64,000 bases of DNA from Sorex araneus (taxonomy: Eukaryota > Chordata > Mammalia > Eulipotyphla > Soricidae). The position numbers were made by a program, and so were the translations under genes. The stretch spans positions 79,956,599 to 80,020,598 of the forward strand of contig NC_073306.1 in assembly GCF_027595985.1 (NCBI RefSeq). The letters are read 5' to 3'. Under the pieces are notes generated by a model. The model ran no database searches, was not told the origin of the DNA, and saw nothing but the letters and a program-made list of their open reading frames with translations. Shown in pieces: positions 1 to 64,000 of this stretch; positions within the stretch are counted from its first letter, which is position 1; each line of letters opens with the position of its first letter.

Positions 1-103
1 CCCTGGCAGCGGAAGACCTCTGGAACCCAGCCACAGCCACTTACTCAATAGCTGAATAAATAGCGGTACTCCTACATTTACAAAAAGAAAAAGAAAAAAG
101 AAA

Positions 104-280
104 GGGCTGCTTCAATATTACAGTAGGCAGAGAGCTTGCCTTAGATGCTGCTTACCTGCATTTTATCCTAGCACCACATATGGTCCCCTAGCCCACCAGG
201 AGTGATTGTTGAGCATAGAGCCAGGAGTAAACCCTTAGCACTTCGAGGTGTGTACCCCCTCTCCCTGCCAAAAAAAAAGA
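104..280 (+). mobile_element. tRNA-derived SINE (old) leading into a GGAA array
   Basis: Recognisable body cacatatggtcccctagc and gagccaggagtaaaccc, then an A tail. The purine microsatellite at 284-408 grew from this tail. Confidence 0.7.
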
Positions 281-283
281 AAG

Positions 284-408
284 AAAAAGAAAGGAAGAAA
301 GAAAGAAAGAAAGAAGGAAGGAAGGAAGGAAGGAAGGAAGGAAGGAAGGAAGGAAGGAAGGAAGGAAGGAAGGAAGGAAGGAAGGAAGGAAAAAAGAAAA
401 AGAAAAAA
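284..408 (+). repeat. GAAA/GGAA microsatellite
   Basis: GGAA units run without break from about 314 to 391. The open frames over it (KEGR and FLPS repeats) are low-complexity artefacts. Confidence 0.95.
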
Positions 409-439
409 TGGTATAGGTTTACCAGAATGAAAATAATTA

Positions 440-613
440 GGGCTGGGATGACAGTACAATGGGTAGGGCGCTTGCTTTGCTTGTGTCTGACTTGGGTTCC
501 CATACAATCCTGGCATCCCATATAGTCCTCCAAGCACTGCCAGGAATAATTACTGAATACAGAGTCAAGAGTAACTCTAGAGCATCGCTGGGTATGACCC
601 AAAATACAAATCA
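440..613 (+). mobile_element. tRNA-derived SINE
   Basis: Head ggctgggatgacagtacaat, body gccaggaataattactgaat, end tcgctgggtatgaccc. Confidence 0.8.
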
Positions 614-964
614 AAGCAGAGTGAAAAAACATTAAAAGAATAAGGTCTATTTAGCAGAGTTTTTATATAAACATTTGAGGAAAATAAAGCATATTTTAGG
701 GCGGAAAAAGAGACCAACATATTATTATTCAGTTTTTCCAATGCTCAAGAAGATGGAAGGAATTCAAGTAGGGCTCTCATAGATGTTTGCTGTACTCTGC
801 TCCTGTGATAACATGCAAAGTATGGCTGCAAGGGACATTCTCTTGATTCGTTTCATCTTCCTGATTTCCCCTTGGCACCTCTTCCATCTGACAGTGCTGA
901 CACGAAATTCCCAGTTGAGTATATTTTCCAGGTATAGAGGCGACAAATTTGATTAAAAGTAACA

Positions 965-1093
965 ATGGGGTCGAAGTGCATGATTCATATGCAGGAGTCT
1001 AGGGGTTGATCTCCTGCCATGCATGCACCCCACAACATTGGGAGAAATCAATCCTTAAGCACTGTCCAGCGTTAACCCAAACCATCTCCTCTT

Positions 1094-1135
<42 letters not shown>

Positions 1136-1165
1136 AGAGACACACACACACACACACTCACACAA
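965..1165 (+). repeat. Decayed SINE-like piece and CT/CA microsatellite
   Basis: 965-1085 is weakly SINE-like (ggggttgatctcctgccatg). 1090-1165 is (CT)n followed by (CA)n. Confidence 0.5.
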
Positions 1166-1309
1166 ACACACAGTAAAAATTGTTCAGCGGCCTGGAGGAA
1201 TAACCTAGCAGCTCAGAATGCCTACCCTGCAGAAAAGAGGATGTGAGTTTGGTCCTTGATGTCAAATAGGATTCTGGCAGCTCTGCTGTTTGCAATTCCC
1301 ACTCTACAT

Positions 1310-1540
1310 GGCTGACAGGCCTGTCTGAGCACCTTTATTAGTGGGTGCGTCCCTTCCAGTGAGCACCGTGACTAGCAAATGAGACTCTGGCAAGCACCTC
1401 TTGTGTGAGTACTACAGTGACTCTGGATGAGCACCATAAGCAGAATGTGTATGAGCACCACTGCTATGAATGCAAGCCCTGGCAGCATGTGGGGGAGCAC
1501 AGACATAGGACGGCAGTCCTCTGCCACTGCTCCAGTCTGA
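1310..1540 (+). repeat. Unclassified interspersed repeat (copy A)
   Basis: Shares caagccctggcagcatg, ggggagcacagacatagg and spaced gagcacc motifs with 3660-3850. Not the common SINE. Open frames on both strands here are incidental. Confidence 0.5.
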
Positions 1541-1644
1541 TGTGCCACCCTGGAGAGCGCCACGACTGTATGTGCCAACACCACAGCCAGGGGTGTATGC
1601 ACAACCAACTGTCTGCCATCATGACAACAAAGGGAAGGGAAGGA

Positions 1645-1832
1645 GGTGGCCAGAGAGACAGGACGGAGGTAAGGCAGTTGCCTTGCACGTGGCTGTCCCG
1701 GGTTTGATCCCCAGCACCTCATGTGATCCCTGAGTTAGGAGTGAGGAGTGATCATTAAGTGCAGAGCCAGGAGTAAGCCCTGAGCACAGCTGGGTGTGAC
1801 TCCAAAATCAAAATTAAGAAAAAAAAGGAGGG
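1645..1832 (+). mobile_element. tRNA-derived SINE
   Basis: ttgccttgcacgtggctgtc, gggtttgatccccagcacct and cacagctgggtgtgactcc are diagnostic. Confidence 0.8.
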
Positions 1833-3659
1833 GGGAAGGTTAGGAGGGGTGATTTTTTTTCTAAATAATTATTTAACAGTGATTTCAGGTTAGGAATAGA
1901 CTTGTAGTCATGGTCCAGATGGCTTTGTGTGAGCAATGTGTGTGATTTCTCAGTCTTAAGCATTTTTTATTATCCAAGTAATTATTTTTGTAGCAGAAAA
2001 AGCTTTTATCGTTTGTATAAATTTACACTTTCATTTGCTTCATGGTAACCCTGCCCTTACTGAGCGTTAGGCTCAGAGGTGGTTGGCTGTGTCTCTGCCG
2101 CAATCAGATTGCCCACCCTCCGAACCTTCTCAGACTTTTCAGCTGGCAGTGACTTTGGGAAAAGAGTAACTCTGATCACTTTATGTCTCCGGGCCTGAGC
2201 AGAAACAGAAAACTCTGTTCTCTTTCTGAAACAAGAAACTCTGATGGGCACTTGTAAAGAGATAAATGTGAAAGAATGGATACATTTTCTTGAGACAGAG
2301 GTCTGCCTACCTGGTTCAACCTGAAAACAGAACCCGAGACAAAGGCTTAACTTAAGGGAGTCTACTTGGTAGTGTGGGTCCAGGGCCAACGGTGCAGGAA
2401 AAGCAATGGAGAAGGAGAGAGTTGGCACAGCACTGGGGACAAAGTTCAGTCTGGGAATGTTCTGAAGATTCATGAAAGGAGTTTCAGAATGTCTACAGAT
2501 GACGAAAGAAGGAAGCATTTATCAGCTCTCACTGACCTCTTATTGAGAGTACCTGTGGGGCCGGCCCTCCCGCTTGCCTCCTGAGCTGCTCACATGGGTG
2601 TGGCTATGCCATAGTGGGCCAGGGTGTTGCAGAGAGCACAGTGCAAGGAGGCTGAAGGTCAGATACAGGCTAAAGGAAGATGCTGTCAGGTTGTTTGTGC
2701 GGGAAATGGATTAAAGCCTGAACAGACCAATGTGCTTCTTTGGAGGCTGAGGAAAGAGGTGGAGGTTTGGGGTGGTACGCAGGGCACAGATATTGCATGA
2801 ACTTAGGCTGAGGAGGTGACTGTGACACTGTTAATTCTTAATCTCTGGGATCCAGACCAAATTGTCTCTAGCACACGCAACACACTGACCCGGGAAGACA
2901 GAATTCAAAGTTCCTGTTTTGATGAGCAGGAGACATCTTTGTGACAATGGGATGGGGTCCCCCCCATGGGTCACCAAATTCATTTCTACAAAACTTTCCA
3001 TTTTAATCTACACAATATCAACACCTTTATTTAATGTTAGTCAAAGCAGTATCTCACATTCGCTAGGTTTTCATGTTGAAAAGGAACAGAATGGATGTTT
3101 TGATCAAAACAAACATGTTGGAAGCAAATTAAAATTAGATATGGCCTTACATATAGTCAGTTATATACAAAACATTGGATAGGTTAGCATCCCATAAATT
3201 TCTTCAAAGGGAAAGAAATCCAATTGTGTGATGCCTTGAAAATAGCTAGCTGGAAGCGCGAGGGACTTGTTTAGAAAGTTGAGGCGACAACTGAAAGTCA
3301 AGACTACACATGCTCGAGTGTTTTCAAGAGAAAAAAAATCCTCCAATCTCAAGGTCCTTGAGTACTGGTGTTATTTCTTCCACTATCATCAGAAGGATGG
3401 GAAAGATGGCTTAAGAAAACATGAGATGCAAAATGAAGAAAAATGAGTCTAAAGTGACATTTTCCTTTTCTTAAGGTTTTTGTCTTTTCATAGTTTTATT
3501 GTGCAGCTATTTGGGTGGCATCTTTACGAAGTGGGGTTCACTTGCTTTTCCTGCAGCACACGGGGGCAATAGAGTGGCATGTCTATAGGAAAAGGGTGGT
3601 TTGAATCTCCCTGAGGGCTCTCATGCTCAGTCCATTGCTGTTTCCCTCATGCTGGCCCA
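1833..3659. other. Mostly unique sequence, no gene seen
   Basis: No SINE, L1 or exon-like frame that I can support. A weak old-repeat feel at 2290-2640 (gtccagggccaacggtgcag) could not be named. Confidence 0.5.
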
Positions 3660-3850
3660 TTTCTGAGACCCCCTGCTCGGCACCCTGTTTATGAGACTTT
3701 GGTGAGCACCACAGCAACCCCGGGAGCACTGTGAGCAGAGTGTGTGGAGTACCATCAGGACCGAGAGCAAGCCCTGGCAGCATGCAGGGGAGCACAACCG
3801 CAGGAATGCAGCCCTCTTGAGCACAGAGGGCTCTGAAGGAATCCTTAAGA
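3660..3850 (+). repeat. Unclassified interspersed repeat (copy B)
   Basis: gtgagcaccacagcaacccc ... caagccctggcagcatgcag ... ggggagcacaaccgcagg, the same order of blocks as copy A at 1310-1540. Confidence 0.5.
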
Positions 3851-4312
3851 GCAGAGCTACATACAATGAGCAGATGCCCGCCCCCTCCACCACACACTCA
3901 CACTCACTTACTCACACCCCTTGTTTCACTTCTTAGTTCCTTGCAAATTTCTACCTTTTTACCACATTTAGTCTATTCTTTTTTGGGGGTGTGGATAGGG
4001 GGATGCTCCTAAACTATGCCCAGGAGATCTAGGAACCACTCTCTGTGTACTTCGGAGAGAACTCAAAGATACATCAAGATCCCTGCTTGATGCCAGGGAT
4101 TATCCCAGACACTGTGACAGTACTTGGGGGCCTTCAGGGTTATACCAGGGGATGCTTGGGGCACCACGTGATCCTGGAAGAAGCCCTGGGGGGGCACATG
4201 CATCCCTGTGGACTTGACTCCAAGCCTTGCATGGACTTACTTGTACTTTCTTCCTGGCACCTATCACTGATCCTCAAATAAATATATATGTATATATCAT
4301 ATATATGTGTAT

Positions 4313-4449
4313 TGCTTTGAGGCCACACCTGGCTGTGCTCAGGGCTTAACCCTGGCACTGCTTAGGGACAATACACAGTGCTGAAGATTGAACCAGGACT
4401 GGCCGTGAGCAAAGCACGTGCTCTTCCAGCTGCATTATCACTCCAGTCC
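4313..4449 (-). mobile_element. tRNA-derived SINE (old)
   Basis: ggccacacctggctgtgctc and cattatcactccagtccc, reverse orientation. Sequence from 3980 to 4260 has further SINE-like scraps. Confidence 0.7.
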
Positions 4450-5784
4450 CTATTCATCATCTTTTAAGATTAATCACGGATTACAGATTTAATGTGTGCT
4501 CTGAGCTCCTAAAGGAGCAGCACATGGATCAAGGTAGAAAATTGAGATAATTGGATTTCTGAAATCAAGTTAAATTTGGCCACTCTTCAAGTGGCTTTAG
4601 CTCTTGAGACTGTGATAAAAATCAGAAGTAAGCAAAAAGTCTTCTAAGCGATGAATAAAATAACTGTCACCAAATCTCATCACTTCATTCCTTTGGATAC
4701 ATTTAACAAACAGTTATTGGGATATTTTCTTATTTTCTTTCTGCCAGACACTGTCCTGGGTGGTAGGAATACTGAGATGAATAATTTATCTCCTCTCTCA
4801 CCTTATTCCAGAAAGAATCTGAGGCAGCTTGTAGCAGAAACAAATAATATAAAATGGCCAAAGATATGTTTTTTAAAACTCAGGGTAAGGAAAAAATAAA
4901 TTAAAATAGGCAAGTCCAAGGGGGGTGGAGGGGGCTGGAAAAAGGACACAGAAACTTAGCTGAGATGGTGGCCTTCAGAATTGTTATAATTGAACTGAGT
5001 TTGACTTCAAGCATATTTGGTGGCCAAGGGGAAGAGGAGTCACACAGTGTGCTTTGTAAAAACAGAGAAAGCATATTGTTACCGGGGATGTGTGTGTGTG
5101 TGTGTGTGTGGGGGGGGTGATGAATAGAAGGGATTCCTAGTGGCAAGAAACTCATAATCCAGCAGGAGTGTGAGATCTGCATTGTGAGCTTCTGTATAAA
5201 ATGCTAAGGGAACAAAGACACGGGAGCAATTTATTAGGTTTCTAAGACACAGGAGATACTATTTGAATGATGGCTTGAAAGACGAGAGCAAGGAGAAGGG
5301 TATAACAGGAGAGAAAAGTAAATCTGGATCAGCAGCTCCCAGCCATATGTACATAAAGAGGCCTCCAGAACTTGTTAAAATCAGCAGGATGGGTTTCGCA
5401 CCAACGCCCCAGCATGCTAATTTGAGTGCTCAGGAACCATACTTTGAGAAACACTGGAGCTGACTCTTGGCCTTGTGAAGCTGTGGGAGATGAGTCTGGG
5501 AAAGCTGGCTGGCCCCCTGAGCCAGCCTCATGGACACCCACACTACCCGGGGAATGGCGGGCTGGCCACCGGGCATTTTCACTCTCAGTGTTTTAACCCC
5601 GAGTTTATTTACTGGGACTTTGTGTGGGGGGCGTAGGGGGAAACGAGGGGTGTTGAACCACATCCGCTAGTGCATAAGCTCTACCAGAGCTCTGCTCCTG
5701 GTGGTGTCAGGGAACAAATTCGTATGAATATGGGCATAAGGTCACACTGCAAAGCAAGTCCTTAACTTTGAGCTCTTTGACACT
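4450..5784. other. Mostly unique sequence with a short TG run
   Basis: (TG)n at about 5089-5110 followed by a G run. A faint reverse SINE may lie at 5690-5775. No gene seen. Confidence 0.5.
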
Positions 5785-6480
5785 CTTTCTTTTTTTTTAA
5801 ATTTTGTCAAGTGGAATTACAAAATTATTGTAATTACAAAATTATGATTGGACTTCAGGCGTACAATCCCTTCACCAGTGTCTATGTCCCTCTACCAATG
5901 GCCCCACCCCACCATTTGCCTCCCCCCATACCCGTCTGCTTCTGCAAGGGGCTCATATACATAAATGTTTTTGTGCTGTGGTTTACAGTGCTGTTGATGA
6001 TAAAGTTTCATACACAAAACTTTACCACCTTTCAGCACCTCCTCTTCCTCCCAGTTGAATGCTTGTCTCCAGGACTTTGCCCCCTCTCTGTCCTAACCCC
6101 CTGTCCCCCCAGGAGGCATGTTTCCTACCGAATTTCAGTTTTTATGCTCTTTGTTTTTATTGTTTTGGGGTATTTGCTATTATGTTTCTTTATATCTTGC
6201 TATGAGAGCCATCATTCTATGTCAGTATCTCTCCCTCTGACTAACTTCACTCAGCAGGATACTCTCTGGATCCCTCCATGTAGAAGTAAATTCATGACTT
6301 TATCTTTTTTTATGGCCAAATAATATTTCATTGTGTTCGTGTATCATAGTTTCTATATCCAGTTTTCTATTTTGGACACTAGAATTGTGTCCAGATTTTG
6401 GCTACTGTGGATAGTGCTGCAAGGAACATAGGGGTGCAGCTGTCTTCAACTTCAGGATGAGCCTCTATAATCTTATTCAC
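5785..6480 (-). mobile_element. Old L1 3' end (decayed ORF2 and 3' UTR)
   Basis: Left: T run and L1-type tail (cccttcaccagtgtctatgt). Right: ORF2-related sequence (atggccaaataatatttcat, gctactgtggatagtgctgc). More diverged than the 36-kb copy, with frameshifts. Confidence 0.75.
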
Positions 6481-6514
6481 ACAAGATGTGGGCAGCCCTG
6501 ATTAGAATAAAGTG

Positions 6515-6690
6515 GATACGACCAGGGCAAACAGTATCTCTCCAGAGAGAAGGCCCAGTGGACTCAGAGCACAGGCTTCACCTGTGGGAGGTCCTGGCTC
6601 TATACCCTGTACGGAGCCCCAGTAGGAATACCCTCTGAGCATAGCAGGGTCTGGCTTCCAGACAAAAAGAAAAAAACAAATAAATGAAAG
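6515..6690 (+). mobile_element. tRNA-derived SINE (old)
   Basis: Decayed copy: ccctctgagcatagcagggt then tggcttccagacaaaaag. Confidence 0.5.
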
Positions 6691-7040
6691 GTTGAGTGCA
6701 GAGGCACTGAGCTTGGAGGAGCTGAGAGCTGCTGCCTACAATGACGGCTATGGCGAGTGGTGGGTTGATTGGGGTAGTGCTGGGGGCTGAGCTCTCTTGT
6801 TTGCTGTCCCCAGTTGGTAGGGGCTCACCAAAGGTTTGAGCCCACCCCTCCTTCAGGTCCCATCTGCATTCCACAGTACTCACATGGAGAAGAGGAAGAA
6901 AATTAGGCATGGAGCAGTCGGGCGAGGAGGCTGGGAAGAACCTGGGTGTAGGAAAGGCTGCCATGCAACTAACAGGAGTTTTCAGGTTCATTGACACCAC
7001 GAATGCTCTGGCATGACCCACTTCCCTGTGGAACTATTTT

Positions 7041-7218
7041 TTGTTTGTTTGTTTTGCTTTTTGGGTCACACCCAGCAATGCACAGGGGTCCCTCCTGGCT
7101 CTGCACTCAGGAATTACCCCTGGCAGTGCTCAGGGGACCATATGGGATTCTGGGAATAGAACCCGGGTCGGCCACGTGCAAGGCAAACACCCTACCCGCT
7201 GTGTTATCACTCCAGCCC
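7041..7218 (-). mobile_element. tRNA-derived SINE
   Basis: Well preserved; duplication ctgtggaactattt on both sides. Confidence 0.9.
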
Positions 7219-7445
7219 CTCTCTGTGGAACTATTTGACTGTTTCTGGAGGTAGGCCTTGAGTGCATGCGTGTCTCTTACACCATGAGCCTTTCTACAAT
7301 TTCTCCTTCTATAATCGATTGCAAAACGCCCAGCTGACTCTTGGTGCTCTTGTTTTGTTTTGTCTGAATGTGTTTGATGTTTTATTTTTTAAAAAATCAT
7401 GATCTAAACCATATTTTCTTCTCTACCTTTTTTTTTTAAAAAAAG

Positions 7446-7634
7446 ATTTTATTTATTTATTAATTATTTTGCCCTTTGGGTCACACCCGACAATGCTCAG
7501 GGATTACTCCTGGCTCTGAACTCAGGAATTAGTCCTGGCATTGCTCAAGAGACCATATGGGATGCCAGGAATCGAACCCAGGTCGGCTACGAGCAAGGCA
7601 AACGTTTTACCTGCTGTACTATCGCTTCAGTTCA
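7446..7634 (-). mobile_element. tRNA-derived SINE
   Basis: gtcacacccgacaatgctca to ctgtactatcgcttcagttc; moderately diverged. Confidence 0.85.
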
Positions 7635-8130
7635 GAATGTGCTTGATGTTTTAAAGCTGCTGAGACCTAAATTAGAGACTCTCCCATCCGATGCCACCTT
7701 CTCTCATGGCAGGTAGCAAACCTGCAGCTCCCCAGCTCCCCACATCGTCTTGAATCCCTGTCAGTGAAGGCTGCAAATGAAAACACATGTTTGTCACAAG
7801 AGCAATGGTGGCATGTAGTTTGCTCTCAGGAATAAATCTCTCCCTGCTGTGAGCAGGATGATGAGGCAGCCTAAAACCGGTTACCACACATATGTCTCTT
7901 AGTTCAAGCCTGGATTGCCTGGCTTGGCCCATCTTTTCAGAGCTTGCCTGGAATTCCTCTTCAGCATCGTAGTGCTACTGTGTTTCACTAGCAACTGTGT
8001 TTCCAGACTGTGATTGGTGCACAGGAAGTCTGCAAAGGGGATTCCCGAGAATCCCCGAGGAGTAAAGGTGACTGACAGGTCAGGGTCTCCCTACCAGCTG
8101 CCACATGCCCACTGTGACAGTGCCCTAAGC

Positions 8131-8323
8131 CAGTGTTTGTTTGCTGAGTCATGTGATTCCCTTGGGTCCCCAGGGTATTCTAAGCGGGTCAGGAGTAAGA
8201 ATCACACAATTGAGCTGGACAGGAGACTCTGGAGGCAAAGAGTAGGACAGGAAAGAAACAAGATGAGAAGGGCCTGGCCAGGAGAGTGGAGGACAGGGGC
8301 CATGGAGAGGTTGAGAAGCGCTG
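8131..8323. mobile_element. hAT-like nonautonomous DNA transposon copy (decayed)
   Basis: Starts cagtgtttgtttgct and ends ggttgagaagcgctg, the best preserved right end of the family. Internal ggacaggggccatgg matches the other copies. Confidence 0.5.
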
Positions 8324-8757
8324 TGCTAGTCTTGGGTGTGCTGTCTTCCCCAGGGCACCAGGCAGACTCCCTGAGCTCTCTCATCAAGCGCCAGAGAGAT
8401 GAAGGATGGATGTTGCCTTAGGCAGCAGCCTTGAGCTTGTCTTACCCTTGAATTCCAGAACCTGGTGGGGGCGACGATGCTTCTCACCTCAGGCTGCAGC
8501 ACTGGACTGTGGCAAGGATGCGGACGCCAAGTTAGAGAGTTAGAAGGTGCATCTTTTCTCTCCTTGTTCAGTTGATTTGGGCCCTGGTGCGTGTCTAAGG
8601 AGAAATCCCAGCCCCATCTTGGGCACAGACACCACTGAACTGTGCCCAGGTGCGTGTGGTCTCTGTCTGGGCAAGGCCTACCTCTCCAGAGCTTTCCGGT
8701 TTTCAGTGTGTGAAATTGCAACATACTCAAAGCCATTTCATCTTAAAATCCAAACCC

Positions 8758-8925
8758 TTGTGGCCGGAGTGATAATACAGCGAGTAGGTCTTTGTTTTGC
8801 ACGTGGCTGACCTGGGTTGGATCCTGGGCATCCCATATGGTCCCCTGAGCACTGGTAGCAGTAATTCCTGAGGGCAGAGGCTGAAAAAGAAAACAACAAC
8901 AACAACAACAACAAAACCAAAAAAC
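8758..8925 (+). mobile_element. tRNA-derived SINE with CAA-repeat tail
   Basis: Head gccggagtgataatacagcg; the 3' quarter is short and runs into (CAA)n at 8897-8915. Confidence 0.85.
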
Positions 8926-9156
8926 CTAAGAACCAAACACTCTCAAATGACACATTTAAATATTTTAAAAAATGTCAATGTTTAGATGACATGGTCACAA
9001 TAGTGTTAGTGTTTCTGCTTTGGATGTAGTTACTTCATTTCACCATTAGCAGAGTGCCCAGGACTGTCCTCCAATGTCCCTTGGAGTCCTCCTCTTCCTT
9101 CCCCACCTCCCTCAGGCCTAGTGCTTGGTTATCTAGTTCAGAAAATTATACTGAAG

Positions 9157-9357
9157 GGACTGGAGCGATAGCATAGTGGGTAGGGCATTTGCCTTGCATG
9201 CAGCTAACCTGGGTTCAAATCCCAGCATCCCATATGGTCCCCTGAGCACTACCAGGAGTAATTCCTGAGTGCAGAGCCAGGAGTAACTCCTGTGCATGAC
9301 CGGGTGTGACCCAAAAAGCGAAAAAAAAAAAAAAGAAAGAAAGAAAGAAAGAAAAGA
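9157..9357 (+). mobile_element. tRNA-derived SINE
   Basis: Duplication gaaaattatactgaa / gaaaattacactgaa. Tail ends in GAAA repeats. Confidence 0.92.
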
Positions 9358-9387
9358 AAATTACACTGAAACAGTTTCACAAGGGGC

Positions 9388-9484
9388 TCACCTCACAGTA
9401 CTCAGGGGGCCATGTGGTGCCAGGAATTAAACCCAGGGCCACACATATGCAGGGAAGCACTTAGTTGCTAGAGTCACATCTCCC
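9388..9484 (-). mobile_element. tRNA-derived SINE fragment
   Basis: Head half only: ccaggaattaaacccagggc to ctagagtcacatctccc. Confidence 0.55.
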
Positions 9485-9777
9485 ACTTCTCTGCCCAATG
9501 TTGGGCGCCCTAAAATCTATGAGTTAAGGGCTGTCATGATTCTGGCCCGCTTGCAACTTCTGTGCCAACAAAGTCAAGGAACTGTACTGAGTGCAGGTCC
9601 AGGGCTGGCCCTGCTTAAATCATACTGACATGAAACTTAGCTATGAGCTTCTTGAGATTGAAAATGAAAATACCACATGACTTTATAACAATGTGAATGC
9701 ATTTACTGCCACTGGTATTCAGTTAAGAATGGCTATCATGGCAAAATTCCATGTTATGTATAGTTTACCACAATTTT

Positions 9778-9949
9778 CTTTTTTTGCTTTTTGGGTTACA
9801 CCCAGCAATGCTCAGGGGTTACTCCTGGCTTTGCACTCAGGAATTACTCCTGGCAGTGCTTGGGGGACCATATGGGATGCTGGGGATCGAACCCGGGTTG
9901 GCCGCGTGCAAGGCAAATGCCCTACGCGCTGTGCTATCGCTCCGGCCCC
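9778..9949 (-). mobile_element. tRNA-derived SINE
   Basis: Young copy; duplication tagtttaccacaattt / tagtttaccacatttt. Confidence 0.92.
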
Positions 9950-10006
9950 TAGTTTACCACATTTTTTTTAAAAAGGCCATGCAGTGAAAAAGTATTTTAA
10001 TTTTTG

Positions 10007-10186
10007 GGACTGGAGCAATGGTACAGCGGTTAGGGCGATTGCCTTGCACGTGGCCAACCCGGGTTTGATTCCCAGCATCCCATATGGTCCTCTGAACACC
10101 GCCAGGGGTGATTCCTGAGTGCAGAGCCAGGAGTAACCCCTGTGCATTTCCAGGTGTGACCCATAAAGCAAAAAAAAAAAAAAAAA
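10007..10186 (+). mobile_element. tRNA-derived SINE
   Basis: Duplication aaaagtattttaattttt / aaaagtattttaactttt; A tail of 18. Confidence 0.92.
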
Positions 10187-10249
10187 AGTATTTTAACTTT
10201 TATCCTTCACAAAGATAAAAATCTAAAGTACTCAATTATTCCATTCAAC

Positions 10250-10442
10250 AAACATTTTGGCATTTTGGGGGTTTGCTTCATTTGATTCTTTTAGGGTCAC
10301 ATCCAGCAGTGCTCAGGGGTTATGCCTGGTTTTGTGCTTAGGGGTCACTCCTGGCAGTGCTTGGAGTACCATATATGGTGCCAGGGATTGAACTGGAGCC
10401 AACCAGTTGAAGACAAGGGCTTTAACCCCTGTGCTTTGCCCT
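10250..10442 (-). mobile_element. tRNA-derived SINE (old)
   Basis: gtcacatccagcagtgctca to cctgtgctttgccc; diverged in the head. Confidence 0.75.
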
Positions 10443-10969
10443 TCATAAACATGTGAGCTCTCTGTCTAGCAATCACCAATCCCAGATGTTGGGAATATAA
10501 AGAGGAAAGTTAGTTCCTGATTTCACATGTGCTTCCTTTCTGGAGTTGGGAGTAAAGGAAAGAGCAGCAATATCAAAAGATTGCACCGTTTGTGGAATGC
10601 TAACTGTGGTCCTTAGTAGGTGCTTTCTGCGCACTGTCTACCTGTTGGCTTCTCACAGTGGCCTCTATGGAGCCGATACTGCTATTAGCACTATTAGAGA
10701 AAAAGCAGTCAGCAGGGCTCAGAGAGGATCAATGTCTCATTTTAGGTCACACAGTGAGTGAAGCAGCACACAGGATGCAGAGCCCACCACAGATGGCTCC
10801 AGAAGTTCTGATTTCATCCCAAACCCCCCACAGAAATCAAAGTGGGGTTTGAGGAGGTTGGATAAGGGGAACTCAGGACTAAGGTGAAGGCGTGACACCT
10901 CCAAGGAGGGTAAGGGTACCAAGTGTGTCCTGTCCCCAGTGCAGGGCCAATGTCACAAGTCATCATCTT

Positions 10970-11143
10970 AGGGGCCAGAGCAATGGGACAGCAGTGAGGA
11001 GCTTGCCTTGTACATAGCTGACCTGGGTTTGATCCCCGGCATCCCATATGGTCCCCCGAGTACTGCCAGGAGTGACTCCTGAGTGCAGAGCCAGGGGTGA
11101 CCTCCTCACACTGCTGGGTGTAGCCCCCAAACAAAGAAACAAA
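10970..11143 (+). mobile_element. tRNA-derived SINE
   Basis: Head ggggccagagcaatgggaca; imperfect duplication agtcatcatctta / agtcattgttcta. Confidence 0.88.
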
Positions 11144-12491
11144 AAGTCATTGTTCTAGCTTGTTTGAACCAGGGGCTTGTGCACAGCAATGATTTGTTTC
11201 AGTCCTGAAGATGGCTCATGTGATATGGGAGCATCTGCTTGGTTCTCTGCAGGCCCCCTTCTGGGTCCCAGACTTGAGGTTGTCCTCACTTGGCCAAAAG
11301 GGATATAGAACTTGGGGCAGGGGGGGAGAGTGGTGCATCTTCCAAGGAGATTCTTGAGATCTTGAGATCTCCATCCTCATTACCTACTCACCTCTGAATT
11401 CCCCTGTCTACTAAATCTCTGGGGTAGGATTCAGCAGGAACCAGAGAGATGGGGGTCACAAACCCAGTCCATAAGTCACAGAGGCAGATTCCTCCAGGAT
11501 GAGACACAGACAACAACAGGGATGGGCATAGATCCCATAGAGCAGGAGATCTATGATCCCATAGAGCAGGAGAGGACGCCTGGCCTGGGTCATGGAATCT
11601 TCATGCCTAGCTCCCTAGCCTGTGTGGATGGTACCACCCACTGCGGGGTAGCTGGGTTGGTGCCAAGGGCATGGCACACTCGGCTACACATAACTCTCTT
11701 GCAACTGACCTAGCAAATTCCTGGAGAGCCTGCATGTTTGTTGCCTAGCATGGAAGATTCTGGAAAGAGTGTAAGGTTCACCACTAAGGATGAACAGAAA
11801 TTCTGTGACCCTGTATGTGGTGGAACCCAAGAAAGGGCATTTATATGAGGGAATGGGGCACCAATTCATGCAGGCGACCTGTGCAGGCATGTGGCCTGGA
11901 GTCTACCTCATTCACTCATTCCTCGACACTTGACCCACCACACCACTCCGCATATTGCGGATCCTGCAAGATACAAAACAGTTGAGGCTCTGTCCTCACA
12001 GAGTTTATAGTCTAGGGCTGTAATCTGATTTCGATAATTGGGGCGGTCCCTGGGTGACTGATGTCAAGTGGAGAGGAGAGAGGCAGCAACCTCGAGAAGG
12101 AAATCTACCACTCTCCTTATCTCTGGCTCTGTCGCCTCAGAACGCCTAGGAGGATCAGGACAGAAAAAGTCTGCAATGAGCTCCTGTGGCCCTCATGTTT
12201 GACCAGCCCCACTAGGCAGCTGTCAGTTGTCCTTTAGGTCCACTTGTTCTGCGCTGGTCCCGGCTGGGAGTTGGTCCAGGCTGCCAGGTTTCTTGGGGAG
12301 TCACGAACTCAGGATGGAGTGATCAACTGCTCCTTGCAGGAAAGGACAGTCAGTCCGAGGCCTTACGCCAGCCTATCTCTTTGTCCTCACAGAAAAGAAT
12401 TGCAGGAGGAGATGGGCAGTGAAATAAAAACAGGTTTAGTGGGCAATAAGGGGAGTTAAAGAGAGGTAAGATGGGTGCTCAAGAGAGAGCA
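11144..12491. other. Unique sequence, no gene seen
   Basis: No repeat family recognised. A 24-bp tandem duplication (gatcccatagagcaggaga) lies at about 11529-11573. Confidence 0.5.
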
Positions 12492-12680
12492 CGGGGCTGG
12501 AGTGATAGCACAGTGGGTAGGGCGTTTGCCTTGCATGTGGCTGACGCAGGTTCGATCTCCAGCATCCTATGTGGTCCCCCGAGTACTGCTAGGAGTAATT
12601 CCTGAGTGCAGAGCCTAGAGTAAGCCCTGTGCATCGCTGGGTGTGACCCCAAAAAGAAAAAAAGAAATTAAAAAAAAGAG
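12492..12680 (+). mobile_element. tRNA-derived SINE
   Basis: Duplication agagagagcacgg / agagagaacacgg. Confidence 0.92.
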
Positions 12681-13576
12681 AGAGAACACGGTTTCTCCAG
12701 AGTGGTACACACCTCAGTGTTAAAGCATGAAAGTCGGGAAGTTCACATATCAAGAAGGGAGATGCGGGCAGCACCTGTGCCGCAAACAACACAGGGTGCA
12801 GGCAGCTGGTGGGCACAGGGCAGCACCCGGGCACTTCCTTTGCTCAAGTTGGTTTTCATACACTTTTCCCAAACTGTGCCCCCCACCCCCACCCCACCCC
12901 TCGATTGCTAAGGTAGTTGCCAAGGGAGTTTGGGCACTTGATGATCTTTCTCCACTCTCCACAGGCCCTTTGTTGTAGAGCTGCAGCTTCTCCTCCCTAG
13001 GGGCTCCCACCTCTCCTTTCAGGAAGTTTCCTACTCTTGCCTGGAATTCTGCATCTCAATGGCTTTCCTGGCTCCTCAGTGGGGTCCTTTGTATCAAAGG
13101 CCTCCTTCCTTGGGGGGCTGGTTCAGGTTTCAGACTGTTTTCCCCAAAACACACAGAACCAGAGCCTGTCAATCTTCCCTCCTGCAACGATACTCAAGTA
13201 AATAAGAAAAGTACCGATGTAGGGGGGGTGGGGAATGAGGGATGGGGAATGAGGGAGTGGATGGTGGCTGAGACGCTGGGATGGCTTCTCTGAGGAGATG
13301 AGCAGAGAAGATCCAAGTGGATCTTTCTCTGACATGGAAGGCAGAGGAAATTGCTGCTCACCAAGGCTCTGAGGCAGGGTATTTGTTATCTCACAGCCTT
13401 GGGAAAAACGTGTCCTGCACTGGAGGAAGTGCCGTGTGGCCTTGGTGGACTTTTGGGGCAGTGATGACTCCAATTCATAATCAGATGATCTGGGACTTTG
13501 CAGGCTCTAGGCTCTGTATGTGGGTATTGGGGGTTGTGGCAGCAGCCTCAACACTGCCACCGAAGGTGGAAGCTGA
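12681..13576. other. Unique sequence, no gene seen
   Basis: Contains a C-rich run at 12880-12902. Short open frames are random. Confidence 0.5.
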
Positions 13577-13593
13577 AACTGGGAGATGGCACT

Positions 13594-13775
13594 GTATCAC
13601 TGTATCACTGTCATCCCGTTGTTTGTCGATTTACTCGAGCGGGCACCAGTAATGTCTCTATTCCTCCCAGCCCTGAGATTTTAGCAGCCTCTTCTTACCG
13701 TCTTTCCCAACGATTGGAGGCTCTTTCAGGGTCAGGGGAGTGAGACCTATCGTTACTGTTTTTGGCATATCAAAT
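13594..13775 (-). mobile_element. RTE-tailed SINE variant with extra internal segment, 5'-truncated
   Basis: Flanked by gggagatggcactg / gggggatggcactg. Between the RTE tail and the tttttggcatatc block it has about 90 bases not found in ordinary copies (ccctgagattttagcagcc ... aggctctttcagggtcaggg). The same extra segment occurs in 48765-49025. Confidence 0.78.
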
Positions 13776-13789
13776 ACTGGGGGATGGCA

Positions 13790-14840
13790 CTGGTGGGGAG
13801 AAAGGATGGGGGCCCTGGCACCAGGCTCTATCCTACGTGAAGGCCATTAAAAGTCTGATTGGGGTGCCACCTGCTGGTGTTCTGAGGCTGCTGCTGGCCC
13901 CAAAGGAGTCCAAAAGGGACTGAGTAAGGACATTAAATTGAAATCTTAATTGAGGTGAAGACATACATACAAGACACTACCGTGCAATGCCGTGCAGTCC
14001 AATACAAGACAATACAAATACTAAATTCCAAACTACTGTGTAGACACGTCAAAGGAGCCCTCAAGAATAGGGCAATGGATTTTCATTCCTTAGCCTGAGG
14101 ACAAAACCAAGCAGATTTGCAGAGAGACCTTTTGGAGCTGCTAAGACCCGCCTCCTACCCCCCATCCCCACACACACTTCATTTCCCCATCCTTCTCCTG
14201 GAAGTAGGGACTATCACTGCTCTCTGCTTCAGGTCTAGAAAGGAGGCTCAGGGAACACTCGGTGAGCTTGAGGAGTGTTTTTTGGGTCGAGAGACATAGG
14301 AAAGCTCTGCCTACAGAGCTAACAGGCTGGAAATGGGAAGGGTTGGCTGGTAGCTCTGGGAGAGACTGGGAAAGAGAGTGGCTCCAGCCGTAAGTAGAGC
14401 CAGCAGAGGAAAAGTGGGTGTCTCCGAATGTGTGGAGAAAGATCAGAAGAAGGAGTTTGACTGTGGCATAATTGTTGCAATTGTTTCATTAAAAGGCGGA
14501 TCAGTGAAAACACAGTATGACAATAATAATTATCACGGTACATGAAATACTAATTACCCAAAGTGAATATTTATGTTTTCTCTGACGATAAGACTAGTAC
14601 ATCCTAATCAAAGTTCAAATGGCTCAGAAATAGGCATTAGTAAGGAATGATCTCTCTTTCAGTTCTCCATGCTGATCGTTAGGGGTCTTTTCCCAGCCTT
14701 ACCACTTCTTTCTGCTACTTTTGGGGAACAGTTCTGCTGTAGTGCCAGCAGGTGGCAGCATGCAACTACGTTAGGAACATTAAGGTAAGACGAAGTGTTG
14801 AGACAAGTCTTGTTAAAACTGCAAAAACAGACAAAACTCA
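13790..14840. other. Unique sequence, no gene seen
   Basis: No recognisable repeat. A short microsatellite-like string (caatacaagacaatacaaa) occurs near 14010. Confidence 0.5.
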
Positions 14841-14850
14841 AAACAGTTTT

Positions 14851-15012
14851 TTTTTGGGTCACACCTGGCGATGCACAGGAGTCACTCCTGGCTCTTCACT
14901 CAGGAATTACCCCTGGCGGTGCTCAGGGGACCATACGGGATGCTGGGAATCAAACCCGGGTCGGCTGCGTGCAAGGCAAATGCCCTACCCGCTGTGCTAT
15001 TGCTCCAGCCCT
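14851..15012 (-). mobile_element. tRNA-derived SINE
   Basis: Duplication ctcaaaacagtttt / ctcaaaatagtttt. Confidence 0.92.
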
Positions 15013-15174
15013 CAAAATAGTTTTAATTAAAAATCATTTGAAAGTTTTCTAAAATAATGACAGGGAAAGTATTTTACTTTTTTGAGGGCATGTTTACGAG
15101 TTTGAGTCCCTGTACCCTGAGCCCTGAGCTGTCGAAGACCAGGAGGGATATGTTTATTTTTTTTAAAAAAAAAG

Positions 15175-15213
15175 AGCTGGGTGGGGGTGGGGTGGGGGAG
15201 TGGGGAGGGGTTG
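15175..15213 (+). repeat. G-rich tract, possible G-quadruplex
   Basis: gggtgggggtggggtggggg and further G runs: at least four GGG blocks within 40 bases. Confidence 0.7.
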
Positions 15214-15292
15214 CTAATTGAAAAAAAAAAATAACCAGAGGTTTAATCTGGAAAAAACGTTATGCTTCAGGTCTGAATTGATCATATTTAAT

Positions 15293-15466
15293 TATTATTT
15301 TTTTTCTTTTAGGGTCACACCCAGAGATGCTCAGGAGTTACTCCTGGCTTTGCACTCAGGAATTACTCCTGGCAGTGCTTGGGGAACCATATGGGATGCC
15401 GGGGATCGAACCCAGGTTGGCCGCGTGCAAGGCAAACGCCCTACCCGCTGTGCTATCGCTCTGGCC
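15293..15466 (-). mobile_element. tRNA-derived SINE
   Basis: Duplication gatcatatttaat / gatcatgtttaat. Confidence 0.92.
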
Positions 15467-15519
15467 CGATCATGTTTAATCTTGCAAGTTTCTGTGATCA
15501 GAGTCTAAGATCTACTTTC

Positions 15520-15681
15520 TATTTTTCTTTTTGTTTTGTTCTTCCCCCACTCCCCCCACTTCTTGATGCCCAGGGATCACTTCTGGCAGTTCAGGGGACC
15601 ATATGGGGTGCTGGGATCGAACCTGGGTTGACCCCATGCAAGGCAAGCACCTTATTTGAGGTATTACTGCTTCAGTGCCCT
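15520..15681 (-). mobile_element. tRNA-derived SINE, internally shortened
   Basis: Lacks part of the body (cttctggcagttcaggggac); flanked by tctatttttct on both sides. Confidence 0.8.
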
Positions 15682-15770
15682 GAGGTCTATTTTTCTACAC
15701 ATTTCACCCTCTGAAAATGCTACCTTTGGGCCTCAGCAGCCTCAACTGAAACCAACTCTGAAGCAAACAC

Positions 15771-15991
15771 TTTTTTTTTTGAAGTTACAAAGCTTTCATG
15801 TGTGACTTTCAGTGATACAATGATTGAACACCCATCCCTCCACCAGTGCACATTTTCCACCACCAATGTCCCCAGTATCCACCCCCCCCACCCTAACCCT
15901 CCCCCAGCCTCTATGGCAGACAATGTCCCCTATATTCTATCTCTACTTTTGGGCATGATGGTTTGTAATACAGATACTGAGAGGCTATCAC
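15771..15991 (-). mobile_element. L1 3' UTR fragment
   Basis: T run at the left, then catccctccaccagtgcac and a C-rich block, as in the other L1 tails. Imperfect duplication aagcaaacactttt / aagcaaacattctttt. Confidence 0.75.
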
Positions 15992-16004
15992 AAAGCAAAC
16001 ATTC

Positions 16005-16165
16005 TTTTTTTCTTTTGTTTTTGTGTCACACTCAGGGGTTACTCCTGGCTCTGCACTCAGGAATTATTCCTGGCAGTGCTTGGGGGACCATATGGAATAC
16101 CGGCGATCGAACCCGGGCTGGCCACATGCAAGGCAAATGCCCTACCCATTGTACTATCACTTATG
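16005..16165 (-). mobile_element. tRNA-derived SINE
   Basis: Inserted next to the L1 tail at 15771-15991; head ends at tgtactatcactta. Confidence 0.88.
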
Positions 16166-17389
16166 TACTATTGCAAATGGAAAATAAAAGCTAGATTTTG
16201 GTCTCTGACATTCAATGACCGAGAGTAAAGATTCACTTGCAAGTTAGGGTACAGTGGAAAGCAGCATGGCCGGGGGGTTGTAGGACATGTGTGGGAACAA
16301 AACGGGTGTGCACCTGGGCAGAAGGGTGCCGTAGATCGGAGGAGACACATATGCCACAGGGCAGAGCCCTCAAAGAGGACGAACATTCTGGGGAACTTTG
16401 TGACCCACCATCCTACTGGGGTCTTCACTGGGCCCACAGATGGAGGTGAGGAGGTTGAGGAGGAGATGATGGGAAGAATGGGTGAACTGCCACAGATTTC
16501 ATGTTCATGGGAGTCCTGCTTTCTGGACCTTCTTACTATGCAGGCTGTGGTTTTCTGATATTTTCCATATGTCACAAAATTTACGAATCTCATCTCACAG
16601 AGCAGCCAGAAAGCTCAGAGGCTATTGGTGATGTATGTGAACAGTCTGACTCCTCTGAGAAAGGATTCAATTCTGTCTCTTAAGGTGATTTAATCCTGAA
16701 TCTTAGGCTGGGAGCAATAGAAAATGCAAGCCCGTCTTTCTTGTTTAAGGATTTTGCATTCCTTCATATTTTAAAAACAATAGTGGATAGGAAAAACAAA
16801 TTTTAACAAACAGAGCCTGTGGAAAAGTATAGATGCTTTGACAAATTCAAAAGCCAACCAAGTCACACACTTCCTTGTCAATTTTTGCTTCCAGCTGGCA
16901 AGCATTTAGAATAATATTCCAAGGAGGTTTAACACTCATGATTACATTGTTTGATTATTGCACTTTCCAGATAATGGTTTTTCAAAATTGTATCTTGCAG
17001 CTAAAAATTAAATAGCGACTTCTGGGCATGCATGACATTCTTTAATAAAATGAGACCCAATATAATATTCTCAGAGGCTGAGCAGTAATATAGAAGAGAT
17101 TTACTGTAGTCCAAATGAGTGAGATCACTGATCCTATAGGATTCTTATTATTTTCTCAAGCTAAACTCCAGAGAATGCTGAGAATGCTCCGTTCACATCT
17201 GCCAGGATCCTACCTGGGCTTTCCCCTTCCCACATGGATAGCTGAAGAATTTGGGAGGTCTTTTGTCTGTGTGCTAGGAAAATGCTTTTTAAGAGAAAGC
17301 TGTGGACAGAGTTATTTATTTATGGCCATTGTAAAAAACGAACTTTTGATTCGGAGGGCAGCGGAACCATTCTGCTTTATACTATCTGG
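16166..17389. other. Mostly unique sequence, no gene seen
   Basis: No SINE. Possibly part of the older L1 or unique DNA. Confidence 0.5.
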
Positions 17390-17655
17390 TGGATTCAAGT
17401 CAACTATACATTTGACAAAATCCATAGAATGTACAGCACCAAGAACAATTCTAACATACACTATCATACACTACGGACGTTGGGTGATAATGACGTGTCA
17501 ATGTAGGTGCAGTAGCTGTAACAAGTGTATGGCTCTGGTGGGAGGGGTTAATTACAAGGGAGGCTATACATCTTTGGGGCAGTGGATATATGGGCACTGC
17601 CTTTACTTATTACCTAATTTTACCGTGAACCTAAAGGAAATATTCTCCGGAAGCT
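17390..17655 (+). mobile_element. Ancient L1M-type 3' UTR
   Basis: Shows the old mammalian L1 3' UTR signature: acgttgggtgataatgacgt, tcaatgtaggtgcagtagct, ggaggctatacatctttggg, taccgtgaacctaaag. This explains a 183-codon open frame at 17115-17666, which is not a gene. Confidence 0.75.
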
Positions 17656-18542
17656 CAATGCACTAAGCCAGCCATCTCTTCAATGCAGGCAGCTGTGGCG
17701 CCCAAGCACTCACCCTTAGATCACTCCTTCCTGCTCTTCTATACCTCCCACCAGCACCTACCTCTTGTTTCTGGCTTGTTCCTCAGGATGTGGAGATCAG
17801 TCAGTGTTTGTGGAGGCTCTGATAGGCAATAGCCACTGGCTTGCACTTGCTCTCAAGCTGTGGTCTGGTTACTCTGCAAGGACCTTAGCACAGACCTGGC
17901 CTTAAAGCAGAGTCTATTTGAAGGGAACCTTAGGTAAGTCTGGGCACAATATTAGGTGTAATGGTTCTTTTCCCCCAATAATATTTATTTAGTGAGAAAA
18001 TTTACAAATGTGTTGGAAAGTAGGATGCTGGCTAGATCCCCAGTGGTAAAATGTCCTGAGAGGTAGGTGCATCAAAGAGAGGATTAATGGGCCTAAAGGA
18101 AAAATCCATGGAGTATTGGCAACATCTAACTCACAGGGCGCAAATGCTCCCTAGATTAAGTGTGATTACAAACTTTGACCTTCTATCCTTGGCCTAAACA
18201 ATGGAAGTTATTCCTCATTCATACAAAAACTGAGATGAATGTCACTGGTCTAGAGACCTCTAGAGACCTCGGGCGTATTGGTTCTTGACAATATGTGTGA
18301 CTCTGAAATCTCAGAGCCTTTCTCCAGGCAGTGAGATGGCAAATGCAGAGACCAGAGGTGTTGCTGGGCATGTAGGGTCTAGGCCTCAGAGTAGAGTACT
18401 CACCTATGGGTTTGAGTGAGTACCAGTGGTTTTGGCCACATAGAGTAACAAGGACACTTCCATGGGTGATGATCTGAAAACTAAAAGTAATTCTCAATCC
18501 TTTGCTACAAATTTTATGTTCCATCTTCATACTTCATCTTTC
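17656..18542. other. Unique sequence, no gene seen
   Basis: No repeat or exon recognised; small duplication tagagacctctagagacctc at about 18250. Confidence 0.5.
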
Positions 18543-18690
18543 ATTTTGTTTTGTTTTAGAACCACACCTAGCTATGCTGAGGAATAACCCCTCACAGTGC
18601 TAGGGGACCATAAGTAGTGCTGGAGAGCTAACCAGGGTCAGCTGTGTGGAAGGCAAGTGCCTTGACCCCTGTATTGTTTCTCTGCCCCAG
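18543..18690 (-). mobile_element. tRNA-derived SINE (old)
   Basis: accacacctagctatgctga to ttgtttctctgcccc; diverged. Confidence 0.7.
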
Positions 18691-19024
18691 ACTTTTATTC
18701 TTATGTGTTCAGTTATTAAGTCAGAGGCCCTTTGACACTAAGTTGCCTGTCTTCTTTTCTGAGTCATGAAGAGCCATATTTGTTAGGAAAGAGGACACAC
18801 GTAGAACAGCCTCTTTGTTTGGCAAGAGATGGATCTGATAATATAAGAAATGCAATGAATGGAGTGTGTAGTAAAATTCTACAAAGGGAACGAACTTGAA
18901 ATATAAGTCTACCCTATTTATCTGGGGACCCATGAAAAAGTCCAGAATGCAGAAGGTGTAGCATGTTTTAACTTGTAGAACAATCTTAAGTTTAAAAAAA
19001 AAGCATCTTTCAATAAGGCATTCT

Positions 19025-19960
19025 ATTGATTCTGGAGAAGATACTGCAAATTGTACATCCAACAAAGAATTAACATCTAAAGTACTTATCTATTTATTTT
19101 GGTGATTTTTGGCAATACTCAGTGGTGCTCAGAGGTTAGTCCTGGCTCTGCATCCAGGTATTACGCCCGTTGGGGCTTGAGGGACAACATGGGAAGCTGG
19201 GGATTGACCTGGGTTGGCCACATACAAAGGAAGCACCCAATGTACTATACTATCTCTCTGGCCTCAGTATCAGAAATATTAAAAAAAGAAACATAAAACT
19301 CAACATAAATGACTGAAAAATAGGCAGAAGATCTGAGTAGATCATTCTATGAAGATAATGTCCAAATCTACAAATGGTGAATAGGCACAGAAAAGATGTT
19401 CATCTTCTCTTCTTATTAGGCAACTGCAAGTCAAAACTGTAATATAACTACTCACACTAGTTAGAATGTCTGGTTTCAGAAGAACAAGAAATGTATTGAT
19501 CAGGTTCTAGAGAGATGAGAACCCTGATATACTGTAAATGTAGTAAAAATTGGAGTGCGATCTCCTCAAAAACTTTAAAAAATAGAAATTTAATACCAGC
19601 TACTTATTTCATGTTGGGGGTTTACTTGAAAAATCCCAAACCACTAATTTGTAGAAATATAGGAACTCCTGTGTTTATTGTAGCATTGTTTAAAATAGCC
19701 AAGAGTAGGAATCAACCTACTTGCCCACCAAATGGCAAATGAATAAATATGAGTTATATATGCACAATGGAATTCTAGTTACTCATGGAAAAAGGAAAAC
19801 TATGTTCATTGGAAGAACAGCTAGTCAATTCTGAAGGCTAGAAAATAACGGAATCAGTGCATATACTATTGGGACTTTTCACAAAAGTGAAGGGCCTTAA
19901 CTTATAAAGCAATTGGGACTGGATCCCAAAATGAAGTAATTACATCTGTTTTTATTGCCT
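19025..19960 (+). mobile_element. Old L1 ORF2 3' portion, interrupted by a SINE
   Basis: tacatccaacaaagaattaa before the SINE and atagccaagagtaggaatca, tatgcacaatggaattctag after it are typical ORF2 end sequences. Frames are broken. Confidence 0.75.
19088..19267 (-). mobile_element. tRNA-derived SINE inside an old L1
   Basis: gtcctggctctgcatccagg to tactatctctctggcc; splits the L1 at 19025-19960. Confidence 0.8.
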
Positions 19961-20156
19961 CCCTACCTTCATCCACCCACTTTAACTATTTTTAGGACCC
20001 TTCTTCTTCCCCAAACCAGGTTTCTTAAAATATAATAAAAAGAGTGGAGTCAGTTGAATTCTATTCCTCTAGCCCATTACTTTCAGTTATGTGGCCAGAC
20101 AGAGAATCATTCTTTATTGGTTTGGTTCCACAAAACATTTGAGTCAGCTCTCTTCT

Positions 20157-20332
20157 TTTTTTTTTTTTGTTTTTGGGTCACACCCAGCAATGCACAGGGG
20201 TTACTCCTGGCTCTGCACTCAGGAATTACTCCTGGCGGTGCTCGGGGGACCATATGGGATGCTGGGATTTGAACCCGGGTCGGCCGTGTGCAAGGCAAAT
20301 GCCCTACCGGCTATGCTATCACTCCAGCTCCC
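20157..20332 (-). mobile_element. tRNA-derived SINE
   Basis: Duplication gtcagctctcttctt / atcagttctcttctt; little diverged. Confidence 0.92.
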
Positions 20333-20777
20333 ATCAGTTCTCTTCTTGTTCTGATTCCATAACCCCATGTTTCAGCCCACTTGTCATTTCAAGCAATATT
20401 CTGATCCTGGTTTATAATCTGCGTTCAGATGAATTAATCATGCACTTTTGAGCATTTTAGTCCCTGTGATAGTTATTTCTTAGTGCAGTTATTTGGCAAG
20501 TTTCTTTCATTGTTTGGCCTGTGAGACTCCTTGGTCAATGAGTTTCTACTAAATTATTGGATCTGCTTTTAGGTTATTAATGAGCTGAGTTTGCAAGGCT
20601 CAGGTCCAGACCATGTACAAAGATAGTGAAGATCACGTCACAGCGAAGATGTTCAAAAAGATTGTCTGCTAATTGTCTGCTAATCTTGTTCTTGAGAAAA
20701 CTTTTTGATTTGTTGGACAGGTGAAAGAAAGTCTGTGTTTTTAGTATACAATGGATAATTTTCACTGCAAGAAGCAT

Positions 20778-20950
20778 TTGATTTTTTTTTTTTTTGCTTT
20801 TTTTGGGTCACACCCGGCGATACAGGGAGTTAGTGTACTCAGGAATTACTCCTGGCGGTTCTTGGGGGACCATATGGGATGCTGGGAATCGAACCTGAGT
20901 CGGCGGGGTACAAGGCAAATGCCCTACCTGCTGTGCTATTGCTCTAGCCC
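20778..20950 (-). mobile_element. tRNA-derived SINE with small internal deletion
   Basis: The cacaggggttactcctgg segment is shortened; otherwise close to consensus. Confidence 0.88.
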
Positions 20951-20979
20951 AGTTTCCGATCCTTATCTCTACACAGCTC

Positions 20980-21023
20980 AGGCTACTTTTATCTTTTTTT
21001 TTTTTTTAGGCTACTTTTATCTT
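20980..21023 (-). mobile_element. Poly(A)-only retroposition scar
   Basis: A perfect 16-bp duplication, aggctacttttatctt (20980-20995 and 21008-21023), encloses nothing but 12 T. This looks like an L1-machinery insertion that copied only the tail. Confidence 0.7.
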
Positions 21024-21174
21024 GTGTGCTAGAATTACTTTTGCAGGTAACACTTATGAATTGTTTGTTACTAGACATTTGGAAGGCAAGCAACTTGCCA
21101 GCTCATATGTACAATTCCCAACAAGAGATTATTTTCTACTCCACACGAAGTGTATATTAGAGCTAAGCTACTGT

Positions 21175-21345
21175 GGGGGGAAGAGTGATAGTGCAGTGGT
21201 AGGGCATTTGCCTTGCACACGGCTGACCTGGATTCTATTCCTGACACACCGTATTGCCCCTTAATTCTACCAGGAGTGACTTCTGAACACAGAGGCAGGA
21301 GTAAACCCTGAGCACCATTGGGTGTGGCCCCAAAACAAACAAATG
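21175..21345 (+). mobile_element. tRNA-derived SINE
   Basis: Duplication gagctaagctactgt / gagctatgctgctgt. Confidence 0.88.
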
Positions 21346-21466
21346 AGAAAGAGCTATGCTGCTGTAAGCTGTGTCCTCAAAACTTTGCAAAGACTGAAGC
21401 CAATATAGCTGACAATTAACATTTCCTTTTGGGGGGTACAAAGACCTTTTTCAAGCTCCTATTTTT

Positions 21467-21637
21467 TTTTTTTGCTTTTTGGGTCACACCTGGTGATGCA
21501 CAGGGGTTACTCCTGGCTCATGTGCTCAGGAATTACTCCTGGAGTTGCTCAGGGGACCATATGGGATGCTGGGAATGAACCCGGGTCTGCCGCATGCAAG
21601 GCAAATGCCCTACCCGCTGTGCTATCGCTCCAGCCCC
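21467..21637 (-). mobile_element. tRNA-derived SINE (young)
   Basis: Perfect duplication tcaagctcctattttttt on both sides (right copy from 21638). Confidence 0.94.
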
Positions 21638-22294
21638 TCAAGCTCCTATTTTTTTGCACATTCCCATGAATATATTCTTGGGTCCATGTGTAAAATTCTG
21701 AATCAAAGCTTTGATGATCAGGTGTCAAAACTTTGTCTTTGACAAAGATGTCAAGTTATATAGCTAGATTCAGATATATCAAATATTTTCTCTTACCAAG
21801 GGTGGCTAGTTCAGAACATGGAATTTAAATAAAAACTACAAAAAAAGTCAGGAGCCATAGCCCACCTAAGAACTTTGGAGATGAGATAGCTTCCCTGAAA
21901 ATTTTACAGGATAAGAAAGCATAGATCTACCATCTGTAATAGAAAAATCTAAGTGGGCAATTGTGAGGACATTGATTCTAACTCTCAGGAAAAATGCCTG
22001 TGTGGCATCATGTCTCTTTTCATGTTTTTTTTTTGCCATGATGGAAATTAATAGTTATATAATTAGGAGCTTAATGTCAATGTTATTAAATTTTAAATTC
22101 CAAGAAGAAAGGACTGACGTTGGCTTTTCCTTCTGAAACTCAGCTTCTACTATAGTGTCTTATAAAAGGATGATCTTTACTAAACATTAGATGAATAGAT
22201 ACTACATTATCCAAAGAAATGTCTCTTATCTTTGAACCATGAATATATAGCAGAGTACCTGACATATCAACAATTTAGGTATTACTTGTAAAAT

Positions 22295-22380
22295 GGAAGG
22301 AAGGAAGGAAGGAAGGAAGGAAGGAAGGAAGGAAGGAAGGAAGGAAGGAAGGAAGGAAGGAAGGAAGGAAGGAAGGAAGA
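22295..22380 (+). repeat. GGAA microsatellite
   Basis: About 21 GGAA units, nearly perfect, not preceded by a SINE (unlike the one at 0.3 kb). Confidence 0.97.
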
Positions 22381-23962
22381 AGAGAGATAGGTTGCCCCAT
22401 GAACTCAGAGCAGTTGGACATAAAGTTATTTTTGATTAATATCATCAGAGGGAAAAATCTTCAGTTAGCAAAAGATATGAAAAATAAATAGAATGCCATC
22501 TAATTTAATTTGAGTTGCAAAAGAAAGTGACTAACGAGGCATTTCTGTATTTGGGTAAGAGGAGGATCCTCTAAGAGCTAGCTGGAAATGGCTTTAGTTA
22601 CTTTGGTGACTGTTATAGTCTTGTGAGAATAATCTCCTCTTAATAAGGACAATTACTTAGATTTATTACTCCTCTGTGGTCTTGTTAAAGATCTAAGAAG
22701 AATCCTATTTAAATGAAAAGAACAATAGGAGCTTTTAAACAAGGAGTCAGGTTTAATTAAAACCTGGGCATAAGATTGGTGCCTCTGTGTCTGGGTAGAA
22801 AAGCTGGGTTAAAAAAGAAAAAGAGAAGTAAATAAACAATGCCAACTACTTCACCTACTTTTGGGATGTGGGGGGTAAAGCTCTTCTTGAAAAGTCTCAT
22901 AGACTATGTGCATTCAGGTTACACAAAATATTTTTTTTTGAGAATGGCCTTATAGAATCTAGTCCTCCTACTTCATTTGAAAGAATATCCTTTAGATTTG
23001 AGATAATGAGCTTGATCACCTGCCGGGATGCCCAATCCAAGAGGCAGAGCTGGAATGACCGATGAGTGTCACTGTAATTACAAGCAGTGGTATTTAAAAA
23101 GCACTTTGTAACATTCCTAGTGATGACAGGGACTCAGAGTGCTCCCTAAGAAATGCGTTGCTCCAAAACCCCAACGCATAATCAGCTCAGGTGTCTTCCT
23201 GTTTGAGTAGTAATAGAAAGAACTGTTTGGAAACCACAAAAGTTCTGGTTAGTCCTGGAGAAATGACATTAAGAACAATTGATATCCTATTAATACTTCA
23301 AACAAAAAACAGAGAGTGAAACAAGTGTGGTCTGCCTCTGATGGGTGTTCACAGCATGGACAGAGCCCCTCTGTTGCCTGACGCTTCCATGCAGAGGTGC
23401 TGCTTGCAAATGCCGCTGTCTGCTGTTTGTGGAAGTATTCTACTCAAAATAAATAACCAACAATAGTCATTTAGATGCATTTTGGGTGACGAGGGCCCTT
23501 GGGAGCTCATGTCATCTAACCTAAGCCAGAGGTATTTCCACTGTAAATTATATTATTGAAAACAATGAAGGAGTCAGCATGATGCGGGGCAGGGGGGTGG
23601 GGATGGGGTGGAGGGGTGCTTTCTCGGCTTACAGGGTCTGCTCAGATTTTATGTCACCCTGGTGGTCAACAAATGTCATACCAAGAACAGATGAGCACTA
23701 AATGAATCTCTTCTTGTGATGATTATAACAAGACTGTAAAATGGAAAACAGTAAATATAACTCATCCTTATTAAGAATCTCTGGTATTTGTTTCCAACCA
23801 GGGCCCCTAACAAGAGAGTAAACAATACTTGGTCTCCCGTGATTGCTAATTAAAATGCAATAAATTATGGAATCAATTTAAATTCTGGATCAGCTCTACA
23901 GTGGGTTCAACAAACCTCCTAAATTTTATTTTCCCTCTGGGGACACTTCACAGAACCTTGAG

Positions 23963-23964
<2 letters not shown>

Positions 23965-24035
<71 letters not shown>
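23965..24035 (+). repeat. (GT)n microsatellite
   Basis: 71 uninterrupted bases of GT, followed by gcgcacatgcgcacacat; alternating purine-pyrimidine throughout. Confidence 0.97.
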
Positions 24036-24038
<3 letters not shown>

Positions 24039-24691
24039 ACATGCGCACACATAGGACTTCTCTTTTGTCTGATTTTTTTTTCATTTATTTTTTTTCTAGA
24101 TTTGTATTTAGTTTAAAATATTATGGAATTTCATGGATTTAGAGATGCACCTTTATTTTGGTGATTTTAATTGCAACAGTAGCAGTCTTCTGTTGAGAAA
24201 AGAAGGCCAAATGTGGAATGAATTCCAGGACTGGGCATATAGTTTCCCTGGATCTGAGTTACATTCTTGCTTTGGCTTCTTGCTCAAACAAAGATAAGAC
24301 CTGGGGCCATTAGCCAAGTTATTTAGTGACACTGACCTTTACGAGGTTCCCAGAGTAATCTAATAGCCTGGATTTCCCACAATTTTATCTAGGCCTAGCC
24401 AGAACATTGGGGGTCTGAATAGTATCCTTTATGTGCCTAAACCGTGAGGCAAATTGTCTGTCACCTCAGCAAGGCTTAGCAAGAGAGGAGGGTAATATCT
24501 CTTTCTCTCTCTAGAAATAAATAAAAATAGAAACAGTTATGGAAAAATTATATTCTAAGCTAGAAATATTTCCACATTAAACTATATAATGGAAGCAATA
24601 AAGGAATAATGTTTTATAGGGGTATACTATGTTTGTATAATAAAACATATCATACCACATCTATACTATCTACATATAATATTATATAGAT

Positions 24692-24871
24692 CAGCATTTC
24701 TTAACCAAGGGTCACATGGCCCCACTATGGGCTCCCAGGATATTGCAAGGGGAGCACAAGTAAAAATCACATAAACAGGGCCACAGTACAAGACTAGGTG
24801 GTCAACTACTAGTACAGGGAGACACAGGAAGAAACAAGGTCAGAAGGGGGGAAAAAGGGTAAATAACACTG
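24692..24871. mobile_element. hAT-like nonautonomous DNA transposon (about 180 bp)
   Basis: Starts cagcatttcttaacc and ends gggtaaataacactg, a decayed inverted pair of the hAT type. Flanks atatagat / gtatagat are an 8-bp duplication with one mismatch. Internal gctcccaggatattgcaag is shared with 39255-39455. Confidence 0.65.
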
Positions 24872-24918
24872 GTATAGATATTACATAATAATTATATTAT
24901 GAGTTCTTTTATATTTTT

Positions 24919-25165
24919 CTTGGAGCCATAGCACAGTGGGTAGGGCATTTGCCTTGCACATGGCCGACCTGGATTTAATTCCTCCATCCTTCTCGGAAAG
25001 CCCGGCAAGCTACCGAGAGTATCCTGCCCACACAGCAGAGCCTGGCAAGCTACCTGTGGCATATTCAATATGCCAAAAACAGTAACAAGAAGTCTCACAA
25101 TGGAGATGTTACTGATGCCCGCTCGAGCAAATCTGTGAACAACGGGATGACAGTAATGGTAATAA
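24919..25165 (+). mobile_element. RTE-tailed SINE
   Basis: tRNA-like head (gccatagcacagtgggtag), middle (ggcaagctaccgagagtatc) and tail atgttactgatgcccgctcg followed by gatgacagtaatggtaata repeats. Confidence 0.88.
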
Positions 25166-25221
25166 TACCTGACTATGTAGTATAGATTACTGAGTATTAA
25201 TCATAAGTAACCATATATAAT

Positions 25222-25394
25222 TGTCTTTTTTTCTTTTCTGGTCACACCTGGCGATGCACAGGGGTTGCTCCTGGCTCTGCACTCAGGAATTACCCCTGGC
25301 GGTGGTCAAGGGACCATGTGGGATGCTGGGAATCGAACCCAGGTCAGCCGCGTGCAAGGCAAATGCCCTACCCACTGCTCTATTGCTCCAGCCC
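25222..25394 (-). mobile_element. tRNA-derived SINE
   Basis: gtcacacctggcgatgcaca to tctattgctccagcccc; flanks catatataattgtctt / catataattctatt. Confidence 0.9.
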
Positions 25395-26046
25395 CATATA
25401 ATTCTATTTTGTATAAATATATTGTGTATATATATTTCTATTCTGTATCTGCAGATTTATTTTGAAACTATTATATACCTAGTAGACTTCAAGAAAGGAA
25501 AATATTCTATAGAAAATATTCTATAGAAAAGCATAGTTTGTCCAGAGGTGGCAGTGATCGCCTTCAAGCTGGCTGAAAGGAGAAGGGCTGTGATTTGTTA
25601 TCTCTTAGAACATGAATTTCTGACTCTGGGCCAGGATGCTTGAGTGAAGACCTAGGAGGGCTTCACAGCAGCCCCTGGCTGTTCCCAGGAAGGGACAGAC
25701 AGTGAAGAGGAGAGTGCTTGTGTGCAGACCTGAGCATGTGTGCAGACAGACACCGCTCACCGCGGACGGCCCTCTGAACTCAGTGTGAGTTCCAGGGGAT
25801 GCTGCAATTATGCAGAGATCTTTTCTGCCTCCTTCAGACAAACAACATCAGCCATTTGGTCTCTTGCTACCTAAAAAGATATGCTTGACACAGATGTGGA
25901 TCCTCCCAGCTGTCGGTCAACTGTAACTCCGGAGAATTTTCATCTACCCCATTAGAATATGAAATGTGCAGTCAAGCCAATCAGTACATATCGAACTTGT
26001 ATTGGTTATTTGTGAAGAAAAGGTTATTTTAAGTTACAGATGGGCT

Positions 26047-26301
26047 GTCACTGTCACTGTATCACTGTCATCCCATTGCTCATCAATTTGCTCGTGCGGG
26101 CACCAGTAACATCTCCATTGTGAAACTTGTTGTTATTGGTTTTGGCATATCGAATACATCACGGGTAGCTTGCCAGGCTCTGCCGAGCAGGCAGGATACT
26201 CTTGGTAGCTTGCTGGGCTCTCTGAGAGGGACTGAGGAATCAAATCCGGGTCAGCTGCATGCAAGGCAAACACCCTACAGACTGTGCTATCGCTCCAGCC
26301 C
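26047..26301 (-). mobile_element. RTE-tailed SINE, full length
   Basis: Target duplication ttacagatgggct / ctacagatgggct on both sides. From right to left: tRNA-type head, middle section (tagcttgccaggctctg), then the tail shared with the RTE at 35460-35530. The best complete example of this SINE class here. Confidence 0.9.
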
Positions 26302-26347
26302 TACAGATGGGCTACTGTGCATATTTAAAAGTCATCATAATGTTGGG

Positions 26348-26540
26348 CAGAATTTCTCAATGGCGGGAATATGGCTCCTCTGTGGCTACCTAGAATATTT
26401 CAAAGGGACCAGAGGGGGAAATTGCATTCATGGGGTAAAGGGCCCAGAGCAAGACCAGGGGACTGACTGGTAGGACAGGGGTGTCACAGGAAGGGAATAA
26501 GAAGGAAAAGGGCCATGGTGGGGAAAACGTTGAGAAACTT
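26348..26540. mobile_element. hAT-like nonautonomous DNA transposon copy
   Basis: Starts cagaatttctcaatgg and ends near acgttgagaaac. Shares ggggtgtcacaggaaggg and gggccatggtgggg with the other copies. No clear target duplication. Confidence 0.6.
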
Positions 26541-26595
26541 ACATAGGGGAACAAACAAAGACTAAAGAGTAAATAGATAAATAAGCATCTCCATG

Positions 26596-26765
26596 TCTTC
26601 GTTTGGTTTTTGGTTTGGGGGTTACAGCCAGTGGTGAGCAAGGGCTATTTCCAGTTTGGTGCTTGGGGCACCAATGAGGCCATGGATCATGAGGTGTCAG
26701 GGATTGAATGTGGGCTTTCTACATGCAAAACATACTCTAGTCAATTGAAATATCTCTTAGGTCCC
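26596..26765 (-). mobile_element. tRNA-derived SINE (old)
   Basis: gttacagccagtggtgagca, gtcagggattgaatgtgggc; strongly diverged. Confidence 0.6.
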
Positions 26766-27109
26766 TCAAATCACTGTTTGATTTTTTATTAGCTGGTATT
26801 CTTCAGGAGTTATCAAATATCTATTACTCATTTGTCTCTTTAAAGCCTATATAGTATAGATTGGTTTGTCATTGAATTCAAGTGAATTTTTTTCTATATA
26901 ATTCTATAATATCTAAAATGCTTTCAATAAATGCATTTTATTTATTGGAAGTTCCCTCATTTCCCCACAATGCTGAGTTCTAGCCCTGAGATAGTGCCAT
27001 TGGGGTCCCAGCCACCAAAAATGTGAAACTTAATACCGCCACAATCAAGTGTCTGACCCCTGGACACTAGACATTATAAATGATAGTTAAAATAATTTAC
27101 TTTATGATA

Positions 27110-27560
27110 ACTTTAACCCCTCTTGCTGTCCCTTTGTTGCTGTTGTTGTTGTGATAACCCCGAGTTCCACATGTAGTTGTAGAGCTTGCACACTTGACCA
27201 CAGGCTGGTTTGAGAACCACACACAAGCTCAGCAGGGGTCCCATTCGCTTAGTGTCGCTCACGTACATGCTATTCATGGTGACTTCAGGGGCCACTGTGG
27301 TGCTCACACATAGGCTCTCCAGAAATTGTCATCCTGGCCATGGTGCTTGCACATCTTTAGTTGTGGTGCTCACTGGGGCTGCCACAGTTCTGTGGTAATG
27401 TTCACATACACACACACACACCTGTGTGCTGAAGATCTCTCACTGTTGCAGCACTGGGAGGGGGATCCCCAACAATAGAGTTATGGGAACCATACTAGAA
27501 GCATGTAAGAGGCCCCAGAGATTGAACTCCTGGACTTACTCTTAATAGCCAAGGCACTCT
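27110..27560 (-). repeat. Old unclassified repeat with TTG-rich end
   Basis: Starts with (TTG)n, then spaced gtgctcac motifs (reverse of gagcacc). Similar layouts occur at 27850-28040 and 63640-63855, probably the family seen at 1310 and 3660. Confidence 0.45.
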
Positions 27561-27619
27561 TAGACACTTGTCCACCCCCAGGCTCAGTTAAGACATTTAA
27601 AATTGGTTTTTATTCTAGT

Positions 27620-27765
27620 TATTTTTTTCTAGTTATTCTAGTTATTTGTTGGCACTGGTGCTACACATAGAGGTGTTCAGGGCATACAGTGGGTGCCAGG
27701 ATCAAACCGAGGTCTGCCATGTACAAGGCAAGCCCTTAGGCCCCTGTGTACTCTTCTAACCCCTC
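27620..27765 (-). mobile_element. tRNA-derived SINE (old)
   Basis: gtgccaggatcaaaccgagg and catgtacaaggcaagccc. Confidence 0.6.
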
Positions 27766-28072
27766 AATTAACTTTTATTTTACATCCTTTTTATCATTTT
27801 ATGTATGAGAAACTTCTAAGAATAATTTGCTGTTATGCTTATTATCATAGTTGATTCCCCTCTTCCTTTTGTGGTTGTTGCTGTTGTTGCAGTGTCCAGG
27901 GGTCAGACACTTGGTTGTGACAGGCTCAGGTTCCACACTTTTGGTGGCTGGGAGCCCAATGGCATTGTTTCAGGGCTAGAATTGCATTCAGCATTGTGGG
28001 GCAGTGAGGGAACTCCCAGCCTTTGAGCAACATTCCCAGGTATACCCCATGTTCCTAAGAGGAACCGTAGCA

Positions 28073-28290
28073 CTATAGCACTGCACCGCTGTCCCCGTTG
28101 TTCATTGATTTGCTTGAGCAGGCACCAGTAATGCCTCCATTGTGAGACATGTTACAGTTTTTGGCATATCGAATATGCCACGGGGAGCTTGCCAGGCTCT
28201 GCTATGCAGGAGGGATACTCTCAGTAGCTTGCCAGGCCCTCCAAGAGGGACAGAGGAATCGAACCCGGGAGAGGAACAGTACGACAATAA
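28073..28290 (-). mobile_element. RTE-tailed SINE, head truncated
   Basis: Tail (ttgatttgcttgagcagg) and middle are present; the copy ends at gaatcgaacccggg, inside the tRNA head (B-box region). Confidence 0.82.
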
Positions 28291-28887
28291 ATTTTAAGCA
28301 GCAGAAGGATGGTTCTGTCCTGGGAGAATACACAAACACACACACAGTTCTCCTGTCCGCCCACTGCCCCTCATAGAGTACATCCACATCTATGCAGAGG
28401 TTAGTGAATGACTTTCCAGAATGCATGAAACTTTGGGAATCTTTCAGTCAGGAAAGGAGCTGGCTCCATGAGAGAAAGCGTCCCGAAGCAGTTAGTGTGT
28501 GCATATCCTCGGAGAGGAGCCTGTCCTGCTCTGCAAAAATACTCTGGCAGAAGCGGCTGCTGTCTACAGGGTATGGTGACTGAAATCTGTGTTTATCTGT
28601 TGGAAGAAAAATTAAAAAAACAAAAAAATAAACAAAAAAACCCCACCAATACCAAAAACCAGAACCCTTCAATACACCTATTCCACTACAATTTTGGTAA
28701 ATGTGCCGTTCATAAACATTTAGCAGTGATTTGCTTCATTCTACTCTGGAATCTATGACAGGAACAGCCTCCAGGTAGAGGTGCAAACAGTAGTTTTAAA
28801 GACTGACTCCCTGGAGAGTCCCCAGGCCTCTACAGGGATTGTTTTTCTCTGTGTCTTAATTGTTTCTATATAATTCCCCTTCCCTTT

Positions 28888-29128
28888 CTTTTTTTGGTTT
28901 GTTTTTGTTTTTTTTGCTTTTTGGGTCACACCCAGCAATGTACAGGGGTTACTCCTGGCTCTGCACTCAGGAATTACTCCTGGCGGTGCTCAGGGGACTA
29001 AATGGGATGCTGGGGATTGAGCCCGGGTAGGCTGTGGGTTCAATAGTATAGTGGGTAGGGTGTTTGCCTACCCACTGTACTATCACTCCACTATCACAAA
29101 CACCCTACCCACTGTACTATCACTCCAG
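28888..29128 (-). mobile_element. tRNA-derived SINE with rearranged, partly inverted head
   Basis: Body is near consensus up to about 29030; then the head appears inverted (agtatagtgggtagggtg), again forward (ctacccactgtactatcact), and a third time forward to 29128. Outer flanks ttccccttccctttcttttt / ttccccctccctttcttttt fit a single insertion. Confidence 0.82.
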
Positions 29129-29839
29129 TTCCCCCTCCCTTTCTTTTTTATTGTGGTTTCAATGTCTTTTAGAGCTCAGAGACTTGGTTGGAGATTGCTG
29201 AAGGTTACACACTTGTTGGGGCACCTGAAATCTCCCTCTCTCCCTCCCTCCTCCGCCCCTCTCTCTTTCCTGGGTCCATTTCAGCAGCAGCAACAGCATG
29301 ACAGCACCCTTAGCTATTTTGCTACCTGCTGACTTGCTCACTCCCTACTGCCCCTTGCCCCTACAATTTATGCAAATGAAAGCAAAGCCGGCACCATGTC
29401 AAGGTCTTTTCATAAACCTGTGGATTAGGTATGAACACAGACAAGTACTCAAGGTCTCGCCCCCAATCCTGCTGTGTTTCTGGGTCCTGTCTTTAAGGTC
29501 CCATTGTTTTCCTTAAGCCAAGGGCTCATTCCCATCTGAGCTCCTAAAACAGACATCAGGCACATTGCCCCTCCAGGCTGATGACCTGTGTTTATTGTGG
29601 GGAGAAACCAATTTCACCATAAGCATTACATGCCCCCATTTCTGGAAACTATCACCCCACTCTGTATCTATACCTTTTCTGTTCCACATATAAATGAGTT
29701 AACACAGAATGCGTCTTGCTCAGTCTAGCTTATTTCACTTAGTATAATGTTATCCAGGTATATCTATGTTGCAGCAAATGGCAGGGTTTTCTTCTTTTTA
29801 TGGCTGAATAATGTTCTACTATATGTATTATAAATCTAT

Positions 29840-29885
29840 ATTTATGTGTATATATATATACATGTATATACATATACATATACAT
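29840..29885. repeat. TATG/TACATA microsatellite
   Basis: Alternating TA, TG and CA steps directly beside the SINE tail at 29886. Confidence 0.85.
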
Positions 29886-30031
29886 TTTTTGTTTGTTTTT
29901 GGTCCACACCTGATTCTACGCTCAGGAATAACTCCTGGCAGTGCTCAAGGACATGTGAAATGACAAGAATTGAACCCAGGTCAGTCACATGCAAGGCAAG
30001 CTCCCTACCTGCTGTACTATCTTTCCAGTCC
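29886..30031 (-). mobile_element. tRNA-derived SINE, internally shortened
   Basis: Missing the cacaggggttactcctgg segment; head ends ctgtactatctttccagtcc. Confidence 0.8.
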
Positions 30032-30204
30032 AACTTTTAAAAATCCATTCATTCATTTCTAGAAAGTTGGGTTGCTTCTCCATCTTGGCTACTGTGAATA
30101 ATGCTGCAATAAACGTGAGAACACATATGTGTCTTGACTGATTTAATTTCCTTGGGGTATATAGGAAACCAGATTACTAGGTCAGATGGTAGTATCAATT
30201 TTAA

Positions 30205-30373
30205 CTTTTTTTTTTTTGCTTTGCGGGTCACACCCAGCGATGCACTGGGGTTACTCCTGGCTCTGCGCTCAGGAATCACGCCTGGTGGTGCTCGGGGGAC
30301 CATATGGGATGCTGGGAATCGAACCTGGGTTAGCCATGTGCAAGCCCTACCCCCTGTACTATTGCTCCAGCCC
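30205..30373 (-). mobile_element. tRNA-derived SINE
   Basis: Duplication tcaattttaacttttt on both sides, inside old L1. Confidence 0.92.
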
Positions 30374-30620
30374 CTCAATTTTAACTTTTTGAGCAGTCTT
30401 CATACAGTTTTTCATAATACTTGCACCATTTTACATTTCTCTAATGCACCAAGTTTCCTTTTTCCACATTCTTACCATGACTTGATACCTCTCATCTTTC
30501 TGATGAGCTGTGATTCTATCATGTGCAAGGCGATCTCTCACTGTGGTTTTGAATCGCAGTTCTTTGATGATTAGTGCTACTGAGAGCTCTTTGAGATCTC
30601 TGCTGGTGCTCTGTATACCT

Positions 30621-32592
30621 TTTGGGAAAGTGTCTATTCAGGTCCTGTAGGGATTTTTGTTATTTCAAAACCTCATTATTTGTTAGCAAGTTTTGTTGCT
30701 TCTACTTTAAAAACATATCCTGGATTAGACTCAATTTCCTGTATGACACACTGGTCCAGGCCATCTATCCTCATCTCTCCTGCATTCTACAGTGGTTTCC
30801 TAATTGTTCCTTCTCGCTCTCCTTCAGACCAATCCCCAACCCCCATAGCACAGCCAGAACAATCTTGCTAAATTTGATATGCCATGTTATCCCTCAGATC
30901 AAATCCCTCCATGAGTCCCTACTCTTCCCATGCAGAGTAAAGTAATGACTAAGCAAAAAACCCGGCCCACTCTACTTCCCAGTCTCACCCCTGCCAGACT
31001 GCACTGCTTATCCTTCACAGCTCCCCACACCCATCCTCAGCGCAACACAGGGAAGGTGTCCTCAGCGTCTGACCTACAGCCAGTCCTCGTGGACATTCAG
31101 AGATTATTACTAAACCAATAAACACTTTCCTCAGGTTGGAGAAATATAGAAAAGGATTGAGGCCAAACACAGAAGAACTATTGATTTCAGTATTCTCCTG
31201 TAACCTCAGGTTACCCAGAAGTCCAGTCATCTCCTTGCTAGATTACTTTTCTCTACCTTTTGAGTGAATGCATCAAGTCTTGTGGGGCTAATGCTGTGGA
31301 AAGCCTAGAGATCTCCCCAAATGTTTGAGTAAATCCCTGGGGTCTAACCTTCTGGGAGTTTCCTCTAACCAGCTAACTCCAGTCAGAATCGTTTTGGGCT
31401 CATCTCCCATTCTGAGGAGACAATAATCCCTAGAAGCCCTGACAATACAGCAGTGTCCACAGTCCCCTCACCCTCAGATTAGAAGATATACAACAACACA
31501 ACATGTTCTCTCACAGTTTTCTCTGTTCCTGAAATTTCCTTGACCCTCTCCTCACGACCACTCCTGGATCACTCATTGTCCGACTTTTTCTCCGCTGGCT
31601 TCACAAGCATGGGCAGGGCAAGCTGGAGCATGGCAGGGCCTTCCTCTGTTTTGGTTGAGGAGCCTCATAGAACTCTTTCACCTTCACCACCAGGGGAATT
31701 GAAGCTAGACCTCAGACACCTGCTTTCCATTGCAATTAGCCAAGTGTGTTTTGAGTTTTAGAAACGTGGTGTGGGGTTTTGCAAATGTTTTATGAACACA
31801 ATTTGCAGCTTGCAAATAGTTTACCAAATTGCTTCCTTCTCAACCTGTGTGAGTGGTGGAAAATTAAGAGCAACAATTCAAATGGAACTTGAAGTACTGG
31901 AGTGCTAATAATTCAGAGGACAAAGCCTATACAAATCTCAAGATAATCAGCCACTGTGGATTTAGGGGAGGAAAGAAGAGAATAGGCACCGGAGGGGGTG
32001 GACCCACTAATTGTACTTAGGGGGCAATGAAGTGTGGGAAGAAATGAAGGCAGCAGAAAAATCTTCCTTACCTTTGTTTTGGTAATACTCTTTTTAGGAA
32101 TCAAGTTGTAAACGATAACTTGGCCCTAAGCAGGTTTTACTTTAGTAGAACTGCCTGATCTCTCAGCCTGCATCTGGATAATCTTTAGCCTCTGGAGTAA
32201 CACATTCATGCAGATGACTGACTGCGATCACCACTCCTGAGTGTACCTCAAGTTATGTGAGGTAGTGAGCTGCTCTCAGACCAGTAACATTAGTCTCAGT
32301 GTTAGCTTCACCTGGGAACTTGCTAGACATGTACATTTTCTTGAATTATCCCCCAGCCCTGGCACTCGGAATCAGGGTTAAAACCGCAAGTGATGCTGAT
32401 GAAGGTAGGCTGAGGTCTTAGAATCAGACCTGAGGACCTCCCAGACCTGGAGGTGCTGGGATTTGGAATTTAAGCTTCCAAAGCTGGTGAATCAGAATCA
32501 TCTACATGTACATGAAATGGAAGAACAATAAAAAAAGAGCAGAACAAGTAGAAATTTTATTTTATATATAAAATAATTTAAAAAAACAATTA
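30621..32592. other. Unique sequence, no gene seen
   Basis: Nearly 2 kb without a SINE. 30740-31100 is C-rich and slightly exon-like in composition, but no frame longer than about 110 codons and no splice pair I can defend. Confidence 0.5.
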
Positions 32593-32768
32593 GGGGCTGG
32601 AACAATAGCACAGCGGGTAGGGCGTTTGCCTTGCATGCGGCCGACCCGGGTTCGAATCCCAGCATTCCATATGGTCCCCTGAGCACCGCCAGGAGTAATT
32701 CCTGAGTATAGAACCAGGAGTAACCCCTGTGCATCACCTGGTGTGACCCCAAAAGCAAAAAAAAAATT
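32593..32768 (+). mobile_element. tRNA-derived SINE (young)
   Basis: Near-consensus head gggctggaacaatagcacag and ccgacccgggttcgaatccc. Confidence 0.92.
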
Positions 32769-32829
32769 AAATTAAAATATTATTTATTATATAATGTATT
32801 ATATAATATATTTGTTTATATATTATTTT

Positions 32830-33016
32830 ATCCCTCTCAGAGAGCCCGACAAGCTACTGAGAGTATCCCGCCTGCACAGCAAAGCCTGGCAAGCTACCCA
32901 TGGCATATTCGATCTGCCAAAAAACAGTAACAACAAGTCTCAAAATGGAGATGTTACTGGTGCCTGCTCGAGCAAATTGATGAACAAGAGGATGACAGTG
33001 CTACAGTGACAGTGCT
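32830..33016 (+). mobile_element. RTE-tailed SINE, 5'-truncated
   Basis: Begins at ccctctcagagagcccgaca (no tRNA head) and ends with the shared tail (gatgttactggtgcctgctc) and acagtg repeats. Confidence 0.82.
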
Positions 33017-33079
33017 ATATTATTATGTATTTTAAAGTTTTTAAATGTTTTAAGTGCTGAGTATAAAAATTTACTTATT

Positions 33080-33290
33080 ATGAGCCAGGAAAATACCACA
33101 GGGTACATGCTCTGCATGTATTAGGGCCCATACTTGATCCCCAGCAATGCATAACCTCCTGAGCCTCTTTGGTGCTAGAGGCCCCAAGTACCCACAGGGT
33201 AGCCCTGGTAGTCCCTGGCACCGCAGGGCCCAAGCAGCATCATATTGCTGACCCTGGCGCTGAGCCATCTTACCAGGCTGGCAGAGGATT
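33080..33290 (+). mobile_element. tRNA-derived SINE (old)
   Basis: tacttgatccccagcaatgc and ctgagcctctttggtgctag; diverged, with GC-rich 3' part. Confidence 0.5.
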
Positions 33291-33875
33291 TCTGTAAGAA
33301 ATGAGCTCCGGACCCAGACCTCCATAAAGAGGCCAGAAGACCCAGGAGCAGGAAGTCTGAACTTGGTCCTGCTTTAGATGAGTTGGCCATCCTAATTGTT
33401 TCTGAGAGTAGACCCTGAATACTACTTGGGAGGCTCAGCTCCTCCGGTTATATAGTACAAAAAAACCCCCAAACAAACAAGCCAACAGTCTATGGGGGAC
33501 ACTGGATGGCACTGCTTAAAATCACTAAGCACAGAACACTGTGTTCTCAGAGGTGCTGGTAAAGTCAGCCCTCCAGTATTCGGCATTGAACACACAAATA
33601 AGGAAGGACCCGAAGCAGCCCTGGACAATCACAGAACCCCAGAAGAAACTCACTTTCCCGGGTATTCTCGGGGAAGCTTTGGTCACCAGAAGTCTCTGGG
33701 GAGATTTCTGTGCTAGCATTACTTCAGCTCCGGAGGACCTCAGGAGGACCTCAGGTGTTGTTCACAGTCACACAGACAGGTGGTGGTGGAGGGAGAATTC
33801 ACACTGGAATGTTGGGTTCTACCCAGGCACTTCCCAGAAAGCCCTGTTTCCTCTAAGTAGAAATGGCGACAGGGG

Positions 33876-34060
33876 GGGCCGGAGTGATATTCACAGTGGG
33901 TAGGGCGTTTGCCTTGCACGCGGCTGACCCGGGTTCGATCCCCAGCATCCCATATGGTCCCCCAAGCACCGCCAGGAGTAATTCCTGAGTGCAAAGCCAG
34001 GAGTAACCCCTGAGCATCGCTGGGTGTGACCCAAAAAAGCAAAAAAAAAAAAAAAAAAAA
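33876..34060 (+). mobile_element. tRNA-derived SINE (young)
   Basis: Perfect duplication gaaatggcgacaggg (about 33861-33875 and 34061-34075); A tail of about 20. Confidence 0.94.
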
Positions 34061-34286
34061 GAAATGGCGACAGGGACTTCAGGGCCAGCAGCAGAAGAAG
34101 GAAATGCTAATGCAGAGGAGGAACCTGAAAGGCACAGGGGAAAAGGCAAAAGGAACTGCTGCTTCCTCTCTGCAGCCCCTGAGGCTGTTACTCAGGTTAC
34201 TGAGTGCTAACTGGTAACAGCCATCAGTTTCACAAAGCACAAGTTCGTATTCAGTTTACTCAAATACCCAAGGCATGTATTTATTT

Positions 34287-34534
34287 TAGCACTGTAGCAC
34301 TGTCATCCTGTTTTTCATCATTTGCCCAAGCAAGCACCAGTAACGTCTCCTTGTGAGACTTGCTACTGTTTTTGGCATATCGAATACGCCAAGGGTAGCT
34401 TGCTAGGCTCTGCCGTGTGAGGGCGGGATAGTCTCGGTAGTTTGCCAGGCTCTCCTAGAGGGACGGAGGAATCGAACCTGGGTTGGCCACATGCAAGGCA
34501 AATGCCCTATCCGCTGTGCTATCGCTCCAGTCCA
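34287..34534 (-). mobile_element. RTE-tailed SINE, head-to-head with the RTE copy
   Basis: tRNA head at the right end (tgctatcgctccag) and RTE-like tail at the left (caccagtaacgtctcc, tagcactgtcatcc). It abuts the truncated end of the RTE element in opposite orientation. Confidence 0.85.
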
Positions 34535-34540
34535 CAGTTA

Positions 34541-35560
34541 CTACAAGGAACTACACCATTCTACAAGGAAGTGATCATTAATGTAAAGAGAAGGGTGCAG
34601 CAGGGTGATACCATTTCACCGAAACTCTTCAGTGCCACCCTCGAGAACATCATGCAACGACTGGAATGGGAAGGAATGGGAGTGAAGATAGACAGTCGGC
34701 AATTACACCACCTTCGCTTTGCTGATGACATCGTTCTAATAACACCAAACATTAGCCAATCGGCACAAATGCTGGCCGACTTCGACCATGAGTGTGGATT
34801 GCAGCTGAATCTCAACAAGACCATGCTCATGAAAAATAAACTAGTCCCTGAAGCTCCATTTGCTCTCAATGGAACGAACATCTCTGAATGCAGCAGCTAT
34901 GTGTACCTGGGTCGAGAAATCAACATGAGGAACGACTTGGTGCCAGAACTGCGCAGGAGGAAGAGAGCAGCATGGAATGCCTTCAAGAGTGTCAAAGAAG
35001 TGGTTAAGAGAACGAAGAACCTCCGACTCCAGGCACATCTTTTCGATTCCACCATTCTTCCTGCACTAACATATGCCTCAGAGACCTGGGCCCTATGCAA
35101 ACAGTATGAGAACAACGCTATTAGGGTATGTCAAAGAGGAATCGAAAGAGCTATAGTAGGAGTATCACGTCTTACTCAAGTGAGAAAAGGAATCTGGAGT
35201 TCTGACCTCCATCGATGGTCAAGAATCAGGGACGCTGTCTCATTTGCCAAGGCATCAAAAATCATGTAATGTGATTCAGAGACGACCACTGGACTAGAAC
35301 TGTTACCGACTGGATTCCACAGGACTTCAGAAGACCTCGTGGCCGCCCACCGACTAGATGGTCAGATTTCTTCGTCAAATCCCTGAATGAACAATTTGAG
35401 GTGCTTCCTTTTCCTGGAGCAAACAGACATCATTGGGTTGCACTAGCATGCAACAGGGACAAATGGAGATGTTACTGGCGCCCGCTCGAGCAAATCGAAG
35501 ATCAAGGGAGTACAAGTGATACAAGTGATACAAAATGTAGTTTGTGTATTCTGAATGGTT
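34541..35560 (+). mobile_element. RTE/BovB-type LINE, 5'-truncated, with RT remnant
   Basis: Encodes the C-terminal half of an RTE-clade reverse transcriptase: RRVQQGDTISPKLFS, then FADDIVL (catalytic FADD), then YVYLG and the thumb region, up to a stop at 35267. After a small deletion/frameshift near 35255-35280 another frame continues with RPRGRPPTRWSDFF and RDKWRCYWRPLEQIEDQ. The 3' end is short repeats of atacaagtg, as in RTE elements. No endonuclease domain remains, so it is dead. The apparent ORF starting at 34442 is an artefact that fuses antisense SINE to this RT. Confidence 0.88.
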
Positions 35561-35642
35561 TAAAAGTAAAAGAGTGGAAATGATTTAGCATTTAATGGCT
35601 TAAAATTAAAACGGGAAAGAATTACATTAAATTAAAATGGAG

Positions 35643-35872
35643 TGTTTTGGGTTACCTCAGGATTACTCTTGGCTCTGTACTCAGGAATTACTCCTGGTGG
35701 GATGCCAGGGTATGTAAATATCACAAAGGGATGCAGCCCCCAGAGAACCCCACACCTGAATTGCTGGAGGTGTGGTTATGGTGCTGCTCTGGTTATGACC
35801 ACCTATATCTAACCCAGGTTAGTCACTTGCAAAGCAAGAGCCTTACCTGCTGTACTCTCTCCAACCGCAAAG
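35643..35872 (-). mobile_element. tRNA-derived SINE with an internal insertion
   Basis: Body (actcaggaattactcctggt) and head (gttagtcacttgcaaagcaa) are separated by about 110 unrelated bases (35705-35812). Confidence 0.7.
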
Positions 35873-36012
35873 CTTTCTACACTCTAGTACCAGCACTGAT
35901 CCATGGACATGTGGTTTAAGACCATTGAGCTAGACAAATAAGGCTTTGCTCTAGTAGTTTGTTCAAGTGCAAAGTGAGCTTTTGGGAGAACAAGTTCATC
36001 ACCTGTATTTTT

Positions 36013-36940
36013 AAAAATTTATTTATTTTTTAATTAGTGAGTCACAGTGAGGGTACAGTTACAGATTTATACATTTTCATGCTCATGTTTCCTTCATACA
36101 AATTTCAAGAACCTATCCCTTCACCAGTGCCCATTCTCCACCACAAATAAACCCAGCATCCCTCCCCCCCCCATCCTATCTCCCCCTACCCTACCCTGCC
36201 ACTGTGGCAGGGTATTCCCTTTTGTTCTCTCTCTCTAATTAGGTGTTGTGGTTTGCAATAAAGGTGTTGAGTGGTCATTGTGTTCAGTCTCTAGTCTACA
36301 TTCAGCACGTATCACCCTTCCCCCGCATGGCCTCCAACCACATTTTACTTGGTGTTCACTTCTCTATCTGTGTTGCCCTCTCCCCAGAATGTGAGGCCAG
36401 CTTCCAAGCCATAAAGTCAACCTCCTGGTACTTATTTCTACTATTCTTGGGTGTTAGTCTCCTACTCTGTTATTCTATATTCCACAGATGAGTGCAATCT
36501 TTCTATGTCTGTCTCTCTCTTTCTGACTCATTTCACTTAGCATGATACTTTCCATGTTGATCCACTTATATGTAAAGTTCATGACCTCATTTTTTCTAAC
36601 AGCTGCATAGTATTCCATTGTATATATGTACCAAAGTTTCTTCAACCAGTCATCTGTTCTAGGGCACTCGGGTTTTTTCCAGATTCTGGCTATTGTAAAC
36701 AGTGCTGCAATGAACATATAAGTGCAGATGTCATTTCGACTATACTTTTTTGCTTCCCTGGGATATATTCCCAGAAGTGGTACTGCTGGGTCAAATGGGA
36801 GCTCAATTTCTAATTTTTTGAGAATAGTTCATATTGTTTTCCAAAAGGGCTGAACCAGTCGGCATTCCCACTAGCAGTGTAGAAGGGTCCCTTTCTCCCT
36901 ACATCCTCTCCAACAGCGGTTGCTTTTATTCTTTTGGATG
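36013..36940 (-). mobile_element. L1 3' end (ORF2 C-terminus plus 3' UTR), 5'-truncated
   Basis: Flanked by a 17-bp duplication, tcatcacctgtattttt (35996-36012 and 36941-36957). The minus strand encodes the ORF2p end (CPRTDDWLKKLWYIYTMEYY), then a purine-rich 3' UTR. It is the uninterrupted counterpart of the L1 that holds the provirus. Confidence 0.92.
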
Positions 36941-36957
36941 TCATCACCTGTATTTTT

Positions 36958-38597
36958 TTCTTCGTTCCATGAACTAGAGATGATGTACATAACAACTAAA
37001 ATCATTTCATCTGCAGCTTGGGCAGTCAGCAGCTCCCCAGTCGTACCTGCAAGAAGAAAGTTTCATCAAAGCCCAGCATGTGAACACTGTGTTATTATTA
37101 TTTAAATTAGTATCTTCAAAAACTAACCAATCCTCTCAGAGAAAAGAGTCTAATCTTTCTTCCCTCAAGGACTTACAAAAGTAACACTGCCTGAGGCACA
37201 CAGAATAATGCAGGGGAAGATCTCACAAAACTGATGACCACTTAGCCCTTGGGCTCTCCTCCTGCCTGCTTTGAACAGGTTTATTAGTTCCACCTGCACA
37301 GTGGGGCCGTGCTATGCCACATGAGACAGGAGAAGTCAACCAGACTACTGTTCTGAGGATGTGAGAAACATTAATTATTCCTTTGAATTCTATTGGGGGA
37401 AGTGTGGTGGTTGTTTTTACCCCCTTCCTCAAATACAACAGGAGAATTATTTCCTAATAAAACTTCCACTAGGCCTGACTGGGTTGATGGAACATAATTT
37501 TTAATATGCAGTGGTCTGGAATCTGACAGATATTGGCAGAATGAGTGCCCCTGTTTTAAAAAGCAGAATGTGGTTGACAGTAATATCCGCGCTTGCTTAT
37601 GTCTATTATAGTCAGTGCGAGGTTAGACAAATACATTCCCATCAGCACAAAACAGCAACCTTCCAAAATGTATGTCAGCCGTGTATTTACTGCCAAATCC
37701 AGAAGGAGCTTGTACTTCTTATGCCGCTCCCATTAATGAGACAAATGTCAGCTTCCATAAGCTATTTTTTTTGTTCCTGCTTATCAAATCTTTCAAAAAA
37801 TTGATAACTAGTCTTTATAGATTGTGAAAGTCAGATATAACTCTGAATGTATTACTTTACTGGACCCCTTGGGGTAAACTTATCACCTGGAAACCATTTT
37901 ACATGGACGATTTGACTTTCATGTGGAGTGGCATAATGCACCCTAGATGGAAATCTAAAATAAAATATCTGGACTGCAACCTTCCTCTTGGTGGAATTTA
38001 TGTTTCCCTCAGTACAATAATTTTGAAAATTGTATCCCTTAAGCTACAAGACTTGATATATTATTAACTGCTTGAATTGAAGAAGCTTTCCAATAGGCTT
38101 ACGTGCTATCTAGAGGCATGGATTAATGTCTATGGAACTACAAGCTTATCTCAAACTGTTTTTCCGCATCTAAACTGCCAGCTTCATCTTCTTCCTGGGA
38201 CGGAGCACGGAGCCAGCTCATGCTGCCAGCTTGGGGCAGCTTTCAGCAGTGTTTCCACAAGGAGGCCGCCACGAAGCCCTCAGAGAACCGGTTGTGTTCA
38301 GTCAATCACACTCCAGAGAGTCTCATCCGCTTGCGGATCTTTCCTTTCTATTTCTCACAGCATCTTCTGGTTTTAATTCTATGTATGCCAAACTGACCAA
38401 GTGTACAGAGAATACTGGAAGGACTGAGACCTGAGGCCATTTTTTTTAAATAGAGAAGTTGTTTATTCCTTCTAAAATTTTTAGGGGATCATGTTACCAG
38501 AGGGAAATTCTATTCCACTCTCTTCTGTCATGTTCACACTTCCCCCCCACTTTTTTTTTTCAGTCTAGACACTGTGCCTTGAAAATCCATGAGGACT
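36958..38597. other. Unique sequence, no gene seen
   Basis: SINE-free. 37500-38400 is free of recognised repeats and may include conserved noncoding sequence; frames are short. Confidence 0.5.
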
Positions 38598-38762
38598 GAC
38601 TAGAGAGATAGTATGCAAGGATGAAGAAACATACCTTGCATTCGGCCCACCCCAGGGCAATTTCCCAGCAACACATGTGGTTCCTCAAGCACCCCCAGGA
38701 GTGACCTCAGAGCACCAGCTGGTGTGTTTCCTCCTTACCATGCCCCCAGAGACAGAGAGTAA
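38598..38762 (+). mobile_element. tRNA-derived SINE (old)
   Basis: gactagagagatagtatgca and ccccaggagtgacctcagag. Confidence 0.6.
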
Positions 38763-39254
38763 AGATCAGGTGTAAGACAACCAGATAATATGAAGGCAGA
38801 GGGCCATCCTATTTCTGCAGCTCTCATTCAAACCAGAAAGACTTGCTTTGTTCTTTCACTCATGTCACAGCTGAGTGGTGGGAAATACACTGAATGATTT
38901 GTTTCATGGTCTTCTCTGTATGAAGCAAACATGCTCCCTACGGTCCTGATACAAGGACAGTTTCCAAGAGCATTATTTTAGGAAAACAAAAGTGGACTTG
39001 CAAGCATACTGCAATGACAACCACTGGGTTTTGAACACCAGACATAAGGGATTTAGAATTATTCACTAGAGTATTTAGAAATACTAAATACTAGAGTATT
39101 TAGAAATAGTTACTACAATACACAAGACAACTTGAATTCCCTGAAATTTTATAGCTCACATGTGAGAGGTCTTCCCAACTTTAATATTTCAAAACTTGAT
39201 ATGCTTTTACTTGGAGCAAGTTGTAGAGATAAATTTTTTTTCAGATTCTAAATC

Positions 39255-39455
39255 AGGCAAACAGGGGCCACATGGTACCCTATAGGACTCCCAGGATATT
39301 CCAAAGGGTGGGGGGCGTCACAGGTAAAAATAACATAAATGAGGACATGGCATATGACTAGGGAACCAACTAGAAGGAAGGGGGTTCACAGGAAGGAAAT
39401 AAAGTTGATGGGAGCCATGGTTGAAAAAGGATCGAGACACACTACACTAGATAAT
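39255..39455. mobile_element. hAT-like nonautonomous DNA transposon copy
   Basis: Shares ggccacatgg, ctcccaggatattccaaag and cacaggaaggaaataaag with the family; right end is a decayed ttgaaaaaggatcgagacac. Confidence 0.6.
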
Positions 39456-39531
39456 AATAAATTTTATCACCCATGGAGGATAGATGAAGAGGCTTTCTAT
39501 TGCCAGGAAAAGTTTTAGAGAAGGCCACTTA

Positions 39532-39562
39532 ATATATATATATATATATATGTATATATATG
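39532..39562. repeat. (TA)n microsatellite
   Basis: tatatatatatatatata interrupted by one TG step. Confidence 0.9.
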
Positions 39563-39624
39563 TTTTATGATTTTTGTGTGGTTTATAATTGGTTTGATTT
39601 TTTTTAGTTTATAATTTGTTGTGA

Positions 39625-39735
39625 TCCTTTACACCCCACACATAGGGTCTCCTGAGCACTGCCAGGAGTGATCCCTGAGCACAGAGCCAGGAGTAAGCCC
39701 GAGTACTGCTGGGAGTGGCCCCAAACAAAAGAAAT
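39625..39735 (+). mobile_element. tRNA-derived SINE, 3' half only
   Basis: tctcctgagcactgccagga to ctgggagtggccccaaacaa. Confidence 0.75.
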
Positions 39736-39768
39736 ATATAATAGAGTTCACTGAAGTCCTAAAGTTTT

Positions 39769-39949
39769 GTTATTTTTTTTTTTTTGCTTTTTGGGTCACA
39801 CCTGGCAATGCTCAGGTGTTACTCCTGGCTTTGCACTCAGGAATTACTCCTGGCGGTGCTCAGGGGACCATATGGGATGCTGGGAATCGAACCTGGGTTG
39901 GCCGCGTGCAAGGCAAACGCCCTACCCGCTGTGCTATCTCTCCAGCCCC
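39769..39949 (-). mobile_element. tRNA-derived SINE (young)
   Basis: Perfect 17-bp duplication tgaagtcctaaagtttt (39752-39768 and 39950-39966). Confidence 0.95.
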
Positions 39950-40054
39950 TGAAGTCCTAAAGTTTTATCTGAAGCATATTTTTGTTTAATTTATAAATTT
40001 TCCTCTTTTTCTTCCTAACTATTCAATTATTGATCGTTTTGCATTACCTCTTTT

Positions 40055-40200
40055 TATTTTATTATTTTTGTTTTGGGGTCATACCCAACAGTGCTTAGGG
40101 GACATTCCTGACTCTGCTCTGGCAGTCACATATAGTACTAGGATGGAAGTAAGGCTGGCTGCAAGGGTCTCACCCATTGTCCTCTCTTTCTAGCCTTTCT
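40055..40200 (-). mobile_element. tRNA-derived SINE (old)
   Basis: gggtcatacccaacagtgct to tcctctctttctagcc. Confidence 0.65.
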
Positions 40201-40357
40201 GTCTGTTTTAAAAGCATCTGCATATCAAAGACTTAATTTTTCCAGTAATTGTGGATATACTTAGTTAATAAGTAACCACAAAAAGTTGAATTGATATTTG
40301 TAAAGTCTGTTCCTTAAAGGAACACCGGATATTATTTTCCTGTGAGAAATTCTCAAG

Positions 40358-40530
40358 TCACCAGGCTGTGGCAATAGTATAGGAGATTAGGTGGTTTACC
40401 TTGCAACATCAACCAGGGATTTGATTTCTGTCATCTCATATGGTCCCTTGAACCCCACCAGGAGTGATCCTTGTGTGCAGAGTCAGGAGTAAGCCCTAAG
40501 TACCACTGAATGTGGCTCAAAAACCAAAAA
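40358..40530 (+). mobile_element. tRNA-derived SINE (old)
   Basis: catctcatatggtcccttga and gtcaggagtaagccctaag; its A tail is where the next SINE inserted in reverse. Confidence 0.8.
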
Positions 40531-40707
40531 CAATTTTTTTTTAGCTTTTTGGGTCACACCTGGCGATGCAAAGGGGTTATTCTTGGATCTGCACTCAGGA
40601 ATTACTCCTGGCAGTGCTCAGGGGACCATATGGGATGCTGGGATTTGAACCTGGGTTGGCTGCATGCAAGGCAAACGCCCTACCCGCTGTGCTATCGCTC
40701 CAGCCCT
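40531..40707 (-). mobile_element. tRNA-derived SINE
   Basis: Flanks aaaaacaattttttt / aaaagcaattttttt; inverted relative to its left neighbour. Confidence 0.9.
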
Positions 40708-40717
40708 GAAAAGCAAT

Positions 40718-40906
40718 TTTTTTTGTTTTTGTTTTTTGTTTGTTTTTTTAGTCACACCAAGTGATACACAGAGGTTACTCCTGGCTCTGCACTCAGGAAT
40801 TACTCTTGGAGGAACCATATGGGATACCAGAGATCAAACCCAGTTTGCCATGTGAAAGGCAAATGCCATAGGCAAATGCCATATAGGCTGTACTATCGAT
40901 ATAGCC
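40718..40906 (-). mobile_element. tRNA-derived SINE with small head duplication
   Basis: aggcaaatgccata is present twice in tandem; body shortened at ggaggaaccatatggg. Confidence 0.85.
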
Positions 40907-40919
40907 TCAAACAACATAT

Positions 40920-41076
40920 TTTATTTTGGCTTTTTGGATCATACCCAGCGATGCACAGGGGTTATTCCTGGATCTGCACTCAGGAATTACCTCTGGCGGT
41001 GCTTAGGGAATCATATAGGATGCTGGGAATCAAACCCGGGTCGGCCGCGTGCAAGGCATGCTATTGCTTCAGCCCA
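40920..41076 (-). mobile_element. tRNA-derived SINE, head shortened
   Basis: Lies between two copies of acaacatattt; lacks the ccctacccgctgtg block. Confidence 0.88.
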
Positions 41077-41085
41077 CAACATATT

Positions 41086-41257
41086 TTTTTTTCTTTTTGG
41101 GTCACACTCAGCGATGCACAGGGGTTACTCCTGGCTCTGCACTCAGGAATTACTCCTGGCAGTGCTCAGGGGACCATATGGGATGCTGGGGATCGAACCC
41201 GGGTCGGCTGCGTGCAAGGCAAACGCCCTACCCGCTGTGCTATCGCTCCAGCCCCCC
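41086..41257 (-). mobile_element. tRNA-derived SINE (young)
   Basis: Near consensus; followed by a third copy of acaacatatttttt. Confidence 0.93.
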
Positions 41258-41274
41258 CACAACATATTTTTTTT

Positions 41275-43494
41275 TAAATAAAAAAGAAAATATCAAGTTA
41301 CCACCTACAAGATTAGTCATCATTTATAAGGAAAGGTTCTCCTGAAGGAGCTACAGACTGATTGGCAACTGAAGGCAATGCTACATATTTCAGTGGTCTT
41401 CCCAGCCGCCAATATACAGCAAGCAGTTTCTAAACCAGTTTCTCTTTTGCAAGTGGAGAAGCCAATCAATACCCTGAGGGGTGCTAGGCCAGAGTTGGGA
41501 GTGATGAGAGATTTCAGCAGAGCGCAACTTCTTCCCCCAAGAATCTTGGGGCACTTATACCTAAAGGCAGGGAAGCTGACCCAGGATCTTTCTCTTGACA
41601 TAGGTGAGCTTCAAGCCATGGCACAAGAAAATGATGGTGAACACCTGGCAACACTATCCTAATTTCTGGGTTATCATTCATTTCCCCTCTAATCTTTTAC
41701 CTGACTGATGGAAAACTCAGATATGTTAATAGAATCTTCCTTTGGCTCTTAACAAAACAAAACCCTCAAAACCCTGAAATGGAGAAAGCACCTCATGTCT
41801 CCCAGGAGGCTCCCAGGCACAGCCTTCATTGTTCATCGTAAATGATGGAAACCAAGTTGTCACTTGGTAACTTGGGTGGTCACAGAGTCCATGCATTTGT
41901 AGAGCATTTAGCTTATTGACCTAAATGTTCTCATGTTGGGGGGGGTGTAGTTTAATTAATTCATAATAAAAAATCCCATTTCATACAAGATAAAATTCAT
42001 ATAACCCAAACTGAATTGAATGTGTGGTATGATGCAACAGTGATCAGCATGCAGCAGTCTTAAAAATTACAATATCTGACCTTAATATATGTGAATCTAT
42101 CAGGATTCCATTGTCGACATGTATATTTTTCAATATTCTTCTCTGAGCTGAAATCATGTCATTTATATGCAAATGACCACATCTTCAGCAGCTGCTGCTT
42201 CTCCGTTGAAGCCCAGGGACTTATTTGCACTTAATAAAGCCTCATAAATAGGTTTTGCCTCTAAATGGGGGGGTGGGGCAGGGGGGAGTGAGTGGAAGTG
42301 TGGAGGGACAAGAAACCCATCTAGCCTTTTACAGTTACAAGCTTCTTTTTGTTTTGAAAGCCAGCGGCCACCTTTAAGAGAGCAGTTCTCAGTTGCCAAA
42401 GAAACAAGGTTCCCCGCTAGCCAGCTCTCCCGCTTGCCTCTGCAGAAACAAACGCTTTGTGGAAGCGTTCCCTCCATGGAAGGGCCATGCTGTGTCCAGC
42501 CTGGCTGGCTTGCCGTAGCGCTGCTGAGTGAGCACCCCTGGTAAGCTCTAGGGAAAGCCCTTGGGTCTTTCCACTGTCCCGTCTGAGGAGTAATAGAGAA
42601 GTTCCACTCGAACAGCAGGGAGGAATTTTCCTCTTTACCAATGACAAGTTTTCAATTTTCAGTCCTCAACTAAGGGAAGGGATAGTGCTCAGAACTGTTG
42701 TACACTTTGATGGTCCAATCAAAGAGCCTTAAAAAAGACATAAAAATTATACCTTAATTAGATTATGTGTGTTTGGTGTATATGTTCTCTGCAGTCTATC
42801 ATTTTCTATCCCCTTCCTTATAAAATGACTCAAGCTTCTACTTTAGGGTCAACAGTAACATTCTATTTACCATTTAAGACCATTTAAGAGATGTTGGGGA
42901 TGGGGGAAACAAAGAATATTATGGGATAATTGTCTCCTGCTGTTACATGCCACAACTAACCTGAGGCATTTTTGAAAAATGAATAATGATGGGAAGCAGA
43001 GTCGTTGATTTTTAAAGCACTGTGCTGCTGATTTGGTAATAATGACCTATTATCCCTGTCAGAATAATAAACTGTTCCTGGAGCTTCATTTCTGGCAGTT
43101 GAGCAACTGGCATAGTAAAGCCCATTGTACTGTCTGATAAATATATATAATCATTGAAGACACCAGTTGACAATGCTATCATTAAATTGTCACCAGCCTA
43201 GCAAAGACAAACATCCCTACCACGTCAACCTCGCAGAGATGTTTATTGCTGCAAAAACATGCCCTCACAATTTCAATGTAGAAGACGGAAACACACACAC
43301 AAGCACACACACTCCTTAAACTCCGGTCACTAAGGGGGAGTATGATCACAGGAGTGGGAGGCAGGGAGAAATCTCCAACTCCACATGTCAGGAGTTACTC
43401 TCAAATACCATAAGGATTTCTTTAATGCTGAGAAGTAAAGATCATATCTGTCCTATGCTTCTCCCATTATCATGAGTTTAAAAACATCTGGGGA
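41275..43494. other. Unique, SINE-free sequence; possible conserved noncoding DNA
   Basis: 2.2 kb without any recognised mobile element in the middle of dense repeats. 42170-42640 and 42960-43260 have balanced composition and no frame-preserving ORF. No splice-bounded exon is defensible. Confidence 0.45.
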
Positions 43495-43680
43495 GGGGTT
43501 GGGGTCACGGTTACACCCAGAAGTGCTCAGGAAACATTCCTAACTCTGCACTCAGGGGTCATTTCTGGCGGGTCTTCAGGGACCATACGGGATGCCAGGC
43601 ATCATACCCAATCATGGGTTGACTGCAATGCAAGGGAAGCATGATTACCTGCTATACAATAGTCTTGCCCCCAACTATCA
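43495..43680 (-). mobile_element. tRNA-derived SINE (old)
   Basis: gttacacccagaagtgctca to caatagtcttgccccc. Confidence 0.7.
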
Positions 43681-43915
43681 GAAAAATTAAAACATACAAA
43701 ATGCAAATATCTACAAGTAAGGTTTCTTCTTGTATAAAGCTGCTCTTCGTATAAGGTTTTAAATTAGCTTTCTGTATTTTGTTTGTTTTTGTACCAATGG
43801 TACTCAGAGCTTATTTCTGACTCTCTGCTCAAGAATTATGCCTGGTGGGACTGATGGGACCATACATAGTGCCAAGGATAAAATTGGGGTCATCTGCCTG
43901 CAAGGCAAATGTCTT

Positions 43916-44092
43916 TTTTTTTTTTTTGCTTTTTTGGGTCACACCCAGCGATGCTCAGGGGTTAGTCCCGGCTTTGCACTCAGGAATTACTCCTGGCAGT
44001 GCTTGGGGGACCATATGGGATGCCGGGGATTGAACCCGGGTTGGCCGCGTGCAAGGCAAATGCCCTACCCGCTGTGCTATCGCTCCGGCCCC
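43916..44092 (-). mobile_element. tRNA-derived SINE (young), innermost of the nest
   Basis: Near consensus; duplication aaatgtctttttttt before and after (right copy from 44093). Confidence 0.93.
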
Positions 44093-44108
44093 AAATGTCT
44101 TTTTTTTT

Positions 44109-44350
44109 AATAGTTTATTTTTTAATTAGTGAATCAACGTGAGGGTACAGTTACAGATTTATACATTTTTGTGCTCATGTTTCCCCCATACAAAGTTCGA
44201 TAACCCATCCCTTCACCAGTGCCCATTCTCCACCACCAGTAAACCCAACATCCCTCCCACCCTCCCCAGTCCCGTGTCCCCCTACCCCACACTGCCACTA
44301 TGGCAGGGTATTCCCTTTTGTTCTCTCTCTCCGATTAGGTGTTGTGGTTT
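44109..44350 (-). mobile_element. L1 3' UTR fragment
   Basis: Same 3' UTR family as 36013 and 49568. Its duplication aaggcaaatgtctt appears at 43902-43915 and 44351-44364, so it inserted into an older SINE. Confidence 0.88.
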
Positions 44351-44845
44351 AAGGCAAATGTCTTAATCTCTTTGACCCTGTATTATATATATTTTAGTGG
44401 AAATTCCCCCCAGTTATTATTTATATGCTTCTATATATGTACATATATATAACATATAGTATGATACCTAGAAGCTTTGGCATTTATACATATACACACG
44501 TACATGTTTAAAAGCTTTTTAGACATATTAAAGAAGTAAATAAGAAGCAAAACAATAGGCAGATGCTCAAGCTCACTCCCCACAAATTCCAATTTAGTTC
44601 ATCATGATCAGGCCAAATGATCATAATTTTGAAGTTCCTAGTGATTCCAGTGAGCAGCCCATGAGGTGAAGCCCCATTGTCCTGTATCTATCCCACTTCC
44701 ACTTTAATATTTTTTGTGTTCCCTTTTTTTTTTTGTATTTTTTGTATTTTTTGGGGGATCGTGCAGTGTGGGAGATTAAATCTGGGGCTTTCACCAGCAA
44801 GGAAATACTGCAGCTCTCTTTCTGCAAGTTTAAATAGTTGCCTCA

Positions 44846-45357
44846 AACGATGCAACTTCTGGCAGATATCTCTCTGGACTTAGTTACTAAAATACTAAAT
44901 TACAGAAACCCAAAACTGAGAGGCCGCTAAGTGTGGTCACTCGACCTCATACCTCTTCATCCTCAGCAATGGAAAACAAATTATCTAATGCTTCCTTTTC
45001 AGCAGGTCTGACTTTAGGGGAGAGACTCTCCAAACAATAATAGTGAGTTTTGTTGAAATATTGTATGCAATCAAAGTGAAAGTAAAGTGAAATTTATTAG
45101 TTACACAGGCGGGGGGGGCTTAGGGTGGGGAGGCTAGGGGCGTGGGGGGGTTAGGGGTGTGAGGGGGTGGGGTGGAGCTATACTGGGATTCTTGGTGGTG
45201 GAATATGAGCACTGGTGAAGGGATGGGTATTCGAGCATTGTATAACTGAGATTTAAACCTGAAAACTTTGTAACTTTCCACATGGTGACTCAATAAAAAA
45301 TTTAAAAAAATAAAATATTAGATTTAAATGAATATAAGGTAAGTTAAAAAAAATAAA
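44846..45357 (+). mobile_element. Retroposed L1 3' UTR copy (512 bp)
   Basis: Flanked by a perfect 15-bp duplication, taaatagttgcctca (44831-44845 and 45358-45372). The second half is G-rich and ends gactcaataaaaaa like an L1 3' end. The first half (about 44846-45100) I do not recognise; it is part of the same insertion. Confidence 0.75.
45106..45178 (+). repeat. G-rich tract, possible G-quadruplex
   Basis: Many runs of three to nine G in 70 bases, inside the retroposed L1 3' UTR at 44846-45357. Confidence 0.8.
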
Positions 45358-45531
45358 TAAATAGTTGCCTCAGTTTTGAAAAGTTCTTGCTTTCCTAACA
45401 GTGATTTTTAGGTCATCCTCATCATTATTATCAGCTATGATCTTAGAAAATCAGAATATCTGGCTCCAAATCAGACCTACTGAATCACAAATTTATTTTT
45501 TCTTCACAACTTTAAAAAATGTTTTGTTGTC

Positions 45532-45730
45532 CAGGAGAGAGAACAAAAGGGAATGCCCTGCCACAGAGGCAGGGTGGGGTGGTGGGGGTTGGGGTGGGGG
45601 TGGTGGGAGGGATACTGGGAACATTGATTGAGGAGAATGGGCATTGGTGGAGGGATATAAATGAAATGCAAACATGAAAGTTCATAAGTTTGTAATTGTA
45701 CCTCATAGTGATTCATTAATAAAAAATTAA
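45532..45730 (+). mobile_element. L1 3' UTR fragment, plus orientation
   Basis: Flanked by aaaaaatgttttgttgtc (45514-45531 and 45731-45748). Starts at gagagaacaaaagggaatgc, has a G-rich tract and ends tgattcattaataaaaaatt. Confidence 0.88.
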
Positions 45731-45748
45731 AAAAAATGTTTTGTTGTC

Positions 45749-47303
45749 ATTTCAACTAGAATAATGGTGATGAAATGAAGCCTGCCATGCGTCCAGTGTG
45801 TATTAGGAGCCAGGCACGGTGGTAAAGTGCTCTGCACTGAATTGTCACTCTAGCCTTAGGAGGCATGTACTATTATCCCAGTTTCCTAGGTGTAGAAACT
45901 GAAATTTAGAGCTGTTAAGTAACTTACCCCCAGAACAAAATAGACTCTAGGTCTCTCTGTCTCTGAAGCTGTTTTCACAATCATTATATTATCCCCTCAG
46001 ACGCAACCATTCAGATCTGTAGTCTTGAAGAAGTTGGAGCTCCAATTCCTTCTTATCCACATCTATTACCCCTTTCAGTCGACTGTGAGGAGCAGTCTTC
46101 TCACACAGAAAAGAGGTAGTACAACAGGAGGAGGGAATTCTGTTTCCTCATGGTTGTTAGGGAATGCAAACCTTGTGTCATTATTTTCAAGCTGGGAGCC
46201 ATCCTCTTCCCAGACCTCCTCCTGTGATGAATTTCTTACTGTCTTTAGCATTTTCACTTGGTTCTGAGCATTAGTCCTCCTCCTAAACCTGAGCCACACC
46301 AAGTCCTTGGGTTTGTCATCCTGTTCATCTTCCACCCATGCTCATAAAAAAATTTGCTCTCCAACCTAATTGGTCTCCCAGGATTCCCTCAGTTTTCTTT
46401 CTCAGTGGGACTATTGCAATGGTGTGAAAGAAAGAAAAAAACTAAAAGGAAAATGCAGGGCTGCCTGTTGACCTGGGAACTGCACTGGAGCAATTAGAGG
46501 CTCCTCATCACACCCTGGTCCTCCCCACCTCCACTCCAGTAGTGTAGACTCTGCTTGCCTCCTCTGCTTTCCACTCCCCAAAGTGCCCCAAGTGTGTATC
46601 TCTGATAGAGAATGTATTGCTAAGAACACATTAGTGGATAGTGGATAGTGGACATAATTAAATCCAATTCAAACCTCTATGAAAACATTTAAGATTTGGG
46701 TGCAGATGTGGAAAAACTTTTTTTTTTGCATCTACTCAAGACAAAACCTCTCATTACATTACATTCCCTTGATTATTAAAACTTCCACCTACCAATTTGG
46801 TGATCTTGTTCTTTCTTCCTGTTCTCTCTGGAGAGAATAATTTTAGAGTACCCGGAGTGTCATCTGACAAATGGTCAGAATCACAATGAGCACTTGTCCA
46901 TTTTCCTGGTTTGTCTTACTTTTAGTGAACTCACCATTATCCAACTTTTTCATTGGGATCCTTAGAACTAGTGCTTCAGAGGAAGCCAAGCTTGCCCTGT
47001 ACTCATTTATGACTGTACTTGTCTATCGGATTTGACTTGGTTTTGTCTAATTGCCATGTTTTCTCTAGCAAATGCTTCTTGCAGCTTCAGGAATTTTTTG
47101 GTGTATCACACTTAGGACATGAAAAAAAACAAGTAATCTGCCATGACTCTGAAAGTTTTTGTGGGTAAGGGGCATAGTGTGGGGGTATATAACCCAGTGA
47201 ATCAAATCTACACATTTAGGTTGTTGTTATTGATAGTAGGTGGGTGCCATTTTTAAAGTCTTATTTTACCAATTGGAAATAGAGATGAATGGGCTAACAG
47301 GAT
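45749..47303. other. Unique sequence, no gene seen
   Basis: SINE-free. 46020-46640 has a run of short open frames on both strands, none with recognisable homology. Confidence 0.5.
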
Positions 47304-47316
47304 AAGAAATATGTTT

Positions 47317-47501
47317 GTGTTTTTTTTTTTTTTTTGCTTTTTTGGGTCACACCCAGCGATGCACAGGGGTTACTCCTGGCTCATGCACTCAGGAATCACT
47401 CCTGGCGGTGCTCAGGGTACCATGTGGGATGCTGGGACTCGAACCCGGGTCAGCTGCGTGCAAGGCAAACACCCTACCCGCTGTGCTATTGCTCCAGCCC
47501 C
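47317..47501 (-). mobile_element. tRNA-derived SINE (young)
   Basis: Duplication aagaaatatgttt (47304-47316 and 47502-47514). Confidence 0.94.
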
Positions 47502-47514
47502 AAGAAATATGTTT

Positions 47515-48089
47515 CTTAATATGATGCAAGTACTTCTTATTGAATACAAGATTATTAAAATCATCACTGTTGAGTACCTTGACCCCAAGTGGGATTTTGA
47601 TCAGTTGCTCAAAGCTTCTTCCCAGGTCACCTTGCCAGTCTGAATGCACGTTGAAATGAAGTGTGTCACTCCTGGTAAAGACATTTAACTATCTAAAGAC
47701 TTCGCCAATATTGGTATCTTCCATGAGGTTCACTCTTGTTTAGTTTGGGGTACAGATAATATTCTCAAATTGATCAAGAGTCATTTAGAAAATGTCTGTT
47801 TTACAATCTGTAAGTGGATGATTAACTCATGAGGAGACTGGCTTTTTCCCATACTGAGGAATCCTCACCAATGCAATGTTCCATTTCTCAAAATTCTTAA
47901 AACAAACAGGAGCAAAATGAACTTGTAATGGATAAAAGACAAAGCTGGAACTTCTACTGTAGAACCTCCTCTTAGTTTATGTTCATAGTCTTGTCAGATT
48001 CTAGGCACATTTTTGGGAAAGTCATTTCATACAATTAATATGACATGTTGTAGCTCTGTGCCATGTGCACAAAGATGACACAGAAATTT
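47515..48089. other. Unique sequence, no gene seen
   Basis: No repeat or exon recognised. Confidence 0.5.
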
Positions 48090-48430
48090 CTATTTCAGTT
48101 ACAACAGGTTGTTATAAATCTATTGACTTAAAATAAATTAAATATGTTTTCTTACAGTTTTGAAGGTAAGAACTTTTCTAGACTTTTGAAGTCCAAAACT
48201 CAGCCTCACTAACTTGATTCCAAAACCCAAGACAAGATCCTGCTGGAGGTGCCAGGGGAGAACCAGTGCCTTCCTTTTCATTCATAAAGGCTCCTGCATT
48301 CCTTCACTTGTGGCCCCTTTTCATTCTTCAAAGTCAGTAGAATAGCAGCTCAACTCTCTCACTTTCTTCCATCCTCACTTCTCACACTCTGACTCTCTTG
48401 CCCTCCTCTCTCACTTACAAGGACCCCTTT
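48090..48430. repeat. Ancient interspersed repeat, class not determined
   Basis: ttcttacagttttgaaggta ... aaggctcctgcattccttca ... acttacaaggacccctttga follows an old mammalian repeat pattern. Its first 90 bases recur at 57773-57860. Confidence 0.5.
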
Positions 48431-48764
48431 GAATAAACTGTTCCCCTGATCCCTGTCCAGATAATCCAGGATAACCAAGACCCTTACTTTACAACCTCAT
48501 AGTCACTCTTGTGAAAAAATATGATATATGCACAAATTTGGGAGATGAAAATATGGACAACTTTGGGGGCCTCATTTTGTCTATCTCAGGTGTAGATTAT
48601 AAGTGGCCCAGAGTTTTGTTTTGTTTTGTCCTGGTCCCAATTTATATTTTGTAGCTGACAAACTGAGAGACAGTTGGCATTCACAGAAGCTGGAGTTAAT
48701 GAAATAAAAAGCAGGTGTCAGTAATTCACTTTATCATGTCACCAAGAGAATCAAAACAATCACA
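48431..48764. other. Unique sequence, no gene seen
   Basis: No repeat or exon recognised between the ancient repeat and the variant SINE. Confidence 0.5.
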
Positions 48765-49025
48765 ATCACGTTCACGAAATCCCGTTGATTGTGAGTTGCT
48801 CGAGCGGTCTCAGTAACCTCTACATTAGTCCTATCCCTGAGATTTTAGAAGCCTCTCTCTTCTCGGCCTTCCCAATGATGCCGCATTGGAGGCTCTTTCA
48901 GGGTCAGGGAAATGAGATTCAGCTTGTTACTGGCTTTGGCATACGGATACACCATGGGAAGCTTTCGAGGCATTCCCATGTGGGCAGGAAGCTCTCAGTA
49001 GCTTGCTAGTTTCTCCCAGAGGGAA
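48765..49025 (-). mobile_element. RTE-tailed SINE variant with extra internal segment
   Basis: Carries the same extra block (ccctgagattttagaagcc ... aggctctttcagggtcaggg) as 13594-13775, followed by diverged middle sequence (gctttggcatacggatac). More decayed than that copy. Confidence 0.72.
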
Positions 49026-49552
49026 AAGTAGTTATAAGATATGCACTTCTGGGAGCTTGCTTTTAAGTCTCTGGATGTTGGCCGTTGATGGGATTACACA
49101 CACTTGGGTTCCTCTGCCGGTACCTTCATGCGTGAGGCTTGCCGAACGTGTGGAGAGGGTCTTTGAGCATGGCTGTGGCTAGTTTCCCGTGGTCTTCGGC
49201 CGCCTGGAGCTCTGTTCAGGGCGGGGCGGGAAGCTGGAGCCCATCCCCTCTGAGAGGCCCTGGGGAAGACAGCCAGGCATGCAGGTAAGAGACTCTCTGC
49301 ATTTGACTCTTGTCATGTTGAATTCTTCTTTCAGTAGGCTGTTATCAGAAAGAAATGATATATTACTATGTAGTTTATATAGTGCCTTCTTCTGAGTGAT
49401 GAATAGACTGAGTGATGAATTACCAGTATCATCAGAGAATTAGTCTCTATTTATTTTTATCCCAGTTCAGTGACTTCAGTAATATAACACAAAGCATATA
49501 ATATCTGTATACAAGAGAAAAATCATTCACTGCATTTAAGGATGTTCACTTA
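49026..49552. other. Unclassified sequence next to the variant SINE
   Basis: 49080-49290 is GC-rich (ggcggggcgggaagctggag); it could be flanking unique DNA or an undescribed part of the variant SINE. No gene called. Confidence 0.4.
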
Positions 49553-49567
49553 AAGAAACTCCTTTTT
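49553..49567. repeat. Target duplication of the host L1, left copy
   Basis: aagaaactccttttt, matching 57459-57473. It encloses both L1 and provirus, proving the order: L1 first, provirus second. Confidence 0.88.
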
Positions 49568-50050
49568 TTTTTAATTTTTAAATTTATTTATTTTTAATTA
49601 GAGAATCACCGTGAGGGTACAGTTACAGATTTATACACTTTTGTGCTTATACTTCCCTCATACAAAGTTCGGGAACCCATCCCTTCACCAGTGCCCATTC
49701 TCCACCACCCGTAAACCCAGTGTCCCTCCCACCCTCCCCAATCCCATCTCCCCCCCACCCCACCCTGCCACTGTGGCAAGGCATTCCCTTCTGTTCTCTC
49801 TCTCTAATTAGCTGTTGTGGTTTGCAATAAAGGTGTTGAGTGGCCGCTGTGCTCAGTCTCTAGCCCTCATTCAGCCCGCAACTCCCTTCCCCCACATGGC
49901 CTTCGACTACAATGTAGTTGGTGATCGCTTCTCTGAGTTGACCTTTCCCCGGAACGTGAGGCCAGCCTCGAAGCCATGGAGTCAACCTCCTGGTACTTAT
50001 TTCTACAGTTCTTGGGTGATAGTCTCCCACTCTGTTATTCTATATACCAT
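49568..50050 (-). mobile_element. L1 3' UTR and tail, left part of the interrupted L1
   Basis: 3' UTR with pyrimidine-rich plus strand (gagagagaacaaaag-type purine tract on the L1 sense strand) ending in a T run at 49561-49572. Same family as 36013-36940 and 44109-44350. Continues at 57016 after the provirus. Confidence 0.9.
50045..50050. repeat. Provirus target-site duplication, left copy
   Basis: The hexamer taccat directly precedes the TG that opens the 3' LTR on the plus strand; it matches 57010-57015 exactly. Confidence 0.95.
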
Positions 50051-50128
50051 TGTTCGTGGCCCGCGTCGCGATTTCCCTTCGCCAGCAAAGAGTGAGACGA
50101 CACGGGTTGAGGATCCTTCTGCAGCAGT

Positions 50129-50134
50129 TTTATT
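50129..50134 (-). terminator. Polyadenylation signal in the 3' LTR
   Basis: AATAAA on the minus strand, 60 bases downstream of the TATA box at 50189-50194. This places the R/U5 boundary shortly after it. Confidence 0.8.
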
Positions 50135-50230
50135 CAGTCGACTTCACGAGGAGAAAGAAAGAACCCCAACCCGGGTAATGGCAGTCCTTATATAGCCTGG
50201 TTGCCCCGCCTCTAAGGTGGTGCTCATTTT

Positions 50231-50380
50231 CTATTGGCTCTCGCTCATAGGGTGGCGCCTTTCCTATTGGCTCTTGCTCATAGGGTGGCGCCTTTCCTAT
50301 TGGCTCTTGCTCATAGGGTGGCGCCTTTCCTATTGGCTCTCGCTCATAGGGTGGCGCCTTTTCTATTGGCTCTTGCCACG
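50231..50380 (-). repeat. 33-bp CCAAT-box tandem array in the 3' LTR
   Basis: Four full units of ctattggctcttgctcatag... (33 bp each) and a fifth partial one. On the element's sense strand each has an agccaata core, the NF-Y/CCAAT-box motif. The array behaves like a retroviral enhancer repeat. Confidence 0.9.
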
Positions 50381-50468
50381 CATGCGCAATGCGGTCGTTG
50401 CGCATGCGCAATGCGGTTGTTGCGCATGCGCGATCATGCGCATGCGCAATGTGCTCTGGCTCCCTACA

Positions 50469-50478
50469 TCTCCCCCTT
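50469..50478 (-). promoter_or_regulatory. Polypurine tract
   Basis: Minus strand aagggggaga directly abutting the 3' LTR, the expected plus-strand DNA primer site. Confidence 0.9.
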
Positions 50479-51076
50479 ATGTCTTTGTTTATGGAGCCAT
50501 CCTGTTGGTAGAAGGGGGTGGCGGTCACCACTGCCTGTATTACAAGGGACTGAGGAGGCCTCCGCACGTCCCCTTCAGGTCGCGCCAAGGCTCCACCTGT
50601 CCCGCCGTCCTCACTTCCAGGCAGGGCAAAATCCGACGGCGGCCCTATGCAAGTGGCTCGCCACCCTGAGTCGGGGGCCAACTCAGTGCAGTGCTCTCTG
50701 GCCTGACACCCTTCTCAGGAAGAATACTCGGGAGCACCCGTACTCGTGCAATGAGCCCTTGTGGCTCCGAGCGTGCAAGGGCTGCTCCCAGAGCAGGAGC
50801 CATGAGCGCAAGATCTCAGGAAAAATACTCGGGAGCACCCATACTCGTGCAATGAGCCCTTGTGGCTCCGAGCGTGCAAGGGCTGCTCCCAGAGCAGGAG
50901 CCATGAGCGCAAGATAGAGGGGGATAGCGGGAGCCTAACGAGTCCGAGCCCCCGCCAAAGAATTGGGGCACCAGGCAGCAGTCAGCTATTACCCAGGTAA
51001 AAGCGAATAATCAAAACAACAATCAAAAAATACAACCATCAAAACAAAATCAGAAATGCAATCAACCAACATAGCA
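50479..51076 (-). other. Proviral region between env remnant and polypurine tract
   Basis: AT-rich sequence (about 50960-51076) followed by GC-rich sequence, with no recognisable env. It contains two adjacent copies of a 101-bp unit. An open frame runs on into the 3' LTR but has no ATG before the LTR, so it is not called as a gene. Confidence 0.8.
50717..50917. repeat. Tandem duplication of a 101-bp unit
   Basis: Units at about 50717-50817 and 50818-50917, period 101 bp, differing at only a few positions. Each contains atactcgggagcaccc and ctgctcccagagcaggagcc, the latter an inverted repeat that can form a hairpin. Confidence 0.92.
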
Positions 51077-51469
51077 TCAAGCGGTTTCCACGTAGGACAT
51101 ATGGGGCTTTGCAGTAAAATACCTCTTTCCTCCTAGGGTACATTCAGAATAGCTGGTATAACACATGGCATTCATCTGGTCCACCACTTGACAGTTTTGA
51201 GGACAGGGATCCCCCTTATTTATAAAAGTAGGCTTGGGCACGCACTGCCAAAACTGGGTCAGTCCGCCTCGAGCACTGGGCTGCGTGACGAGATATATAG
51301 TCAGAGTCCCACAGTCCACGGTTTTCGTGTAGCTCGTTGGGGTCACCGAAGATTGTCCTCCCTGACAGTTGCTTGGGGTCCCATACAGCTGTTGTAGAAG
51401 GCGTGTAAGGTCAGCCGGTCGGCCCAATCCGGCCTCCGTCGGTTGCACAGTCAGCAGCAGGATCATCAT
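51077..51469 (-). pseudogene. env: Truncated env: N-terminal surface-subunit fragment (130 aa)
   Basis: Opens with ATG and a short hydrophobic start (MMILLLTV), then a cysteine-rich region with seven Cys, including PCPQNC. Order and spacing recall the receptor-binding part of type-D/gamma-like retroviral surface subunits; that assignment is tentative. No furin site, fusion peptide, transmembrane segment or cytoplasmic tail is encoded before the stop or in the following 600 bases. It cannot act as an entry protein. It could be dead sequence, or a short secreted product if the upstream splice acceptor is used. Confidence 0.6.
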
Positions 51470-51511
51470 TGCAAACCCGCAGGGTCGGCACCGGACGACG
51501 AGCCGCGTTCT

Positions 51512-51530
51512 CTGTAAGAAGAAAAGAGAG
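51512..51530 (-). promoter_or_regulatory. Splice acceptor for env mRNA
   Basis: The minus strand reads ctctcttttcttcttacag, a textbook pyrimidine tract and AG, just after the pol stop and about 45 bases before the env AUG. It suggests a spliced subgenomic RNA could still be made. Confidence 0.7.
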
Positions 51531-51538
51531 AATCCCTC

Positions 51539-54136
51539 TCAGGGGTTCCCCCTGGAGCATTCTGTGGACTCGGTGTCAACCGCCTCCTCAGTCAGGGTAG
51601 CCTGTTTCAGGGTCCGCGTCAATCTTTCAGGGACCCAGAAAGGCTGCTCGGCTTCTTGTGGAAAGACGCACACTGCGCCTCTCGATTTGATCAGGGCAGG
51701 GTCAGGACCCTTCCAGGTATTATCAATAGTGTCCTTCCACTTAACCAGCAGAGGTGGAGTGCGGGGAGGGGCCACATGGCGGTCTGCGGCCGAATTGCCT
51801 GAGTCATCCAAAATCAGATAATTGAGCACAAAAAGAGTAAGTGCAAGAGCACTTCTGGGGGACCTTATGTCCTCCCATCCCCCTCTCAGCTTTTGTAAGT
51901 AAGACTTCAGGGTCCTATGTGCTCGTTCAACCATGGCTTGGCCCTGTGGGTTATAAGGAATTCCCGTAACGTGGGTTACCTGCATCTGAGCACAGAATAG
52001 CAGGAATTTTTTGGAGGAATAAGCCGGCCCATTATCAGTCTTCAAGACCTGAGGCTTGCCCCAGGCGCTCCAGGCCTCCAGGCAGTGCTGGATAACATGA
52101 GTGGCCTTCTCCCCACCCAGGGGTGTGGCCATAAGAACGCCTGAGCAGGTGTCAACAGAAACATGCACAAACTGAGTCTTACCCAAGCTGGGGACATGGG
52201 TGACATCCATCTGCCAGAGGTGGAGGGGTCGCAGGCCCCGCGGGTTAACCCCAACAGCCCGTGCAGGGAAATACTGGACACAGTCTTTACACCCAGTCAC
52301 GATGTCCCGAGCCTGTTGGCGAGTAATCTGGAACCTGTGCTTCAGAGTTCCAGCTGTAACATGAAACTTCTCATGGAAGTCTTTCGCCTGTTGGATCGGC
52401 TCAGCTAGTAAGGCCAGTGGGCGCGTAGCCTCGTCTACAAGAGCGTTGCCCAACGCCATAGGGCCGGGTAGGTGACTGTGAGCGCGAATGTGCGTCACAA
52501 AAATTGGGTTGCAGCGCTGCAAAAGGCTGCGCTGGATTTCCTGAAAAATCTGGGACACGGGGCCTCTGCCCCTTATAACGCCAGCAGTCTCAAGGACTTG
52601 AAGGGCATTTACCACATAGATGGAGTCAGACACCAGATTCAAAGGCTCCGGAAAGCGTTTTAGGACTTCTGCTACAATCTTGCACTCGACCACCTGTGGT
52701 GAGCGCGGGCCGTAGTTCCTACGAACCACCTGTCCTTTGGCCAAGTACGCCCCAATGCCTGTTTTGGAGCCATCAGTGTAGACAGTGGTGGCCCCAGGGA
52801 CAGGGCGCTTTACTGTAACTTTGGGGAAAATCAAAGGATGTAAGGTAGCAAAGCGGGCCAGGGGATGTTGGGGGAAATGATTATCAATGTCCCCATTGAA
52901 GAGCACGGACAATATGGCCCAAGAGTCATGTTCAGCCGCCAGAACCTGACGCTGTTGCAGAGTATAGGGAATAATTAACTTGGCCGGGTGGAGCCCAAAA
53001 TGTTCCAAAGAGCGCTGAAGTCCCTTTAGAGCCAGATCAGCCACAGCAACAGGGTAGGAAACAATACTTTTTGCAGGGGATGCATGTGGATGGATCCAAA
53101 GAAGGGGGCCATCCTGCCACAGAGCAGCTGTGGGAGTGCCTCGAGTAGGGAAAATACATAATTGCCAGGGATGATGATAGTCTATCCTGGACAGCTGGGC
53201 TTTACTAATCGCTTGCTCAATTTTCTGTAGTGCCACCCGCCCCTCGGGCGTTAGTTCCCTGGGGGAGTCCAGGGCGGGGTCCCCCTCCAATATTTTAAAT
53301 AGAGGGGCCATATCCCCAGAAGGGACCCCCAAGGAGGGGCGCAGCCAGTTAATGTCCCCTAATAGCTTCTGAAAATCATTGAGTGTGCGCAGATCTCGCA
53401 CCTGTAACTGAATCCTTTGAGGCATGATGTACTTTGGGTAGATAGTGGTTCCCAGAAAGGAGCCAGTATCAGAAAATTGCACCTTCTCCGGGGCCAATTG
53501 TAAGTTCCATTCGTCAAAGGCATCTCTGAGGACCTTGAAGGCCTCCTGCAGGGTATCCTTATTATGAAATGCTAACAAAATATCATCCATATAATGTATG
53601 ATATAAAGTTGAGGGAATTGCTTTCTAAGTGGTCGCAGGGCTCGCTGGACATATAGCTGGCATATAGTGGGGCTATTAGCCATGCCCTGGGGTAAAACTC
53701 TCCATTGATATCGAGAGTCGGGACCCTTATGATTAAGTTCAGGAACAGTAAATGAAAAGCGGGGGCGATCTGCAGGGTGCAAAGGGATGGAGAAAAAGCA
53801 ATCCTTAATATCAATAATATAGAGATACCAATTAGTGGGCAAGGCGGAAAGCAAGGGGAGGCCCCGCTGTACAGGGCCTAAGAGTTCCATTTGGGCATTA
53901 ATTGCGCGAAGATCGTGCAAAAGTCTCCAGGTGCCTGATCGTTTTTTAATGACAAAAACTGGGGTATTCCACGGGGAAGTGGAGGGCTCAACGCATCCTT
54001 TTTTCACTTGTTCTGCCACAATAGTTGTTAATGCTTGGAGCTTATCTAGGGGCAGGGGCCACTGAGGCACCCAGACCGGGGATCTCGTGGTCCAGGGAAT
54101 GGGTAGCTCCGCCCCAGTGGCCCTGATCAAAAACCC
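51539..54136 (-). CDS. pol: Pol: reverse transcriptase, RNase H, integrase
   Basis: About 865 residues after the pro-pol slip site, with no stop codon. RT shows LPQGMANSP and the catalytic YMDD (53582-53593) plus the earlier Asp in [10 protein letters not shown]. RNase H has YTDGS (Asp near 52777), a following Glu, VSDS and the last Asp in [10 protein letters not shown]. Integrase shows an HHCC zinc finger (HEKFH then CKDC), then Asp near 52207, Asp in [10 protein letters not shown] and Glu near 51928, with 35 residues between the last two (DD35E). The C-terminal DNA-binding part ([13 protein letters not shown]...) is also present. All catalytic residues I looked for are intact. Its product would copy and integrate the genomic RNA. 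Confidence 0.95.
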
Positions 54137-55005
54137 AGCCCCGTTTTGCCTTGATTTCCCTCCGCAGTGATAGGCTCTGTGATGCCACTGGAATTCTTTC
54201 CTAGTCCTTCTCCTGGTATGTACCCCATGCCTTGCATTATTTTGCGTGCCTGAGGGGAGTACTGATTGGTCAAGACTATGCCTAAGGCTGTTAAGACATC
54301 CCTGCCCCAAAGGTTAACTGGGAGAGGCAGGACATACGGGGTGAAGGAACCCTTGCTCCCTTCATCAGTACGCCAGGTGAGGACCTGGGTGCTCATGGAA
54401 GGGCATTGGGTATAACCTAGACCCTGAAGCTCATGCTCAGACTCAGCCACCGGCCAGCCCTTAGGCCACCAGTGCGAGGAGATGATACTCCGGTCAGCGC
54501 CGGTGTCCATAATGCCCTCAAAACGCTTACCCTGAATGGAAAGGGTCAGTTTAGGTCTCTTGGTCAGGTTCATGACTAGGTAAGCTTGCACCGGGTTCGT
54601 GGCGGGGATTTCCAAGGGGCCTCTCCGTTTAGGGTCCTCAAAACCAGCCGGGAAGAGGAGCGCCTGCGCGACACGGTCCCCTTCCTTAATTACAAAGGTG
54701 CCTGTCGGGCAGGAGCATAAAACCTGAATGCTCGGTTTTCTGACATCTAGTGTACCTGGGTAAACTATAAGACCCAGCTTCGCGAGGGTTGTCCTTCCCA
54801 CTAAAAGGCCAATGCATCCAGGAGGGGCTTCTTGCACGGGTGCCACCGGAACAGGCTGGACTCCTGAATCAGGGGTTATGGTGAGGGAGGAGGTGGCACG
54901 GAGGTCCAGTTGGGTGACTCTATACTGGGTTGCTGTTCCTGAGCCTCCCGAAAGAACCTGGTCCCATACTTGTTCAGGCCCTGAGACCGTGGGCCTCGCC
55001 TCCCG
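54127..55005 (-). CDS. pro: Pro: dUTPase-like domain, aspartic protease and G-patch
   Basis: Expressed by -1 slippage from gag; its own ORF starts only with GTG, so no independent start is proposed. The N-terminal third resembles betaretroviral dUTPase: a [13 protein letters not shown] segment and [12 protein letters not shown] are visible. The region where the nucleoside-binding tyrosine motif should lie reads [15 protein letters not shown] and lacks the usual D-Y pair, so catalysis is doubtful. The protease has DTGA (Asp codon at 54505-54507) and a GRDVL helix motif. The C-terminus is a glycine-rich G-patch ([12 protein letters not shown]), as in Mason-Pfizer-type viruses. The protease cuts Gag and Pol; the G-patch is known to bind nucleic acid and aid reverse transcription. 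Confidence 0.9.
54130..54136 (-). promoter_or_regulatory. pro-pol -1 frameshift heptamer (main candidate)
   Basis: G GGT TTT in the pro frame, immediately before the pro stop TGA. An alternative in-frame heptamer, G GGA AAT, lies at 54154-54160. Either -1 slip enters the pol frame, which is open from before this point. The sequence alone does not decide between them. Confidence 0.65.
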
Positions 55006-56576
55006 TTTTTTGGCTCCTCCGAGATTAGTGGTGGGAGGAGCCGCCCCATATTGTCACGGACGGACCGACAACGGTCGGCGGGGTGATTGCCCTTCTTGCA
55101 GCGCTGACACAGAGAGGGGTTCGCCCGAGGCGCCCTGCAGTCACGCTTAACGTGTCCTCGTTTCCCACAATTAAAACAGGTGCGGTCCCAGGAGGGATCC
55201 GAGCCTCGCTGCCGCTGTGAGCAGAGAATGGCGGCCGCTAGGCCAGCGTTGGAGAGGGGGCCCCCGAGCTCGCGGCAGACTTTGAGCCAATCCTGCAAGC
55301 CCTTAGCCCTCCTCGGGGCTATGGCATTCCTGCATTCCTGAGTTGCTTGTTCAAAAATGAGCTGCTCGATAAGGGGGGTCGCTGCGTCCGAGTCGCCAAA
55401 AATGCGACTCGCCACCTCCGTCATGCGTGCAACAAAATCAGAGAAGGGTTCCTGAGGCCCCTGAATGACCTTTGTAAGTTGGTTACTTGCCTCACCTTTT
55501 GCGGAAAGGCCTTTCCAGGCTTTTATGGCAAGCAAGGATATCTGGGGATATACCCCCCAGGGTAAGTTAATCTGATCCTCTGCATGGACGCCCTGGCCAG
55601 TAAGCATATCACTGGTCCACTCGTGCTGCGCGGCATCGCGGGCGTTACGGTTAAGGCGAGCCTGATCCTGAGCTACATCATACCAGAGGGCCTTCCACTC
55701 TAAAAATTTCCCGTTATTGGGTAGCGTGGCTTTGGCCACGTCCTGCCAATCCCTGGGGGTCATTCGATCCCGTGCTAGCCTGTCAAGCAGGGAAATGGTG
55801 TAGTTGGCATTTGTTCCGTACTTCCTGACCGCCTCCGCTAGCTCCTTAATCTGAGCAAACTCCACGTGGGCGTAAACGCGCTCGTCCCCATCCCCCTCAA
55901 AGACGGGGAAAGCTAATCGCATCTGCCTGCACAGATTATCAGGAAACAGGGAAGTACGAGATGGACGTGCATGATAGGGTGGAGGGGGAGGAGCGGAAGG
56001 CGAGGGGCGTGTCGAGCCCCTCACACCGCGAGCCCGAGACTTCAGAGGATGGTACCTAGTTGCTTCATAACGGGCCGCTTTTTGCTGTAATAAATCCTCC
56101 TCTTCGGAACTAAGGGAGGAATCCTCCGAGGGGCTATGTCTAGGTCTATGTCTAAGGTCTAAGCTGATTGCAGCCACGTCACGCTTGGGGTACAAGTCCC
56201 CGGCCTCGTCCGAGGCGGATCGAGGGTCATTTGTTTCCCTTTTCTCTTCTAGTTTCTTGCCCCCACCGGGCAGTCCTTTTTCCTTATTTATTTCTAACTT
56301 CTTGCCCCCACCGGGCAGTCCTTTTTCCTTATTGCTGGGTATTTTCATACGCGCGCCCAGCCCTCCTGATTGCTCGGTTTCTGACAAACTGTCTTGGACC
56401 CTTTCCAACACCTGCCGGCCTTCCCTGACCACTATGGAGCATGCCTCATTCTCCAAACAATTTTGAACCATCTTCCAAATCGCCTCAGTGCCCATAGTAA
56501 AGACACAGGAGCAAAAGAGAAGGCAAATCCAAATAAGGAGGACAAAGAGCGCTCCCCACCACCAGGAAACAGGCAT
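54876..56576 (-). CDS. gag: Gag polyprotein with hydrophobic N-terminal leader
   Basis: Structural polyprotein, 566 residues from the first AUG after the primer site. Residues about 5-26 are strongly hydrophobic (WWWGALFVLLIWICLL), like an ER signal or anchor. A second in-frame Met at 56495 (residue 28, MGTEAIW) has a strong Kozak context and a myristoylatable Gly, and would give a conventional 539-residue Gag. Then come a duplicated 15-residue basic segment (82-110), an acidic/serine-rich stretch, a PPPY late-domain motif (198-201), capsid with major homology region (about 373-392, QGPQEPFSDFVAR) and two CCHC zinc knuckles (467-480, 490-503). An extension back to 56765 is open but begins with GTG inside the LTR, so I did not use it. 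Both AUGs are plausible; which is used decides between ER and plasma-membrane targeting. Confidence 0.93.
   Translation of the reverse strand: MPVSWWWGALFVLLIWICLLFCSCVFTMGTEAIWKMVQNCLENEACSIVVREGRQVLERVQDSLSETEQSGGLGARMKIPSNKEKGLPGGGKKLEINKEKGLPGGGKKLEEKRETNDPRSASDEAGDLYPKRDVAAISLDLRHRPRHSPSEDSSLSSEEEDLLQQKAARYEATRYHPLKSRARGVRGSTRPSPSAPPPPPYHARPSRTSLFPDNLCRQMRLAFPVFEGDGDERVYAHVEFAQIKELAEAVRKYGTNANYTISLLDRLARDRMTPRDWQDVAKATLPNNGKFLEWKALWYDVAQDQARLNRNARDAAQHEWTSDMLTGQGVHAEDQINLPWGVYPQISLLAIKAWKGLSAKGEASNQLTKVIQGPQEPFSDFVARMTEVASRIFGDSDAATPLIEQLIFEQATQECRNAIAPRRAKGLQDWLKVCRELGGPLSNAGLAAAILCSQRQRGSDPSWDRTCFNCGKRGHVKRDCRAPRANPSLCQRCKKGNHPADRCRSVRDNMGRLLPPLISEEPKNGRRGPRSQGLNKYGTRFFREAQEQQPSIESPNWTSVPPPPSP
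55005..55011 (-). promoter_or_regulatory. gag-pro -1 frameshift heptamer
   Basis: Minus-strand A AAA AAC in register with the gag frame (codons CCA AAA AAC). A -1 slip leads into a frame that stays open through pro, about 130 bases before the gag stop. A downstream pseudoknot is expected but was not folded here. Confidence 0.88.
56254..56340 (-). repeat. In-frame 45-bp tandem duplication in gag
   Basis: Copies begin at 56254 and 56299 (period 45 bp = 15 codons) and encode two runs of NKEKGLPGGGKKLE. The copies are nearly identical, so the duplication is recent. It lies in the matrix-side linker, which tolerates length change in many retroviruses. Confidence 0.9.
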
Positions 56577-56693
56577 TCTTTTCTTACCAACGCTGGGCAG
56601 TGGTCCGCAGCACGCCTCTCCGAGCAATCGTCCTGCAGTTCTGAATCCTCCCTCCAAAAGGAGGGGTTCTTCCTCGCGGTGCAAGATGAAATT

Positions 56694-56710
56694 CCCGGGT
56701 TTCGGCACCA
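56694..56710 (-). promoter_or_regulatory. Primer binding site for tRNA-Phe
   Basis: The plus strand reads cccgggtttcggcacca, the 3' end of mammalian tRNA-Phe including CCA, so the proviral strand is its exact complement. Two bases separate it from the LTR. Phe primers are characteristic of IAP elements; most betaretroviruses use tRNA-Lys. Confidence 0.92.
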
Positions 56711-56850
56711 GTTGTTCGTGGCCCGCGTCGCGATTTCCCTTCGCCAGCAAAGAGTGAGACGACACGGGTTGAGGATCCTTCTGCAGCAGTTTTATTCAGT
56801 CGACTTCACGAGGAGAAAGAAAGAACCCCAACCCGGGTAATGGCAGTCCT

Positions 56851-56856
56851 TATATA
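56851..56856 (-). promoter_or_regulatory. TATA box of the proviral promoter
   Basis: On the minus strand the sequence reads ctatataagg, with upstream CCAAT boxes and NRF1-type palindromes. Transcription would start about 25-30 bases downstream, near 56825, giving a leader of about 250 bases before the first gag AUG. Confidence 0.85.
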
Positions 56857-56961
56857 GCCTGGTTGCCCCGCCTCTAAGGTGGTGCTCATTTTCTATTGGC
56901 TCTCGCTCATAGGGTGGCGCCTTTCCTATTGGCTCTTGCCACGCATGCGCAATGCGGTTGT

Positions 56962-56989
56962 TGCGCATGCGCGATCATGCGCATGCGCA
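56962..56989. promoter_or_regulatory. Paired NRF1-type palindromes in U3 of the 5' LTR
   Basis: tgcgcatgcgcg (56962-56973) and tgcgcatgcgca (56978-56989) fit the NRF1 consensus YGCGCAYGCGCR exactly. The 3' LTR has three exact sites (50399-50410, 50421-50432, 50437-50448) and a near match at 50377-50388. NRF1 binding is known to be blocked by CpG methylation, so expression could depend on the methylation state of this CpG-rich U3. Confidence 0.7.
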
Positions 56990-57009
56990 ATGTGCTCTGG
57001 CTCCCTACA

Positions 57010-57015
57010 TACCAT
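57010..57015. repeat. Provirus target-site duplication, right copy
   Basis: The hexamer taccat directly follows the CA that closes the 5' LTR. The interrupted L1 sequence resumes at once (atagatgagtgcaatc), matching the uninterrupted L1 copy near 36485. Confidence 0.95.
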
Positions 57016-57458
57016 AGATGAGTGCAATCTTTCTATGTCTGTCTCTCTCTTTCTGACTCATTTCACTCAGCATGAAACTTTTCATGCCCATCCACTTAAC
57101 TACAAAATTCTTGACCTCCTTTTTTCTAACAGCTGCATAGTATTCCATTGTATAGATGTACCAAAGTTTCCTCAACCAGTCATCCATTCTGGGGCATTCG
57201 GGTTTTTTCCAGATTCTGGCTATTGTAAACAGTGCTGCGATGAACATACATGTGCAGATGTTGTTTCGATTGTACTTTTTTGCCTCTCTGGGATATATTC
57301 CCAGCAGTGGTATTGCTGGGTCAAATGGGAATTCAATATCTAATTTTTTGAGAGTCGTCCAAATTGTTTTCCAGAAGGGCTGAACCAGTCGGCATTCCCA
57401 CCAGCAGTGAAGAAGGGTCCCTTTCTCCCCACATCCTCTCCAACAGCGGTTGCTTTTG
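57016..57458 (-). mobile_element. L1 ORF2 C-terminus, right part of the interrupted L1 (5'-truncated)
   Basis: The minus strand encodes the end of L1 ORF2p: GEKGTLLHCWWEC, DPAIPLLGIYP, CTCMFIAALFTIAR and YIYTMEYYAAVRK are typical. The copy starts abruptly at 57458 next to its target duplication, so it is 5' truncated. Removing the provirus and one taccat rejoins it to 49568-50050. Confidence 0.92.
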
Positions 57459-57473
57459 AAGAAACTCCTTTTT
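57459..57473. repeat. Target duplication of the host L1, right copy
   Basis: aagaaactccttttt, identical to 49553-49567. Confidence 0.88.
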
Positions 57474-57772
57474 GGACTTCTCCCCCACCTCATGTGAAAA
57501 TGCTCTTTAAAAATTTACATTATATTAATTAGATCAATTAGTCTTTATACAGTAATTGTTACTGTGATGGCTTTGGATAATTCCCTTTAATAAAGATTTG
57601 CCTTGAAAAGAGATTATCAACTTAAGTTCCTGCCACTATGTAGCATTAAGAAAAAATATATTTAACAATTCTTTCTGCAATGTGGCTTTGGATATGGCAA
57701 CAATACTAGATAGAAAAAGCTTAAGGACTTTGATGAGTTGATGAATTGATTACTGGTATTCACATAATGTTA
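57474..57772. other. AT-rich unique sequence
   Basis: Nothing recognised. Confidence 0.5.
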
Positions 57773-57860
57773 AAATCTATTGACTTAAAATAAGTCAAAT
57801 TTGCTTTCTTACAGTTTTGAAGGTAAGAACTTTTCTAGAGTTTTGAAGTCCAAAACTCTG
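57773..57860. repeat. Second copy of the ancient repeat at 48.1 kb
   Basis: About 88 bases (aatctattgacttaaaataa ... gaagtccaaaactc) match 48117-48204 closely; similarity stops abruptly after that. Confidence 0.6.
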
Positions 57861-57979
57861 ATGTTAAAAACCATGTGAGTGTTTCCATTTGGAGTATTGG
57901 TAACTCTAAAAGTTGGTCTAATTCAGACACTCTCTTCTAATCTATAAATATTTTCACATATTTAGACTCACAGTGACCA

Positions 57980-59140
57980 TAACTTGTATTAGACTTAAAT
58001 GGTTTATGCATCTCTGTGTTCAAATCCAGAAGCAAAGTAGCAGAATCATATAGTATTGATATTCTTCATTTTGGAGGAATCTTTATTCTGTTTTCCGTAA
58101 TGGCTTCACAGTTTACTACCCATAGTATTCAAGGATTTCCTTTTTTCCACAACATCACCAGAAGTTGTTTCTGGCCTATTTTATAGTACTCATTCCAATT
58201 GGTATGAAGTGATCTCATTGTATTTTCAATTTGCATTTTCCTAATGATAACTGATGATGAAGAACTTCTTTTCATTTGCCTGCAGATATTTGTATGCCTT
58301 CTTTGGTAAAATGTCTGTTCAGATCCTATATTTGTATCAGGATGCTTCTGTTGTTATTGAGTTATTCATATATTTTGGCTATTAATGCATTCCTAAATAT
58401 CTGATTTGCAAGCATCTCTCAATAGGTTATCATTTTAAGAAATTAAAAAAAACTATTCAGAGACTTTTACTCTGATGCATTCTATTTTATTTTTAAAAAA
58501 CTTTTGCTTCTGGGGTCTGGAGTGATAGCTCAGCAGGTAGGGGTTTGCCTTGCACGCGGCCAACCCGGGTTCAAATCTCAGCATCCCATATGGTCCCCTG
58601 AGGACTGCCAGGAGTAATTCCTGAGTGCAGAGCCAGGAGTAACCCCTTTGCATTGCCTGTGTGACCCAAAAAGCAAAAAAAAAAGAAAGAAAGAAAAAAA
58701 AAACTTTTGCTTCTGTCTCCCTTGTCAGAGGTGAATGAATCCACAAAAACCACTTTAAAGTAGGCATTAAGCAGCTTACTATGTTTTCTTCTATGTATTT
58801 TTTATTTGGAGTCTTATACACAAGTCCTTAACCCATTTAAATTGATTTTTGTGTAAGATAAATAATAGTTATAATATGTGGTCAAGTCTCATTCTTTTGC
58901 ATGCAGTTGTCCAGTTTTCCCAGGACCATTTATTAAAGAGATTTTCCTTCTCCAACATATGCTTTTAACACTTGTGTTTTAAATTAGCTCTCCATATATG
59001 TACTGGTTTATTTCTGGGTTCTCAGTTTTGTTCCATTGATCTGTGTGTCTGTTACATTTTAACAGTGCATTGTTTTGTTACTATACCTTTGAATATAGTT
59101 TGAAGGAACTGCTGTTGCCTACTTATTACATTTATTTACT
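57980..59140 (-). mobile_element. Old L1 ORF2 portion, interrupted by a SINE
   Basis: L1 blocks ttctgttttccgtaatggct, ctaatgataactgatgatga, ccaggaccatttattaaaga and tgttccattgatctgtgtgt, all antisense. A SINE at 58513 splits it. Confidence 0.78.
58513..58697 (+). mobile_element. tRNA-derived SINE (young)
   Basis: Perfect 18-bp duplication aaaaaacttttgcttctg (58495-58512 and 58698-58715), inside old L1. Confidence 0.95.
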
Positions 59141-59215
59141 GTATTGGTAATTAAACTCAGGGCCTCAAACTATCGAGCAAGTACTCTGCTTTTAGCTACA
59201 TGCCCAACCTAGAAC

Positions 59216-59462
59216 TGTCATCACTGTCATCTCATTGCTCATGGATTTGTTCGAGGGGGCACCAGTAACGTCTCTCGATTGTGAGACTTATTTGTTACTG
59301 TTTTTGGCACATCCAATACACTATGAGTAGCTTGCCAGGCTCTGGCGAGTGGGCTCAATACTCTCAGTAGCTTGCCAGGCTCTCCAAGAGGAGTGGAGGA
59401 ATTGAACACAGGCCGTCCGCATGAAAGACGAACGCCCTACTGCTGTGCTATCACTCCAGCCC
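59216..59462 (-). mobile_element. RTE-tailed SINE
   Basis: Full length, flanked by aacctagaact / aacctggaact. Tail at left (atcactgtcatctcattgct), tRNA head at right. Confidence 0.87.
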
Positions 59463-59477
59463 AACCTGGAACTACTT

Positions 59478-59649
59478 AATTTTTTTCTTTTTGGGTCACA
59501 CCTGGCAATTCACAGGGGTCACTCCTGGCTCTGCACTCAGGAACTACTCCTGGCGGTGCTCAAGGGACCATATGGGATGCTGGGAATCCAACCTGGGTCT
59601 GTCGCGAACAAGGCAAACGCCCTACCAGCTGTGCTATCGTTCCAGCCCC
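59478..59649 (-). mobile_element. tRNA-derived SINE
   Basis: gtcacacctggcaattcaca to gctatcgttccagcccc; directly followed by another SINE. Confidence 0.92.
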
Positions 59650-59650
59650 A

Positions 59651-59826
59651 ACTTTTTTTTTTTTGTCACACCCTTCGATGCACAGGGGTTAAGTTACTTC
59701 TGGCTCATGCACTCAGGAATAACTCCTGGCGGTGCTCAGGGGAACCATAAGGGAAGCTGGGAATCAAACTCGGATTGGCCAAGTGCAAGGCAAACACCTT
59801 ACCCACTGTGCTATGGCGCCAGCCCC
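59651..59826 (-). mobile_element. tRNA-derived SINE
   Basis: gtcacacccttcgatgcaca to tgctatggcgccagcccc; a 6-base insertion (aagtta) in the body. Confidence 0.9.
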
Positions 59827-59904
59827 CTGGAACTATTATTTTTGAAAATTCATTCTATTACTTGAGAGATAAAGTCAGAATTCTTAACCTTCAAGAAAAG
59901 CTAG

Positions 59905-60065
59905 TTAGGGTCCCTAGAAAAGGAGCACAGGGGTTAAGGCAGACAGGTTTGATACCTGGGACTGCATATAGTACCCCCAGTCCTGCCAGGAGTGATCCTC
60001 GAACACTGACTGAGGAATAAGTCCTGAGTATTGCTGGGTGTGGCTCCAAAACAAGCAAATAAAGA
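59905..60065 (+). mobile_element. tRNA-derived SINE (old)
   Basis: cagtcctgccaggagtgatc and tattgctgggtgtggctcc. Confidence 0.7.
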
Positions 60066-60082
60066 CATTTGCTTTAAAGAAT

Positions 60083-60225
60083 GAGAACATGGGGATGTTG
60101 TGGAGTCAAATTGGCATTGGTGAAGGGATTGGAGTTAGAACATTATATCCCTGAAATTCAATCATGAATAACTTTGTTCACATGAATGACTTTGTTCACA
60201 GTGACACAACAAAAGAAAAGGAAAA
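60083..60225 (+). mobile_element. Old L1 3' tail fragment
   Basis: ggcattggtgaagggattgg and a following tgaataactttgttcac block resemble the L1 3' UTR ends at 45200 and 45640. Decayed. Confidence 0.5.
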
Positions 60226-60264
60226 AATAATGAGGTTGAAAAATAGAAAACACAATTACTTGTT

Positions 60265-60447
60265 TTTTTTTTTTTTGCTTTTTTTTGGGGTCACATCCGG
60301 CGATGCACAGGGGTTACTCCTGGCTCATGCACTCAGGAATCACCCCTGGCGGTGCTCAGGGGGCCATCTGGGATGCTGGGATTCGAACCCTGGTCGGCCG
60401 CGTGCAAGGCAAATGCCCTACCCGCTGTGCTATCACTCCAGCCCCTC
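60265..60447 (-). mobile_element. tRNA-derived SINE (young)
   Basis: Duplication cacaattacttgtt on both sides (right copy from 60448). Confidence 0.94.
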
Positions 60448-60461
60448 ACAATTACTTGTTA

Positions 60462-61689
60462 TAGTAATTAAGCCCTTGACAATGACTTTAAATTCATTTA
60501 TATATATATGTATGCCTATGTGCATATGTATATATAAATGTATATATATACAAGTGTAAAAACATACCACATAAATCAATACATATACGTTTAAATGGGT
60601 AGTAGTTCTAGCTATATCCCTTCTTACTCTTTTTCACTTAGTCCTTATATTTTTAGATCAAGTGAAGGCAATGAAAATTGTCATTTGGGCACTGATATTA
60701 ATATTTTATCTAGTATTGATCTCTCATTGGACATAAAGGTGACTGTTGAAATAGACATATAGATGCCTAGAATTTGAAATGATTTTGTATGTTGGTTGGT
60801 TTTACAAACATTTTAAATTTTAGAACCTTGTAGGAATCAGATTTATATTAAGAATAAAAAATGGTATTTCTTGAGGGCAATTTGACAATTTGCTTCAATT
60901 ATTTAAATGTGTATTTCCAGGAGAAGGTAAATAACATCTGTATAAGCATGCATATTACAACTAAACCAAACAATAATAAGCTTTTGAACTATAAGGCAAA
61001 CTATTGGTTATCAGAAAGGGAAATGAGGGATGGTAACACAAATCAAAGGTATTAATTGTATGGTGAAGAATTTAAGCGGACTTTCAGTGGTGAGCTTTAT
61101 GTAGTATATACGTATATATGTATGTACATATATACATATATTATATGTATTGTATTTATCATGATGTGTACCTCAAACATGGTTATTACACAATGCTAGT
61201 TCGGTAAAAATTTTAATAACTGAAAAAAGGATTTTCACTGCAGTATTAGTAAAAATCTAAATATTTATTAATAGGGGAACCATTAATTAAGGTATACACA
61301 TTATGTGAAATAAAGTATATCAATACGTGTATATATAACTAAGTAACAATAGTGTGAAAAGAGATTACGATCTCACTTTAAGTGTATGCCATATCTGTAT
61401 GCATTAAGATGACTATATTCCATAATACAGTATAATAATCACCAAATAGTGCCTTTGAGGGTGATTTTAACATCCATGTTGAGTATTATTTGACACTTCT
61501 TCTTTCATTTTCCTTTATTGCCCATTTCCCTCTTATATCACTCAATTCTTCTCCCTCCAATATATATATATTGGAAACTATTCTAATGCATTTGATGTAA
61601 ATCTTTTAATCTTGTAAATATTTCCTCAAAATTATTTTTTTGTTTTTGTACAGGTTTTTTGTACAAATTTACTTGGTATCACATCCTGG
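60462..61689. other. AT-rich sequence with TA/TG microsatellites
   Basis: 60498-60550 and 61107-61150 are TATA/TATG-type microsatellites. Parts near 60860-61400 may be very old L1. No gene seen. Confidence 0.5.
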
Positions 61690-61863
61690 TGTTGTTGTTG
61701 TTGTTGTTTGTGCCATTCCTGGTGGTGCTCAGAGCTTTCTCCTGGCTCTGTGCTCAGGGATAGCTCCTGGTAGGACTGTGGAGACCATATGTAGTATTGG
61801 GGACTAAGCCTGGGTTGGTCCATGCAAGGTGAGCACCTTATCCACTGTACAGTTGCTCCAGTC
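61690..61863 (-). mobile_element. tRNA-derived SINE with TTG tail
   Basis: (TTG)n tail at 61692-61710, body ggtggtgctcagagctttct, head ctgtacagttgctccagtct. Confidence 0.8.
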
Positions 61864-63509
61864 TGTTTGTAATATTTTCACCTACTATTATGCGATTTTG
61901 ATTTATGTTGCTATGTGTATACTTAGCCTCTTGTATATAACTGTGAATTATTTCTATAGTATGGATATTATAAATAAGCATGTTACTTTCTTAATAAAAA
62001 ATCGAATAAAGCTCTGTTTACTATGAAGGAAAAATAACCAATTTTTCTTCTGGTGTAAGAGCATAAAGTTTTACTTTGCATAATTTTGTCACTGGAAATA
62101 TCCAAATCAAGAAATAATGTATTACAATGGAGATTCTATTTTACTAAATACCTCTACTTTACACAAAATCTTTTCTATAAGTGTAGGAAATTCAAAGATA
62201 AACAATATTTCTTTGTATGCTTACTCTAAAATGCTTGACTTACTGTAAGAGGCAAAATTTTCAAAGGACAAAGTTATTTTGAAAGTGAAAAGTAGTGAAA
62301 TGAACTTATTACAGTGTATTCTCACTATATATTAAAAATGAAATTAAAATAATTTAAAATAAAAGAAAGATGACACTGTAATGCAAACAGAAATTGAAAA
62401 AAATCCCTGAAGCATAGGAAATAGTTGTTTGATGGACAGCACAGAAAAATGAAAAGACAATCAGAGGAAGTAATAAAGTCTATTGGGAAAAACCTGGAAT
62501 TTATATATTGAAAGTTCATAATTTTTAACATAAAATCTAATAATAAATGCTAATCCTTTTCCTGTCTTTAAACTTTAATTTAAACATAAAAATAGAAGTT
62601 CAAGAGTAATTTTATTCATATTTTAATATAATAAGTATCAAATATTCTTAATAAAGATGTTTTTCAAACTTTTCTTCAAAACAACACATTCCTAGATAGA
62701 GGTGCAGAAAAAAATTACATATAATGATATAAAGGATTTGAAATTGCAATATAAAAATCACATTTCAAACAGATACTACTGAAGCATTATGAGCCTGGAA
62801 ATATCTGAAAACAAAGAAATATACTTTTTCGTTCTTATTTAAGTTTTTTTTCTGCTAGCAGTAGGGAAGTTTTATTTATTTTTGAATTTCAGGCAGTATG
62901 ATTTACAACATTGTTAATGATAAGGATTTATGTATACAATGGTCTGCTATCACACCCTCCCTAAAAGCGTCTGCTTTCCTCCAGCACTGTACTGTATTGT
63001 CTGTTTTATAGCATAGCACTGGCACACAAAACCAAGTTGGACTTCCTAAAAGTACTTTATTAAAAACAGGTATCTTCCTTTTCTCTCTCACTCCTTCTCT
63101 CTCTCTCTGCCTCTGTCTGTTCCTGTCTCTCTGTCTGTCTCTGTCTGTCTCTCTCTCTGTCTGTGTCGCTCTCTTTCAATGAGTTTCAAAATGAAGTGAT
63201 GACATTGACTTTAGAAAACTAAACTAAAGATTTCTGGGCAGTTTAGAAAAACAGATTACAGCACACAAGTTTGAGAAAACCGAAAAATACAACAGCAATC
63301 TGCTGTTTAGGGCCAAATGAGAAGAAGAGATGTTATCCCCTGTAAAGGGTTTAGCACTGAAATTCTAGGGGAATCCTAGACATCCGTTTTTTTGGAACTG
63401 AAACTGTAGGCTCAGAATCCTTTTGAATTTATCTTTGATTACTGAGTAGACAAACATTAAAGTTAAGATAAAGCACAGTTTTTAAAGATTAGTTGTAACT
63501 CATGGATCA
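61864..63509. other. AT-rich unique sequence
   Basis: Very AT-rich, SINE-free; a CT/CTGT microsatellite at 63080-63178. No gene seen. Confidence 0.5.
63080..63178. repeat. CTCT/CTGT microsatellite
   Basis: Irregular mixture of tctctctc and tctgtctg steps over about 100 bases. Confidence 0.9.
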
Positions 63510-63613
63510 TTACTAGTGGGGCTCAGGAGACCATATGTGGTGCTTGGGATCGAACCCACACTGTCTCCGTACAAGACAAGAGACCTATTTGCTGCACTAT
63601 CTCTCTGGCCTCT
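63510..63613 (-). mobile_element. tRNA-derived SINE, head half
   Basis: ggggctcaggagaccatatg to cactatctctctggcct. Confidence 0.75.
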
Positions 63614-63639
63614 CTATAAATTTTATGCATATTTCCCCT

Positions 63640-63855
63640 TCCCTTTATTTTTATTGTTGCTTTCATCATTGTATGTGTCCTGAGGGGGTCACACATTTGT
63701 TACAGTGGCTCATACACATTTGGATGTGGTTCAAGATAGAACACACTTGTGGCACAAGGGATCACAATAGCAGTGTGATGAAACTCAATAATGTGGGGTG
63801 GTTCTGAGGACTGAACGCAACGCAGGTACTCTACCACTGAGTCTCGTCCTCAAAT
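63640..63855 (-). repeat. Old unclassified repeat
   Basis: ggggtcacacatttgttaca ... gtggcacaagggatcacaat; layout like 27110-27560. Confidence 0.4.
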
Positions 63856-64000
63856 GCCTGAGTGGATCTTTTGATAAACTGCACCCTGCATAATTTATAC
63901 TGTTAAGGTTTTAATGAACTTAAAATGAGAAAAGAATGCTGTAACATTCTTCTATCTTTTAAAAAATAGTTTATATAGTGACAGTGACAGGTTTGTTTCC

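What the first reader, a model, noticed from the sequence alone, without database searches (positions are those of the whole stretch)
50045..57015. Very young, coding-intact class II provirus with identical LTRs
Apart from tandem-unit number I see no substitution between the two LTRs, the 6-bp target duplication is perfect, and gag, pro and pol are all open. An integration this recent could be polymorphic in the population and still mobile. Seen: LTR identity and open frames. Known: LTRs are identical at integration. Inferred: recent or ongoing activity.
Basis: partly seen in the sequence, partly recalled or inferred. Interest (0 to 1): 0.9.

Follow-up and report, generated by a model that had tools for sequence, protein, structure and literature searches.

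The report
Young IAP-type endogenous retrovirus in shrew
This is a recently inserted virus-like jumping element in what is most likely a shrew genome, related to the IAP elements of mice; it has lost most of its envelope gene and carries a membrane-anchor-like leader on its core protein, which suggests it jumps inside cells instead of spreading between them.

Summary
A class II provirus lies on the minus strand at 50045-57015. It has a perfect 6-bp target duplication, and its LTRs differ only by 99+22 nt of repeat units, with no substitution over the 297 bases of the shorter one. Gag, pro and pol are open, with in-phase slippery sites. A related repeat copy elsewhere in the window runs through the equivalent empty site. 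Two corrections: the LTRs differ in length (418 and 297 bp), and env is only an N-terminal fragment. Such short LTRs bound the age only to about 1-2 My. Polymorphism and mobility could not be tested; the host assembly did not complete.

It is an IAP-type element, most likely of a Sorex shrew: its nearest Gag and Env relatives are Sorex araneus proteins (91% and 96%). Its Gag lacks the betaretroviral matrix (Gag_p10) and starts with a 27-residue hydrophobic leader; another Sorex Gag keeps the matrix. The leader is not detectably similar to the mouse IAP leader, and one clade for both is rejected. The best reading is a recent, env-deleted, intracellularised retrotransposon that arose in parallel with mouse IAP. 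Shrew IAPs with gamma-type env are already published.

The parts
50045..50050 (+). target-site duplication TACCAT, left copy
   Evidence: identical to 57010-57015
50051..50468 (-). 3' LTR (418 bp): U3 with 3 exact GCGCATGCGC sites and 5 CCAAT boxes in a 33-bp array, TATATAA, AATAAA
50469..50478 (-). polypurine tract AAGGGGGAGA
   Evidence: sequence; role recalled
50713..50915 (-). two tandem 101-bp repeats between env remnant and PPT; each folds into a similar hairpin, not clearly better than shuffles (z -1.7); no Rfam match
51077..51538 (-). env remnant: N-terminal part of a gamma/type-D-like SU (TLV_coat), truncated
   Evidence: Pfam E 1.9e-9 from the first ATG; 96% over 92% to Sorex araneus P0245
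51512..51513 (-). likely env splice acceptor (pyrimidine tract then AG)
   Evidence: sequence; inferred
51539..54313 (-). pol: RT (YMDD), thumb, RNase H, integrase, open
54127..55053 (-). pro: dUTPase, aspartyl protease, G-patch, open
54876..56576 (-). gag, 566 aa from ATG: p24 N and C domains, two zinc knuckles; no Gag_p10 matrix match
56496..56576 (-). 27-residue hydrophobic leader at Gag N-terminus (Kyte-Doolittle 2.74 over 19 residues)
55005..55011 (-). AAAAAAC slippery heptamer, gag/pro, in phase
54130..54136 (-). GGGTTTT slippery heptamer, pro/pol, in phase (GGGAAAT at 54154-54160 is the alternative)
56586..56587 (-). likely major splice donor (GGTAAGA) just before gag
   Evidence: sequence; inferred
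56693..56710 (-). primer binding site TGGTGCCGAAACCCGGGA, complementary to the 3' end of tRNA-Phe
   Evidence: sequence; tRNA assignment recalled
56713..57009 (-). 5' LTR (297 bp): 2 exact GCGCATGCGC sites, 2 CCAAT boxes, TATATAA, AATAAA
57010..57015 (+). target-site duplication TACCAT, right copy

Best explanation
A recently integrated IAP-type (class II) LTR retrotransposon, most likely of a Sorex shrew. It descends from a betaretrovirus-like ancestor that had taken up a gamma-type env. In this copy env is cut down to the start of SU, and in its subfamily the matrix part of Gag was replaced by an N-terminal hydrophobic leader. Proposed life cycle: methylation-sensitive U3 sites (NRF1-like palindromes plus CCAAT boxes) allow transcription in hypomethylated germ-line or embryonic cells; RNA is primed by tRNA-Phe; two -1 frameshifts give Gag, Gag-Pro and Gag-Pro-Pol; the leader inserts Gag in the ER membrane, so particles bud into ER cisternae, stay in the cell and re-insert. 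Shown: anatomy, open frames, TSD, LTR comparison, absence of a matrix match, truncated env, kinship. Inferred: ER targeting, factor binding, germ-line expression, current mobility.
For: Anatomy, TSD and LTR comparison. Domains and frames. Among the 120 listed of 518 Pol hits, the best-scoring named records are an IAP Pol-related polyprotein (P0038, 58%; mouse by recall), a Nannospalax protein (56%) and Chinese hamster IAP CHIAP34 (62%). In the Pol tree the window's protein groups beside a set holding P0038 and CHIAP34 (no outside group). Sorex araneus Gag P0125 is 91% identical and has the same 27-residue leader; Sorex P0126 keeps Gag_p10. One clade of shrew and mouse-type leader Gags is rejected on the capsid-nucleocapsid tree (p-AU 8.7e-76). 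The leader's hydropathy is reached by 4 of 669 stop-free ATG 27-mers in the window, the leader itself being one of the four. Precedent: a changed Gag N-terminus and env loss made mouse IAP from IAPE (PMC2791754 passages; PMC3236903 whole text). CREB1, whose binding is blocked by motif methylation, drives mouse IAP LTRs (PMC9729108 passages).
Against: No expression, particle or insertion-polymorphism data. The leader could be bypassed by starting at Gag Met28, which has a good start context. Another Sorex copy carries at least 200 aa of a very similar env (P0245), so help in trans from an enveloped relative is possible. The leader label is scattered on the Gag tree hardly less than by chance (LEAD against the rest needs 9 changes, shuffled mean 10.6, 70 of 500 shuffles as low), which fits frequent change but would also fit unreliable predicted N-termini. 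The Pol tree has no outgroup. The host is inferred, not stated.
Confidence: 0.75

Rival explanations
1. Old or fixed insertion that only looks young: LTRs are short, or were made alike by gene conversion.
For: 297 bp without change still allows about 1-2 My. Two length changes separate the LTRs, so the arrays have slipped or recombined at some step. CpG observed/expected in pro-pol is 0.47, and 0.39 in the 471 bp of repeat just left of the provirus, so the contrast with the surroundings is smaller there.
Against: Gag, pro and pol are open, and CpG observed/expected in the whole provirus (0.62) is well above the wider flanks (0.24, 0.25).
Confidence: 0.15
2. An infectious retrovirus whose germ-line copies move by re-infection, with Env supplied by other copies; the env loss here is a private defect.
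For: Sorex araneus protein P0245, 200 aa, is 96% identical to this env fragment and longer; a shrew IAP with gamma-type env is on record (PMC3758190 passages).
Against: The Gag of this copy and of Sorex P0125 has no Gag_p10 match and begins with a hydrophobic leader, as in the mouse-type IAP Gags and unlike the matrix-bearing Sorex P0126.
Confidence: 0.12
3. The leader is not used: Gag starts at internal Met28 (MGTEAIWK) and is a soluble or acylated short Gag.
For: Met28 has A at -3 and G at +4; the upstream ATG has A at -3 and C at +4 (read). Sorex P0125 has MGTEATW, which fits the recalled N-myristoylation pattern.
Against: The window's own MGTEAI does not fit that recalled pattern. In matrix-bearing relatives the same segment is internal. 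The leader is identical in 27 of 27 residues between the window and P0125, though 27 residues at this divergence could match by chance.
Confidence: 0.1
4. Assembly artefact: collapsed or chimeric LTRs, or a provirus placed wrongly.
For: The LTRs differ by 121 bp inside tandem arrays, where assemblies can err.
Against: Perfect TSD, and flanks that are continuous with a repeat copy across the site.
Confidence: 0.05

Closest known systems
Mouse IAP retrotransposon
   Same: Class II gag-pro-pol, 58% Pol identity to IAP record P0038, hydrophobic Gag leader in place of matrix, env lost; 6-bp TSD and tRNA-Phe primer (recalled for mouse)
   Different: No detectable leader similarity and no shared clade on the Gag tree; the leader joins Gag further upstream (by eye); env remnant is gamma-type; the LTRs hold GCGCATGCGC and CCAAT arrays and no TGACGTCA, the recalled CRE consensus; CRE is what drives mouse IAPLTR1/1a
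Mouse IAPE
   Same: Same lineage; progenitor type with env
   Different: IAPE has a beta-type env (PMC3758190 passages) and buds at the cell membrane; its matrix is recalled. Here no Gag_p10 match and only a gamma-type env remnant
Shrew IAP with gamma-type env (Magiorkinis et al. 2012, as cited in PMC3758190)
   Same: Shrew, IAP lineage, gamma-type env; probably the parent family
   Different: Env here is cut to the start of SU; the original paper is not held, so its Gag was not compared
Chinese hamster IAP CHIAP34
   Same: 62% Pol identity over 80%
   Different: Different host lineage; its leader was not examined

Membership tests
Class II (betaretrovirus-like) ERV | Beta-type pol (YMDD, G-patch and dUTPase in pro), p24 Gag | tested here: met
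IAP lineage | Pol and Gag nearest to known IAPs | tested here: met
   the trees have no outside group, so nesting inside IAP is not rooted
IAP lineage | tRNA-Phe primer binding site | tested here: met
   18-nt PBS read; tRNA assignment and its use by IAP recalled
IAP lineage | 6-bp target duplication | tested here: met
   length for IAP recalled
IAP (intracellular form) | Matrix replaced by hydrophobic N-terminal leader | tested here: met
   sequence only: no Gag_p10 at E up to 0.1, leader KD 2.74
IAP (intracellular form) | Particles bud into ER cisternae | not testable with these tools
   needs microscopy
IAP (intracellular form) | No functional env | tested here: met
   only N-terminal SU fragment; nine downstream frame pieces without Pfam match
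IAPE / infectious retrovirus | Matrix-bearing Gag and complete env | tested here: not met
Shrew IAP with gamma-type env | Gamma-type env | tested here: met
   TLV_coat match of the remnant; no TM left to test
Insertionally polymorphic / active element | Empty alleles or new insertions in the population | not testable with these tools
   The genome search unanswered in 15 tries

The most novel reading that the evidence does not exclude
In the IAP lineage the change between infectious matrix-type Gag and ER-leader Gag has happened over and over, in shrews independently of mice, and leaders may also pass between subfamilies by recombination. The shrew genome would hold both states, making this young provirus a natural replicate of intracellularisation.
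Probability: 0.5. Interest if true: 0.65.

Novelty: new variant of a known kind. Interest (0 to 1): 0.5.

Why it matters
The mouse IAPE-to-IAP change is the textbook case of a virus becoming a strictly intracellular genomic parasite. An independent, young case in shrews, with a different Gag leader and a different env, makes it testable whether a leader plus env loss is the general route to high copy number. If the insertion is polymorphic, it also marks a shrew family whose activity and silencing can be studied in wild animals.

Tried and rejected
Host assembly copies and empty sites: the genome search 'own' was tried with the same request 15 times and did not complete. Viral contigs: pol and env scans found no relatives; the tool warns that records of the window's own or a near genome may be left out. 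Env remnant and P0245 against solved structures: none. Rfam on 50440-51100: none at E up to 5. Folds of the 101-bp repeats and of the region next to them are only slightly better than shuffles (z -1.7 and -1.9; 12 and 6 of 200 shuffles fold as well), so an RNA export element is not claimed. NCBIfam gave only matches below its cut-offs. The key papers Ribet 2008 and Magiorkinis 2012 are not held; they are known here only through passages of PMC2791754, PMC3758190 and PMC4643047 and the whole text of PMC3236903. A search for a Sorex SINE paper listed one anatomy paper only, so the host could not be confirmed from the tRNA-Ala-like SINEs. The idea that MGTEAIWK is the old acylated start was set low, because matrix-bearing relatives have this segment internally.

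Full report
OBSERVATION. The provirus lies on the minus strand between two copies of TACCAT (50045-50050 and 57010-57015). The LTRs run TG...CA, 50051-50468 (3' LTR, 418 bp) and 56713-57009 (5' LTR, 297 bp). Removing 99 and 22 nt from the longer gives the shorter exactly, in 270 placements; no single 121-nt gap does so. There is thus no substitution in 297 bases, but at least two changes of array length. Such changes could occur during reverse transcription, after integration, or as assembly errors (inference). As a control for the insertion itself, the joined flanks align through the site to a repeat copy at about 36337-36635 of the same window, with one copy of the hexamer position. I call this repeat L1-like by recall; an RT fragment (RVT_1) lies upstream of it at 34421-35269.

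CODING STATE. Gag is open from the ATG at 56576 (566 aa), with p24 domains and two zinc knuckles. Pro holds dUTPase, aspartyl protease and G-patch; pol holds RT, thumb, RNase H and integrase. The overlaps contain in-phase -1 slippery heptamers, AAAAAAC for gag/pro and GGGAAAT or GGGTTTT for pro/pol. Env is not intact: one 153-codon stop-to-stop frame (130 aa from its first ATG) matches positions 2-138 of 560 of TLV_coat, and nine minus-strand frame pieces between it and the LTR (two of them running into the LTR) have no Pfam match at E up to 1. Its Sorex araneus relatives P0245 (96%) and P0246 (57%) are 200 aa long and continue beyond the point where the window copy ends; as predicted they start with ATG where the window copy has none.

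AGE. With no change in 297 bases, the 95% upper bound is 2.3 My at 2.2e-9 and 1.1 My at 4.5e-9 per site per year; if CpGs mutate ten times faster the bounds fall to about 1.0 and 0.5 My (all rates recalled or assumed). CpG observed/expected is 0.62 in the provirus (0.97 and 0.93 in the 5' and 3' LTRs, 0.72 in gag, 0.47 in pro-pol, 0.58 after env) against 0.24 and 0.25 in the wider flanks and 0.39 in the 471 bp of repeat just to the left. This fits a short stay in a methylated genome but also depends on the element's own composition. Polymorphism was not testable.

HOST AND KIN. The nearest Gag is Sorex araneus P0125 (91%; 95% over the capsid-nucleocapsid columns), followed by two more Sorex proteins at 77% and 75%. 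The two env relatives found (2 of 22 candidates at E up to 1) are both Sorex araneus. The host is therefore most likely a Sorex shrew; the window's origin was not given. In Pol, the two nearest proteins (78% and 68%) come from unnamed sources; the best-scoring named ones are an IAP Pol record (P0038, 58%; mouse by recall), Nannospalax (56%) and hamster CHIAP34 (62%) (120 of 518 hits listed). A quick tree of 24 of the listed proteins (23 hits and the window's own), with no outside group, puts the window's protein with those two nearest (SH-aLRT 100) and this group beside a set holding P0038 and CHIAP34 (98). PMC3758190 (passages) reports, citing Magiorkinis 2012, that an IAP acquired a gamma-type env and colonised the shrew genome; this provirus very likely belongs to that family.

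GAG LEADER. The window's Gag and P0125 have no Gag_p10 matrix match, whereas Sorex P0126 does (9.8e-17). In its place stand 27 residues with hydropathy 2.74 over 19 positions; 4 of 669 stop-free ATG 27-mers of the window reach that, the leader itself being one. Among the listed Gag hits (120 of 220) several others also have a hydrophobic start instead of a matrix. I chose 47 of the 121 rows (P0001 plus 120), most of the rest being mouse-type near-copies; two lacked the cutting motif (P0153, leader; P0156, matrix), leaving 45: 17 matrix, 12 leader, 16 unclear. The labels are my reading of predicted N-termini: three matrix rows are truncated, and in P0152, P0202 and P0225 the leader begins at an internal Met. 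On the tree of the capsid-nucleocapsid part the leader/matrix label needs at least 7 changes, with the unclear rows not counted; the same number is needed in a 29-row tree without the unclear rows. Counted against all other rows, the leader label needs 9 changes; shuffled labels need 10.6 on average and 70 of 500 shuffles are as low, so the label is hardly clustered at all: frequent change, or in part unreliable N-termini. Holding all 12 leader rows together is rejected (p 5.8e-5), as is holding shrew and mouse-type leaders together (p 8.7e-76), and holding the shrew rows with P0129 and P0132 (p 5.1e-52). These groups were named after seeing a first tree, so the p-values are optimistic. Against fully separate origins: the shrew leader resembles those of P0129 (p 0.012) and P0132 (0 of 500 shuffles), which lie in the same 8-row clade, so within that clade the leader may be shared or passed by recombination. 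It also reached p 0.036 with P0142, not notable among 36 comparisons. The pair with the mouse-type leader did not reach 0.05.

MECHANISM. In mouse, changes in the Gag N-terminus redirected particles to the ER and env degenerated (PMC2791754 passages; PMC3236903 whole text). The shrew element shows the same two kinds of sequence change with a different leader. The U3 holds exact GCGCATGCGC sites (2 and 3) and CCAAT boxes (2 and 5) in its arrays; the 10-mer occurs nowhere else in the window, and 7 of 20,000 base shuffles of the shorter LTR contain even one. NRF1 and NF-Y are the recalled binders. PMC9729108 (passages) calls NRF1 methylation-sensitive and shows CREB1 driving mouse IAP LTRs when unmethylated; a similar logic with other sites is my inference. 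Neither LTR here holds TGACGTCA.

VERDICT. A real, recent, env-deleted IAP-type retrotransposon, most likely of a shrew. A young class II ERV is not new in itself, and the family is on record. I saw no report of a parallel Gag leader swap in shrews in the listings or in the passages read, but that library lacks the two key papers.

Noticed in passing
P0245 and P0246 (Sorex araneus proteins): The two env relatives agree in 52 of 106 residues in the first half and 84 of 94 in the second (ungapped), which looks like recombination within SU.
   Followed up: partly
P0149 (unnamed source): A Gag whose first eight residues look like the matrix start, joined directly to the segment after the matrix: an internal matrix deletion that keeps the possible acylation site.
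   Followed up: no
P0111 (record named Trypanosoma congolense IL3000): A Pol protein grouped with P0038 and a Mus spicilegus protein in the tree: probably host DNA contamination of a parasite assembly.
   Followed up: partly
window 9161-60441, eight places: ARAGORN tRNA-Ala and 1 tRNA-Glu; the seven tRNA-Ala places, as read, sit in similar short SINE-like repeats and the tRNA-Glu place in a different repeat-like stretch; only one passes the Rfam tRNA threshold.
   Followed up: partly
window 34421-35269 (+): Reverse transcriptase ORF fragment (RVT_1, E 4.8e-10), upstream of the repeat copy that matches the provirus flanks.
   Followed up: no
window 56234-56323: In-frame 45-bp tandem repeat in gag (NKEKGLPGGGKKLE twice); Sorex P0125 also has two copies but with different spacing.
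   Followed up: no
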